NCBI RefSeq assembly: GCF_000002865.3
Contig: NW_001865051.1
Coordinates: forward strand, 606,728-670,727
Reading direction: 5' to 3'
Length of the DNA: 64,000 nucleotides
Origin: Monosiga brevicollis MX1
Taxonomy: Eukaryota; Opisthokonta; Choanoflagellata; Craspedida; Salpingoecidae
Shown: positions 1 through 64,000 of the stretch, piece after piece
Layout: every line of letters begins with the position of its first letter
How positions within the stretch are numbered: the first letter of the stretch is position 1
Position numbers and translations under genes: made by a program
The notes under the pieces: model-generated
Told to the model about the DNA's origin: nothing
Databases searched by the model: none
Seen by the model: the letters and a program-made list of their open reading frames with translations, nothing else

Positions 1-16
1 CGATCGCCCGATGTCA

Positions 17-86
<70 letters not shown>

Positions 87-227
87 CACACACACACATT
101 TTAAGAATCGATCCGTTAGTGCAGAGCGGAGGTGCAAGCTTTGACTGACGTCCCAGCAGGTCAGGCGGATCTCGCAGCTGATGGCGAGTAACTCTTTGTG
201 TTTTGTCTCACCTGGCTGCGGTGGGAT
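1..227. repeat. (CA)n microsatellite and upstream region of the first gene
   Basis: A nearly pure CA dinucleotide tract runs from about 17 to 98, with a single CG interruption near 80. The remaining bases to 227 lie just upstream of the first gene and show no coding pattern. Translations through the tract (Cys-Val runs) are artefacts of the repeat. Confidence 0.9.
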
Positions 228-2387
228 ATGGCCCGACCGCACCATCAAAACAGAATGACTGTGCTATGGGGTCTACTCGCATTGACAGCGCTTGGCGCTG
301 CGTACGATGTGCAAATGCGCGGCTCCTTTGGCGAAACTCCCGCTGCCCAGCCCATTCAGATCAATGGCATCTTCCCGGGCCTGACTGCAACTGCCGCCTC
401 GGGGCCAACCCGCTCAGAGTGCGGCACAGGCGCGCTCATGCCCTGGGCTGACAACCTCTACATGGTGGGATCGCTCCACGTGCCTCTCCTCGCCTTTCCT
501 TCTGAGCTCTGCAGCAACCCTTCTCCTCACTTGGCGCCCATCGCCGCCGGCCGCAGGTGTCATACCTGTCGGTACCCGATGGTGGATCCGGCACGGGCTT
601 GTACTGCATCCACCCAAACATGACCATGTCGCTTGTAGCTCCCCACAACTCGACCTACGCCAATCGCATGATCCATGTGCAATCCGACTCGGTTCGTGCC
701 CAAAGCGCCGATCCTTGATGGCATCCCTTCTCGCGCTTTCTCCACTACTTCCTCCCGTCGGCCGCGGGCACGCATCTCAGGTGCTGCTATGGTCGTCGTA
801 GATTATCATTGGCATGTGGGCCATTGATGTACATGGCAAGCCCCGCGAATTTTCCAGCCTGGCCAAGGTGCGCATCGGCGCCTCGGCGGTTCACCTGACC
901 GATCCTGACAACAAGGTACGATCGATTGTTCGACATGCCACTCCCTCGACTCATTTGCACACCTTGTATGCCGGTTCTGTGCCTACTTCCATCCACAAAT
1001 GCACTGGACCTCTGACCCAACTTCTTTGCGGGTTCCTCAATGCATTCCTATGTGCAGGTGTACATGCTGAGCATGGATGGCCCTCTCTACGAATGCGACG
1101 TCCATCGCATGAATTGCACCCAGCTGTTTGATTTGGTTGCTGAGCTGAACATCCCCAAAAGTGAGGGTGAACAGCCCCACTTCAAGGCGGCCCACAGCAT
1201 GGCCGGCAAGCTCTACGTCGCCACGAACACCTTTGAAGAGAATGACTACCTGGGCGTGCGCCACGGTGGGCGCCTTGCTAGCTGGAGTGGGCCTGGTACC
1301 AACTGGACAATTCTCGAGTCGTACGTTCCTACCTTCTGCTTGTCCCCTCCATCACCAACGTCCCTGGTGCTCCATATAGCTGCTGCTCACCTCTCTGTTG
1401 CTACACTTTGCGTTGTTGCTCTATTGTTTGTTCGTTTGTCGATCTCTTTGCTTCCTCAACAAAGGACCGCGTTCGTTGAGGTGACGGGTCGCTCCAACTT
1501 TGGCCGGGTGGTCTATGCCCTGGGCTGGGATAAGCGCAGCGCCATCCTCAAGGTTCTTGACAACGGTGACGGCGCTGACCCTTCCATCGACACCAACTGG
1601 CAGACCTACCGCCTGCCCAAGGCCTCCCATGCCTACGAGTAAGTGATGGGCGAGGAGCCGTCACGTGCTTCTGCTCTCGTCTGAAGCACCCCTCCCCCCA
1701 GATACTTGGTGCGCCTTTCCCGCTCACGCATGTATGCAACCCATATTGTGGATATCGCGGTAACCCAGTCACCTTTGGCAGACCGAGTGGCCCCGCATCC
1801 GTGAGGTGGAGACGGAGCGCTACTTGGTAGACATGCACGGCATGTTCTACGAACTCTCTCCTCTTGGCTGGGCAGGATCCACGTGGGGCGTCCGTCCCGT
1901 ATCCCAGCACCTGCGCATGATTCCCGACTTTGCTGCGTGGCGCGGCATGTTGGTGCTTGGTGGCAACCAGGTCTCCTCTATCTTCGACAACAACATCATT
2001 ACGGGCCAGGCTCAGTCTGGGCTGTGGTTTGGTAAAACCGATGACTTGTGGCAATTCGGCAAGCCCAAAGGCTGGGGTGGTCCTTGGCGCTACGATGCGG
2101 TGACCGCCAACGCGCCTTCAGACCCCTACCTGATGACCGGCTTTGATCACATGGTGGCCCATGTGCGCGTGGAGGAGGCCAAGGGCGAGGTTGACGTCAC
2201 CGTTCAAATTGATTTCACAGGCATTGCCGGCCACATGAACGAGGCCTGGTCCAACTACACCACGTTGACCGGTATGACGGCAGGTTCGTACAAGTACGTT
2301 GTCTTTGAAGCTGGATTCTCGGCGCACTGGGTCCGCTTCGTCACGGATGCGGATGCTACCATGACCGCCTACCTCCACTACTCGTGA
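228..2387 (+). CDS. Secreted protein of unknown function, seven exons
   Basis: Seven exons join in frame at 228-464, 557-691, 802-915, 1058-1320, 1465-1638, 1702-1759 and 1782-2387, giving about 528 residues; every intron is GT-AG. The start could be 228 or the in-frame ATG at 255. The latter begins MTVLWGLLALTALGAA, a textbook signal peptide, so I favour 255. The mature part has several N-x-S/T sites and no second membrane span, so it is probably secreted or vesicular. The middle (exons 3-6) reads like repeated beta-strand blades. The last exon holds a compact domain rich in Trp and Gly, with motifs such as SGLWFGKTDDLWQFGKP and FSAHWVRF. I do not recognise a named domain; the last-exon motifs remind me of uncharacterised bacterial secreted proteins, but that is recollection and not a search result. 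It converges on the carboxypeptidase gene, 337 bases away. Confidence 0.8.
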
Positions 2388-2724
2388 GCTGGCTCAAAAA
2401 AACTCGGCCTCGTGAGCATGCATTGCTTGAATCGAACCAGTGATTCTTCAAAGGCGTGTGCCAAAAGTGCTGCACATATCGCGATGCCCTCGGATCGATC
2501 AAGGCACGCTGCAATGCAGTGCGAGCAATGGCATTTACCGTTGGTACGAGTCAAAAGGCTGAACGAGGGAAGCAAGAAAGGTACAGAGAAGGAAGGGAAT
2601 TGAACCCAGCTGGCACGAGGTGTCGATTGGTTTGAATCTGGAAGGAGGAGGCAACAAGCAGGACCTCAACCTGAAGCGCAACCGATTCCCGCAGCAGAGC
2701 AGTGGTGCTGTGATCGTGGCAAAT
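2388..2724. other. Convergent intergenic region
   Basis: This lies between the stop codons of two converging genes and should hold both 3' ends. I see no long conserved-looking reading frame and no clear AATAAA signal. Confidence 0.6.
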
Positions 2725-5547
2725 TTAAAAGGCCTTGTTCTCCACGAAGCGGGTCACCATGTCCTTGACGGAACGACCCTGATCGAAGGGAGCAATATGG
2801 CCAGCGCCACGGACCACCACCTGCGTAAAGTTCTTGTAGCTGCGCGCGTAGCTGAAGATGAAGACAAAGCGGAAGGCAGGTCGTCAAGGAAGTGGGAATG
2901 AGTATCGAAGTGGAGTCAAAAGGCCTGGCGTCGATAACACAAAAGCCAGGTGTAGAACACGGCGAAACGAAGGGCTTACCCGGCAACCTGCTCGTCGGCA
3001 GCCTCGACCTTCCAGACAGTGCGATCAGCAGCCGCAAAGCCCTTGCTACCCGACCTGGTGGCAAGACGCATATTAAAACCCGGGCATGAGAGGGGAGGGC
3101 TCGTGCCAACCACCCAACCTCGAAGGCAGCCGCAGTCAGCAACATGGGAGGGTGGACAACAAGTTCTGCTGGTAAGTACATACCAGTTGAGGTGGGGAAT
3201 ATATTGCTCAGTGAGGGGAACACCAACAATCAGGTCAAGCTGGCCGTTGTACAAGAGAACCTTGTAGTTCTCCATCAACAGCTCGAGCTCAGGCTGGTAC
3301 GAGTCCATGACCTGTGACGCGGGCAGAAGCGTAAAGCCAACAGCAGCAGCAAAGGGGATTAATGGCCTGACAAGTGGGTTGAAGGGGTAAGGCCCTGAGT
3401 CAAGATGGCAGCGAGCACCCACGTCGTTGATCAAATGCATCTCACACTCCAGACCGCTGTTCAGCGTAGCGTTGCCCACATGGATATCATCGCGGTGACT
3501 GTGACAAGCATGGGCAAGCATGGGTTGGCGTCCACGGAAGACAGGAAGACCACAAGGCAGCGAGTCGTGAGTGTGGCAGGCAAAGAAAGCAACGTCAACG
3601 GCTTGCCGGAACTTTGGCCAGCAAAAGGCAAGATCAAAGGGTTGGAGCGCCGTTTAACGCACGCTTGGAGGAAGGCCGAGTAGTAGCCAAACGAAACGGG
3701 GCCATCGGTGCGCAGAAAGTTGTCGTAGTCCCTATTGAATTCCACAACCAACGGTAGTGATAGTCATAAGGGAAATGGATCATGAGGCTTCTTGTGAGCG
3801 AGGCCTGGTACTGCGAGGCCCGTTGGTAACATACGTGCAGCCCGTGAGGTTGTAAAAGTAGGTGGCATACGGCCACACATCGCCGTTGAGCATCAGATCC
3901 CAGACGTCAAAGGCAGCCTGTGACCGTGCAAATGACAATGAGTGGCCCGCCAGAATAAGCCAGACAGCGAGCAGCAGATGCTTGAGCGCGGACGGACAAA
4001 CCTTGTAATCACCGGCAGTGATGTAGTTGATGGCCTGAAGGCTGTACTCTTCGAGTTGCTGCAATCGGATAAGAACAAAATGTGGGCGTGCCCACAATGG
4101 GGTGAGCGTACGCGCTGATGTATTCTCGTCTGCACACGCAGTCAAGGTACTGACCGCAGTCTGAACATCATCGGCGAGGCCAAGGTTGAACATGAGGCCG
4201 GGAATGGCCTGCATTTGCAGGTGAGGCACGGTCCAGCCATCACCGATGGAAACACCCTGCGACGTGTTGACCCGACATTAGTTCGCCGTGCTCTGCCAAG
4301 GCTTGAGGTCAAAGTCATCATCAGGTCCTGGGACGACACCGGAAAGCACGGGGGTTGAGACAAACCTTGAGAGGAATCTCGGGCTTTTGGCCGGCCTTGT
4401 TCTGGTTGTGCACGTAGGCACCAAAGGCCGGGATATAGTGACCTATGGCAGGGCGGAGCAGGCAAGTTAGAGACGACGGGCAGAGCTGATATGGAGGTCG
4501 TCAAGTATAGAAAGGCAAAGTCAACTTCAACGCAAAGAGAAGAAGAGTTAACTTGCCGGCATAGGATTCGCCCGTGATGTACAAGTCATTCTTGAGCTCC
4601 GAGGGGAAGACTTGATAAAAGGCCTGGAGGCAGCTGTACAAGTCCTCGGCCGCATCGACGCGCGAGTTGGTGGCCCAGCCATTCTATGGTAGCATTGCAT
4701 CCATAGTCAAACTCAGTGGGGTTGTTTCCAAACAAAATGGGGGTCATCAGTAAAGACCATGGAGACTGTGCCGTGACCGACCTTGGCGGTAAAGCTGAAG
4801 CCAGCGCCAACAGGGTTGTCGATGAAGAGCAGGCTGTACTCCTCGTTCCAGGTGGTGTTGCTGTGTTTGGACGCCGGCCAAGGAAGATCAAGGAAAGACT
4901 CAAGATCAGAAGTGGACAGGGAGATGAGCGACATGGTCAAGGAGCAGGGCGGAATCACAAAAATCGAACCGGGGCTCAAGCTGCTGGTTGGCGTTGATGC
5001 TGAAAGGACCAATCTCCGAGAAGAGACCAAAAGTGGAAGCACCGCCGGGGCCACCTGGAAGCGCACAGGGGATGCCGGGCGTAAGCTGCAAAGTATCAAC
5101 ACTCAAAAGGACAGAGTGGCACCCTCGCGCGCAGAGGTTGAATGCGCTGAACAGACCTTGGAGCCAGATCAGGAGGGGAGCGTTCTTGTTGCCGTTCAGG
5201 GCAGGGAAGTACCAGACAAAGAGGCTGTTACCCTTGGTCTGGTTGACCTCAAGAAAGCCGGCGTAGGAGGTAAGGTTGCCCAGGTTGGTCTTGGCGAGGT
5301 TTCTAGCCAAGTATGCAAGCACATCAGTGTCCACGGCCGCCTTTGTGGAGGAAGACGGGCAGGCGGGCGATCAAACGTACTGGGCAGCAAGGTGGCCCTG
5401 CTCCTTGGCCACGTGGTTCATGATGAGCGCCGGGTTCTTGGCCGGCAAAACCTCAGCCTCTTCAAACCCACGGGCATAGAGAGAGCGCAGAGCTGTGGCC
5501 GAAGCCAGCAGGGCCAAAGCGGCCACCAGCATGAAGGTCTTGGCCAT
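2725..5547 (-). CDS. Serine carboxypeptidase, peptidase family S10
   Basis: This secretory or lysosomal-type exopeptidase removes C-terminal residues. Translation starts at 5547 with MAKTFMLVAALALLASATAL, a strong signal peptide, followed by a propeptide-like segment. Exon 1 (5547-5377) joins by a GT-AG intron to a segment around 5330-5170 reading SYAGFLEVNQTKGNSLFVWYF, typical of the S10 N-terminus. Then come the substrate-binding GGPGGAS near 5050, FIDNPVGAGFSF near 4800, the nucleophile motif TGESYAGKL near 4570, the catalytic Asp in LYNGQLDLIVG near 3240 and the catalytic His in VRGAGHIAPFDQ near 2790. The protein ends NKAF with the stop at 2725. The full triad is present, so I expect an active enzyme. 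It has about ten to twelve short exons and a length of roughly 480 residues, normal for the family. I did not fix every internal boundary. Confidence 0.93.
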
Positions 5548-6232
5548 GACTGCGGTCGTCGAGTCAGCAGTCAAGAGCAAGAGCAGTTAAAAAAAAAAAT
5601 GAGCGGCACACACAGAACACGCCGCAGAGGGTTCTTGTAGCTGATATTAACGTTAATGAAGTCATAAACACATTATATGTACGTGTTTCGTCGGGTTTAT
5701 GCATTTACCAACGCATGGCTTTAGTTATTTCTTGTAGCTACTGTTTTGTTTTGTGTATATCTTATTGTGGTTTTCGCAGTAACAACGTCGGTTTGTGATG
5801 TTTACTAGCCCCCTTTGTCCGAGGGGGCATACTGTTGATAACATCAGTTGTCAACCTGCTAGCGCAGAGTGATGCGAGCTGACAAATCTTGGAGGAGCTC
5901 AGCAGCTGCGAAAATGTGAATAGCTGAAACGCTGATTTATACTGGTACAAGCATTGTAATTTCTTCAGACAGACGAGGTTTGTTATCATCACTGGTTTCG
6001 TCCTCTGGTAATCTTGACTGGATTCGCTACACGGAGTGGCGTCGGGCGGCGCGATGTGCGGCAAACGGCAGCTCCGGCTCCCGATGCGCGCTTTCCCGTA
6101 CCCATGGATCGAGACCGCACCACTGGTCACAAGACAATGTTATGCCTTTGCCATCACCTGCTTTCTCTCCCTTTGCTGACCCGTCCTTTTTCCCGCAATG
6201 CTTAGCCGAGCCAGGCGGCCAAACTGTTCGCC
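5548..6232. other. Divergent intergenic region
   Basis: This separates the starts of the carboxypeptidase (-) and cytochrome b561 (+) genes and probably carries both promoters. It is AT-richer than its surroundings at 5640-5780. A 122-codon minus-strand frame at 5762-6130 has no recognisable features and I regard it as chance. Confidence 0.5.
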
Positions 6233-6335
6233 ATGTCGAACCCGCTCCCCAGCAAGCATGAGATCGAGACCCACAGGTGAGTCAAGCTTTGGCCCGGCAC
6301 CGGTGCCAGTACCTGGTGGCCTCTGGGCATGGATC

Positions 6336-6369
<34 letters not shown>

Positions 6370-8365
6370 CCATCCTCTCTTTTTCCGCCTCTCCCGTTTG
6401 GGCTACCTGATATGTCTGCTGCTTCAGCTCGGCTGCCGCGATCGGCCTTGCCGTCCTGGTCGCCGTGGCCATTGCTGATCTCGGCCTCATAGGTGTGCAT
6501 AAGTCGCATCCACACGCTGGTAATGTGGGAAAGAGTGTCTCGCCTCACTCGCAATTGTTCTTGATTGCATCGCGTGGTGGCCGCATTGATTGTGCTTAGG
6601 CTTGGGTCGGCATCGAGCGTTCGCCAATGGCATCCTCGTACGCGGCTTCGTACGTACTCAGCTCACGGTGCTGGTGACCTACCTGTGGACTGCCGCACCA
6701 ATTTTTTTTGTCCGCTTGCGCATCTCATCGTAGCCTGCCACCACCGCGCTACTTTGCGTGCTGGCGGAACCATAGTATCTGGCCTACTTTGTCCTCTTTG
6801 GTTATTTGATGCATTGGGTCGCGGATGACTTCAAGCAGCAAAAGCTTGCCTCTGGCGATTCCGGTTCGCTTTGCCAATACCTGACCACTGTTGGGCAGAC
6901 CCCTCACTGAAGACACTCCTCCTTTTCACTTGAGATTCACCTTTTTTGGTCCCTTGCCACCTTGGATAGTGGTGTCCTTTCATTACCATCCGCTCTTCAT
7001 GTCCATCGCCTGGCTGTTCTGTGCCGCTGAAGGTACGGATGACAGTCTTGACCACACCGCGCCTTTTTGATGATATGGCCCACTGCTCAATCGATCTGTC
7101 CGGTCCGTCATGCTAATGGCCTTGTTTCAGCGGCCATGGGCTTCAAAACTGCGCCCGTCGCCAATGCTGGACATGACAAGTCCAAAGTCAGTCGTTGCGC
7201 ACGCTGCCGCTCTCTCAGCTCCTGGCCACGATGTGCGCTTCAGCCCAGCTCGCCTCAGCTCAAGCTGTGCTACTCTGTTCAAAACAGCTCTACCATGGCA
7301 TCATGAACTTTTTGGCCTTTTTCCTTGCCGTTGTCGGTGTCTCCATCGTAAGACGCGGCGCGTGTCGTGCCACCCCTGTCGAGGCGTTTCGATCCTCACA
7401 CATTGGCGGCTTCAACAACTATCTCATGACCCATTCATCTCCCAGGCCTTCAAGAACCATGCGGCCAAAAAAGTGGCCCACCTCGACTCGGTGCACTCGT
7501 GGCTAGGACTCCTAAGTACGCCATCAATGCCAGAAGAATGCAATCCCTGACCCCCCCTGTGCTGGGATTTTTGTTTCTGGCTGTTGTTGTTCTTGTTGCT
7601 CTTGATCTTGTTCTTCTTTTTTCTTGCTTGTTTGCTTGCTTGTTTGCACGCTTTTGGCCTGTAAACCCGTGCTAGACGCTTGTGGGTGTGTCTGCTGACC
7701 TCATCAACATGGCTTGCGGCTCCATACAGCTACCCTGTTGATGGCCTTTCAATTTTTCTCGGCGCTTTTCGTCTTTTTCATTTCAAATAACAAGACCTGG
7801 CGCCAGGTAGTGCCTGTTCCGAGGCCTGCGAACAGGCACCGCCTCTTCTTGCAACAACCTGACATGGTCAGCTCACCTTGCGCGTGCTTGCCCATAACAG
7901 CGGCTGCACTTTGGCCATCGCTATCTCGGTGCAGCCACCTTTATCACGGCCTGCTTTGTTATCACACTCGGCCTGCAAGAGTATAACTCGGGTGTACGTT
8001 GGATGCTAGCAGCGCAGCCGGTGGTCTTGGACTCAACTCCTTGCATGGCATCATGTTGTTAATGCACCCTCGCCCATTCGCCATGTTTTGGATTTTCTTT
8101 TGAGAGTCTTGATCGTCCAAATTCTTTGTCTCGTTACCTCTCATCCTTTCTGTGTGTGAAACTGCTTGCGCCTTGTAGACGGCCTACTCGACCTCGCGCC
8201 GTGTGGTGCAAAGCGCCACCTTGTGCGTGTGGCTTATCGCTTTGCACGTGATTGCCGGCGTAAGTGTGCTGTCTGCCATCGCTCTTTCGTACTGTGTCTG
8301 TGAAGCGCCGCTTGCTGACTCGCCCGTGCCTCGTGCAGCTTTTTTATCGTCCCAACGGCCACTAA
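6233..8365 (+). CDS. Cytochrome b561 family transmembrane ferrireductase/ascorbate-dependent oxidoreductase
   Basis: This is a six-helix, two-heme membrane protein that moves electrons across a membrane, usually from ascorbate to monodehydroascorbate or ferric iron. Exon 1 starts at 6233 (MSNPLPSKHEIETH). Exon 2 begins at 6428 and encodes the first helix (AAAIGLAVLVAVAIADLGL). Further exons give SFHYHPLFMSIAWLFCAAE near 6970-7030, FKTAPVANAGHDKSK near 7140, ALYHGIMNFLAFFLAVVG near 7290-7340, HLDSVHSWLGLL near 7480-7515, LLMAFQFFSALFVFFI near 7735, a segment containing HRYLGAATFITACFVI near 7915-7960, and ATLCVWLIALHVIAG near 8220-8260. The last exon ends FYRPNGH with the stop at 8363-8365. 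The histidines in FHYHP, YHGIMN, VHSWLG and HRYLG sit where the four heme ligands are expected. Some exon joins, especially at 6480-6830, remain open. Confidence 0.85.
6340..6369 (+). repeat. Poly-T run in an intron of the cytochrome b561 gene
   Basis: Thirty consecutive T residues lie in intron 1, on the sense strand, about 58 bases before the AG at 6426-6427. The run may serve as an oversized polypyrimidine tract or may simply be slippage expansion. Confidence 0.9.
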
Positions 8366-8635
8366 GCTGCACGCCCGCTTGCACGTCTGAGCCTTGCACG
8401 CTGCCACTGATCAGGCGCGTTTGGACCCGTCATGCTCACGACGACAAGATACATTGTTTTCTCGTAATTGATCTTTTGAAAGAACGTTGACGGTACAGCC
8501 ACACAAGGAAACAAACACCAAGCTTGCCAATCACAGCTGTGCTCGACAAGAACAACACTTTTTAGGCCCGAAGGCACAGCTATGGACCTGGATTGTGCAA
8601 CACCCTGATCCCATCCAGTCATTTAGTGTGTGTGA

Positions 8636-9379
8636 TTAATGGCCGGCCGCTTCTTCGGCGGCGAGAATGGCTTCCTCCAGCTTCTCCTGACCAAAAATCT
8701 ACGCGCACCGAGCGAGAGGGAAGACCGGCATATTGCACGTGAATTGGGTCACCGCGCGATTGGCGACCGATCCAGCGACGCACGGTTTTGATTTGTGAGT
8801 GAAACTCATTAAACTTGAGAAACTCCTGCGGAATGCCGTCCATCAACAAGGCAAGTGAGCCCACGATCTGGCACGAGGCTAACAGGTCTGTGCGGTACAG
8901 TCCAATCCGGAGAACAGTGTGCCTCACCTCAAAGGTAGCCTTGGCCTCTGTCGTCGATCCTGCGCGATCCAGCTGATGCACACCGTGCTGCAGTCAAGGT
9001 CCAAAGAAACATGTGCATGGTTTGTGAAGCTGAGGCCAGGTGTCGCAGTAAGGCACGAAAAAAGCCATGATGTTCGGTTGCCACGTTCGGTTGCCACGTA
9101 CCGGGGGATCGATGTGCCACGTGCGAAAGACCACTGTTTGATCAGAGTAGAAGGCCACTTGATGATAGTGCTTGGACGGCGGGGGTGCCTAACATGAAAG
9201 AGCAACGGTTGTGCGTCAACGCGTGCAGCCCTGGTGGTGTGTGATTCCCGATTGTTTACATGAACATTCTGTTGGACGGGTGGGTCTTGCCGCGCGAGAT
9301 GGGGATGGTGGTCCCAGCCGTCTGGCTGCGTACGCACCTGTCCGCGCAGTTCAAAGATGAGCTCTGCTTTAGGAGGCAT
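8636..9379 (-). CDS. Small conserved-looking protein, unassigned
   Basis: Several segments read as real exons with GT-AG borders but I do not recognise the protein. The likely start is MPPKAELIFELRGQ at 9379, followed by GT. The next exon (about 9195-9110) encodes KHYHQVAFYSDQTVVFRTWH. A longer segment (about 8990-8790) contains STTEAKATFEVRHTVLRIG and LLASCQIVGSLALLMDGIPQ. The last exon (about 8698-8636) encodes FGQEKLEEAILAAEEAAGH and a TAA stop. The final helix vaguely recalls the LEE-x-I-x-x-AE motif of complex I subunit NDUFA5, but the spacing does not fit, so I do not propose that. An additional upstream exon near 9420 is possible. Identity is unknown; existence of a gene is fairly likely. 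Confidence 0.5.
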
Positions 9380-10117
9380 CCTCGTATGTTCCACGGCGAC
9401 AGGACAGGTGGCACCTAGGCGATGACCCATCGAATGTCCAGCACCACAGCACTCATCAGGCTTTCTTTCATCAGAACCCGAGCGCCTTGCGCCCGCAGAG
9501 ATGACGATGATGCGAAACATGAAGGAAGACAGCAAGACTGCCGAGGTGCTCCGATGCCGCAAGTTGTGCCCAAAGTAAAGCCTTGGGCTCCAACAATGCC
9601 AGCTGCCCCGTCGTGTCACAGCCCGGGCACCCTGGTCTCAAGCGTTGACTGTCATGAGACCCACAAACCTCAGAAGAAAATCCAATTCGTGATGAGATAT
9701 CCGCGTATATGCGGTAGTTTGTGCAGATGAATATGGTAACGTTAAGGAAGTTTGTGCAGTCTTTGGTCGAGTTAAAGTTGTGGCTGTTTTCATTGGTATC
9801 CAAGCCCAAATGCACACACGCTCTGGCTCTTCCTCTTCCTCTATCTGTCTACATCTCTTCTCTACCTCTCCCTCTACCTCTCCCCCTACCTCTCTACCTC
9901 TCCCTCTCTCTACCTCTACCTCTCTCCACCTCGCTCCACCTCTTGCTTTTTTGCTTACTCCTACTTCTCGCCCCGCCCAAAAGGTCCAAGAGGAACGGAA
10001 CAAACAGCCTCCATATTATTCTATTGCATGTGCTCAAGTCAAAGAAAAAAAAAAAACAAGAAATTCATTTCGAAACCAAGCGTATCCCCGGGCTGTGTTG
10101 ACAGGCACACTTGGCCT
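9380..10117. other. Intergenic region with CT-rich tract
   Basis: This lies between two minus-strand genes. From about 9815 to 9970 it is a long imperfect pyrimidine tract (CTCTACCTCT-type repeats). On the minus strand that is a purine tract in the likely promoter side of the 8636-9379 gene. No convincing coding exon was seen. Confidence 0.5.
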
Positions 10118-11240
10118 TAGGCGTACATGGCCTTAGTTGGTCTGAAGGTGTAGCGGGAAGGAGCGTGATCCGAGAAGGGCCGGCCAGCGGCGACAACAGT
10201 GTAACGCGACACTGCTGGGATCAAAGGCATCAACTTGCTCACCCATTTTGTATAGAACCTCAACACTTGACACCCTGACACTCGGCACTTGAACCTCACC
10301 GATAGGAACGACGAATCGTGCCTGCACAACACCAAGTGGGCAAGAGACGACAAGATCCGGTGAGGCTGCTACGGCATTGCAAGTACAAATAGAGCAACTG
10401 CCCACATGCGTTGGGACCCATGCATCGAGGAGCACAATATACGAACCGTAGGCGCGATGGGATGTGGTGGGCTGGCGGCCAGGAAAGGGCAAGGACAGAC
10501 ACGATGTAAAGGCTGGGTGAGCTGTACCGCGCCAGGTTCAGGCTGTGTCACAGAATTGTCTTGCATGCCAAAGACAACACACCGTAATGGGAGAAGATAC
10601 TGAGGAGAGGGAAAAAAGGCGGTCTTTGTCAGTGACCTTACGACCCTTGGCATCATCCAGGGCCGTCCTAAACGCCGCCAGGTGCAACAATCCGAGAGAG
10701 AGAGATAGGGAGAGAAAGGAACAAGGGTGATCAGGAAGGGTTGTTGAGGGCTTTCTTGGGACGGGAAAGCTCTCGATCAAAGCATGGAACGCACCGTGAG
10801 CTCGAATAGCCGTTGAAATTCGTGAGCACGTTGCCCCAGGTCTTGGTCTCCTCCAAATAGGCGAGCTCCTCCGCAGCCAACTGCATGCATAAGAGCCGCG
10901 CAGGTTGTACCATCACCGGCAAGGCATGCAGAAGTGAGACGAAAAGGGCAAAAGCTCCTCCACCACGCAATGTCATTGGGTTCTGTGCTCAGCCAGACGC
11001 AAGCGCGCGCATGCACGATACGACACCGCCCTCAAAGAGTTGTTTTGATGAGGAGCAGGGCAGCTCACCTTTTCCTCAAGGGCCGCGAGCTGATCCTATG
11101 TGTACAAGAGCGAGGCACAACGTGAGACAAATACTTCTCCGTAGCAACGGCTGCAGCACAGCTACAACGTGTGTGTGTGCGCATCGTTATCCAACCTGAA
11201 TGAGCTTGCGCTGGTGACAAGCTGCCCGCAACTCCTCCAT
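10118..11240 (-). CDS. eaf6: Eaf6/MEAF6-like subunit of NuA4-type histone acetyltransferase complexes
   Basis: Eaf6 is a small coiled-coil subunit shared by NuA4/TIP60 and MOZ/HBO1 acetyltransferases in the nucleus. Exon 1 (11240-11196) encodes MEELRAACHQRKLIQ. Exon 2 (about 11096-11070) encodes DQLAALEEK. Exon 3 (about 10880-10800) encodes LAAEELAYLEETKTWGNVL followed by TNFNGYSS. Exon 4 (about 10660-10597) includes GRKVTDKDRLFSLSS. The series matches the family order: RK-x-x-L-x-x-x-L-x-x-LE coiled coil, the YLE-x-T-x-x-x-GN box, then DRLFS-x-SS. Downstream segments at 10490-10118, ending FRPTKAMYA, have good splice signals but no counterpart that I know in Eaf6. They may be its variable C-terminus or a separate small gene, so the 3' end is uncertain. 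It is divergent from the flippase gene. Confidence 0.75.
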
Positions 11241-11463
11241 TCTCGGCAGTCACAAGCACGTCGATAGGGGTCCGAAACAGCCACCCAGAATGGTAGATTT
11301 CAAAGAGTTGACCCAAGAACAGCCGTATCCGAGACACCCAAACCACAGACAGGCTGCCACTCCCCAGCAGTCTATATTGCTCACAGCCACTCCTTCCACC
11401 ACGACACCGCCCGTCGCTCGTCGCCCGCCGTCCGTCGTCCGTCGTCCGTCGCTCGTCGCCTGC

Positions 11464-11498
<35 letters not shown>

Positions 11499-12021
11499 AT
11501 CTGAATCTCTCGCCGTTTTCGAGTCTCTCAGTCTTCTCGGAAACTAGAACACACCGGCGCATTGCGAAATTGTTTCGGAAGAAGGGATACGTAACGTGCT
11601 GGAGGGTCGTTGAGCTGCTGTATCTCTTTCGATTGAACAGTCAACCCCACAAACCTCTGATTTAGGCTTTTGTAGGTAACCGAGAGCCGCCGGCCCTGCG
11701 CCCCTCTCTCTAGCACCGAGCTTCTCCCTCTCTTGCTCTCTTGCTCTCTCTCATATCTTCTCCAAAGGGCGGCGCGGACTCGTTCGATCCGGTTTGTGAT
11801 TGGAGGGGTTGATCGCCGAGGTGGGGGGAATGGGAGGGCAATGCGTCTTTGCTCTTGGTGTTGGCAGTAGTTGGGAGCAGGAGGAGGGTTGGTGAGCGGG
11901 CTGCCGTCGCTAAAAAGTACGCCCCCCAAGCACCTCTGCCGTCAAGATCGATCACGCCCGTTTCGCGTGAGACTGCGCGCATACGGGTCAACGGACCGAG
12001 TTCTGCCCGAGAAAGCTGGCC
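11241..12021. other. Divergent intergenic region with CT repeat
   Basis: This should hold the promoters of eaf6 (-) and the flippase gene (+). It includes CGTCGTCC-type short repeats at 11405-11460 and a (CT)n run at about 11464-11497, plus further CT-rich sequence at 11700-11760. Minus-strand frames here are low-complexity and unconvincing. Confidence 0.5.
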
Positions 12022-15000
12022 ATGTGGCGCACCTATCATGGCCGTGATGGCCCGCGCACCTTTGGCGTGCGCGTGGCGCAGCCGCACCAACACCATCTCG
12101 CTGCCGGTATGTGGCCCAACAATCTGCGCAACCACGTGCCCGGCCTTGCTCGCCTTTTGCACAGCGCCCGACTCATTGCAGTCGATCCGCCGACACTGCA
12201 GGCGACCTTGATCTATACTGCGACAACCGCGTCATCACCAGCAAGTATACGCTGCTCACCTTCTTGCCCATCAACCTCTTTGAGCAGTTTCAACGCATCG
12301 CCAACTTTTACTTTTTGGTGCGCCCACTCAGCCAAGCCAGGCCATTCCAACATCCCTGGTCACCCATCTCGGCACACAATGCCTTCGCATAGCAAGCCCT
12401 CACTCTTGTCTGTGTCTCTTAAACTCGCCTCTCTTGGTGCTTTGGCGCGCGCCCCGCTGCTTCGGCCCAGGTGGTCATGATTATGAACTTTGTGAGTCAC
12501 TTGCCATGATCGACAAGAACAAGGCGGTAGCCGCCCCCAGCCTTATACATGTTGAAAAACAAAGCGCCCCGCTTATTCTGACGCCATGGACATTCTTGTG
12601 CTTCTTAGATCCCAGGCGTGGCCATCATTGAACCCATCACCAGCGTTCTCCCTCTTCTCTTCGTCATCGGTGTCACTGCTATCAAACAAGCCTACGAAGA
12701 TTACAAGGTAAACTTGGCGGGCCTTCGCCAATCCCCTTCTCTTTCTCATCCGGCTCCATCGTCCTTGACCTCATTTGCGTGATGCATGGCGTGTGGACAG
12801 CGCCATCAAGCGGATGCCGTCATCAACCTCTCAGAATGCAAGACTTTACAAGCAGACGGCACGCTTGCGCCTTGCTATTATAAAGACATTGTATGTGTGC
12901 CACGTCGCGGGCTGGATGCCACTTACATCTACCATGGACATGATCGTGGCCGCCTTATTGCCAACCTGCTTCTTGTACAACAGGCTGTGGGCGATATTGT
13001 CCAAGTTTGTAATGAACAAGAAATCCCATGCGATCTCGTGGTCGTGGCCTCCGCCCTCGAGAGCCGTGATTGCTACATCACGACGGCCAACCTTGATGGC
13101 GAATCCACACTCAAGGTCCACATACACTACGTCCTCGCTGCTCGGCTCTCTATTCATTCCCATGCCCCATGGACAAGAAGTCCGCGCGTGTTGCCCCTCT
13201 TATCCTTGCAAATCAACCCCTTGGGAACAACAGGTGCGCTACTGCCCTAAGCTCTCGCAGGGCTGGGGCCCTGCAGAACTGGCGCGGCAAGACAAACTGA
13301 CTGTCGAAGCCGGAGTTCCCAACGCCATTTTGTATGATTTCGATGGGCGCATTCGCTCCGGAGGTGAGGCACCTTGTACCACCTTTGTGCGCCTTCTGAG
13401 GTTCCCTTATGACCGCGTGGTTCACACGGCCAGAGATGCCTTGACCACCTCCTTCTGCGCCTCTCATGGTCATTAGAAACTGTTGAGGCGCTGACCACCA
13501 AGAATGTTCTGCTCAAGGGCGCACGACTCAAGGGCACGCCGTGGGTACTGGGCATCGCCGTCTATACGGGCGATGATAGCAAGCTGGCTCTCAATCAGCC
13601 CAAGACTAAATATAAATTCTCCACTGCTGAATCGCGACTCAACATTTTTTTGGCCTTTTACTTCCTCTGGCTCATTCTGGTCTGCACCATCTCCACTGTC
13701 TATGGAGAAGAATGGCGCTCCGACGCCCGGCGCTTTTGGCCTTTGCGAGGACAAGACACTCAAATGTACGCACGCCTACACGCTTCACACCCAGCCCACT
13801 TTGCGCTTGACGCGCAACACTCACCAGCAACCTCTCCACGCACCCTCTGCCTCTGCTGCTGGCTCACAGCGCCACCGATTTGACCTACCGAGTGGGCGAC
13901 GTCATTGTAACCTGGCTACGCTTTATGCTTCTTTACAACTGGGTCAGGCAACCCCTACGCTCCTTCTACTGGGGGTCTTTTCCATCCCTGTGGCTCAGCC
14001 GGGCTCGAGCTGACTCTGGCGCGTCGTGCGTGCGTCAATCTCACCTGAATGCACGGCTGGGTCCTCCCTATTCTGATCCCTAGGTCATCCCTATCAGCCT
14101 TTACGTCACACTCGAATTGCAAAAGCTGGCAGGCTCGCTCCTCATCAATTGGGACCTCAAGCTGTACGATGAGCACCTGGACGAGCCTGCCACGGCTCGC
14201 ACCTCTGACCTTATTGAAGACCTGGGTCAGGTCGAACACGTTTTCGCTGACAAAACTGGGACGCTGACAGAAAATCGGTGCGTTGTCCCTGACTACCATC
14301 ACGCCCGCTCAGCCTGAGGTGACCCTGTGCTCATTCTGGATTACCATCTAGCATGGTATTCAAAAAGTGCAACGTGCGTGGCCATGCTTTTGAAGTCCAA
14401 GGCGATTATGAACGACTGGTTCCGGCTGGCTCTGAAAAGACCAGAGCCTCTCTCAATAGCGCAGCTGGACCCAGTGCTCTCAACACGGCGCCGTCGGACG
14501 TATGGCACGACACGTCCAGCATTCGGGAAATGTTCATGTGCCTGGCTCTTTGTCACACCGTGTCCTACGAGGATAGCGTGGACGAAAGCGCACAGCACAC
14601 ATTCACTCGCCAACGAAAAATGACCTCAGTCTCACCCGACGAAGAAGCCCTCGTGCGCGCTGCTGCTTTGCCAGAGGTAGGTCATCTTTTGAGGACGTGC
14701 CCAGAGGCCTGATTGCTTAGGTTCAGAACTGTTGTCTTTTTGGTCGCTTGCTGATTTCAACGTCCTCACACACGACAGGTTGGAATCCATTTCTTTGACC
14801 GCAGCGATGACACGATTCAACTAGAGATTGACGGCCAACGCATCGAATATGAGGTTTGCTCAGCCTGCAAGCTCTATGCCCTATGTCGAGTTTGGGGCAC
14901 TTGAGGTTCTCATTCGCTCGCGCACTTCTTGCCTTGCTTTGACCGTCATGCCTGCTGTTCCCCTCGGGTCAATTGGGTCAGCTCCTGCACATTATGGAAT

Positions 15001-18000
15001 TTTCTTCTGCTCGCATGCGCATGAGCGTGCTCGTTCGCGATCCCAATGGCCAGGCCACCCTGTATACCAAGGGAGCTGATGCTGCCGTAATGCAACGCTG
15101 CCGGGCGCAATCGTCACCACAATCAACAACAGAAGAGCAGCAGGCTGAACTTCACCGTAAGTACTGACGGGCCTGTTCTGCCTGGGTAAAACAGCGAACT
15201 TTGACATGACTACGTGTGCTTTTCTAGAACTTCAAGAACAGCTGGACGAGTACAGTCGTCAAGGGTTGCGTACTTTGGCCGTGGCTGCTCGTCAACTCTC
15301 CGCGGATGAGCTGGAGCATGCCATCGAGCTGCTGACGGAAGTACGCAACTCGCATTGGTCAAATGGCCCAACGCTTTTCTTTGCCGTCTAATTTCACTCT
15401 CCCCTACTCCACCTGGCATTCTAGGCTAGTCAAGCTATGGAAGATCGCAAGGGCAAACTACGCGATGCATATGAGACCCTGGAGCGTGACCTGGACTTGA
15501 TTGGCGTCACGGCGGTGGAAGATCGTCTTCAGGTTTGTGGTTACCATGTCCTGGGAGGAGCGTGGGTGTTCGTGTTGACAAAGGCACCGTTTGTCTAATA
15601 AGACTGTGTGGTCGGGCACCTGTATCGACTTGGCACCTGTATCGGGTGTGTAGGATGGTGTGCCTGAAACCATGATTGCGTTGCGCGAGGCGGGCATTCG
15701 CACCTGGGTCTTGACCGGTGACAAGGTGCAAACAGCCATCAACATCAGCCTGTCCGCGGGTCACTTCTCCCATTCAGCCACGCAGCTCAAGTTGCTAGGC
15801 TTGCGCGAGGCCGATGCCTGCGGCCAAGCCCTCAAAGAGCTGCTCCCTCAGGTTTGCCAAAGGCTTGGTTGGTCAAGCCGCTTCGCCAGTACTTGCGTGT
15901 CGGCTCTCAGCAAAGATTGCATCTGCTGATTCTGCAACCTAGGTCTCTACACCATCACCTGTGATGAGCGCTCACGGCTCATCAGCGTCGTATGGCACCA
16001 TCTCTTGTGAGTTGAGACGCCGAGGTGTCTGCTTGGTCTTTGCACCCTTCCAAGCTCGCTCTCACACATGCACACTAAACTACCCTCGCTGCACGCGTGC
16101 ACCCAGCCACGGGATCAACCAATGCCGCTCTAATCGTGGATGGAATAACCTTGGGCACAGCCCTCGAGCACCACACTGAACTGTTCCGTGAGGTTGCCAC
16201 GTAAGCTCCTACTTCCTGCCGGTGCCCCAACGCGTCACCATGAATCAATGTCTTGAAATTGCGTGGAGCTCAACGTTCTTGGCCTGCCGTTGCGGCAACA
16301 ACATGCCCGCGCCTCTCGCAGGAAATGTACTTCCGTTCTGGGCTGTCGTCTGAGCCCGGTACAAAAAGCAGCGGTGGTTAAACTTGTGCGTGCCGGCTTA
16401 GCTTCGGTCAGCGACGAAGATGGCAACTCTGTACAGGGTGGCGGCAAAGCCGTGGCGGGCCGCAAACCAGTGACGTTGGCAATTGGCGACGGTGCTAATG
16501 ACGTGGCCATGATTCGCGAGGCCCACGTTGGTGTTGGCATCCTTGGCAAGGAAGGACGGCAAGCGGCCCGCTCAAGGTCAGAGCCGACGTTGCTTTCCAC
16601 TGGCACTGTCAAGTTTATTTTGTTTTTTGGTTTTGTTTTTTAAAAAAAAACTCACAGACATGCCTCGTGCTGATGGGCCCCCTTTGGCAACGGTCATCAC
16701 CATGACTCCCCTGTAATGCTTGCAGTGACTACTCCATCGGGCAATTTCGCTTTCTGAAACCGCTTCTTCTGGTCCATGGCCACTACTGTTATTGGCGAAT
16801 CGCATACACGATTCAGTTCTTCTTCTACAAGAATTTGGCCTACATTCTGCCTTGCTTGTTCTATGGCCCCATCTCGCTGTTCTCGGCCCAAGTCATTTAT
16901 GAACAATGGAACCTGACGTTTTGGAATCTCTTTTTCACCTCTTTGCCAGTTTTATGCTTTGGCATTTTTGAAAAGGTACACTCCCTTCGTTTACCTCACG
17001 CGCATCGATCCAGGCCAGCTGGTACTTGGTTCTCTTAGTAATATGTGTGGCAGAAACCGACTGTTTGTGCACCTGTCTAATGAGCGATGGGGATCGGGTG
17101 AACACCGGTGTAGGACATTGACGAGCGCGTTCTGTTGCGCACGCCGAGAATTTACCCTGAATTCGTTGGGAATGCCGTCCTGAGCTATCGTAAATTCTTC
17201 GAGTGGACCATCACGGGCGTGAGTGACACGTGTGCTCGTGGTGTGGCGACCCTTGGACTGCATACTCGGCTGAGCTGACTCTTGATCCTGGGTCTGTGTA
17301 CAGGTTTGGCAGGGGACCGCTGCTTACTATGGCGTCACTCTGGCGCTCGAGCGACACCGCCCCACGGTGCGTTGACAGCGCTGCTCCCATGCCCTGGTGT
17401 GATACAAGTGTTGACCTGACTTGCTTTGCCGGGCTGTTTTGTGCACTCTGATCAGGTAACCTTGTGGTGGTACGGCATGACAATCTACTCGCTGATGCTG
17501 CTCCTGGTGACACTACGCATCGCCTTTGATATGCGATACTGGACATGGATGAGCCACGTCTGCGTGTGGGGGTCGCTGCTGGCTTATGTCGCTTTTAATC
17601 TCGTCGAGTCGGGTATTCTCTTTGTGTGGGGTGAGGAGAGCTCAACGGGGGGCTACTACTGGGTACGATAGATTTGTGCCGCAATGTCCACCCCAGATGC
17701 TCGAACCCATGCGCGGCGTTTGCGGGAGATTGCGTGGGTCTAATGATGTCCGTTTGCGTGGACCCTCGCCTCCAACACACGCGCGCGCACCTTTTTCAGG
17801 TCTTCTATGATATGCTGGGCTCGGAGATTTTTTGGGGCACCCTTGTGGGCATGGCAGGCATTGCCATCCTGCCCCACTATCTTTTTTCGTATGTCATACA
17901 ATTGCTCGTTTGTCATGTGGCCAACATCCTGCAAATGATCACCATGCTTTGGGTCTGTGTGGGTGCAGGTTGTACATGCGATTCTTCCGCCCAACGTTGC

Positions 18001-18195
18001 TGCAACAATGTCAAGCTAGCGAATGGGAGCAGTTGCGCGCAATGCTTGGTGTCTTCACCTGTGATTGCTGCGTGCCTGGGTATGGCAGTTTTGGGAAGGT
18101 TGTTGTTGTTTGATTATTTACAGTTAGTTTTTTCCTTTGTCATTTTCTTCTCATCCTCTGCTTTGTCGCTTGCCACAGGTTGTATGGCGTTGTGA
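12022..18195 (+). CDS. P4-type ATPase, phospholipid flippase
   Basis: P4-ATPases use ATP to move phospholipids to the cytosolic leaflet. More than twenty short exons can be followed in family order. [18 protein letters not shown] starts at 12022. The family signature [18 protein letters not shown] and [14 protein letters not shown] lies near 12215-12318. Then come [19 protein letters not shown] near 12610, the actuator motif [11 protein letters not shown] near 13085, the phosphorylation motif [12 protein letters not shown] near 14240-14275, [11 protein letters not shown] near 14632, [10 protein letters not shown] near 15060, [16 protein letters not shown] near 15695, and the hinge motif [19 protein letters not shown] near 16478. 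Membrane segments follow ([19 protein letters not shown] near 16826, [18 protein letters not shown] near 17475, and others up to about 17885). The actuator motif is DGES, where most P4-ATPases have DGET. The C-terminus is short; my best join ends at 18195. It probably pairs with a CDC50 subunit, not seen here. Confidence 0.93.
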
Positions 18196-18553
18196 AAAAT
18201 TCCGACTATGTTTGAGCTCAACAACCTGGAGGGAGCTTCCGTGAAGAACGAAACAAGGCTGACGTAGTTGAACCTGAACCTGAATCGTATATAGATTGCA
18301 TTTCACGCTCGTGGTCAACGATTGAACCTCATTGGGGCCGCAGGCCCTAATATCCACAAGCAATCAACAACAAGCAAAAGAGAAAATAAAGGGTCAACAA
18401 CAACACCAACAGGCGAGGTAATGAGACCCTCCACCCGACGAGGGAAACCTGGCAACTCGAAGAACAGGACACGACACAACAGCAAACAAACAAACACCAA
18501 TGCCGTCCTCCAGGCCAGTAGGACCCCGAGTGAACCAGAGTCGCACACACGGC
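18196..18553. other. Convergent intergenic region
   Basis: This separates the stop codons of the flippase (+) and RasGEF (-) genes. The + strand from 18360 to 18500 is rich in CAACAA and AAACAAAC. I see no gene. Confidence 0.55.
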
Positions 18554-21500
18554 TTAGACCAAACTCACACGCCCACCAAGAACCTCAACGCTCTCCAAGA
18601 TTGTGTCTTCCGCATCCAAATCAATCTCAATCCAGTCCGGACCCTCAAGGGGACAGCTCACGGAAGGCAATGGCTCTGTCTCAAACACAGAGGACACGAC
18701 AGACGAGGCTGAGCCTTCACTTTGCCTCGCCTCGCGCGCCTCGGCCGTGCCTTCAGCCGCCAAGGAGGACATTGAAAAGTCAAGGACGAGCTTGCTTGCT
18801 GTGAAAGGCCGCTCGTTTGTAGTGGAAGACATATTGTAAGCAGCACTACTGGGAGCCAACCAGCTGTTGATTGACGCGGATGCAGACTCCATAGTGGCAC
18901 CCAAGGGTGACGGCGCTGTGCGTGGTGCGGCGCCGTCAAAGAAGTGGCGTGGAAGCGATAGCGAGGTTGACAATGGCTCCAAATTGGCCACTTGGCGTCG
19001 TGTAGCCAAGGAGGCGTCGGCCGGGTCAGGTGAACTCAGACCATGACCCGTACCGGGCTCGGGAGCCGAGCGCGTGGAGACAAGCGAGAGGTCATCGTGA
19101 CGCTCATCTTCGCTACTGTCCATACAGTCAGAAGCGGAAAGCATGCTGCTGCGCCGACTGTAGCTTGTAACAGCAGAACTGCGAGGCAAGGACCAGGTCT
19201 CGCTGAGGCGATGGGGCGTCGCCTCCAGGCTTGCATCGCTTAATTTAGGCCGAAGCGGTGTGCGAGCTTGCTCTGGCAACGCAGACAAAGACGTGCTGCT
19301 CATCTTGCTGAAGCGACGCGGTGGGGGCATAAAGGCATGAACTGAATTGGTGCGAGCGGAGAGCGGGCCGTCGGTCGAGCCACCGTCTGCCTCTGCATCA
19401 GCTGCCGCGGCCACCACGATGGTCAAGCTGCTGCGCTTTGGCTTGCGCTCAGTCGTGGCCCCCTTGTTAGCGCCACCCTTGGCAGGTGAGGTCAGCTCAG
19501 CCAACAGATATTGGCGTCGCACCTGAGCCGCCTGGGTGTCCGGTGCAAGCTCCGCTTTGCTGGGTAAAGCAGGTAGAGCCGCCCGAGGCACAGATACGCG
19601 GAGGTAGGACTGCATGCCAAAGTCCGTCCGCATGGGAAAGGCCTGTTGAGACTGCACGCTCATCAGAATTTTGGTGACAAGATCCGCAGAGTCGCGCGAG
19701 AGAGTGCGGCGCGTTTCCGTGGCAAACAGCAGATCTTTGAGATGAACGGGGAGGAAAGGGATACAGGGCTTGTTGTGGAACTGCTCCAGCTGGCGGCGAT
19801 AGTTGGCCATGTTGCGCGAAGGGTCCGTGAGTCGCGCCAGACGCGCAAACAGCTTGCGGTGCTTGTCCGCCAAGCGCACGGTCGCCATCTTACGGGACAC
19901 CTGATTGCCAACGGAAGCAAGACATGCGCCGGAGATGAGAAGGAATGCGCTCGCGGCCGGATTCGTGATGACGCGAAACCTTGGCTGCTCAATTCAAGAA
20001 AACACTCTCGCTCAAGAACAGGCCGCTGACCTCGACGCTATCAAGAGCTGAGTAAATGGAAAACACGCTAAAGAGATTGCCAAGCTGACAGCACTTGTCT
20101 GCTACGCGCAACATTAACCTAATAAACGAAACAAAAATCAAGGTGAATCCACTCGCATGACTCAGCTGCCAAATGAAAGAGGTCATTGCATCTTGGTCAG
20201 CTGATTCGATCGGGGTGGGGACAAGCATCGGCTACGTACAAATATTTGGAAAGCCACTCTTTCTCGGCCGTGCCTAGGAGAATCTCGGCCTTGACCCAAG
20301 CAATCTCTTGCTGAAAGCGATCCATGGCAGCTTGAAGCGCAGAAGAGTGCGCCGAGTGTCCAGGTGCATGCTGTTGTGACTCCATTTTGTAAGCCCGCGC
20401 CACTGTGTAGCAAGACACAAATCATGTGAGCAAGAGACGGCACGTGACAGCCGTGCGCCATGTGACAATTTTTTGCCGAGGTACAAGAGTAACGAGAAGG
20501 AGGGAAGGTGAGGTCAATCAAGTCGAGAGGAACAAACGCACTCGCTGTCAGGTAGTCATCGACAGTCAGTACTGTGAACAGCTGCTCATCGAAGAGCGTG
20601 AGCTGGTTTGCCACAGTATCTGGCTCCAGCTGATCCAAAATGCCAGGGGTAGGGCCATAGTGTTTGTCTATGAAAGGCAATGGGTCGTAAGAAAAGATGA
20701 GAACGAATCCTCGACCGTGAGAAACTTGGAAATGTGACGACCGTACCTGCAGTTGCCGTGGCATCCACGGGCTTGCGCGCCGCGGTGGCTCTGTCCTGCA
20801 GCTGAACGACGAGTCGGATTTCTTGCAGGAGCCAGGCCCATTCAGAGCCCATGTGTTGCTCGCACCAAGCCTCAAAGCTGTGGCGGGTGAGATCATCGTG
20901 CAGCAAATCCGAATGGCACACAGAGACCCAGAGGAGGCTCAGCTCCAAAACAGCATACGTCTGCACAAGGAGAGCAAATGAGCTGGAGGCCCCGTGTGTC
21001 AAGCAGCACGACAGGATGGAACAAGGGGCGCACCGCGCTAGGAAACCGCTCCAAGCAATCCTGAAGGTAATTCAAAAACTCAAGGGGGGTGAAGACGACG
21101 CGATACGTCAGGACCAAGCCCAGCATGGCGGGTATGTCAGCCTGAATTGACCGAAGTGGTCGCTTGAGCCGCCGCAAACATAGACGCTCTATTGTATCAA
21201 GACACGGGTTGTGAGGGGCGGTAAGCGTGTTGCCTCGACCAAAGAAAACAGCAAGGCCCACTTGCACCGAAAGCGATTAAAGGGGCAAGGTCACGCACCA
21301 CGAGCTTCATCGTCCTTGGCCGGGTGGTGGGTGCTCCGCTGAAGCTATATATCAACGCGCGGAGATCAGGAGGTGAGCAAGGAAGAAGTATCTTTGAGTC
21401 CGGGGCAAAAAAAGAAGTGCTTTTAATCTATACCTGGGCTTCACGGAGAGCAGCTGCAAAGAGCTCGAGGGCATCGTCATCCAGCTTGTGATGACAAGGC

Positions 21501-23094
21501 AGTTCGTGAGCGGGCCAGTAGCGGGCAGCTGGCGCCAAGCTTTGCACGGATGGGCGACGATGATGGCTTCCAGAAGAGGAGGCACTATCGGCAGGAAACC
21601 CATCCAGGTCTGCCTCGGAAGAGTGAATGGAAGGTAAGGAGACGCGGTCGCTGGGCAGTTCACTGCTGCGGCGACTGGCTAGGGGTAGATCGGCAATGTC
21701 CCCGAGGCTGGAGCTCGCCGAGAGAGCTGGCGAGCCTTGGCCTGCGGAGCTCGGTCGAGAGGATGCGGCTAGCCAAGAGTGCCGGCTACGGGGTGGCAGT
21801 ATTTTTTCAGGCGTGACGCTTATGGGGCTGCAATTTGGCTATAACCGTGCGTGGTCAACAAGCATTGAGAAATGAGACTATACAGTGGTGCTGCAAATGC
21901 TCCGAGATCACGACCCGAGGCCAACATACCGAGATGACCTTGGCGCTTTGTGGGCGGTGCTCAGTTTGAATGAGCGCCTTGGCAGCCTTGATGACGGCAG
22001 AGGCGTCGCCGCGCACTCGACTCTGAAAGGCTAGGAGCTGGCACCCTGACGGATTTTCGACGAGAATGCAAGCCAACTTGCAGAGAGCACGGCGAGTAAG
22101 GTGAAGCATAGGTTGTGGGTGAGCTGGTACCGTGGTCGCAATTGCAACTGTGGTGCGCGCAGAGGGACTGGGGCATACATGATGGGGGTGGCGTGGCGCG
22201 CCCGCATATAAGATTTGTTCGGGCTCAAAGGCAATTGTGTTGAGATGTGTGCTCTCATGTTGAAAGAGGAGGCCGCTACCATCCACACGCAAGGTGCCCT
22301 GTCAAAAATTCAAGCAAGGCAAAATCGGATTGAGCACGAGTATTGATGGACGGGCGCAATGTGATCGTGCTGTGGTCGTGGAGAAGAAACAACAGGCGGC
22401 AATGGGTCGTCGCGCATTTTTGTCGTTTTGGGGAACAGGCAAAGAGATGGCCTGGGTCGAACAACACACGCTTGCGTTCAGCGAAGGCACATACCTGATG
22501 GGCAGCAAGGGGCATAGATTTGATGCACTGTAGTCCAGCTTGAAACCGAGATTTAACATCCTGGCCACCCTGGAGCACCAGGGAGGCTGCCAGACTGGTT
22601 TGCACGACCACCGTTTTCTGTCAATGGATATAAATAAGTTACAAACCAAGAAATAGAAATGACCGATACGAGGACAGCAAGGCGAAGGAGTCGTGAGACG
22701 GCAAGCATAAGGGGTCATGCTGCGTTTCTCGCCCAGCAAACCGCCGGGTTTGGTTCGAGCAGCTGCGAGCAGGCTAAGCACCATCAGCTATGCAGACGTA
22801 CCATGTCAGCGATGATCGTGCTAGCCCATGGCCTGGTCGGCCGGACCGAAATGAAGAGCTAGCGCTTGGGACAAGCTATGATTGCCAGCAGTTCTGAACA
22901 AGCGCCAGCAAGGAAGGGTCAAGCTCTGGCAGTTGAGATGGGCTGTATTCTCGGCCTCCCGGCACAGAGAAAATTGAGGAAGCGCTGCTGACGGGCCGCT
23001 CGAGTGGATGTACGGGTCGGCGCTGTAGGGTGGTGGGCAAGCGGTGATAAGAGTGCGAGGCCTTCAAGGAAGGCAAGCGCTGTGACCAGTGCAT
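18554..23094 (-). CDS. PTB-like domain plus RasGEF (CDC25) guanine-nucleotide exchange factor
   Basis: This is a multi-exon gene, probably an activator of a Ras-family GTPase. Going 5' to 3' on the minus strand: a Ser/Pro-rich start (about 23094-22890), then three exons that look like a PTB/PID fold. These are SLVLQGGQDVKSRFQAGLQC with CIKSM (about 22610-22500), TLRVDGSGLLFQHESTHLNT with AFEPEQILYAGAP (about 22290-22200), and LACILVENPSGCQLLAFQSR with GDASAVIKAAKALIQ (about 22085-21960). A Ser/Arg-rich linker spans about 21760-21420. The RasGEF N-terminal module includes LVLTYRVVFTPLEFLNYLQ near 21120-21050. The catalytic part includes DTVANQLTLFDEQLFTVL near 20610, MDRFQQEIAWVKAEILLG near 20320, QLGNLFSVFSIYSALDSVEV near 20060 and CIPFLPVHLKDLLFATE near 19750. 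The last exon (about 19900-18554) continues about 370 residues as a Ser-rich tail. The 5' end, and whether the PTB exons belong to the same transcript, are not proven; an in-frame stop near 22876 requires a donor before it that I could not settle. Confidence 0.75.
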
Positions 23095-23749
23095 GTCATG
23101 ACAGACCTTGGTGGATGCTGGGGGGGGAATAGACTCGGGAGAGAACGAGTGGGTGCTCAAATGGGCAGGCGGGGAGTGCAAGAAGCAATCGGATCTTGGT
23201 GGCTTTCTGTCGGCTTTGGTGTTTAAAGGTTCAGCAGGCCAGCGGGCCAAGCAATCTCGAGTGGGCAATGCCACGTCTGGTACTCCAGGGAGAGGACAAA
23301 CGAATGGGGTCCCTTGCCGGCACAGCTCGGCTGCGTTAGCGGGTGCAGCGCGACGAGCAAGCTGGGGAATGGGCGCCAAGAGGAACGCCAGACCTCAAGC
23401 TTGAAATGTGTAGGGGCTGACGGTTGCCGTTGAGCAAACGCACAGCAAGAATGCTACGTTGCCTGTGAGGGCGTTGGCGGGCACAAAGCTCGGCCGCAGC
23501 CCCCGACCAATTCAAACCGACAAGACTCGTGTCCGCTCCGTTACTTGCGTGCGAGCACCACAATCAGCACGCGGAAGAAGAAGAAGAAAAAGAAGATGCA
23601 AGCGTGTGATGGACAAAGGCGAGCATGCACACCACGACCTGTTCCTGAAGGAAGCTCAACACGGGTCAAAAACAGCTCCTTTGGAACCAGGGTCGACAGC
23701 CCAACAGTCTCGGCCCAGCAAAAGTCCACGGCGCTGCCGTTCACGCATC

Positions 23750-23785
<36 letters not shown>

Positions 23786-23990
23786 GACAGCAATAAAATA
23801 AAATAAAATCTGATGCGCGTGTGTGTGTGACACTCTCTCTAAATATCACTTACATGTAGTAATCTCTCTCTTACATGTTAATCCAGGCAGCACACGGCCA
23901 CGCTCCCTGCTCAGACTATGATGATGTACGTCCAACAGCAATAATTACATGTACATGTAATTTTTTTGATTTTTGATTTTTTGATTTTTG

Positions 23991-24022
<32 letters not shown>

Positions 24023-24246
24023 CATTTCAGCTTCAAGGTTTAAATTTTTTAATTTTTTTATTTGGGGCTCAAATAAAAAGCGTTTGGGTATTCGAGGTGT
24101 TGCTGTTGGCAGAGAGGCAGCGCGGCACGGTTGAGCTGGGCGCCGACGTGGCCGACGTGATGCCGTGAATGGTGATAGCTAGGCGCAGGCGAGCATTTGT
24201 GCAGTTTTAACAAGTCTTTAGGGGGGTTGTGCCCAATGCAAGCAAG
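23095..24246. repeat. Intergenic region with CA/GT microsatellites
   Basis: This lies between the likely starts of the RasGEF gene (-) and the coiled-coil gene (+). It contains a CA tract at about 23757-23784, TAAAATAAAA-type sequence, a TTGATTTTT repeat at about 23958-23990 and a GT tract at about 23993-24020. A minus-strand open frame at 23095-23379 lacks an ATG but is Pro/Ser-rich and could be extra 5' coding sequence of the RasGEF gene. Confidence 0.55.
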
Positions 24247-25813
24247 ATGCATCCTGCCAAGGTGGGATCAAGACTTGGCTCCTCTGGTGACCTACGTAGA
24301 CTGCCCGCCCCCGGCTTATCAGTTGCCTTTTGTGCCCGACTCTGCGCTTGGATCGTTGCTGTCGTGCCTGCCAGGATTTGGAACAGCTGGCACATCGCGC
24401 CCTCTCTCTGCAAGATGAGCGTGAGCAAATGGAGCTCTTGCTGACCGAAGCCGATGACCAAGCCCAGGTTAACCCGCGCGAGCCTTCACCCTTTGCTCTC
24501 CAGCGACCCGCGATTCGATGCATGTGTCGGCTCACGAGTATTCTTTTGTCTCTTGTCTCTGCTGCACGTTCAAGGAGCAACAATCGCGGATTCGCCACCT
24601 GGAGATGCTTTGTCAACAACAAGCCAACGAGCTGGCTCGCGAACGCCAGCGCCTGGTCGATGTTGAACGCGTAGGTGCCACGCAGAAGCGCAGCGCTGCA
24701 TGTCCCAGCGCTGCTTTTTGGTGCTCTTGGGCAAGCACATCTTCTCACAAGCAGGTGGTGTCCCACGGCAATGCTCAATTCTTTCATTAGACATGTGTCT
24801 CCTTGGAAGACCAGGTTGATGCCTTATCCAAGAACCGAAGGACGCGACAGCAGCCGCGCAGCCTCGACTCGAGTCAGGACTCCTCCCACGCACGACGGAA
24901 CTCGTTGGACGGCCAGGATTCCGATGATGACGAAGATGGAGATGGAGATGGAGACTCGGGAGATGAGCAGGCCGATATGAGCCACGATATGAGCCACAAT
25001 ACATCACATTACCACGAGGCTGGCTTTATTGATGAGGAGCTATTTGACGATGAATTTTGGTCTTTTGGCCAACCCCATGATCCCGAAAACCCCCCAGCGC
25101 GTCTCTACGAGCGACGATATTCGCGTGAGGTCGCGCAGCTGTTGCAGACGCGTGATGAGCGGTTGCGCCTCGAGTCCCAAGTGTACGAGCTTCAACAAGC
25201 CCTCCGCTTCCGTGAAGAGCAATTAAATGAGGCCAAGGCCCTTCGTGAAGCAACAGCAGATCCCGTGCACCGTCACTCCGCATCCGTGTCTGAAGGATCA
25301 AGCGCTCTTCAAAGCCCTGGGCCTCTTGAGCCCGGAGCCATCTCCCCCCTTGGGCCTGTCTCGCTTGCGGACGAACTGTTGGCCGCCGCTCGAGAAGCCG
25401 TGGCGGCTGATCGCGTTGCCCCTCCTACCACGCCCGTACTCCCACCACCCGCGCATGGCGCGCCCACCGTTGCTCTGAGCGATCACGCCCACCCCACCAT
25501 GCCCGGCAAAGAGGATTCGAACAGAGACGAGGACGACTTGTTTCATGACTGCGAGAGTGAACTCGACCCCGCCCTGGCGTTGGCTCACAAGATTGAAACG
25601 AGCATCACGGTCAAAGCCATCCTCGGCTTTCTCGCTGGTGGAGCTCGCAGCCGAGAACAAATTGAAGAATACCTGGTGGCACCCCTTCGCCTCGCGGGGT
25701 CAGACAAGCGTGAGGCCCTGACCCGTTTGCGCATTCTCCTTGCTGACCTTGAATCAAGCGACCGCCTCCTCATCTTCATCCGAGATGAAACCCTCATGTT
25801 CGCACGGCGCTGA
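24247..25813 (+). CDS. Coiled-coil protein with acidic low-complexity region, unassigned
   Basis: A tentative first exon (24247-24261, MHPAK) joins in frame to 24375-24468 (DLEQLAHRALSLQDEREQME and on). Next comes an exon near 24575-24670 (QQSRIRHLEMLCQQQANELA and on), then a long last exon from about 24791 to the stop at 25813. The first half is heptad-rich coiled coil. The last exon begins with a Ser/Arg stretch and a run of Asp/Glu encoded by GATGACGAAGATGGAGATGG-type repeats (about 24920-24975), then repeated MSHDMSHNTSH. A second coiled coil follows (RLRLESQVYELQQALRFREE near 25165), then Pro-rich linkers and a compact, probably helical C-terminal domain of about 75 residues ending RDETLMFARR. 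I do not recognise the family. The stop codon overlaps the possible 3' end of the opposite Pol5 gene by about 20 bases. Confidence 0.65.
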
Positions 25814-27509
25814 GCGCCTTCTTGGCGCGTTCTTGAGACCTTTGTATTACACGCCGCTTTCGCGTTGAGTTTTCAGCATTTTCGTCGTTGGTCAGGCCGT
25901 GGATGGAGCTTGATTTTGATTTTGACTTTTTTTTTTTTTTCTGATTCGCGATCAATGCATGATTGTGCCGTTGCGCTTGACGTCCGTCCCTCTTTTTTTG
26001 GAGATCGGCTTTTTGACTCATTGGGTCCATAGTGCCGACGGAAGCGGCGTTGCCAAAGGCTAGCGCTTTTGCCCCTGAAGCAGCAATCCTAATCCTAATA
26101 ATGTTTTTGACTCAGTCGCACCATTACCGCAATAAAATTCATATGAAATTACAAAAAAAGATCAAAAATTACCACAAAATTCTGATCAATAGCAAACCTC
26201 TCATGAAGGTTCAATAAAACAGAAAAAGGAAAGACGACGGGGTTCCTGGCAGAATGCGTGACTTCTACAGACGGATGCAAGGTTGGCGGTTCTGTTGTGT
26301 CGCGAACATGTTGTGCTCCGCAAACGAGCGCAGGGAACGTGGGTTTCGCTTCTTCCATTCAGACTTCATCGATTGGATCAATCACCACGGGCATCAAACA
26401 TTACTCCACTCCCACAATCCGCAAATCTGCTCTTTTTATTTGGGACTCTGAGGAACGCTCGAGGGCAACACCTTGCCCAACTACCCAAACAAACATCGCA
26501 CAGTCGATAGATGAGCATCCACCACGAACCATCCGCCCATTCAAAACCACTTCCCTCCATCACACGGAAAAAGCAAAGCCAGGACACACCTGCATCAGTG
26601 AATTCTTGATGCCAGCAAAGCCGCTGGTTGTGCCCACAGGGCCAGCCAGTGCGCCATCGATGGCCACTCGGATGGCCTGCTTGTCAAAAGCGCCATCCGC
26701 ATTTTGCCTGTTTGCCAAGTGCAGATGAGTCAAATTTGCACGCAAAACAAGGCGCACGCACACGCGACAACGCGCCGACAGACAACTGAGTGGCGGGCCG
26801 CCTCAACACCCAGCCGGAGCAGCCCAGCACTTACACAAGGGTCCGGAGCAAAATTTGTGCTGCACGCAAGCTATCTTTGTTTGTCTTATTCTAAACGAGC
26901 ATGAACCAGGATGAGCAAGGTTCAACGAGTTCAGACACTGGTTTCCTCATTCACATGATATATACAAGGACAGCCTGGCGAAGAATGAGTACCTTGGCTT
27001 GCTGAGCCGTCTGCACCTCGGCAATCACATGTTTGATCAAGGCTTCAAGATCGCCAGCCATTTCCTCGATGGCAGCAGCATGCTGCTCACATGCACGGTA
27101 CGGGTTAGCAAGCGGTGGATCCTAGTCGTTGGCACGCCGCCTTCAAGAACAAGGGCCACCTCGTTACACACCTGAACCATGACCCGCTTTTGCTGAAAGA
27201 CACCGGACAGAAAAGTGTAGGCACCCGCGGTGCGGAACTTGTTTAGCACCTTGCCGTTCACAATTTGCTGGCACACAAAAGGAACACCCAACAGAGCCAA
27301 AGCTATCCCACCAAAGGAGGCACACGTGAGTCGAGACGTACGATGAAGACCTGCTGCGGGGGCTACGCCACTTACCAGGGAAACGCCGCCCGAGCTCCAC
27401 AAAAGTTTTGGGTTGCAGCTGGCACATCTTGGCGCTCGTGAACCGCGAAAGCAAGTTGATCAGATCCTGCATACGCAGATACGTGATGACAAATGCACGA
27501 TCAGATTTG

Positions 27510-27575
<66 letters not shown>

Positions 27576-30500
27576 ACAGGGTGTGATTGTGTGGTCAAGA
27601 ACGGGAGCAACCAAAGGGAGTGGACCGTATACCCAGACCCACCTGCTGAAAGCGCTCAGTATCAAGAGGAGCGGGGTCGCCGTGCATGAGCACACGGAGG
27701 AGGTAGTACATGCCCTGGGTTGCCGTGTCAATGACTTCACGTTCTTGCGCCTTGCCCAATACAGCCATGAGCTCGTTCAAGAGAGTCATGGCTCGGCCGA
27801 CATCCTCTGAGTCCACCAAGAGTGGCACTTGACGTGACGTAAACAGCCTTGAAAAAATAAAAAAAGAAGCAAGGAAATAAAGAAGACACCGTTATAAGAA
27901 GCAAAATTGAAGCTTTGTCACCACACAACACGCGATGCTCAGCGCAGCACACGCACTTGGAACGCAAAAGGCCGCGTGCCCGCTCTTGTAGGACTCGGCC
28001 GCGCACGCGGTAGACTTGGCTTGCATTGTAGGTTGAGAGTAAGCCAGGAATGGTTTCCATCACCAAGGGATTGGTTGGTTGTTGCTTGATGAAAATTTCC
28101 ACCAGCTGCAGAACCCGCTGCTTGAAGTGAATGGCACTTTCCGTCTCACGGGACTTGTCCTGCTTGGTATTGCGCTTCAGCTCGCGAAATGTGGCTGACA
28201 GCGCGGCATCGACTTGAAACATGCTGCGGCGCATGGCGGTGGCACAAAAGTGTGTTCGAATGAGTCAAACCACACGCATATGACATTTCGCTCGTCAACC
28301 TTCAAGCTCAAACTGACCGGTCATCGTCCCAGTCCGAGTCCTCGCCTGATTCATCCATGGCCTCGGGGACCGCAAGCACCTCCTACATACGGACGCCAAG
28401 AAGAGAAATTCGAAATGAGGACACTCAGAGTGTAGAGCCTGGTGTGAACAAACTGATGGCGTCTTGCCGACAATAAAAAGCCCTAGCTTCCTATGCAGGA
28501 AAAACTTACGCGCAGGCGAGCTTTGAGAGCTTCATCCACTTCATCATCCTCATCGTCATCGTCATAGTCGTCGTCATCATCGTCGTCATCATCCTCGTCG
28601 TCATCATCCTCGTCGTCGTCGTCCTCCTCCTCCTCATCGCTATCCTGCCCTTCAACGCGCTTGGCGCGCTTAGCGTGATGCTCCTCCTCTTCTTCTTCTT
28701 CCTCGTCTGAGTCAATCGGCACGAAACCCACAACGATAAGTACTCAAACATAAGAAAGAGGCACACGGTCTGTGCAGATGTACAGGAGCAATTACAAGGG
28801 CAGGTTGAAATTATCATCCCACCTTCGGCTTCCTGGGATGCATCCTTTTGCACCAGAACCTCAAAGAGCATGTCCAAACCACCAATCGTCATCGAGGGGC
28901 AGATGGCGGCGAAGACGGTCTCGGCCAGCTTGCGAAGCACAACGGTGCCACGCGACAACAAGCTCAATAGAACGTCAATCACAACCTGTTTAAAAGCGGA
29001 TTATACCACAGCAAGGGTTGAGCCAATGAGAACCAGCGTGTTGTGGCGCGGATCGAGAAGGCAGAAGCCAAGGCCAAACACACCTCGGAAGCCTCAGGCT
29101 CATCCTCATTTGTTTTGGCGGCCTTCTCATCCTTTTGAATACGCAACTGAAAGCTTGCCTCGGCGCGCGACACATCTTCAGCCACGGTCTGCGAGAGCGA
29201 GGGATCGGGGAAGAACTGTATAGCCAGCCAAAGCAAAGTTAGGGTGATAGATCGAGTCTGGCAAATGACCATGCAAAGGGCTGACGCAAAACACCATTTC
29301 TTGCGTACCAGCAAGCAAGTGTGGTAGTGCAGAAGGCGGAACGCTTGGCGCACAGCATTCTGCTGTTTGCTCTCAGCAGGAGCTGTCGCTGTCTTCTTGG
29401 TCTTTTTCTTTTTCTTTGAGGGTGTCGTTGCTGGGGTTGCCGACTGCAACAGGCCACGAGCGCCCCACGAGCAAAGTGAGTGGAGACGAGATAACAAACT
29501 GATGCTAGAACGATTGCAAATACCAATTGAATTTACCTCGGACGCCATTGCAAAGGCCTGGTCAAAAGCAGCGCGCACAGACGCATCCCAGGGCTTGCAC
29601 AGGGTCAAGTGCTCTGAGACAGCAACGCGGTTGATGATTGAGAAGGGTTAGATGCGATCCGGCAAGCACGCAGCGGATCGATCACACAACGACAACGCCA
29701 TTAAATCAAGAGTTGCTGATAAAGAGCACGGACTTACCATCATCGAGAAGTTCACGCGCACCACGCACAACGTCATCCAGGGAGCTAAGCTCCAACTGCC
29801 GTGCTGCACCTGTAGTTATCAAAAAAAGCAACTGAGAAAAAGGTTGAAAAAAGGAAAAAAACATTTTGAAGAGCACGAGGCTCACCTTTGTCGCGTCCAG
29901 CGGCAGCGGTCTTAGTGCCAAGGGCCACCAAGATGGCTTGGAAGCGCTCCTGGCAGACAGTGCGCATGCTGTCCGCGAGGGCGGGGGTGGGCTCAACAAA
30001 TTCCCCTACAAGGTCCAAGTGCGTGAGTGCTGGCCGTTAAAGGGCCATGGCAATGGAATGGGGCGCCTTCACGTTTAATTGCAACAAACACGCACCACCC
30101 GAGGTCACGTTGAAAAAGGCTTGCACAAGGCAAAAACGAGCGAGCTGCGTCATCCAATCTGCTTTGGCCTCGCCACTGTAGGAGCGAACGAGTGCCAGCA
30201 TCTGCTCAAGAACCGTTGTGCGTTCCTGAGTTGCCAAGGTTTGCACTTCATCATCTGTTGCGTCTGTACAGCGTCAAGAGGAAGATGAGCGAGTGCAAAG
30301 GCTGCACACGGGCATAGTAAAGCGCGCTGTCAGGGCAAGGCACAGACCGGCAGGGAGTTCTGGTGTTGTGAATGCAGTCATCAGGGACACGGCAAACGTG
30401 CCCATGCTCTCTGCATCGAGGGCCGCCGTCAATTGCTAAAATTGATGGGCAGGCGAGTTGGATAGTGGTCGCGGTCAGTATCAAAGCGATCGGAAGGGGA

Positions 30501-32473
30501 CACAGCATCCGACATGAAGGCCGGGGACAAACTGCACCTGAATGGTTTGCGTATTTGTGAGTTGATCAAAACGGCGCGTTCCATGTGGACCCGTCAGAGC
30601 GGACAGCACAGCCAAGACGCCGGCGCCTTCGGACTTGTTCTCCGCAGCTCGGTTGACGAGGTGAGAAAGAGCTATCTCGCACGGAAATTGGGGAGGATGA
30701 TAATCGTGAGCCAGTAGGTCGAGGACGAAGGGGCGGCGCGCATTTGAGCAAAGGATGCAAGCCTACCAGCACGAGCGGCACCGTGCACGCCAGCAGTCGG
30801 GTTGTGCAGGTTGTTGATGATTGAAGTNNNNNNNNNNNNNNNNNNNNNNNNNNNNNNNNNNNNNNNNNNNNNNNNNNNNNNNNNNNNNNNNNNNNNNNNN
30901 NNNNNNNNNNNNNNNNNNNNNNNNNNNNNNNNNNNNNNNNNNNNNNNNNNNNNNNNNNNNNNNNNTGGGGGGGGGGGGGGGGGGGTTTGAGCATTCGCCA
31001 CACTTTTCGCTACAAGGGAGCTCGATAATGTGAGTGTCTGTCGAAGGCATCCAACCTGCTGGAGCGTGGCGCGGTCAACGAGGGCAGAAAAGAGGGCAAA
31101 GCCGGTTGCTTTGCGCTGGGGGCTGGAAGTATCAGGTTCAAAAGCGCCTGTCTCGATCAGCGCCTTCCAGGCCTCACGGAGGTGGGCGTTGTCCTGGACA
31201 GCCAACAGAGCAGCCAAGTATTGAATCATGGGGTGCTCTGGGGCCGTGGCGAGCAGAACATCAGTAAGTTGCTGCCAATCTGCAAATAGCTTGCCATCGG
31301 CCCAAAGGGCAGCAAGGTGTTCAGGAAGCTTGAGAGCGGCATTCTTCTTCTTGGCGCGTAAGAGGGGGGCCAAGGCCAAGAGTTGGGCCACAACAAGCGG
31401 GGAAGCGTGATCTTTCTCCTGGGGTTGTGCAAAGGCATCCAGCTGCGGCAATAGAAGGGACTCCAGGGTTGACTTCTTGACCTGAGTGGGGCGGGCCATT
31501 ATTTCCCGACAATGAAACGAGGGGTCGAATCAGACATTTGACGAACGGGAGGGGCATGGGTGTTGCGTTGGTGATCGAGGGCGCACCGAAGGCAAGAGGC
31601 GGCAGCAGGCATGGACAGCGCCAGCTTCAAGATAGCTCTTTGATGTGGCGAGCTCCAAGAGTTGCTGATAGATGGCGCTGTGCAACTCGGGGTCGACGGC
31701 ATCACCAAAGCGACCTTCAGCCACAACATCCGCCTGGCCAGTCGGAAAGACCCGGGAGTGGCGAGGCCGGGTAGCCAAGAAAGGGAGTGGGGGAGTTACG
31801 TGGGGGAGTTGCGTGAGGCACGGGAGCTTTGGGTTGGATACTATGGTCAAGCCAGCGGAAGGGCGCAAAACGAGGCACGAAGCTTGCCATGTTGTTGATC
31901 TTACCAGGATGGTGAGGCCGAAGAGGCGGCCAAAGAAATGATCGCGCTGCTCGTTGCCCTTCATACCACCGGAAATGGTCGAAGTCTGCTGCAGGAGGGA
32001 GAGAATATCCTGGGGGCGGACAATGTCGGCAAACTGTTGGAGCAGGATGTGAAGGGCTGCCGCAAAGCCTTGGCGAGCACCCTTTCGGGAGGAGGCCAGG
32101 CCGCGAATGAGACGCTTGAGGCTGTAACGCAGGTCCTCGCTGATGGCGGGGCCAGCAAAGATGGATTCAGTCTCATCATCTGCAGTTTGGGCGTCGGGAC
32201 CGTCGGAAGCGGCCGCGAGACCCTTTTGGCTGTGACGAGGTCGACGGAGCGCGAGCAGGGTGAGCAATGGCAGTCTTGAACGAGTCATGCGATAGCACTG
32301 CTCAAGCGCGAACGAGGTTCCAACCTGTCCACGAGGATGGCCAAGAGGCGGGCGGCAGCATTGAGACGGGTGCTGACGGCCAGGTCAGCCAAGTCCCAGA
32401 AGCAGCTCATGAGCTCACGCGACCCCGAGGCCATGGCCTCTTGATTCTCGGTCGCAGGCATGATCATGGCCAT
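25794..32473 (-). CDS. Pol5/MYBBP1A family nucleolar protein
   Basis: This family (DNA polymerase V in yeast by name only; MYBBP1A in animals) acts in rDNA transcription and ribosome biogenesis in the nucleolus. Exon 1 starts at 32473 (MAMIMPATENQEAMASGSRE, then CFWDLADLAVSTRLNAAARL) and joins to an exon with LRYSLKRLIRGLASSRKGAR and a HEAT-like continuation ending near 31890. This FWDLA...RLNAA...YSLKRLIRGL pattern is diagnostic. A long segment starts near 31499 and continues to the gap at 30828-30965, which interrupts the gene. Later exons around 28980-28500 hold an acidic tract (Asp/Glu repeats, 28545-28700) followed by EVDEALKARLR, placed as in MYBBP1A. Helical exons continue at about 27830-27600, 27480-27390, 27290-27165, 27090-26990 and 26740-26590. 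A Lys/Arg-rich exon ending VRT at 25794 (from about 26070) is a plausible nuclear-targeting C-terminus, but an exon between 26590 and 26070 is probably missing from my reading, so the 3' end is tentative. Confidence 0.82.
27510..27574 (-). repeat. 65-base homopolymer (A on +, T on sense strand) inside a Pol5 intron
   Basis: Sixty-five uninterrupted A residues on the + strand lie in an intron of the minus-strand Pol5 gene. On the sense strand this is poly-T, and it ends only about 30 bases before the exon that starts near 27480. True length is uncertain because homopolymers assemble poorly. Confidence 0.9.
28545..28730 (-). repeat. Acidic-tract coding repeat in Pol5/MYBBP1A
   Basis: Imperfect trinucleotide repeats (TCATCG, TCC, CTT on +) encode runs of Asp and Glu on the minus strand, split by a KRAKRVEGQ segment. 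Acidic tracts at this position are usual in this family. The repeat is a likely site of length variation. Confidence 0.8.
30828..30965. other. Assembly gap within the Pol5 gene
   Basis: 138 N bases. The right flank is a run of 19 G residues (30967-30985), a typical cause of a read break. On the minus strand the flank reads poly-C, which gives a spurious Pro run in translation. At least part of one Pol5 exon or intron is missing here. Confidence 0.99.
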
Positions 32474-33138
32474 TGCCGCCTGCGTCACGTAGCCGTGTGC
32501 ACGCAAGCCGAAGGACAAGAAAAAGGAGACACAAGCAACGAGCGACCAGACACACAAAAAAGAACAAGACAACGCCTCGACCGGTCGCGAGCGCCGACGA
32601 CGTCTGCTGGCTGGCTGGGACGAGTCCAAGAGCGAGCGCACCAACACACACACACACACAGCCACACAGACGGCGAGAGCGAGACTGCATGACATGTGTG
32701 TGTCTGGTGCATGTGCTCAAGGCGATGTCAGACTCTACGCACACACACACACACACATATACAGAGAGAAAGAGAATTCTTTTGTTTGATGTTGTGGATG
32801 AGCACGTGGTTTGTCAGACAAAACTTAGCGCGGGCTGTCTTGTCACACCTTGACACATGTTAAGTTTGCTTGAAAGCGATGTGGGATTACAACGGGGGTT
32901 TAAACGTGTTGTTTCGCTCCGAGCTTCAACTGCAAGCTCTTGGAGCAGGATCTTTTGTTTGTCACTCAAAGGAAGAGAGAAGAGAGAGAGAGAAGAGAGA
33001 GAGAGAATGAGAGAGAGGGAGAGATTGATCAAGAGAGAGTGATAAGAGAGACTGGAGAAACGCACACCAGTTCAGTGGTATCAAGGCGTGGGTGTGATAT
33101 AGAGGATTTGGAGCAAAGCTGGACCTCGACACTCTACT

Positions 33139-33186
<48 letters not shown>

Positions 33187-33258
33187 TCAGCAGGTGGTGT
33201 TGAGGCATTTCCCATTGCGTTTGCGGCGGCTCCCCTCCACAAACACACGACCGGCAAG
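32474..33258. repeat. Divergent intergenic region rich in microsatellites
   Basis: This contains short CA tracts near 32644-32665 and 32740-32757, a GA-rich stretch at about 32970-33055 (sense for the V-ATPase gene) and a (CA)n tract at about 33142-33184, only 75 bases before the V-ATPase start. It separates the starts of Pol5 (-) and the V-ATPase subunit (+). No coding exon was seen. Confidence 0.75.
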
Positions 33259-34999
33259 ATGGCGTTGGACGATCAGCAAGTCAGCGAGCAGGTATGCTTG
33301 CTGGTTGGAATGGCAGCCAGGCCCTGCTCTGTGTGCGCGCGCGTGTGTGTGTTTTTGGAAGGGTCGTCTGTGGATGGCCGCCTCCGACACGGCCTTTCAC
33401 AGCTAGTTGGGAATGGAAGGAAGAACAAAAGAAGACTTGGCGCCGGCAGGGTCGACGGTCTTCGAGGCGTCTTGACGTGAAAGGGGGGGTGGTGGGCCAG
33501 GGCTGTTTCCTATTCATGAATTTGTGCTATGTGCCATGGGATTGCATGGACTGCCGTCGACTTGCTCACTCGAATGGTTGTTTCTCGCATCACTCATACA
33601 GATTAAGCAGATGGTCGCTTTCATCGAGTCAGAGGCGCGCGAGAAGGTTGAGGAGATCAGGGCAAAGGTGTGTGTGTGTGTGCGTGCGTGTGTGTGAAGG
33701 CATGAAGGCATGAAAACATTCTCGTGGAGAATAAATATGGAGGAGAGGGCGCGACCACACCGAGCGAGGGACGCGCCGAGCTGCATCTTCACTTGCGTGC
33801 CGCAATTCCTGCCATTGCTTGTGGCCAGGCTGAGGAAGAGTTCAACATTGAGAAGGCTCGCCTCGTTCAGGAGGAGACCATTAAGATTAACCAGCAGCTC
33901 GAGCGCCGTGCCAAGCAGGTCGAGACCCAGCAAAAAATGTCAGTCATCTTGCCCTTCTTGTCCTCCTATTTGAGCTTGTCCAGTTGCTCAGCCGCGCTCA
34001 TCCGCGTGCCGTTGGCCCTCTACCCGTTTCTGTAGCGAGTACTCCAACAAGCTCAACGTCGCTCGTCTTGAGGTGCTCAAGGCACAGGAGGAGGCCCTCA
34101 AGGTTGGTTGGCACCATCATGCCCTCACAATCGAGTCAGCCGTGTCTGGGTTTCAATGCCCTCTTTTTGCCGTTTGGGTTGCTCATGTTTATCAAACTCT
34201 GGCTGTTCTTTGCAGTCGGTCACCGAGCAGGCCACCAAGGATATTTCCGACATCACCAAGGACAAGGCCAAGTACAAGACTCTCCTGCAGGATCTGCTCA
34301 CTCAGGTGCGGGCTCAAACCCTGAATAGTTTGCTCTCTTCATGCTCTTCATGCTTTTCAGGCTCTTCAGGCTAAAACTCATTCGTCCTTTGCGACACCTT
34401 GACTTTTTTTAGTGCTTGTGCCAGCTGCTAGAGCCCGAAGCCACTGTTCGCGTTCGCAAGCAAGATATCAGTCTGATCAAGGTATGTATCGATTCTGGCA
34501 TTTTACATGCGCGTACCACTGAACACGACCCTGCATTCATGGCCCCAACAAACATAAACACATGGAATGGCTTTTGGTTCTGTGACGAAAAAAATTCGCT
34601 TGATTACCTGAGAGGGTTGTTTTCAACTGTAACTGATGCCGAGAGCCAAAAGCCGTATCCTTGATTTTTCCCGCCATCTGGCTGATGTTTCTCTAAAATT
34701 ACCTTTGCTCATTTGACCATGCTCTTTGGGTTTTTTGTTACCTTGCGGACATGCAGGAGGTCATCAACGGCGCCAAGAAGGCGGTGAAGGACAAGACGGG
34801 CATCGATGTCAAGCTGACCGTTGACGAGGAGCACTGCCTCGATGAGGAATGCGGCGGTGGTGTCGAAGTGGCGGTGACGGACCGCATCCGCGTCACCAAC
34901 ACCTTGAAGCGTCGCCTTGAGCTTGCCGTCCAGCAGCTCATGCCTGCTCTCCGTCTCCACCTCTTTGGCGAGCAGGGCACCCGTGCCTTCTTCAACTAA
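33259..34999 (+). CDS. vma4: V-type proton ATPase subunit E (V1 sector peripheral stalk)
   Basis: Subunit E forms the peripheral stalks with subunit G and holds the V1 head of the proton pump on acidic organelles. All seven exons join in frame: 33259-33291, 33602-33667, 33829-33938, 34036-34102, 34216-34305, 34413-34481 and 34757-34999. This gives 225 residues, against about 226 in other species. The start MALDDQQVSEQ is followed by IKQMVAFIESEAREKVEEI, AEEEFNIEKARLVQEETIKI, EYSNKLNVARLEVLKAQEE, a QLLEPEATVRVRKQD segment and the C-terminal EEHCLDEECGGGVEV with NTLKRRLELAVQQLMPAL. Length, order and motifs all match the family. Apart from a (GT)n run after exon 2, introns are 97-310 bases and unremarkable. 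Confidence 0.97.
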
Positions 35000-35620
35000 C
35001 TTCGCACACTCGGCCCTGTGGGCTACCATGCACCGGCGTTTTGTGTTTACCGCCTTGACGGCAGTCTACTTGTTCTCTTTTCTCGTGTCTTTGCTGGTGC
35101 CTGCCAACAAGCTGATATTGCGGCTTGTTGAACTGGTATTGCCGTTTGCACGTCTGGGTCCTTTTACCCGCAAACCCAAACATTTGGGTTTTATTGTGCG
35201 TTGTGCGTTTAGCTCCCTTCTTCCCTTTGCTCGTTTAAGTTGTCGTTAGCTGTCAACGCACCAGAGCGGCCGCTGCCGAGATGCATGTGGATTAGTGCCT
35301 TGCCCGTGCAAGTTCTTCATCCATCTCAGCCAACCCTTTCCTGCCTGCGAAACCTTAACAAAATTGTATCCCTAAAAATGGTTCATTTCTCAAAATTTAA
35401 TCTCTCTCGCATCCAGCCAATCAGCGACCCCACCATCGGTTGACGTCAACTTGGTAAATTTGAGAGCTTGGTCAGGGGCCGACTGGTAATACATGATTGT
35501 CTACAAGTCCACACTGCACCTGGTCGCGACTCTCATATGCACACATGTGAACAACCCGACGATGAGCGTGCCAGCTCAAAAGAAAGGACTTCTATGGAAA
35601 GAAAAAAAAAAAAAAAAAAA

Positions 35621-35652
<32 letters not shown>

Positions 35653-35811
35653 AGAGGAACAATCATAACAACAACCAACAAACAACAGGACTCGGTTCCA
35701 ATTTCGCACACAGATACAGGTCGCAGCCAGCTGAAGCAACACATGACAGGTCGCCGGCAGAGAGAAAAGAAGAAAGAGTGGCGTGGCATGGCGTGGCATG
35801 AATAGGCCAAT
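35000..35811. other. Convergent intergenic region
   Basis: This lies between the V-ATPase stop and the stop of the large receptor gene. It contains a poly-A/GAAA tract at about 35600-35651. Several short frames at 35030-35250 look unlike exons. I see no gene. Confidence 0.6.
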
Positions 35812-36766
35812 TTACTCGTGCTCTTGATCTTCAAAATCCAAGTATCCCGCTTCATCTGAACGATCGCCAACGTCCAGATAGCCGCCAGCAGCATCCCCTT
35901 GCTCTGTTTCCAAGTAGCCATCCTCAAAGGAGGGCTCTTCAAAGGTGCCAGCTTGGTTATGCGGCAGGTCCATGTAGTCAGGGTTGTCATCGTAGCGATC
36001 AAACGGGTCTTCGTCATACAGCGGATTCTCCTTGGTCTCATGTTCTACGCTGGTCTCGTACAGGGGGTTCTCGAAAGCAACCGTGCCCTCGCGTCCCCCA
36101 CCTGCCTTGTATGCAACTACGCCCGGGTGTTTGGCAGCGTTGCGACGGGCACGGACCACCAAAAAGGCAGCAACTGCAGCTACGACCACAATCGCAGCAA
36201 CAGCCACCCCGACAATAATGGCAGTGTTGTCACCAGAAGAGCCACCCGCACCAGTACTTTCGCCGGTGCCGACCCCAGTTGTCGGCGATCGAGTCGTAGC
36301 CCCACCACTGCCGGCCACGGCCTGGCGGTATTCTGCAATGGCAGCTTCGTAGTCGGCTGCTGACGCGTCGGCACCAAACGCCTTGCAGGCAGCGCATGGG
36401 GTTACCAAGTCTTCGTTTTGGCGGATGTCAGTTACAGACGCTCCAGCAATAATGGTCAGAACTTGGCTCAGTGCACCAGTGTTGCGCACATCGAGCAGTG
36501 CGGCATACACAGCTTGTGCCGCCAATGTTGAAGGTGTGACACTAAAGTTGACCAAGATCGAGCCTTGTTGCATGGCTAGCACTCTGATCGCGGCGGGCGT
36601 GACCGGGTTGGTGGTGGCATTCAAGCGCACATTGAGCGCCTGTGAAACGGCTGAATGCATGTCCCGAGGCCGCAGATCTGAGGGGTTGATTCCGCCAAAT
36701 GAAAAATGCACATGCGTAGTGGCCTGCATATGCAAATTGGCTTCGGTGGGATAGGGCGTTGTAGTT

Positions 36767-36858
<92 letters not shown>

Positions 36859-39800
36859 GGTGGTTGTTGTTGTTGTAGTGGTTGTCGTTGTGGTAGTGGT
36901 GGTTGTAGGCATTGTCGTGGTCGACGAGGAGGCAGTTGACGCTGATGCTGTCGTCGTTGTCGTTGTGGTCGTCGTTGTGGTCGTCGTCGTCGTTGTGGTG
37001 ACTGAGTTGCGATACGCGTCGTAGGCGGCATCGAACTGTGTTTGCGTGGAAGCGGCGGTGCACTGTTGGCAGGGGGTGAAACTGTCGCTTGTGATGGCAC
37101 CGTCCTGGACCATAGGCGAGTCCAGTCTCTGAGCCAAAGCATCGGCCAGCGCGCCACTCTGACGCACATCCTGAATTGCAGCGTAGACTGCTTGAGCTGC
37201 GAGAGCCGAGCTCTGTGGTGTGACCACAAAGCGTACCCGTACCGACGTCGGGTTGGCACTGAAGAGATCCGTGACGACCACATCCGAGCTTTGGAGCGGG
37301 TCAACTCGCGCATCAATGACCTGGTTGACGATTGCCGTCAGGGTATCTGGAAAGTCACTGGTGCGCCAGTCGTTGGCCGTGGTGCCTGTAAAAGCAACAG
37401 CCCCAAAAGACGATAGATCGGTGGTCGTGGCCTGCTGCGTCTTGGAGACAGTGGTGGTGGTGGTAGTGGTGGTGGTGGTAGTAGTCACTTTGGTGGTAGT
37501 AGTCGTTGTGGTCGAACCCATGGTTGTGGAAGCTGGTGGTACAAGCTCCACATCGGCGCAGCATCGGACTCGTGCGCTAAAAAAAGTTGGCAGACACTCT
37601 GACGTACCATGGGGGCCACCGACATGCGAGTGCACGAGGAAAGCTTCCACTCCGCAGCGGTCGCACCGGGTGGACGACCACACGGCGGCAAAGTTGTGCT
37701 CACAACCGGTGTCCATGGCTTCGCCACGCACGAGCTCAGAGTACGAGCACAGGCGCGCACCGGCCGCGCGACAGTGGTCATGGGCAGAATTAAAAAACAC
37801 GTCACCATTGACGCACTCGCCGTCGTCGACTTCTGAAGCCCCGCACACTGAAAAAGTGCCAAAGCCGTTTTCTGACCACCCCAGGGCGGCACACGTTTGT
37901 AGTGACACTTCCTTGGTGAGGGCAGGGTCCGCTTCGTCGGCGCAGCAACGGACAGCATATGAGGCGTTGTTGGATTCAGCACACCTATGGACGCGAAGGC
38001 ATCCCAAAGTGCATGCCAAGCCAAGTCGGCCGCACACAAGACACGCATGAGTTGCTTTCCAATTGTGCGATTCAGGGTCAAGGATCACGGGCGGAATTCA
38101 TACATGGAATTTTGACGGCTGGGGTTGTAGACAACGTAGCCTTCACTGCCTCGCTCTGTCAAACACCGGCCTGCAAGTGTGATGTAGCTGTCAGCCAGAG
38201 GGTCGTCGGGGACGGCAAAGGCATCAATCATCCATCTTGGACAGAGACGTGCACCAATGGTCGCGCACAGGCGGTCGGCTTGGTCAGGTGACGTTGCAGT
38301 CAGCACGCGCTGGGTGGGGGCCCGCTCCTCAGCGTTTAGCGTCCAGTGAACATAAGGGGACAAACAAACGCTACCGGCCGCGGTCACGTTGTTTGCAGCA
38401 TTGCTCCAGCCTTGTGTAAAGCCAGTCAGGTCGGGGTTGCGTCTGGTTGCGGCAGCAGTGCGCAGCTGCGCGCACGTGGCATCAGAGCGCACTGTCACGT
38501 CATCGGCGCAGCAACGCACATGGGACTGCGCGCTGGTGGCGGCACAACGGGGGGAGACGGCGGATGAGTGGCCCTGCTTGGGCACTTGATAAAAGCCACC
38601 AGCACACGGGGTGCGTGTCCATGTATAAAAGTCACTGTTAGGAGCACATGGTGCCGCCTCTAGCTCTGTATCTGATTCCCTGTCATAACCACAACGGGGT
38701 CCACGCCATATCCAGAGCAGGGTGGTATCATGTGAGATCAAATACGTGCTGCGAGAGACAAGAAGAGGATCACATTTGCAAACTTACGCAAGAGTGCACA
38801 AGCGAGCCCCAGCATCTGAGCAGACTTGTTCCGCCTGGCGAAACGTCAAAGCAACGGCCGCACAGTTGCCGTCGTCTGCAGTCGCTCCACCCACAACATT
38901 GGCCGTGGCGCAAACATTGGGGGCACCAGGGCCAGGGGCCAGACCAAGCTCGTCGCAAGTCTTGCAAGACGTGCTCGTGAGGGCTGCCTCGTATTGTCGC
39001 ACATCAGCACAGCAACTAAAGGATTACAAACAACGCAGCGGGAATGAGTGCGTCTGGTCATCGCTTCAGGCTCTGGTGCAAATAGATAGGGAAGAGCAAG
39101 CTCGCACCGAACACGGCCCTTCATGGTCACGATATCACGGCATTGCGCATCAACATGGCCTTGCTCAAACAGAGGGCCATATTTGATTCCCACGCGACTT
39201 TCCGAGCCACACGTGCTGCAATCGGACGACGACCACACGTATCCAGAATCGAACCCACCCCCTGACCGCGGCGCACCGCAACGATTGCGAGAAGATTGCA
39301 CAAAGAATAAGCATTGTTACCAAGTCAAAGTGTTGCACGATATGCAGTGTCGTACCTGTGCCAGCACCAATGCCGGCTGCCAACTCGCTGGCCGTGCACA
39401 GCCGCGCGCCAAGGGCATCGCAAGTGGCATAGGCCTCGTCATATGAGATCGGATCGGGCAGGAAGGTGCTGTTGGGACCCACAAGGCCACTGGCACACAC
39501 ACCAACGTTGCCAGCCCGGCCCGGACTCCAGTCCAACTCGGAACATGAAGAGCGAGAAGGCCATGGCTCCACTGCAGTCTCATCTGTGTTTGAGGGGCGT
39601 GTGAGGTGGGGGCGCCTTGGGGTAAAAACCTCCCTGGCCAGGATTCGCTGCCATCGAATTGTCTTGGTCTGTTCTCTTTTCCTTTCAGCCTTGTTCCCCA
39701 TCAAACAGCTAAAAACATAGTAAAGCAAAACGAAGCTTACCAGCACAGCAGCGCAGAGCAGCGCCTTCCTCAAAAGCCTTGCAGTTCCATGTGTCTGAAT

Positions 39801-42800
39801 TATGCGTGAGAGCCCAGTATCCTTGCGAACCATCCGCCGTTTGGCAGTAGGAGCCCGAGATGACGGGGACCGAATTGAAGTTGCAGCCCGTGTCCATGGC
39901 TTGGGTAGCCAGCTCATGCCGCGTGCATAGCCGACCACCGTTCACCAGACACGTGGCTGTGGCTTGAGCAAACGTCACGTTGGTATTGCACCGCGCATCG
40001 CCTTGCGGCAGAGGAGTGCCAGACATGTCATACGGCAACTGTGATGCAGCACAAACCAGGTCTTGCTCGTCGTCGGCCAAGGTCCAGCCACCTTTGAAGG
40101 AATTCAGGAAGTTAAACTGGCCCTGGCCCTCATTGCGCAAGACCTCACATGATTTGTCTGAAGGAAAGGCGACGCGCTCATCAGCACAGCAACGCACAAA
40201 GGCCATGTCCGTGGCCGCGCGACAAGTGATATTGTTCCCATGGTCCGTGTTGCCTAACACAGACCAAAAACTGCCCGAGTCACAGGCTGTCCGCGTCCAA
40301 ATTTCGCGCCAGTCGTGCTCACATCCGGTCGAGACCGTTTCTTTTCTCAGGACCTCCTGGTAATCACACAATCGTGCTCCCACACTCAGGCAGATGCGTT
40401 GTGCCGCCTGGGTTTGATGAATTTAGCAGAATTGGGGTGCGTGTGTGCGCGCGCATGGAGGGGTCACAGGCAAAACTGGTGTGAGCAAAACCCATCGCGC
40501 TTCTCGATACTTGACCTGGCTTGTTCATCGCCTTGGGATGCAACCGCCTTTTGCATGAGCAGATAAAAGAGCAAGAAGCGAGCAAGCTGGCCCACACGAA
40601 CCTGAAAATCGACGGCACGGTACAGGCACTGACTGGTGGACCCACTGACAAGAATCTTCGAGTCGGCACAAACAGCCGACGATGCCCAACCTGAAGGCCA
40701 ACCGAGCTGCGAACATGTTTTGCACGATGTCGTGGTAAAGACGTCTTGGGCTCGAATGGCATCGGCGCAGCAGCGGACGGCAGCCGTTTGGGTCGAAATA
40801 CTGCGGCAGTCCTCCTGCTTGTTATCATAGCGGAAAGTGCGGTAGCTTTCCTTGCCGCATCGACCGCACTCGCTGGAAGTCCACACTTGCCTGGCGTTGT
40901 GCAGGCAGCCGGTATCCGCGGACACGCCACCGACGTATTCAGAAAAGGTACAAAGGCGTGCACCAATGGACTCACAATAATCCTTGGCGGCACCAAAGGA
41001 CACCTCCTTCCCCACGCACGTGCCGTCTGCCTTGACTTGGGACAGACCGCAAACCTCTGTGGTCATGAAGGACTCGGTGAAGGTAAAGCCGAGGTTGCTG
41101 CAGCTCAGTTCTGACACGGGACGCTCTGGAACAACGTCGTCGGCACAGCAGCGCACGCCCTGATCCGCGCGATGTACATCGGGGACGCGGCACATCGTTT
41201 TTGTCTCATCTGTATTTCGGTTGAACAGCCAAAATCCTGCTTCGCCTTCACTTGTGGTGCAGGGCTCGCTGGTCCAGACATACACGGCATCAAAGAAGCA
41301 GCCAGTACCGATAGCGACCTGCTTTGTCTCCTGCAAAGTACAGAGCCGCGCATGATTGATTGTGCAAATGTATTCAGCCTCGCCTTGCGTCACGTTCGAG
41401 TGGCAGCGCTTTGCGGGATCACTCTCCAGCTCTCCGCTAACGTTGTAAGCCAGCTCCGATGCTGCACACACGGGCGCGTCGGCAGGTGATTGGCGCCAGC
41501 CGTTGACGTCTCGAGTATTCACTAGGTTTTGGATGGCGGACATGTGTTCGGCACAGGACCAGTCTGACTTGACTACGGAATCGCTGTCTGCACAGCACAC
41601 GTAGGATGCGCGACCTGCAGTGACGTTTCGGCACTCTCGGGCCGAGCTATCAGCCGCACCGGGCACGGTGACATAAGCAGCGGCAAAGCCACACGACGTG
41701 CGCGACCACACCGGGCTGTCAAGCGCACACTCCGCATTTGTCAAAGCAGAGTTGTTGAAGCGCCCTCCCTCGATCTCCCCGATGCCGCATAAACGCGCGC
41801 CCATGGCGCGGCAAGCTGCAGCAGCCTGCTCAAAAAATGCATTGGCCACAGGGCACGTTCGATTTACTCCGACGTCAAATGCGCCGCACACGGGGCTCCA
41901 GGCTGCTGTGTCATCAAATTGCGCACTTAGATCCTCACAAGAGCTACAGGAGGTATCGGTGTTGTCCAGTTCAATAACGTCTTCCTCGTCGGCACAGCAA
42001 CGGATGCCGCCTTGATCGCTATCGCTCAGGCAATGGCGCGCACCGTAGGTTGTACCGACATCGTTCCAGCGATGTGCCAAGTGGCGATTGTAGCCACAAC
42101 TGCTGCAAGCAGTCGAGCTCCAGGTCCATGCGTTGTCGTGCCCGCAGCCGGAGCCCCTGCTCACGCCGGACGCCAATTCCCCAAACGTACACAAACGGGC
42201 ACCAATGGCCTTGCACATGGCATCAGCGGTAGTGTAATTGGCAGCCGAGACAGCCGGACATTGATACGTGCCGCTGCCCGCCGGCGATTCCTCGATTTCG
42301 GAATCCCCACACACCCCGGGGCGCACAACTGATCCGACGGACGATTTGAAGCCAATGTCCTGGCAAGAGCGCTGAGAACGCTCGATGTGCGGCACCTCCT
42401 CATCCGCGCAACAGCGTACGGCAAAGGTGCGATTATTCACGGTGGGGTCCGCACTCGCACAGTATGGTGGGTTGGTGTCAAGTGTGTTGATGTCTGGTAC
42501 CACCAGGTAGCCGGGGCGTGAGTGGTTGTTTGATACAAAGCACGTCGACGACGATGCTTTGTCAATGTAATCAAAGCCACAGCCCGTGTCCCAGCCAAAC
42601 AGGGCATGTTCGTTCACCGTGCACACGCGAGCACCAATCATAGCGCAGAGGCTTTGGGCCTCGTCGAGGGTCGCATGCTGGCAGCGGTCGTCAACGTTGG
42701 CAATGAGATTGCCATTGACGTCATAAGGGATGTGCGAGGCAGCGCAAATGCCCAAGTTGGTGCGAGCCGGCGAGGACCATCCGTTGATGTTATCCTTCTG

Positions 42801-45800
42801 GTTTCGCTGGCCAAGGTTGGCGGCAACACGAATGTGCTGACTGCACGAGAGATCCGACGGCAGCTTGCCCTCGTCGCCGCAGCAGCGGACCTTGGCTGCG
42901 AGCTGCGTCTTGGGGGCACAGGTCCAACTTGGGGTGTCCACGCCAGCATAGGCTGATTCCGTGACAATAAATTCACCGTCGCTGCAGCCACCAGCACTCC
43001 GCGTCCAAACATTGACCGAGTCCTCGTCGTCGCACGTTGCGCCGTGGAGCTCATTGTTCCACACTTCTTCAACCGAGCATAGCCGAGCGCCAATGCTAGC
43101 ACAAACCTGCAGAGCAGTGTCAAATGCCACATTCTCGTTACTACAAGCGCGGGGGCTGCCGTCCAAAGAGCCCAGGATCATACTGGAGGCACAGACATCA
43201 ATTGAGCCCTTGGCCTCTGTTCCCAAAAAGTCCATAAAGCCCAATTCTCCGCACGTCCGACATGATGCAGCCGTCAAGGCTGTGGTCGAGCTGAGATCGT
43301 CGGCACAGCAGCGAAATTTGCGACGCCAAAAGCGATTGATGCATTCCGTTTCACCCGTCGCAGGATTGTACATGGTAGAAAAGTCGCCCGTGCCGCGACC
43401 GCAGCTTTGCGTAGACCAGAGGAACTGGTTATTGCAGGTGGTGCCCTGGGTAACACCGAGAACGTGCTCCTCCATGGTGCACATGCGCCCCCCGATGCGT
43501 CGGCAATAGGCTTCTGCATCGTAATAATTGCGTGCGCCCAGGCACTGGGAGTCGCGGCTTTGGCCTGTACTGCACACATGGCGCAGCGTATCCGTAGCCT
43601 GCCAGCCCAATTGATGGCAGCTCAGCGCAGAGGGCTCGACTGGCTCAGTCTCTTCATCCGCGCAGCATCGCAAGCCGAGCGGCTGCTCTGCCTCAATGGG
43701 CCCTGTGCTGGGCACGCAAAAGTTGGCACCGTTGTAAGGGCGCACGGCGCGGTGGCCAGGTTGGCCGTCGCTCGTAGTACAGTACGTTGCCGACAGAATG
43801 AAGCTCTCTGCGTCGTAGCCACACCCGGAACTCCTTCTACACATGGAGGAAGCAAGGCGGGGAGGCAAAATCAATGTATAAGTTCTCATACACGTGATGA
43901 AGGAACACAAAAGGGTTGAGCAGCAACGCCACAAGCGGCCAAATACGCATGCGGAGCAAGGCATACGTACGTGCTGGTCAAAACCTCACTGCGAGTGCAG
44001 AGGCGAGCACCAGTCATGGCGCAGGCGCGGATGGCATCTGGAACCGAGGTGGGCCGCTGACAGCGAGCATCCACTGTTGCAGGAAGAAAAGCACCACTTC
44101 CGTTAAAGGGGACGAGGGAGGCAGCGCACACGCCTTGTTTGGGAGAGGTCCAGGAAACGCCATTGGTCCAACGCACGCCAAGGTAAGCGTAGTGGGCCAC
44201 CTGCTCGGTACAGGAACGATCTGACTTGATGTCAAGCTCGTCAGCACAGCAGCGCACGAAGGCTGCTTCTGTTGGGGCTGTGCACTTCAGGGGAATGTTG
44301 TCGAGTTGGTCACCTGCCCCTGGCCCCGTCCAGAATCCAGTGGGGCAGGTAGAGCGGGACCACAGACGGTTGAAATCGTGACCACACCCAGTTGATCTAG
44401 TTACGTCCCCAATGAGCTCGGAAATCTCACAGAGGCGCGCTCCAATGACCGCACAATACTCCTCGGCTACGGCAAAGGGCACAGCGTCCGCAGCACAGGC
44501 AGGGGTGCCAGCTTGGTCGAGAATGTTGCTCTCACCGCAGACCTTGGAGGAGTTACCGATGATGCTGCCCTGAGGCGTGAAGGGAATGGGGTTCCAGCTG
44601 AGCTCGCCACACGTCTTGGCCGAGGTGCCAACTAAGACGGCCGATGAGCTTGAGGCGTCGGCGCAGCACCGAACCATCGCGCGTTCCAAGGGCGACACGT
44701 TGCGGCAGCGCGAACCCCCTCGATCGTTGTTGGCGTGCACCTTGTATTGCATGTAGCCCGTGTTGCCGCACCGACCGCATTCAGTGCTGGTCCACATGAA
44801 GGTCTGGTCCACCGAGCACCCCGTGCCATTGACCTCGGACGCCAACGCCTCTGAATTCGTGCACAAGCGCGCACCGATGGCCGAACACATGCGCTGAGCC
44901 TCATCAAAGGTCACGGCGTTGTTGATGTCGTCGCCATCAGTGAAGCAGGTGCCATCGACTGATACCGACGAAGCACAGGTGGATAGGCGCCCGACACCCG
45001 TGCCAGACCAGCCGAGCTCTTGGCAAGAACGCTCGGAGCGAGGGGCGGATTCACCGAGATTGATCTCATCGCCGCAGCAGCGCACGGCATAATTTGCATC
45101 ATTTTGGGCCACACAGATGGGCGGTCCCGAGTTGTCGCCGTTCGTAGCGAAGTAGCCATAACCGTTGTCCATGCGACACGCTGAGCCAGTAACGATCATC
45201 TGAGAATCAAAGCCACACCCGGTGCCTCTGGCAAAGCTGATTTCATTGAGTCCGCAGAGACGGCTGCCACTGGCGGCGCAGATGCGGACGGCATCAATGT
45301 ATGACTTGCCGGAGAAGCAGCGAGTGTCTGTCTCCAGGCTTGTATTGCGAACAGCGGCGCCATTTTCGTCAAAGAGCATTTCTGAGTTGGTGCATTTGCC
45401 ACCCTCAACGTCTTGGTCGGGTGATTTCCATTGTTGTAGAACAGGGAAGGTGTTGTAGCGAGCCGTGTTGGAGCGCAAAGCGGCACAGGGCAAATCTGAC
45501 TTGATGGTGCCATAGTCTGCACAGCACTGCCATCGTCAAAAACGAGCGTATGAGGGACGGTGAACAGGGGGGTGTTGAGGACGAGCAAGAGCGTTTTGTA
45601 GGAAAGCGAGGTGCCTGTATCAGTGGGTGCTGTTGAGCATGGGGGATGGGAGTGTGAAGGGAGAGAAATACTTACGCGGACATAGGCAGTGGTATTGGAG
45701 TCACGGGGCAAGCAGACCTCCGTGTCGCTGGTGGCTTGTGCGCCGCGACCAAGGACGGCAGAGAAGCTTGCTTCATTCACAGCACAGGAGGTTCGCGACC

Positions 45801-48164
45801 AGATGAATCTATTGTCGTGCTGGCAGCCGGTGCCGGCCGTCTCGCCACTGCGCAGCTCAGACGCATCGCAGAGGCGAGCTCCGACATCCAGGCATAGACG
45901 CTCGGCAGCATCCCACGGCAAGGGACGGTCAATGCAGCCGGCATTGTCGGTCGCAACGCCACCAGCCACCTCTGAATCCGAGCATACTTCGTTGGAGGCT
46001 GTACCCGAGCCCCAGCCGAGCTCAGAGCAAGTAGCGCACGACGTACCGTGCAGTTGACCAAAGCGTGAGGTGTCATCTGCACAGCAGCGCACAAAAGCGG
46101 AGCCCGAGTTGGCGGCAAGACACTCGCTGTCAGTGGTATCCTCGAAGCGGTAGGCCATATACTTGGTTTCGGAGCAGCGGCCACACGGCGTGCTGGTCCA
46201 GACATATTGAGTGTCATGGCCGCAGCCTGTGCCACGCGATTCACCCCCGACATATTCGCTAAAGGTACAAAGTCGGGCGCCGATGGCTTCGCAGGCTTGC
46301 TGAGCGGCATTCCAGTTCACCTCAGAGCTGACGCAGCCAGATGAGACTTTAGAGGTGTTTAGCTGACTGGCCCCACAGACATCGAGGCGACCGTAGGGTG
46401 TTTCAACAAAGTTGGGCAGTTCACTGCATGATTTGACTGAGGTTTTGGGTGCTTCCAAGTATTCGTCACCACAACACATGGTGGCGTAGCTATTCTCTCG
46501 CGCCACGTCGTCAGTGACGCAGGACTGCGTATCAGTGTCGTTCCATCGGACGATGATGTAGCCTACTCATACGGGCGAGCGTTGGGATGTCTGAGAAGCG
46601 CGAACGAGCTAGCCGTTGGCGAGACAAGCCTCGGCAGCATACCATCGTCTTGGCCGTTGCCGTTGGTGTCACAGCGTGAATTGGTGATTAGATCCAGCCC
46701 GTTGAATTCATTGGCACAGCCGGTGGCATCCATCTTGTTTCGTAGTTCGTGCCAGAAGCACATGCGTGCGCCGTTGGCAGCACACACCTGGAGTTGTACG
46801 GCGCGGGGAAGGAGAGTGGAAGGGAGGCGAGGACGTGTTAGAGGGGGAACAGCAAGGCAATGAGGATTGCTCGAATGACGATGTCTTGGAATATTAGATA
46901 CACATACGCGCTCAGTGTCAACGACCGACTGGTCGCGCAAGCAGCGTTGGTGTACGCCTTCCACAACGGTAGATGGAAGCAGAAAGCCATCCTTGTCGTA
47001 TGCCATGTATGCACCAACGCATACGGTGTCAAACTGTGAATCGGGATCTTGTCTAGTCCAACCATTGTCCGTCTGCCAATACCAAGCGGGCATGAGACGG
47101 AGGAGGGGAGAGGAGAGGAGATGAGAGGAAAGAGCCATTCTCTGGCATGCGTACCGCGGCCCGCGCTGGATTCCCGTAGTTCTGGGCAAGAGCACGCAAT
47201 TGGGTGCAAGAGAGGTCGCTGCGCGTGGTGACCGAGGAAGCGTCGGCACAGCATCTAATGTTCATTCAGCAGCAGATTATAGCGATCTTGGTGTGAGTTG
47301 AGCAAGAGGAGCGAAGAAAGATCAAGCATGCAGCGGGAGCAGACCTAAAATAGTGGGACTCATTGGGATCGGTCACGTTCTTGGGAATTGAGTCGAGCAT
47401 GGCTGGTTTACCAGCAGCCGTGATGTAGCCGACTGAGCCATCTGGCAGGAGGCCAGGTGTCCGAGTCCAGAGCTATGGGAGGGGTGTGTGTGTGTGTGTG
47501 TGTAGACCGTGGGATGTTTATGTCGGTACACGAGGATTTATACAGGCTGGAACGCATGCGTAGGGGAGGTGCAGCATTGGAACGATGGCAAGTTGAAGGG
47601 ATCGTACTCTTTTGTTGTCAAAAAAGCAGCCTGTACCGGCAGGTTCGCCCGCTTCAAGCTCGGAAAAGGCGCAAAGGCGTGCGCCTTGAGCTAGACAGGC
47701 CTGTCGAGCTTCCGCGTAGGTCACTGGAGGGTAGCATTCCCCGTCGGTGGTTGTAATCGAGTTGCCACACACGGATGGGTATTTCTGTGTGCATCAGCAT
47801 GGTGAGCCCGAGCCTGAGAATGAGGCGGTAGGGCTTGTTTCCCTCCCCTCCTGTTCTCCCGGAGCAGCACGAGTACCGTCGTCCTTACGGCTTCATGGCT
47901 CCAGCCCAAGGATTCACAAGTTTGACAGGATGTCGTTGTTTCCTCAATGAGAGCGGTTGCGCTCCTTTATGAACGCAGTGCAAGCATGGCCGCCAGTGAG
48001 CATTGACAGGCACGGGCGGTCTGAGCTTAATCTCTGATGCTGGATCAACGGATTGAGTCGGGAGGGGTTTGCCCAGACCAACAGACGAGGGGACGTGGTC
48101 TGGACGGCGGAGCTGACCCGAGGAAAAGAAAGAGCACGCCGGCACAATGAAGGCCGCGTGCCAT
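35812..48164 (-). CDS. Giant membrane protein: about 21 tandem Cys-rich ARLC modules, Thr-rich linker, two SEA-like modules, one TM, tyrosine-motif tail
   Basis: The gene starts at 48164 with MARGLHCAGVLFLFLG, a signal peptide, and ends at 35812; I estimate about 3,500 residues in roughly sixteen exons. The ectodomain is a chain of about 21 modules of 120-150 residues. Each runs RCCADE, then SC-x-x-LGW, a VCA-x-S box, a Cys-containing helix ending IGARLCT-x-x-E, then GTGCGHD, W-T-S-x-x-C and a last Cys before the next RCCAD. The block 43964-40600 alone carries about eight modules in one exon. The GARLCT-x-x-E helix recalls C-type-lectin and formylglycine-enzyme-like folds, which is only a structural guess. 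After the modules come a Thr-rich tract, two related SEA-like units, a membrane span (IIVGVAVAAIVVVAAVAAFL, near 36160-36225) and a tail of about 115 residues with NPLY twice, NPDY and three YL(E/D) motifs. It is most likely a cell-surface adhesion or recognition receptor. The 5' joins between 48100 and 46500 are less certain than the rest, and a split into two genes cannot be fully excluded. Confidence 0.85.
35815..36156 (-). other. Cytoplasmic tail with phosphotyrosine-type motifs
   Basis: The tail contains FENPLYET (Tyr codon near 36058), KENPLYDED (near 36017), DNPDYMDL (near 35974), DGYLETE (near 35914), GGYLDVG (near 35878) and AGYLDFED (near 35842). NPxY is the known core for PTB-domain and adaptor binding. 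Acidic residues around Tyr with a hydrophobic +1 or +3 position are typical of tyrosine-kinase substrates and SH2 ligands. Whether they are phosphorylated is not visible in sequence. Confidence 0.8.
36430..37420 (-). other. Duplicated SEA-like module flanking a Thr-rich linker
   Basis: Two related segments encode VRVRFVVTPQSSALAAQAVY with AAIQDVRQSGAL (near 37220-37145) and ILVNFSVTPSTLAAQAVYA with ALLDVRNTGAL (near 36560-36475). Each is about 110 residues, ends in a C-x-x-C (CQQC, CAAC) and lies near the membrane. The arrangement and the alternating strand/helix pattern suggest SEA-type domains, which autocleave in mucins and adhesion receptors. I did not see a clear G-S-x-x-x cleavage motif, so the SEA label is tentative. 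Confidence 0.5.
36756..37005 (-). repeat. Thr-coding trinucleotide tract (GTA/GTT/GTG on +)
   Basis: On the minus strand this encodes an almost pure threonine run broken by one Ser/Ala-rich patch (ASASTASSS). The core at about 36764-36848 is perfect (GTA)n on the + strand, that is (ACT)n in sense. A second shorter Thr run lies at about 37444-37520. These look like mucin-type O-glycosylated stalks and are probably polymorphic in length. Confidence 0.9.
37540..47950 (-). repeat. Array of about 21 diverged protein-level repeats (ARLC modules)
   Basis: Counting the IGARLC box or its variants gives about 21 copies, from a first module near 47950-47345 to the last near 38005-37540. Copies differ strongly in sequence (GARLCT, GSRLCG, GGRMCT, GARVCT, HARLCT, GARMCF), so the array is old and not a recent DNA-level tandem expansion. 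Two subtypes alternate irregularly: one with SCxxLGW and GTGCGHD plus CGRCG, and one with a longer first loop containing WxSP..GVCAAS and GTGCxFD. Confidence 0.8.
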
Positions 48165-49698
<1,534 letters not shown>

Positions 49699-51923
49699 AT
49701 GGCGGCCATGGACCCCGTTCGGACATTGCGCGGCGCTGACCCCGACCCCATTAACCGATTCTCAACCTCGTACTCCCGTGCCAACAGCCATGTGCGCTTT
49801 TCTTGCTGCCGTTGACGTGCCAGATCCCCGACCCGGTCTGCACCGCCCCGCTCAGCTCACTCACCCTTGCCTCCATTGCGTGTTGGCGGTTGCATCATCG
49901 TGCTATGCCTAGCTTTTGGAGCACGCGGCCAGGGAAATAGCATCCAGCCGTGCTCCGGTCGCCCCACGCCCAGACACGGGTTTCTCCCGCAACGAGCGCC
50001 CCTACATCTCTTACAGCGCTGCCATCGACCGGGATGACCCGGCTTTGGCCCGCCTCGTGGGGCCCGAGCTCACCTACAGCACTCGAACGTACGATTGCCT
50101 TGCATGAGCCTTGCGGTAGAACATGCCGTCAAGTGATCATCCAACAGACTTTTGCGTTTTGCACCGACATGCAATACTCAAACAACCTCCTTCCCTCCCG
50201 TCTTTATCAGCGCCCGCCTGCCCTCATCTTACGTCGCTCGTCATTGGCAGGCGCCGCGATTATGCCACCGATCGTCTCTCGCGCAGTCTTGACGACCCCA
50301 CCGAACGCCATTTCCGCGCACGCCGCCGGGTCAGTCGTGACTCTGGCATATCAGTCCGACGCAGCCAACCTTGCAGTCTCACCCCCGTTCCACTATTGCG
50401 GATGCCCCAACGTTGCCTCTGGACAACCCAGTCATCAGGCCATGTGTCCCTACCCCGGCCTGTCACTGTTGGATCGGGTGTGAGCGGCTACAGCTTGTCC
50501 CGCCACTCAACACTGCCGTCGCATCGCGAGGTAGAGCATCTTCTGAGTGCTTTTGGCAACCACCGCGTGCTTCTCAAGCCTCACCCTGTCTCGGGGTTTG
50601 TCGCTGTGCGTCAAAAATACTAGGCCCCTACGCTCGCAACGGACACGGAAGCCCGCCAGCAGTATCAGGCCAGGCCCCTCCTTCCCACGGCCATCTCACG
50701 ACCAGGCATGCTTCATCACATCTGCTCGCAAGCTGGTGCTCTTGTAGCCCTCACGGCCCGAGAGCCTTTACTGTCGCCTGATGCTCATTTACACACGTCA
50801 CAGGCACAACACGCAGCTGTGACACAGGGCACACGCACAACACCAGCTTGCATGCGCCTCTTGGTGGCGATTTTACGCTTCGAGCCTACAGTGGCCAGGT
50901 GCGCCCTGTCACTGCCCCTCGTCTCACCCAATTCAATCCCAGTGGCCGTCAATTCAGTTGGCTGTTCTCTTCAAACTTACGCACTTGTTTGACGCTTGTC
51001 TCCTCTGATTGATGATCTTGCCTCATTGTAGATGTCACGGTCTAACATTCAGCCGTCTGAGACGCATGACACTCTCCGAAGCTCTTATGAAAAGGCCGTT
51101 CGCCTACCTGCCACCGACACGCGCGTGCGAGCCACTGCCAACCATTCTCCCTTTGTCTACGGAAACCGCCCCCGGCCTTACTTTCTACCTGATTCGCGCA
51201 CTTCGGTTCGTTGACAACCAGTGGCACTGCCATTCTGACGACTTTGGGCTTTTGTCATCCGGGCATAAGCTCGTGTTTCGCCTTCCCTACGTGTCGGTTG
51301 ACTCGCGTCTTGATTGACAAATGACGCCTGCCTTGGTCTTTGCTTAGTTGTACGGCACTACGGTGCCGCTGGATCTTCCGGCCACTCCGCGTTTGGCGCG
51401 GACGGATCCGGCTGAATACTCCTTCCGCACTGCGCCTCAACTGCACACGACGTACGTTTATGCCGTCCGAAGAACGCCCTCAAGCCACCCATGTCTCTTC
51501 CTTGTGCAGCCGTCAAGCCGATCACCTTTGCACAACATCTCACGAGGCATGTTCCCCGTTGATTTGTCTTTTTCTGCTTTGGTGCAATAGACTGACAGAA
51601 ACGCTGCATGACGATAAGCATCACCTGCAGCAGCTGCATTTGGCGGCCCTTCACACAAGGGCTCAGCAGCTGACTGGTCGTCAGGCTGCCTCAGGTTTCT
51701 CCCGTAATGTGGACACAGCGCGGTTGCATCCTCAGAACCGCAACGCCAATGGCGAGCTCAATACCACCTACCGCGAAGAGGTGCGGGTGTATACGCTATC
51801 GCAACAGCGTAGATGTTCCTTGGCTCGGCCTCTGCGATCCGTGCCCATGGGCTCACCGTATTGCTTGCATGCGTAGATTCTTCGACCGCTGCAGCGTGGC
51901 AGTCGTTTGAACACCACGCTATG
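49699..51923 (+). CDS. Probable axonemal microtubule protein, SAXO4/PPP1R32-like
   Basis: The start MAAMDPVRTLRGADPDPINR at 49699 leads into FSTSYSRANSHV. Later exons carry GFSRNERPYISYSAAIDRDD (near 49981), DYATDRLSRSLDD (near 50260), SNIQPSETHDTLRSSYEKAV (near 51037), LYGTTVPLDLPATPRLARTD (near 51350) and RQAASGFSRNVDTARLHPQ with ELNTTYREE (near 51680-51780). The last exon ends RLNTTL with the stop at 51923. Scattered short motifs with Phe/Tyr-x-T/S-x-Y, the -GFSRN- and -TTYREE- boxes near the end and the DP-x-x-F-x-TSY opening resemble the SAXO4 (PPP1R32) family of ciliary doublet proteins. The match is by eye and loose. Several middle exons (50200-50900) are not resolved. No membrane span or signal peptide was seen. 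Confidence 0.5.
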
Positions 51924-52567
<644 letters not shown>

Positions 52568-52664
52568 NNNNNNNNNNNNNNNNNNNNNNNNNNNNNNNNN
52601 NNNNNNNNNNNNNNNNNNNNNNNNNNNNNNNNNNNNNNNNNNNNNNNNNNNNNNNNNNNNNNNN
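52568..52664. other. Assembly gap
   Basis: 97 N bases directly after the GT microsatellite and 115 bases before the start codon of the 2-oxoglutarate dehydrogenase gene. Part of that gene's promoter or 5' UTR is missing. Confidence 0.99.
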
Positions 52665-52779
52665 TTTCGGAGGAGCAGTGGCAGGCTGTGCTTGAGGCCG
52701 CAGGCAGTGGAGGAGACGGAGGAGAAGCGTGTTTTGTGCAACCAGCCTGGGCATTGCTGTCCAGGCAAACTTTGCCTCG

Positions 52780-55700
52780 ATGGCAGCAGTAGCTATGCGG
52801 GCCGCTGCGTTGCAGCGAGGTGCTGCCTTCGGCCTGCAGCGTTGCCAGCCAGTCCTGGTTCGACACACCACGCCATTGCTCTGCGCTTTTTACCGTGATC
52901 GCCTGCAGTTTAAGACGCTGATTCAACCATGCATCAACGATGACCTGCGGCTTGCCGAATTGATGCTCTGGTTCCGGGAGCGAGGCCACATGGTTGCCGA
53001 GCTCGACCCCCTCTTGCGCCTCAAACGCGGCGTCTTCCGCACCGAACGTTCCCAGGGCGAGCCCGAACGCGACTCGTTTGATGTCGAAAGCCTGCTAGGC
53101 TGGGTGAGTCTTGCAAAGAGCTCACCGCTCATCCATTTTGTGGCTTACACCTCAGCATAGACGCTCCTCACTTCCGCTCACGCTGTGGGACTTGGGTTAT
53201 TGTAGCTACTGGAGCGCTATCCTCGCGAGAGTAACCACGATAACAAAAACCAGTGGCTGTCTATAGTTCTGGGACTGAAGGCAACAAACCCCGAGCACTT
53301 TGACGTTTGTGCTACCACTGCCTCGCGGCATGCTCTGCCATGTTTCTGATCCTCAGGTGATACTGGCAGCTTACATGCCGTGCATTCACCTTCACCCTCT
53401 CTGACAGGTCGAGTTGCCCGGAAAAAAAGATCAGGTGAACCAAAAATGGACGCTGCCAGAGCTCTTTGAGCACCTGGCCGATTCCTACTCTGGCACCCTG
53501 TGTGCTCAGGTATGAGGCCAGCTCGATCCTCAAGCCTAGCGGGAGACCCTCCTCTCTCTCTCTCTCTCCCTGCACCTTCACCTTGGTTAAACACCTATTT
53601 CTGCTCGCATAGTTTTCGCATCTTTCTCTCGAACAACAACGTTGGGTCATGGACCGGTTGGAGAATCGTCGGGTTCTTTCAGGTAATTTGCCGCACTGGC
53701 GTGCGCCAATCGGCGCTACCGTGGTTGCCTTGATGCTCACATGTACCCCCATTGCTTTTAGGCTCACATAAGCGTGGCATCCTGTACGGCCTCTTGCAAG
53801 CCTCACTCCTTGAGGAGCACTTGCACACCCACTTCAAGGCCTCTAAACGCTTTGGCATTGGTTGGTCTTACTCTGGCGCTTTGCAGTGCTTCTTCCCCTT
53901 GGCCACTGACACGCCCCTTGAGCTGCGGTTGCGACTGACATGAAGGCTCTTGCTACCCATGACTGCGTGCTTAGACGGCTGTGAGGCTTTTATTCCCGGA
54001 CTGGAGGCCATTATCCGCCGCAGTGCAGAGCTCGGTGTCAGCGACATCAACCTTGGCATGGCTCATCGCGGCCGCCTCAACGTCTTGCACACCATCATGG
54101 ACAAGCCCATGGGTGCCATCTGTGCTGAAATGGTATACTTGTGCGATTGCATGCCGTTCCCGTCACCTCGCAGGGAGATTCAGGGTCATCGCACGCAGGC
54201 ATTCTCTCTGTCTGCTTGAATAAACTGTCGAAAATTCTCCGGACCACCTTGCGGGCCTGAGCCCCATCACCGATGCCTAACTGACGCATTTTTTGTACTT
54301 ACAGGAGGGTCTTCAGTCCCGCTACCATGTTGGTGACGTCAAGTACCATTTGGGCCAGGTACAGCGGTACCATCTGTTAACACCTGACTGCCTGATCGCT
54401 CTGGCTCAGCCATTGTCCACGCTTACATCTCTTTATTTTTAATTTTTTTTTTGCGCGCGCGTTCATGTCTTCCTCGCCGCGGCGCCTTGGCGCCGCTGGC
54501 CAATCACAGGAAGCCACCTTTGCTTTCAATCGGGTGGATCGGAAACGCGTTAATCCCCAGAATGATTACGATCCGGGCCAAGTGGAATACGTCAACCTTC
54601 GCCTGTTCCCAAACCCATCGCACCTGGAAGCCATCGCCCCCGTTATTGAGGGCTACACACACGCCCAGCAGGATATCATTCGAGACGATCGTCGGCGCAA
54701 GGTCATGTCAATCCTAGTTCACGGCGATGCAGCCTTCAGCGGGTTGGGCAGCGTGTACGAAACCATGCAGCTTTCTCAGCTCGAGGCCTTCTCAACGGGA
54801 GGCACGATTCATGTCGTGATCAACAATCAAGTTGGCTACACCACCCCACCCGCTGAAGCCTTTTCCAGTGGCCATGCCACAGACATTGCCAAGGTGGGTG
54901 CCAGCGGGCTCCAGCTCCCAGGAAGCCCATTTTACGACTCGCATGTTGTCAACATCACTTGTGTGGCGTGCTGTTGTCTCAATGCGTTCCCCTAATAATC
55001 ATGCATTGCCACTTGTGCGCATGTGTGTGTGTGTGTGTGTGTGTGTGTATTGCATGCATGTGTGTCTGTTTCTGCGTCTTCGGCGTGTGGCGAAATGCCG
55101 ATTTAGGTGGCAAAGGCGCCAATTTTCCATGTCAATGCTGATGATCCCGAGGCTGTGTGTGAGGCTTGCTTTCTGGCGGCCGAGTGGCGCAGCGAATTTG
55201 CTTCCGATGTGGTGGTGGACATTGTTGGCTATCGGCGCTTTGGACATAATGAGCAGGACGATCCGCATGCAACGCTGCCCCTGACCTACCAGCGCATTGC
55301 CAAACACCCCCCCGTGCTGCAGCAATACCTCGATCACTGCATGAATGAGAAGGCGGTTACAATGGCACAGATGGAACGCTGGCATCGTGGCATCAAGCGA
55401 CGCTTCGATGAGGATCAAGCTCGAGCAGCTACAGGCTTTTATCTTCAAAAACCTCTGGAGTTTGCTCGTGACACGGTGGCCAAGAGTGGCATCCTGTCCA
55501 CCCGGCGGACAGCCCAAGAGTTGACGGGACTGCCCATTGAGACATTGCAGTTTGTGGGCCAAGCAGCCTGCGACCTCTCCGAAGCTGAGCTCAAGCTACA
55601 CCCCAACATTCAAAACATGATGCGCAAGCGGTTGAAAATGGTTGAAAATGCCAATTCGCGTGTGGACTGGGCCATGGCCGAAGCTCTTGCCATCGGTACC

Positions 55701-58700
55701 CTCTCTCTTCATCGGTTAGTGAAACCGCAAAGATGTGCACACGCGTCGCGCTATCACACTGGCTTCTGAGCTCACAGCAACTTGAAACGCAGAGACACAG
55801 GGCCAGCTGCCGATATTGATCAAGATGTCGATCCCCGCAAAGCCGCCCTGAAGGGTCTGAACAAAGGTGCGCTTGGGGCAAAGCTTGGACCTTTCGTTTT
55901 TTTCGGCCATGCTTGGAAGGCTCGTCTGCTGCATTTCAACTCATTCTGTATGGCCTCACTGCGTGTTAATCCGACCAAATGCGACGCCAGGCCACTTTGC
56001 CATACGCATCAGTGGCCAGGATTCAGAGCGTGGCACCTTTTCACAGCGCCATGCTGCTGTTTATGATCAAGAAACAGGCCAGCGGTATGCCTTGCCTTCT
56101 GCCACCCTGAACCTGCATGCAATGGGCGAGGCAGACTATCGGCGCCATGATCACAGGGCCCCTTTGTTATCATTACCGATAGCCAGGCCTGTCTGACGCA
56201 GGCCATCATCAGAACTCATCCCGCATGTCGCTCGACCGGCGCAAATGCCATAGCTATGTCCGCTTGGCCAACATCTCACCAGGCGGGCAGGATCCCGTGG
56301 AGATTTGGAACACCCCGTTAAACGAATTCGCCTGCCTTGGCTTTGAGTATGGTGCTTCACTGTCATATGAGGTAAGTGGCGCTGTGCAGACTGTGTATGG
56401 GTCAAACCCAATTGTCATGCCCTGTCAGTCACTCGCGATTTGGAACAAACGCCTTGATACGGTAGGACAAAGCACTCGTCATGTGGGAAGCGCAGTTTGG
56501 CGACTTTGCCAACAATGGTCAAGTGATATTTGACCAGTTTATCGCCTCGGGCGAGGAGCGCTGGAATGTGCAGACCAATCTTGTTGTCCTTTTGCCCCAC
56601 GGCTATGATGGCCAAGTAAGATCTGGTTATTGGACTTGAAGCAACAAGAGAGGCCTCTTTGACGCTATCTTGTGCAGCGGCTTGATGGGAATGGCTCGAA
56701 TCTGAATGCCGATAGCCCCTAAGATGTTTCTTGCATGCCCGTCCCACGTTCTTGCTTGTTTGATGTCCTTGTTTGACGTCCTTGTCCCTGAACAGGGCCC
56801 GGATCACAGCAGTGCGCGCATGGAGCGGTTCTTGCAGATGATGAACGATGACCCCGACTTTATTCCGGTTCGCGTTAAGATTGAAACCGTTACCATCACT
56901 GGGGCACGAATCAGCATCAGTGGCACCGGGGCCAACTTTGCTTTATCTAACTTTTTTGTGATGCCGTTTATGGTCATTAGGGTCGGGATCCGAACTCGCG
57001 CAGGCTCATTGAACAGACATTCGAAGCACTCGGGGACGACAAGGAGTACGTGCTATCTCATGCAACTGGTCGTCGTCGGCCGATTTCACGCTTCTTGTAC
57101 AGCGTTGGACAAACGGCCGTTCTCATACGTCATGCATCGCCTGCAGGGCCGATCAAATTGAGCGATCGCGGCTTTTAGAAGTCCTGTTTGAGGTAGGACT
57201 GCCATATCGTGTGCCCTCCCCCCGGTCGAGGTGGGGTATTTGCTTGTGACCTCAGGATATCTGTGGGGCTCTGACCAATACGGCAGGTGGTGGAAAATCC
57301 GGCCGAGGCCATGGAAACGCTGGCCACAGAGATGTGCTTAATGGATGGCGAAGGCCCCATTCCTCGGTGCGGCGCGCTGAAACTCGGATGCTGGCGCTGT
57401 TGTTTGCTCTGCACTTTGTCAGCCTCACCTTGGCACGATTGTGTTGCGCTTGCATGTGCACCCTTCGGCCTGGTTAATTTTGTCCGACTCTAGGGTGGCC
57501 TGGGAGGCATTCATGACTTCATTCCTGCGCCGCCACGCAGAGCGTTCGGCCAACATGTTTATTCTCAATTGCAGCACCCCGGCGCAATACTTTCACGCGT
57601 TGCGGCGTCAGGTGTGATTGTCGTGTTTTTGCCCGTAGGCATGATGGAAGACTGCGAGGGTGTTTGGTTTGAGCTAATACATGTATGATGAGATAGGTGA
57701 ATCTGCCGTTCCGTAAGCCCCTGATCTTGTTCACTCCCAAGTGGCTGCTGCACCATGCTCCTTGCACCAGTGGTATGTGGGTTTGTCGCTCGGCGCTTCC
57801 ATTGTATTTTCTGCTGCCCAAGGGAGACATGGTCTTTCTTGCTTGAGGCTTCCAGCTTTGCGCGCCTGCTCAGCATGGTGCCTTTTGAATTTGTACCCTG
57901 ACCCTTGATGGTCTCTTCACCATGCAGCACTCTGCGACCTGGGACCCGGGACCTTTTTCAACCGTATCATATCCGATGGCCGAGCAGGTAGATGTGCAGA
58001 GCCATTTCATCAGCTGCTGCGTCGCTCGCTCGAATTCAACAGCACTTCTCAACTTGATGTTGGCTTTCGCGTGTGTGCTTCGTAGCGGACAATCTCCGAC
58101 ATGCAAAACGGCCGGCATTAGTGCCGCCGGAACACGTCGAGCGAGTGCGTTGAGAGGCGCGCATTGGATCTTCATCATCATTGCTGCTACTGTCAATCGC
58201 TCCGAGCGTCTTCATAAGAGGTGTCTGCCTAATACCTCTGAAGCTCACGCATCTCCACGGTGTGCATGGAAATAGGTGATTTTGTGCAGCGGTCAAGTCT
58301 TTTATCACTTGAATAGGATGCGCGACCGGCTCAAGCTCAACAATGTTGTCATGATCCGGCTGGAACAGATTGCCCCCTTCCCTCACGATCTTGTCATTCA
58401 GGGCATTCAGCGGTTGGTCGACAACGGCACAGGGCGCGGGACACATGGACACTTCTGTTCCTCCCCCCCCCCCCCCCTTTTTTTTTTCTTCCTTTGGGAT
58501 GCAACAGTTTTTGGTTCTCAATGAAAGGGGCAAACTTTTGGGTGCTGATCGACTGCATCCTTTGGTTTTTGTTCTTCTTGGGACGATGCTGTCGTGGTAT
58601 TGGACGAATCTCTCATGCCATTCCGGCACGGTGTTGACAGGTATCCCAACGCAGAGGTTGTGTGGGTGCAGGAGGAACCCCGCAACATGGGGGCTTGGTC

Positions 58701-59007
58701 CTATGTGCAGCCGCGTTTAATGCTGGCGCTAAACGAAGAAAGCATGAAGACGGTAGGGAACGAGCCTTGCTGCATGACCTGGCCTGCCATCTGGCAAAGA
58801 AAAGCCGCTAATTTTTTTTGTTGTGCTTTCACGCCTTGCCTCCGTCGCCTTGGAAATAAATAGACGGGGCTTCGACCTGAGGAGCCCAAATACATTGGCC
58901 GACCCTCGGCAGCATCAACTGCCACGGCTTCCAGTGCCCTGCACCGCGAGGAGCTGGACGATATTGTTGAGCGTGCGTTCGCCGGTCTCCGTCCCGTTGA
59001 ACGGTAG
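52780..59007 (+). CDS. OGDH: 2-oxoglutarate dehydrogenase E1 component, mitochondrial
   Basis: This thiamine-diphosphate enzyme decarboxylates 2-oxoglutarate in the TCA cycle, as E1 of the OGDH complex in the mitochondrial matrix. The start at 52780 gives an Ala/Arg-rich presequence ([14 protein letters not shown]), followed by the family's [18 protein letters not shown]. Exons in order include [19 protein letters not shown] near 53625, [19 protein letters not shown] then [15 protein letters not shown] near 53973-54100, GDVKYHLGQ near 54331, [14 protein letters not shown] near 54615, the cofactor-binding [13 protein letters not shown] and [11 protein letters not shown] near 54712-54845, and [14 protein letters not shown] near 55225. 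Further on come [20 protein letters not shown] near 56005, [20 protein letters not shown] near 56479, [20 protein letters not shown] near 56796, [15 protein letters not shown] near 57708, [15 protein letters not shown] near 58293, [20 protein letters not shown] near 58655 and a C-terminus ending GLRPVER with the stop at 59005-59007. It looks complete and is more OGDH- than DHTKD1-like. It has more than twenty introns, one with a C/T homopolymer at 58460-58487. Confidence 0.95.
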
Positions 59008-59509
59008 ATGCACGCTCCTCACATGGCTTCCTAATCGAGATTTTGTCTGACAAACGCTCCAAAAGTTTGTGTAAACTTGTATTGCCTGAAAAGCAAAAAG
59101 CCGGGCTGACCTGATACATATTCTTGCAGAAGGAGAAGAAAGGGGAACCTGACAGGAACAGTGAGGGATGAGGACGTGGCGCCCTTACAAACCAAATGAC
59201 GTGTTTAGTGGCTGATTGCATTTTTCTTCGTTGTAGCAGCTTTTTCCAGTAAGCGGTTCAGTGCCAGTGGTTCGGTCTGCCCTGGGCGACCTTCGCCTGG
59301 GGCGGCTGCATTCGTATTGGCGACGTGGAGGGATAGGCGGGGAGGGCGTCATGTTTGCGAGTTGGTGCGATTCTGACTGGTCAAGGGCAAAAAGGCGGAA
59401 GAGAGGAGCAGTGATCGCCAATTGCAACACGTTGGGCTTCAGAGTGCCGTGCCTGATTGATCTTGCTCTTACCCATCTCATGACCCTTTTCGCTTAGACA
59501 TCTGTCATC
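59008..59509. other. Intergenic region upstream of SND1
   Basis: This lies between two tandem + genes and should contain the OGDH 3' end and SND1 promoter. No coding pattern beyond short chance frames. Confidence 0.55.
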
Positions 59510-62456
59510 ATGGCTGCTCCCGGCCCGGCTCGGCATGTTGCCGTCGTCAAGTCTGTGCTGTCGGGTGATACCATCATCCTCCGCGGTTCGTGCATGTCTA
59601 GCCTTGCCAATTTCTTCTCGATCACAAACACCTGGCTACCCTTATCTCATCGTTCTCTCTGCCGGCCGCCTTGCGCTTCCCTTCCTCTTGGCACGACATT
59701 GTTGATGCATCCAGGCCAACCACGCAACGGACCTCCCCCAGAGCGCACGCTCGCCCTCGCCCAGGTTTGTAACTTGATGCAAATTTGTGTCTCGTGCATC
59801 TTCCCTGCTTGATGTCCTGACCCCTTGGTATGTTCCACAGCTCAGCGCACCGCGCCTTGGCCGTCGCCCCAACAAGAGCGGTGAGGTCCAGCTGGATGAG
59901 CCCTTTGCCTGGGAGGCACGCGAGTTTCTGCGCAAGAAACTGGTTGGCAAGCAGGTCACCTTCACCGTTGATTACACCGTGCCCTCTGGTCGTGAGTACG
60001 GCACAATCCTGCTCGAACCCGGAACAGTGCGCGAGGAGAACGTGAGCCACTCTCTTCTTGGTGCCGGTCTCGCCAAGCTCCGTGACAACGCCCGCGGTGA
60101 GGGCGAGGACTGGGAAACCATGCTCACCCGCCAACGCGAGGCTCAAGAGGCCAAGCGTGGCGTTTGGGCAGACGATGCTGCCAGCCACGTTCGCAATGTT
60201 GAGTGGAACATTGAGAACCCCCGCGCCCTCGTCGACTCGCTCAAGCAAAAGCCCGTCAAGGCTGTGATCGAGCAAGTCCGCGACGGCTGCACCGTCCGCG
60301 TCATGACGCTGCCCGACTTCAAGTATCTTACCATCATGCTCACTGGCATCAAGACCCCCGGCTTTAAGCGTAACGCTGAGGGTGGTGAAGTTCCCGAGCC
60401 TTTTGCGCTTGAGGCCAAGTTTTACGTGGAGTCGCGCCTTCTCCAGCGCGAGGTTGAGGTCATCTTGGAGGGCGTGTCCAACAACAACTTCCTGGGTACC
60501 GTTCTCCACCCGCAGGGTGGCAACATTAGCTTGCACCTGCTCAAGGACGGCTTTGCCTCGGTCGTTGACTGGTCCATCGGCAACGTTACCCAGCAGCGTG
60601 ACACCTACCGCGCCAACCAGAAGTTTGCCCAGCAGCGCCACTTGCGCCTGTGGAAGACCTGGACTCCTCCTGCCGTCTCAGCCATTCCCGAGGCAGAGCG
60701 CGAGTTCAAGGCTACCGTGGAGGAGATTATCAACGCAGAGAGCCTTGTGATCCGTACTCAAAAGGGCTCGCAGCGCATTCACCTGGCCTCAGTCCGCAGC
60801 CCCCGCCCCCCCGCCAAGGGCGAGGGTGAGTCGCGCGGACGTGCCCCCCGCCTGTGGGAGATTCCCCACGCATACGAGGGTCGCGAATTCCTGCGCAAGA
60901 AGCTTATTGGCAAGAAGGTAGATGTGCATCTCGACTACATCCAGCCCGCCAACAACGGCTACCCAGAGAAACACTGCTGCTCCGTCGTCGTGGACAAGGT
61001 CAATGTCGGCGAGGCGCTGGTGAGCAAGGGCTATGCCACTGTCCTGCGCTACAAGGCGGATGACGATCAACGCGCGAGCGGTTACGATAACCTCATGGCT
61101 GCCGAAACGCGTGCCATCAAGAACAAGCGTGGCGTTCATTCCACCGGTGAAGCGACGCCTCTTCGCATCACTGAGGTGTCCAACAAGCAGTTGGCCGATC
61201 GCTTCCTGCCAGGTCTGCAACGTGCTGGCCGCGCTACCGGCGTGGTTGAGCACGTGGTCGCCGGCTCGCGCCTGCGCGTGATGGTCCCCAAGGACAATTG
61301 CATTGCATCGGTCGTCCTTGCTGGTGTGTCGTGCCCCCGTACGGGCCGCGATGGTGCCCCCGATGAACCCTTCGCAAAGGAGGCCACGGAATTCACTCGC
61401 AAGTTCTGCTTGCAACATGACATTGAGTTTGAGGTTGAGGACACGGACAAGGGTGGCAACATGGCCAGCCACGTTTATTGCAAGAACCTCAATCTCAGCC
61501 AGGCCCTCCTCGAGCGCGGGTTGGCCAAGCTGCACCCCTCTGTGGACCGCTTCAAACATGCGGCACAGTACAAGGCCGCAGAAACAGCTGCTCGTGACGC
61601 CCGCAAGGGTGTCTGGGCCAACTACGATCCTGCAGCTGAGGCTGCTGCTGAGGCGGCGCGCAACTCGGCACCTGCACCCGAGGTGCAAGAGCGCAAGACC
61701 AACTACAAGCCCGTTGTGGTCACGGAGATTGTGGACTCCATCTCGATGTACGTGCAGAACGAGGATACCGCTAGTTTGGGTGACGTCATGTCCAAGCTCA
61801 AGGCCTTGGACATGGAGCCCCCGCAAAACTTCCCCATCAAGAAGAATCAAATGATTGCCGCCCAGTTCTCCCAAGACATGGCTTGGTACCGCGCGCGTGT
61901 TCTGCAGGTGAACGGAGACGATGTCGAGGTAGGTTTTCTTCTTCTCTCTGTGCTTGGGCGAGATCGGAGATCCGTGCATGGACTGCTGCGTGCCGTGCTT
62001 CCTCGCTCACCATCTTTGCCTGTCCCTCAGGTGCAATACGTTGATTTTGGTAACAGCGAGTCCGTCAGCAAGAAGGATTGCGCGCCTTTGCCGGCTGGCT
62101 GCAATGCCCTGGCTCCCCAGGCTCAGTTGGTGAAGCTGGCCTTCCTCAAGCCCGTGCCCGAAGACTGGCGCAACGAGTGCTGCCAGGTGCTCCGTGATCT
62201 TGTGCTGAACAAGAAGGTTCTCTGCAACACTGAATACACCGAGGAGGGTGTGCCTTGCGTCACTCTGAAGGATGGTCAGAGCGATGCCGATTTGACCACC
62301 GAGCTTGTGACGGCTGGCTACGGCATTGTCGCGCCCCGTCGCGAGCCCGCCTTCCGTTCCATCATTCAAACGCTGATGACGCAGATGAACGCTGCCAAGA
62401 GCTCGCGTGCTGCCATCTGGGTTTACGGTGACATCACAGAAGATGAGCCTTTTTAA
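59510..62456 (+). CDS. SND1: Tudor-SN / staphylococcal nuclease domain-containing protein 1
   Basis: Tudor-SN is an RNA-binding protein with tandem SNase-like domains and a Tudor-SN fusion at the C-terminus, active in RNA processing, decay and stress granules. Four exons join in frame: 59510-59585, 59715-59764, 59841-61928 and 62031-62456, giving 879 residues, against about 900 in other species. The N-terminus AAPGPARHVAVVKSVLSGDT opens SNase domain 1. Four SNase-like units carry the recurring pattern EPFAxEAxEFxRKxxxxxxV and xGLAKLxxN (near 59895, 60400, 60870 and 61365). The Tudor signature VQYVDFGNSESV follows at 62031, and the protein ends YGDITEDEPF. Codon use is strongly biased to C/G-ending codons, more than in its neighbours, consistent with high expression. 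One 2.1-kb exon holds almost all SNase domains, unusually intron-poor here. Confidence 0.97.
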
Positions 62457-62892
62457 AATGGCAAGCTGCAAGCACTGCACATCACCCACCACCAGGATGA
62501 TGAGAGAGAGGGAGAGAGAGAGTTGGGGGAGGTATGGACAAGGCTCTGCATCACGTGTGTTACGTGGCTTGACGGATGCATGAGTCAGGCTGATGAGCCA
62601 AAACTCTTTTTGACCAAGAATTGAAACGAAATTGTGTTCAATTGCATTCAAGGGCATATCACATTCGAAAGTGCATTCACACATCTGCAAGAGTTTGGGC
62701 CACTGGGGCGGGTTGTTGATCATGTTATTAACTGAATTGGTTGCTATTGATATGTATGTGATGCGACAGCAAAGCATCTTGAATGCTGAATGATGACAGT
62801 GTCACCCATTTAAACTTGACGAGGCACGTTGACAACTGCGAGGATATTCCCTGATCACACCACAATTGCCAGCAGGATGGCCTGAGGCAAAG
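62457..62892. other. Convergent intergenic region
   Basis: This holds the 3' ends of SND1 (+) and the leucine-rich-repeat gene (-). It has a short GA repeat near 62501-62522. No gene was seen. Confidence 0.6.
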
Positions 62893-64000
62893 TCACTCAT
62901 CCAGCAGCATCTCCACACGAGGATGACGCTGCTCAAGCAGACTGAGAAAGAATAGAATGCGGTCCATTTCCCTGGCCGTAATGAGAGAGGCTTGACTTCG
63001 CCGCACCCGCTCAAGCACCCAGTACAGGAGAACGACTCGTTCCTTGAAAGTTTCGTCAAACGCATGGTGCAGGAACCAACGCCACGGGGTCAGCCTGAGC
63101 AAGCCATTCAGGCGCTTGGCCAGCGGACAGCGAGGAAGGCGCAGCCTACAGAGACGAATCGATTCAAAAGGGCTTGTCTTTGAGCAAATGTCAACGTGCT
63201 CAAGTTCCTGCAGATTGTGGTGCCCTTGGGCGCTGGCTACCTACCTCAAGTTGAGCAAGGAGGTGTTTTTGCGGAGAGCATCGCGCAATGGTAACGCCGT
63301 GGTTTCCAATAGCTCAAATTTGCCCTCCAAGCTACCACGGCACAGTGTCGATGGGTTGTCAGGCGATACGACAGGGGCACTCATTTGCCAGGCTTGCAGG
63401 GTCAACTCACCATAGCGTGACGAGACGCTCGTGATGAACAAGAAGCGTGCTGGCCGTGCGAATCGACCGACGGTCAATTGAGGTCCCCTTCAGGCTGTTA
63501 AACGAGACGTGGTTTTCCATATGTGAAGTCTCCAATCGCATGTGACATGTGGCATGGACGGACCCAAGTACAAGGCGTCGTGGAAGACACCTACGTGAGT
63601 TCGTGCAGAGTCGGGATGTTTGCCGCAGCCTGAATGAGCCGGCCCGTCTCCTCATCGGAGAGCTGGGCATCCAGAATGCGTAGGTATTTCAAATGATGGT
63701 TGTGCGACAGGGCCTCACAAATGCGATCCAGCGTGACGCGCGACATGGCACCCCGTCCGCAATGAACCCTATGCCAGCATCAAAGGATAGCGACGAGTCA
63801 GTGTGCGTGTTGCTTTGAACATGCATGGCACGCACAAAATCACCCGACGCACTCAAACTCGGTGCAGCGAGCATCGTCCAAGGCTACCAAACGATAAGCG
63901 GCCATCAGCTGCTCGTGGCCGCTGACGACCTCCACCTGTCGCTGGCCCAGGGTTTCACTCAACTCCAGCAAGCTACCCAAAGAGGCACTGCTATTCTGTA
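62893..64000 (-). CDS. Leucine-rich-repeat protein, 3' part only
   Basis: The gene enters from the right edge on the minus strand and ends at 62893. Exons include SLLELSETLGQRQVEVVSGH near 63980-63920, an LRR-type segment HNHHLKYLRILDAQLSDEET near 63705-63645 with IPTLHEL following, another LRR-like stretch FELLETTALPLRDALRKNTS near 63320-63260, and a helical C-terminus with TPWRWFLHHAFDETFKERVV and REMDRILFFLSLLEQRHPRV near 63085-62900. The repeats resemble the ribonuclease-inhibitor/NLR type of LRR (RILDAQLSDEETGRLIQAA). The 5' end and any other domains lie outside the window, so function is unknown. Confidence 0.65.

Follow-up and report, generated by a model that had tools for sequence, protein, structure and literature searches.

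The analysed window, a 64,000-nucleotide stretch of Monosiga brevicollis MX1 DNA (contig NW_001865051.1), harbors at positions 35812–48164 of the reverse strand one gene of 16 exons, whose 10,542-nt coding sequence encodes 3,513 residues with no internal stop. All features described below lie on the reverse strand. The exons (5′ to 3′) occupy 48164–48118, 47964–47889, 47784–47608, 47472–47345, 47254–47155, 47072–46908, 46787–46643, 46562–45676, 45526–43971, 43836–40602, 40407–39741, 39583–39356, 39261–39108, 39015–38788, 38679–38104, and 37984–35812. The splice junctions were picked by hand from reading frames in genomic DNA; all 15 introns (80–194 nt) are GT–AG and in phase, and the first donor (GTCAGC) is weak. 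The start at 48164, the stop at 35812, and a length of ~3,500 residues agree with a preliminary description of this DNA, as does its proposal of about 21 cysteine modules between a signal peptide and a single membrane span plus tail. The protein begins with a putative signal peptide (residues 1–20, 47952–48164, across intron 1), assigned by eye from its hydrophobic N-terminus. Behind it come the 21 ARLC modules, a region of Thr-rich stretches and two related domains, a membrane span, and a cytoplasmic tail. The span (residues 3378–3400, 36154–36222) is, by hydropathy, the sole hydrophobic one C-terminal to the array. The predicted product would be a giant type I membrane receptor, a reading that, taken jointly with the uptake function discussed below, stands at about even confidence.

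That several genes or a pseudogene have been read as one is extremely improbable. Although hand-picked splice sites and a model built from genomic DNA alone leave room for such an error, the 15 in-phase GT–AG introns, the uninterrupted frame, a paralogue with the same module order, and a related complete ORF argue against it. The last, P0121 (EukProt, labelled complete, 2,832 residues), reads through 20 ARLC modules and a membrane span. The continuous coding series envisaged earlier is upheld by the stop-free gene model, which predicts a single transcript.

The ARLC modules are each 119–165 residues long and contain 8–11 cysteines. Alignment of the 13 single-exon modules reveals 14 invariant columns, and the mean pairwise identity across all 21 modules is 30%, confirming the strong divergence first described. 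The division into two subtypes proved wrong and is rejected, since leave-one-out profiles resolve three (A, B, and C) that follow one another in strict rotation, (ABC)7, with 21 of 21 modules assigned as the rotation predicts. On the basis of the module alignment and these profiles, the triplets are located at 46081–47951 (M1–M3), 44663–46080 (M4–M6), 43305–44662 (M7–M9), 41994–43304 (M10–M12), 40767–41993 (M13–M15, in which M13 is nearer to A than to C by only 0.2 bits), 39009–40766 (M16–M18), and 37558–39008 (M19–M21). The fourth and fifth triplets lie entirely inside exon 10.

The C51 paralogue is also (ABC)7, and 18 of its 21 modules match the receptor module at the corresponding position (~3 expected by chance), with the limit that its model was aligned using the receptor protein as a guide, so that the count of 21 and part of the 18 matches are not independent. 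The C51 ORFs read by eye also contain 21 module heads in ABC order. P0121 is organized as BC(ABC)6 and matches the receptor at 12 of 20 positions and the C51 paralogue at 11 of 20 (~3 expected in each comparison). Mean module identity is 0.400 at shift 0 versus 0.343–0.371 at the six other in-phase shifts. For P0001, the position match (4 of 12) is not significant. The nine modules of P0122 score AACCCAACC on the subtype profiles of the receptor, which partly bears out the ABC reading. In a module tree, three of the four second-of-triplet modules of P0122 and P0038 group with B, the four third-of-triplet modules form their own clade (98), and the first-of-triplet ones scatter; most forks of this tree are poorly supported, 68 of its 130 inner branches being open, and B as a sole clade has a support of 9. 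From another set of 28 modules, 18 were used.

The long-standing selection proposed at the outset is supported by this per-position identity and by the recurrence of tail motifs in relatives. The conserved module order argues against free shuffling, and a freely recombining combinatorial array is rejected because both order and position are kept. A long repeat array can evidently be evolutionarily frozen, (ABC)7 having outlasted a gene duplication and persisted in a protein of another source. The module itself is, as judged from its matches, widespread and common in proteins of marine eukaryotes, and no Pfam family covers it; each of the best 120 of 195 protein matches contains at least one. 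A few of these 120 belong to records with Myxococcota or similar labels. Derivation from a phage or prokaryote is rejected as the chief explanation, as tblastn found nothing in the phage collection.

A C-type-lectin or FGE-like fold had been suggested for the module. Membership in Lectin_C (PF00059) is rejected, as no module reaches the cut-off of this family: 0 of 13 receptor modules match, 12 of the 16 exons scanned as pieces (all except exons 1, 2, 5, and 13) give no match, and the 16 Lectin_C matches of a genome profile search all fall outside the receptor gene. Sub-threshold Xlink and FGE matches recur at the same element in several exons, and the weak fold matches are confined to one short C-type-lectin-fold element of ~25–30 residues. 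All eight related proteins, which were chosen partly for such labels, reach the threshold for one or more of three families, although no single stretch alone does so. Alignment to C-type-lectin-like domains (CTLDs) with hhalign gives a Prob of 55–60 over 24–25 columns, compared with at most 0.6 in 100 shuffles, and a Prob of only 0.9 when performed globally (the CTLD set has 12 rows, and the repeat alignment leaves out L024, which has a misread frame). Seven of the eight distinct PDB chains matched by profile A3 are CTLD or Link proteins, headed by MRC1 (E 0.012) and PLA2R (E 0.016), with all PDB matches at E 0.012 or worse. The motifs EPN, QPD, EPD, and QPN are absent from the array, and WND occurs twice; EPN or QPN is present in 4 of 11 CTLDs from the same genome. 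The modules are probably a derived branch of the C-type-lectin-like fold, the profile evidence for which is weak and consistent but, given the short element and the global Prob, falls short of proof. Other searches were less informative: an NCBIfam search gave chance-level matches only, a single-sequence PDB search produced a lone match, to Mus81 (E 0.9), attributable to chance, and a genome Xlink search at E ≤ 0.001 returned nothing, either for the genome or for the controls, and is hence uninformative. Weak Pfam matches to MoCoBD_2, Opacity, NICE-1, Neurensin, and DUF4551 are taken as chance.

Between the array and the membrane, two stretches that are Thr-rich by composition (37417–37545 and 36745–36999, the second encoded by a long trinucleotide run) alternate with two juxtamembrane domains. 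Domain 1 (37117–37416) has no Pfam match and carries TSVRV in place of a GS motif, while domain 2 (36445–36744), which is 35% identical to domain 1, harbors GSILV and is SEA-like by motif only. GSxxV is the SEA cleavage motif. Motifs of this type also occur in C51 (GSAVV), P0002 and P0003 (GSVIV), and P0122 (GSVVA). Membership in the SEA family (PF01390) is rejected for want of a profile match, none having been found among the Pfam matches of six juxtamembrane sequences or in the PDB search. The Thr-rich stretches are presumably O-glycosylated. Their length, together with the GS(I/V/A)(L/I/V)V motif of domain 2, C51, P0002, and P0003, would suit a structural coat or shed mucin-like protein, anchored by Thr-rich stems and SEA-like domains and freed by cleavage at GS, with a tail that serves turnover only. 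However, in view of the missing SEA match in both searches and of a conserved multi-tyrosine tail that exceeds the needs of turnover, this is quite unlikely. Neither the two domains nor the tyrosine motifs of the tail were mentioned in the preliminary description.

The cytoplasmic tail (35815–36153) has 113 residues, eight of which are tyrosines. It contains FENPLY (36058–36075), an FxNPxY motif of the PTB-binding or endocytic type, a second NPLY (36016–36027), and the acidic tyrosine sites NPDYMDL, GYLE, GYLDV, and GYLDF (35836–35985). The motifs exceed expectation, with four occurrences of Y(L/M)(D/E) versus a mean of 0.135 over 5,000 shuffles of the tail. No kinase domain matches in exon 16, and with so short a tail, the protein does not qualify as a receptor tyrosine kinase. 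FxNPxY recurs in five relatives, i.e., C51 (FTNPMY), P0008, P0124, P0038, and P0122, and the same five have Y(M/L)(D/E) sites. P0008 and P0124 keep FENP(M/L)YGEG and EESGYMDVA, while the intervening tail differs. Short tyrosine motifs of this kind can arise convergently. P0121, the nearest protein over the full length, lacks FxNPxY as well as the Thr-rich stretches and juxtamembrane domains; as it has the same array, the array can work without the tail of the receptor.

A profile search of the genome yields 114 SH2 and 13 PTB matches. Four of these 13 PTB matches have a tyrosine-kinase match no more than 1 kb away, and each of the four kinases concerned carries HMD in its catalytic loop. In PMC3082566, the PTB domain of HMTK1 bound FTNPVpYATLG, this ligand cut the substrate Km ~15-fold, and the PTB-tyrosine kinase type was reported absent from higher metazoans. 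The M. brevicollis genome encodes kinases of this HMTK type, the PTB of which binds phosphorylated FTNPVY according to that source. The acidic tyrosine sites and the abundance of SH2 and kinase domains are compatible with a sensor of soluble ligands tied to tyrosine-kinase signalling without uptake; yet a 21-module arm would be unusual for a small ligand and FxNPxY suggests trafficking, making such a sensor very unlikely.

The preferred interpretation, for which the chances are evenly balanced, is an endocytic or phagocytic signalling receptor for prey or outside material. The 21 disulfide-rich modules would form a long extracellular arm of seven three-module units in which each module keeps its own identity, raised off the membrane by the Thr-rich stretches and the two small domains. 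Bacteria or bacterial debris are the likeliest of the particles or macromolecules that this arm may capture, and clustering of the receptor would lead to phosphorylation of the tail. FxNPxY and the acidic sites would then bind PTB and SH2 proteins, HMTK-type PTB kinases docked on NPxpY could phosphorylate the acidic sites, and receptor and cargo would be taken into the cell. A more specific proposal, offered tentatively and at well below even confidence, is that a unicellular relative of animals has a phosphotyrosine phagocytic receptor assembled from a non-canonical C-type-lectin-like module in seven fixed ABC units, with a conserved role for each of the 21 positions, wired through FxNPxY to PTB-tyrosine kinases. 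If true, mannose-receptor and LRP uptake signalling would have an independent counterpart of pre-animal origin, and the HMTK kinases would gain a receptor. The protein is a concrete candidate for surface recognition of bacteria by choanoflagellates and for input to their very large tyrosine-kinase network.

Members of the mannose receptor family (MRC1, MRC2, PLA2R1, and LY75/DEC-205), which have 8–10 modules, are likewise type I proteins with tandem C-type-lectin-like modules, one span, and FxNxxY. Family members also have ricin-type cysteine-rich and fibronectin II domains at the N-terminus and take up ligand by a clathrin-dependent route. The M. brevicollis receptor shares the single span and FxNxxY but has 21 modules not recognised as Lectin_C, Thr-rich stems, and extra tyrosine sites. 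Its modules begin at residue 21, and the pieces scanned (exons 1, 2, 5, and 13 excepted) have no Pfam match to ricin-type cysteine-rich or fibronectin II domains. LRP1 and megalin combine a very long Cys-rich array and a single span with an NPxY tail for PTB adaptors and endocytosis; the array, the span, and the NPxY motif are paralleled here. The LRP family is nonetheless rejected, as no LDL-A, EGF, or beta-propeller domain is found in the same pieces. According to PMC8551360, the mannose receptor is internalised via FENTLY, as compared with FENPLY in the tail described here. The best reading is that the protein would work like the mannose receptor family without being a member.

Rosetteless, a CTLD protein of the choanoflagellate Salpingoeca rosetta, organises colonies, according to PMC4381721. 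This precedent, along with the single span, long rigid arm, phosphotyrosine-type tail, and individually conserved modules, would fit a receptor for adhesion or self-recognition, whose arm binds neighbouring cells, the substrate, or a mating partner and whose tail signals contact rather than uptake. Such a role is nevertheless unlikely, as FxNPxY is of the uptake-receptor type and no homophilic domain was found. Rosetteless itself, as described in PMC4381721, has two canonical CTLDs with EPN, in contrast to the putative uptake receptor, whose 21 modules are non-canonical and all lack EPN and which has a signalling-type tail.

The open-licence literature, to which the search was confined to the exclusion of subscription papers, yielded among the matches listed no account of this protein or of the ARLC module. 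The earlier statement that no well-described receptor of such architecture is known survives literature and database searches, although the module itself is widespread. Parallels in organization are also offered by P0122, P0038, P0008, and P0124, which combine ARLC modules, a membrane span, FxNPxY, and acidic GY(M/L)-type tyrosine sites. They differ in having 3–9 modules, none in (ABC)7 order, and some also contain HYR and TNFR-type domains.

The gene occupies the minus strand from 48164 to 35812 and comprises 16 exons separated by 15 GT-AG introns, which together give a stop-free reading of 3,513 residues. The anatomy of the encoded protein is close to certain. A hydrophobic signal peptide at the N-terminus is followed by 21 contiguous Cys-rich modules (M1–M21, 119–165 residues each). 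Two Thr-rich stretches come next, each leading into a juxtamembrane domain, and the two domains share 35% identity. The protein ends with a single hydrophobic span and a tail of 113 residues. The alignment of the 13 modules contained in single exons has 14 invariant columns, including the Cys, Ala, Arg, and Glu of the A..C...GARLC...E core. A long Thr-coding trinucleotide run at 36761–36860 is likely to be variable in length between strains.

The module heads fall into three classes that rotate strictly. Those of class A follow the pattern TSCxTCxELGW, those of class B the pattern SDxSC together with a long loop, and those of class C the pattern SxxSCxxLGW. Leave-one-out scoring against the three class profiles places 21 of 21 modules as the rotation predicts, M13 only narrowly, and the array can therefore be written as (ABC)7. 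The two subtypes recognized in the preliminary description are not borne out by this scoring.

A search of the 39.5 Mb genome (E ≤ 0.001) returns one further locus with ARLC modules, on contig C51 at ~729–746 kb, such counts of module loci being lower bounds. This paralogue (C51:729494–745860, loci L009 and L010 of G000) shares the (ABC)7 array, a Thr-rich stem, one juxtamembrane domain, a membrane span, and a tail of the form FTNPMY...GYMDV...AYMDV. With the window protein as guide, spliced alignment recovers 21 modules without a stop, and the C51 open reading frames alone, judged by eye, again follow the ABC order. The guided C51 model has 47 array introns, as opposed to 14 in the window gene. 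In the latter, introns are nearly absent mid-gene (39741–46562; exons of 887, 1556, 3235, and 667 nt) and dense at both gene ends; given a paralogue that is intron-rich throughout, the window copy looks like a case of intron loss.

The rotation extends to other relatives. P0121, a EukProt protein of 2,832 residues labelled complete, carries 20 modules scoring BC(ABC)6, and the modules of P0001, which is incomplete and comes from SRA assemblies, score BCABCABCABCA. Beyond subtype, individual positions are also conserved. Of the 21 C51 modules, 18 match best to the window module at the equivalent position (~3 expected; binomial 5e-13), a figure partly biased by the window-protein guide. The comparison of P0121 with the window, which is free of that bias, gives 12/20 (~3 expected; binomial 3e-6), and that of P0121 with C51 gives 11/20 (~3 expected; binomial 2e-5). 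When P0121 is slid along the window array, mean identity drops from 0.400 to 0.343–0.371. For P0001, the best offset yields 4/12 position matches, which is not significant. Such conservation of position argues against free module exchange after duplication; judged from these alignments, the module order is old, and every module seems to have its own role.

A Pfam scan of 12 of the 16 exons as pieces finds no family that reaches its cut-off. The best sub-threshold matches, FGE-sulfatase (E 0.0019) and Link (E 0.0047–0.13), fall repeatedly on the stretch around A...C...GARL. All eight related proteins examined pass the threshold for Lectin_C, Link, or FGE, such labels having been one reason for their choice; no single stretch does so alone. 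A 133-module profile aligned by hhalign with CTLDs of the same genome gives Prob 55–60 over 24–25 columns, compared with at most 0.6 for 100 column-shuffled controls. Forced global alignment gives Prob 0.9, and the module outside these columns is therefore unaligned to CTLDs. Against PDB sequences, a 31-row profile matches eight distinct chains (E 0.012–1.1). Seven of these belong to proteins that contain CTLDs or Link modules, namely the mannose receptor, PLA2R, LY75, aggrecan, and the IgY receptor. On this evidence, the ARLC module probably belongs to the C-type-lectin-like superfamily as a derived branch. None of the sugar-binding triplets EPN, QPD, EPD, and QPN occurs in the array, making a mannose-type Ca site unlikely. 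The best PDB match of a window-only profile is 8oks_B, a peptidase S74 domain-containing protein (E 0.038), which spans 70 positions and is longer than the CTLD matches.

The module is widespread, with at least one copy in each of 120 proteins among the matches listed, where its partner domains include trypsin, subtilisin, GH16, PAN, HYR, TNFR-type, and others. In marine metagenomes, P0006, P0037, P0056, P0060, P0034, and P0045 combine ARLC modules with trypsin, subtilisin, or GH16 (Pfam labels). In secreted enzymes, the module may serve for targeting.

The tail of the window protein harbors eight Tyr, including those of AFENPLYE, a second NPLY, NPDYMDL, GYLET, GYLDV, and GYLDF. Its three NPxY and four Y(L/M)(D/E) sites are never equalled in 5,000 tail shuffles, and FxNPxY is reached in 0.1%. 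Splicing five pieces across in-phase GT-AG introns gives the C51 tail, which contains SSFTNPMYGG followed by EEPGYMDVSG and ESAYMDVG. FxNPxY occurs within the last 250 residues of 4 of the 126 proteins returned (P0008, P0038, P0122, and P0124), all with a GY(M/L)(D/E) site. P0008 and P0124 share 66% identity and keep the islands FENP(M/L)YGEG and EESGYMDVA but not the tail between them. P0003 has FENPM and then diverges, perhaps by run-on into an intron, and P0002 ends short. Against conservation of the tail motifs stand the complete P0121 tail, which has none of FxNPxY, NPxY, or acidic Tyr motifs, and, among the matches listed, the presence of NPxY beyond the span in only 3 of the 21 in which the array is followed by a predicted span.

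One exon of the UNC18 gene in the genome that contains the window encodes a stretch identical at 47 of 49 aligned residues to PDB chain 2xhe_A, a Monosiga brevicollis protein. Profile matches in the genome number 114 for SH2 and 13 for PTB, and four of the latter have a tyrosine-kinase match no more than 1 kb away (L018, L019, L020, and L021). All four adjacent kinases have HMD, not HRD, in the catalytic loop, the mark of the M. brevicollis HMTK family according to PMC3082566. L019 encodes EGQDYWQSK, while the PTB-tyrosine kinase HMTK1 is printed there with EGDQYWQSK. The same paper reports that HMTK1 also phosphorylates acidic peptides and, in a search for natural substrates, names two partially matching proteins, one of them a cadherin-SH2 protein; as described there, both are unlike the window protein.

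The favoured reading of the window protein is an uptake receptor; rival readings are a coat protein that is shed, a sensor of soluble ligands, and a receptor for adhesion or self-recognition. As an uptake receptor, the protein would bind prey or macromolecules through its multivalent arm; the receptors would then cluster and a kinase would phosphorylate the tail. NPxpY would recruit a PTB-kinase or PTB adaptor, which would phosphorylate the acidic YLDV-type sites; these would in turn recruit SH2 proteins, and FxNPxY would drive uptake. The whole chain, from binding to uptake, is given an even chance of being correct. The mannose receptor is internalised via FENTLY (PMC8551360), which is close to FENPLY of the window protein. 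By analogy, the protein may work like the multi-CTLD uptake receptors, but its modules are not of the Lectin_C family, and the Pfam scan of 12 of 16 exons taken as pieces turned up neither a cysteine-rich nor a fibronectin II domain. On these grounds it is not counted as a member of that group. No published description of the protein was found in the open-licence literature.

Upstream of the gene, a long CT-rich tract lies on its coding strand at 48640–48940. Neighbouring genes encode a RasGEF (18557–19993, minus strand), a DNA polymerase phi type protein (30675–32384, minus strand), and an SNase-Tudor protein of the Tudor-SN type (59778–62453, plus strand).
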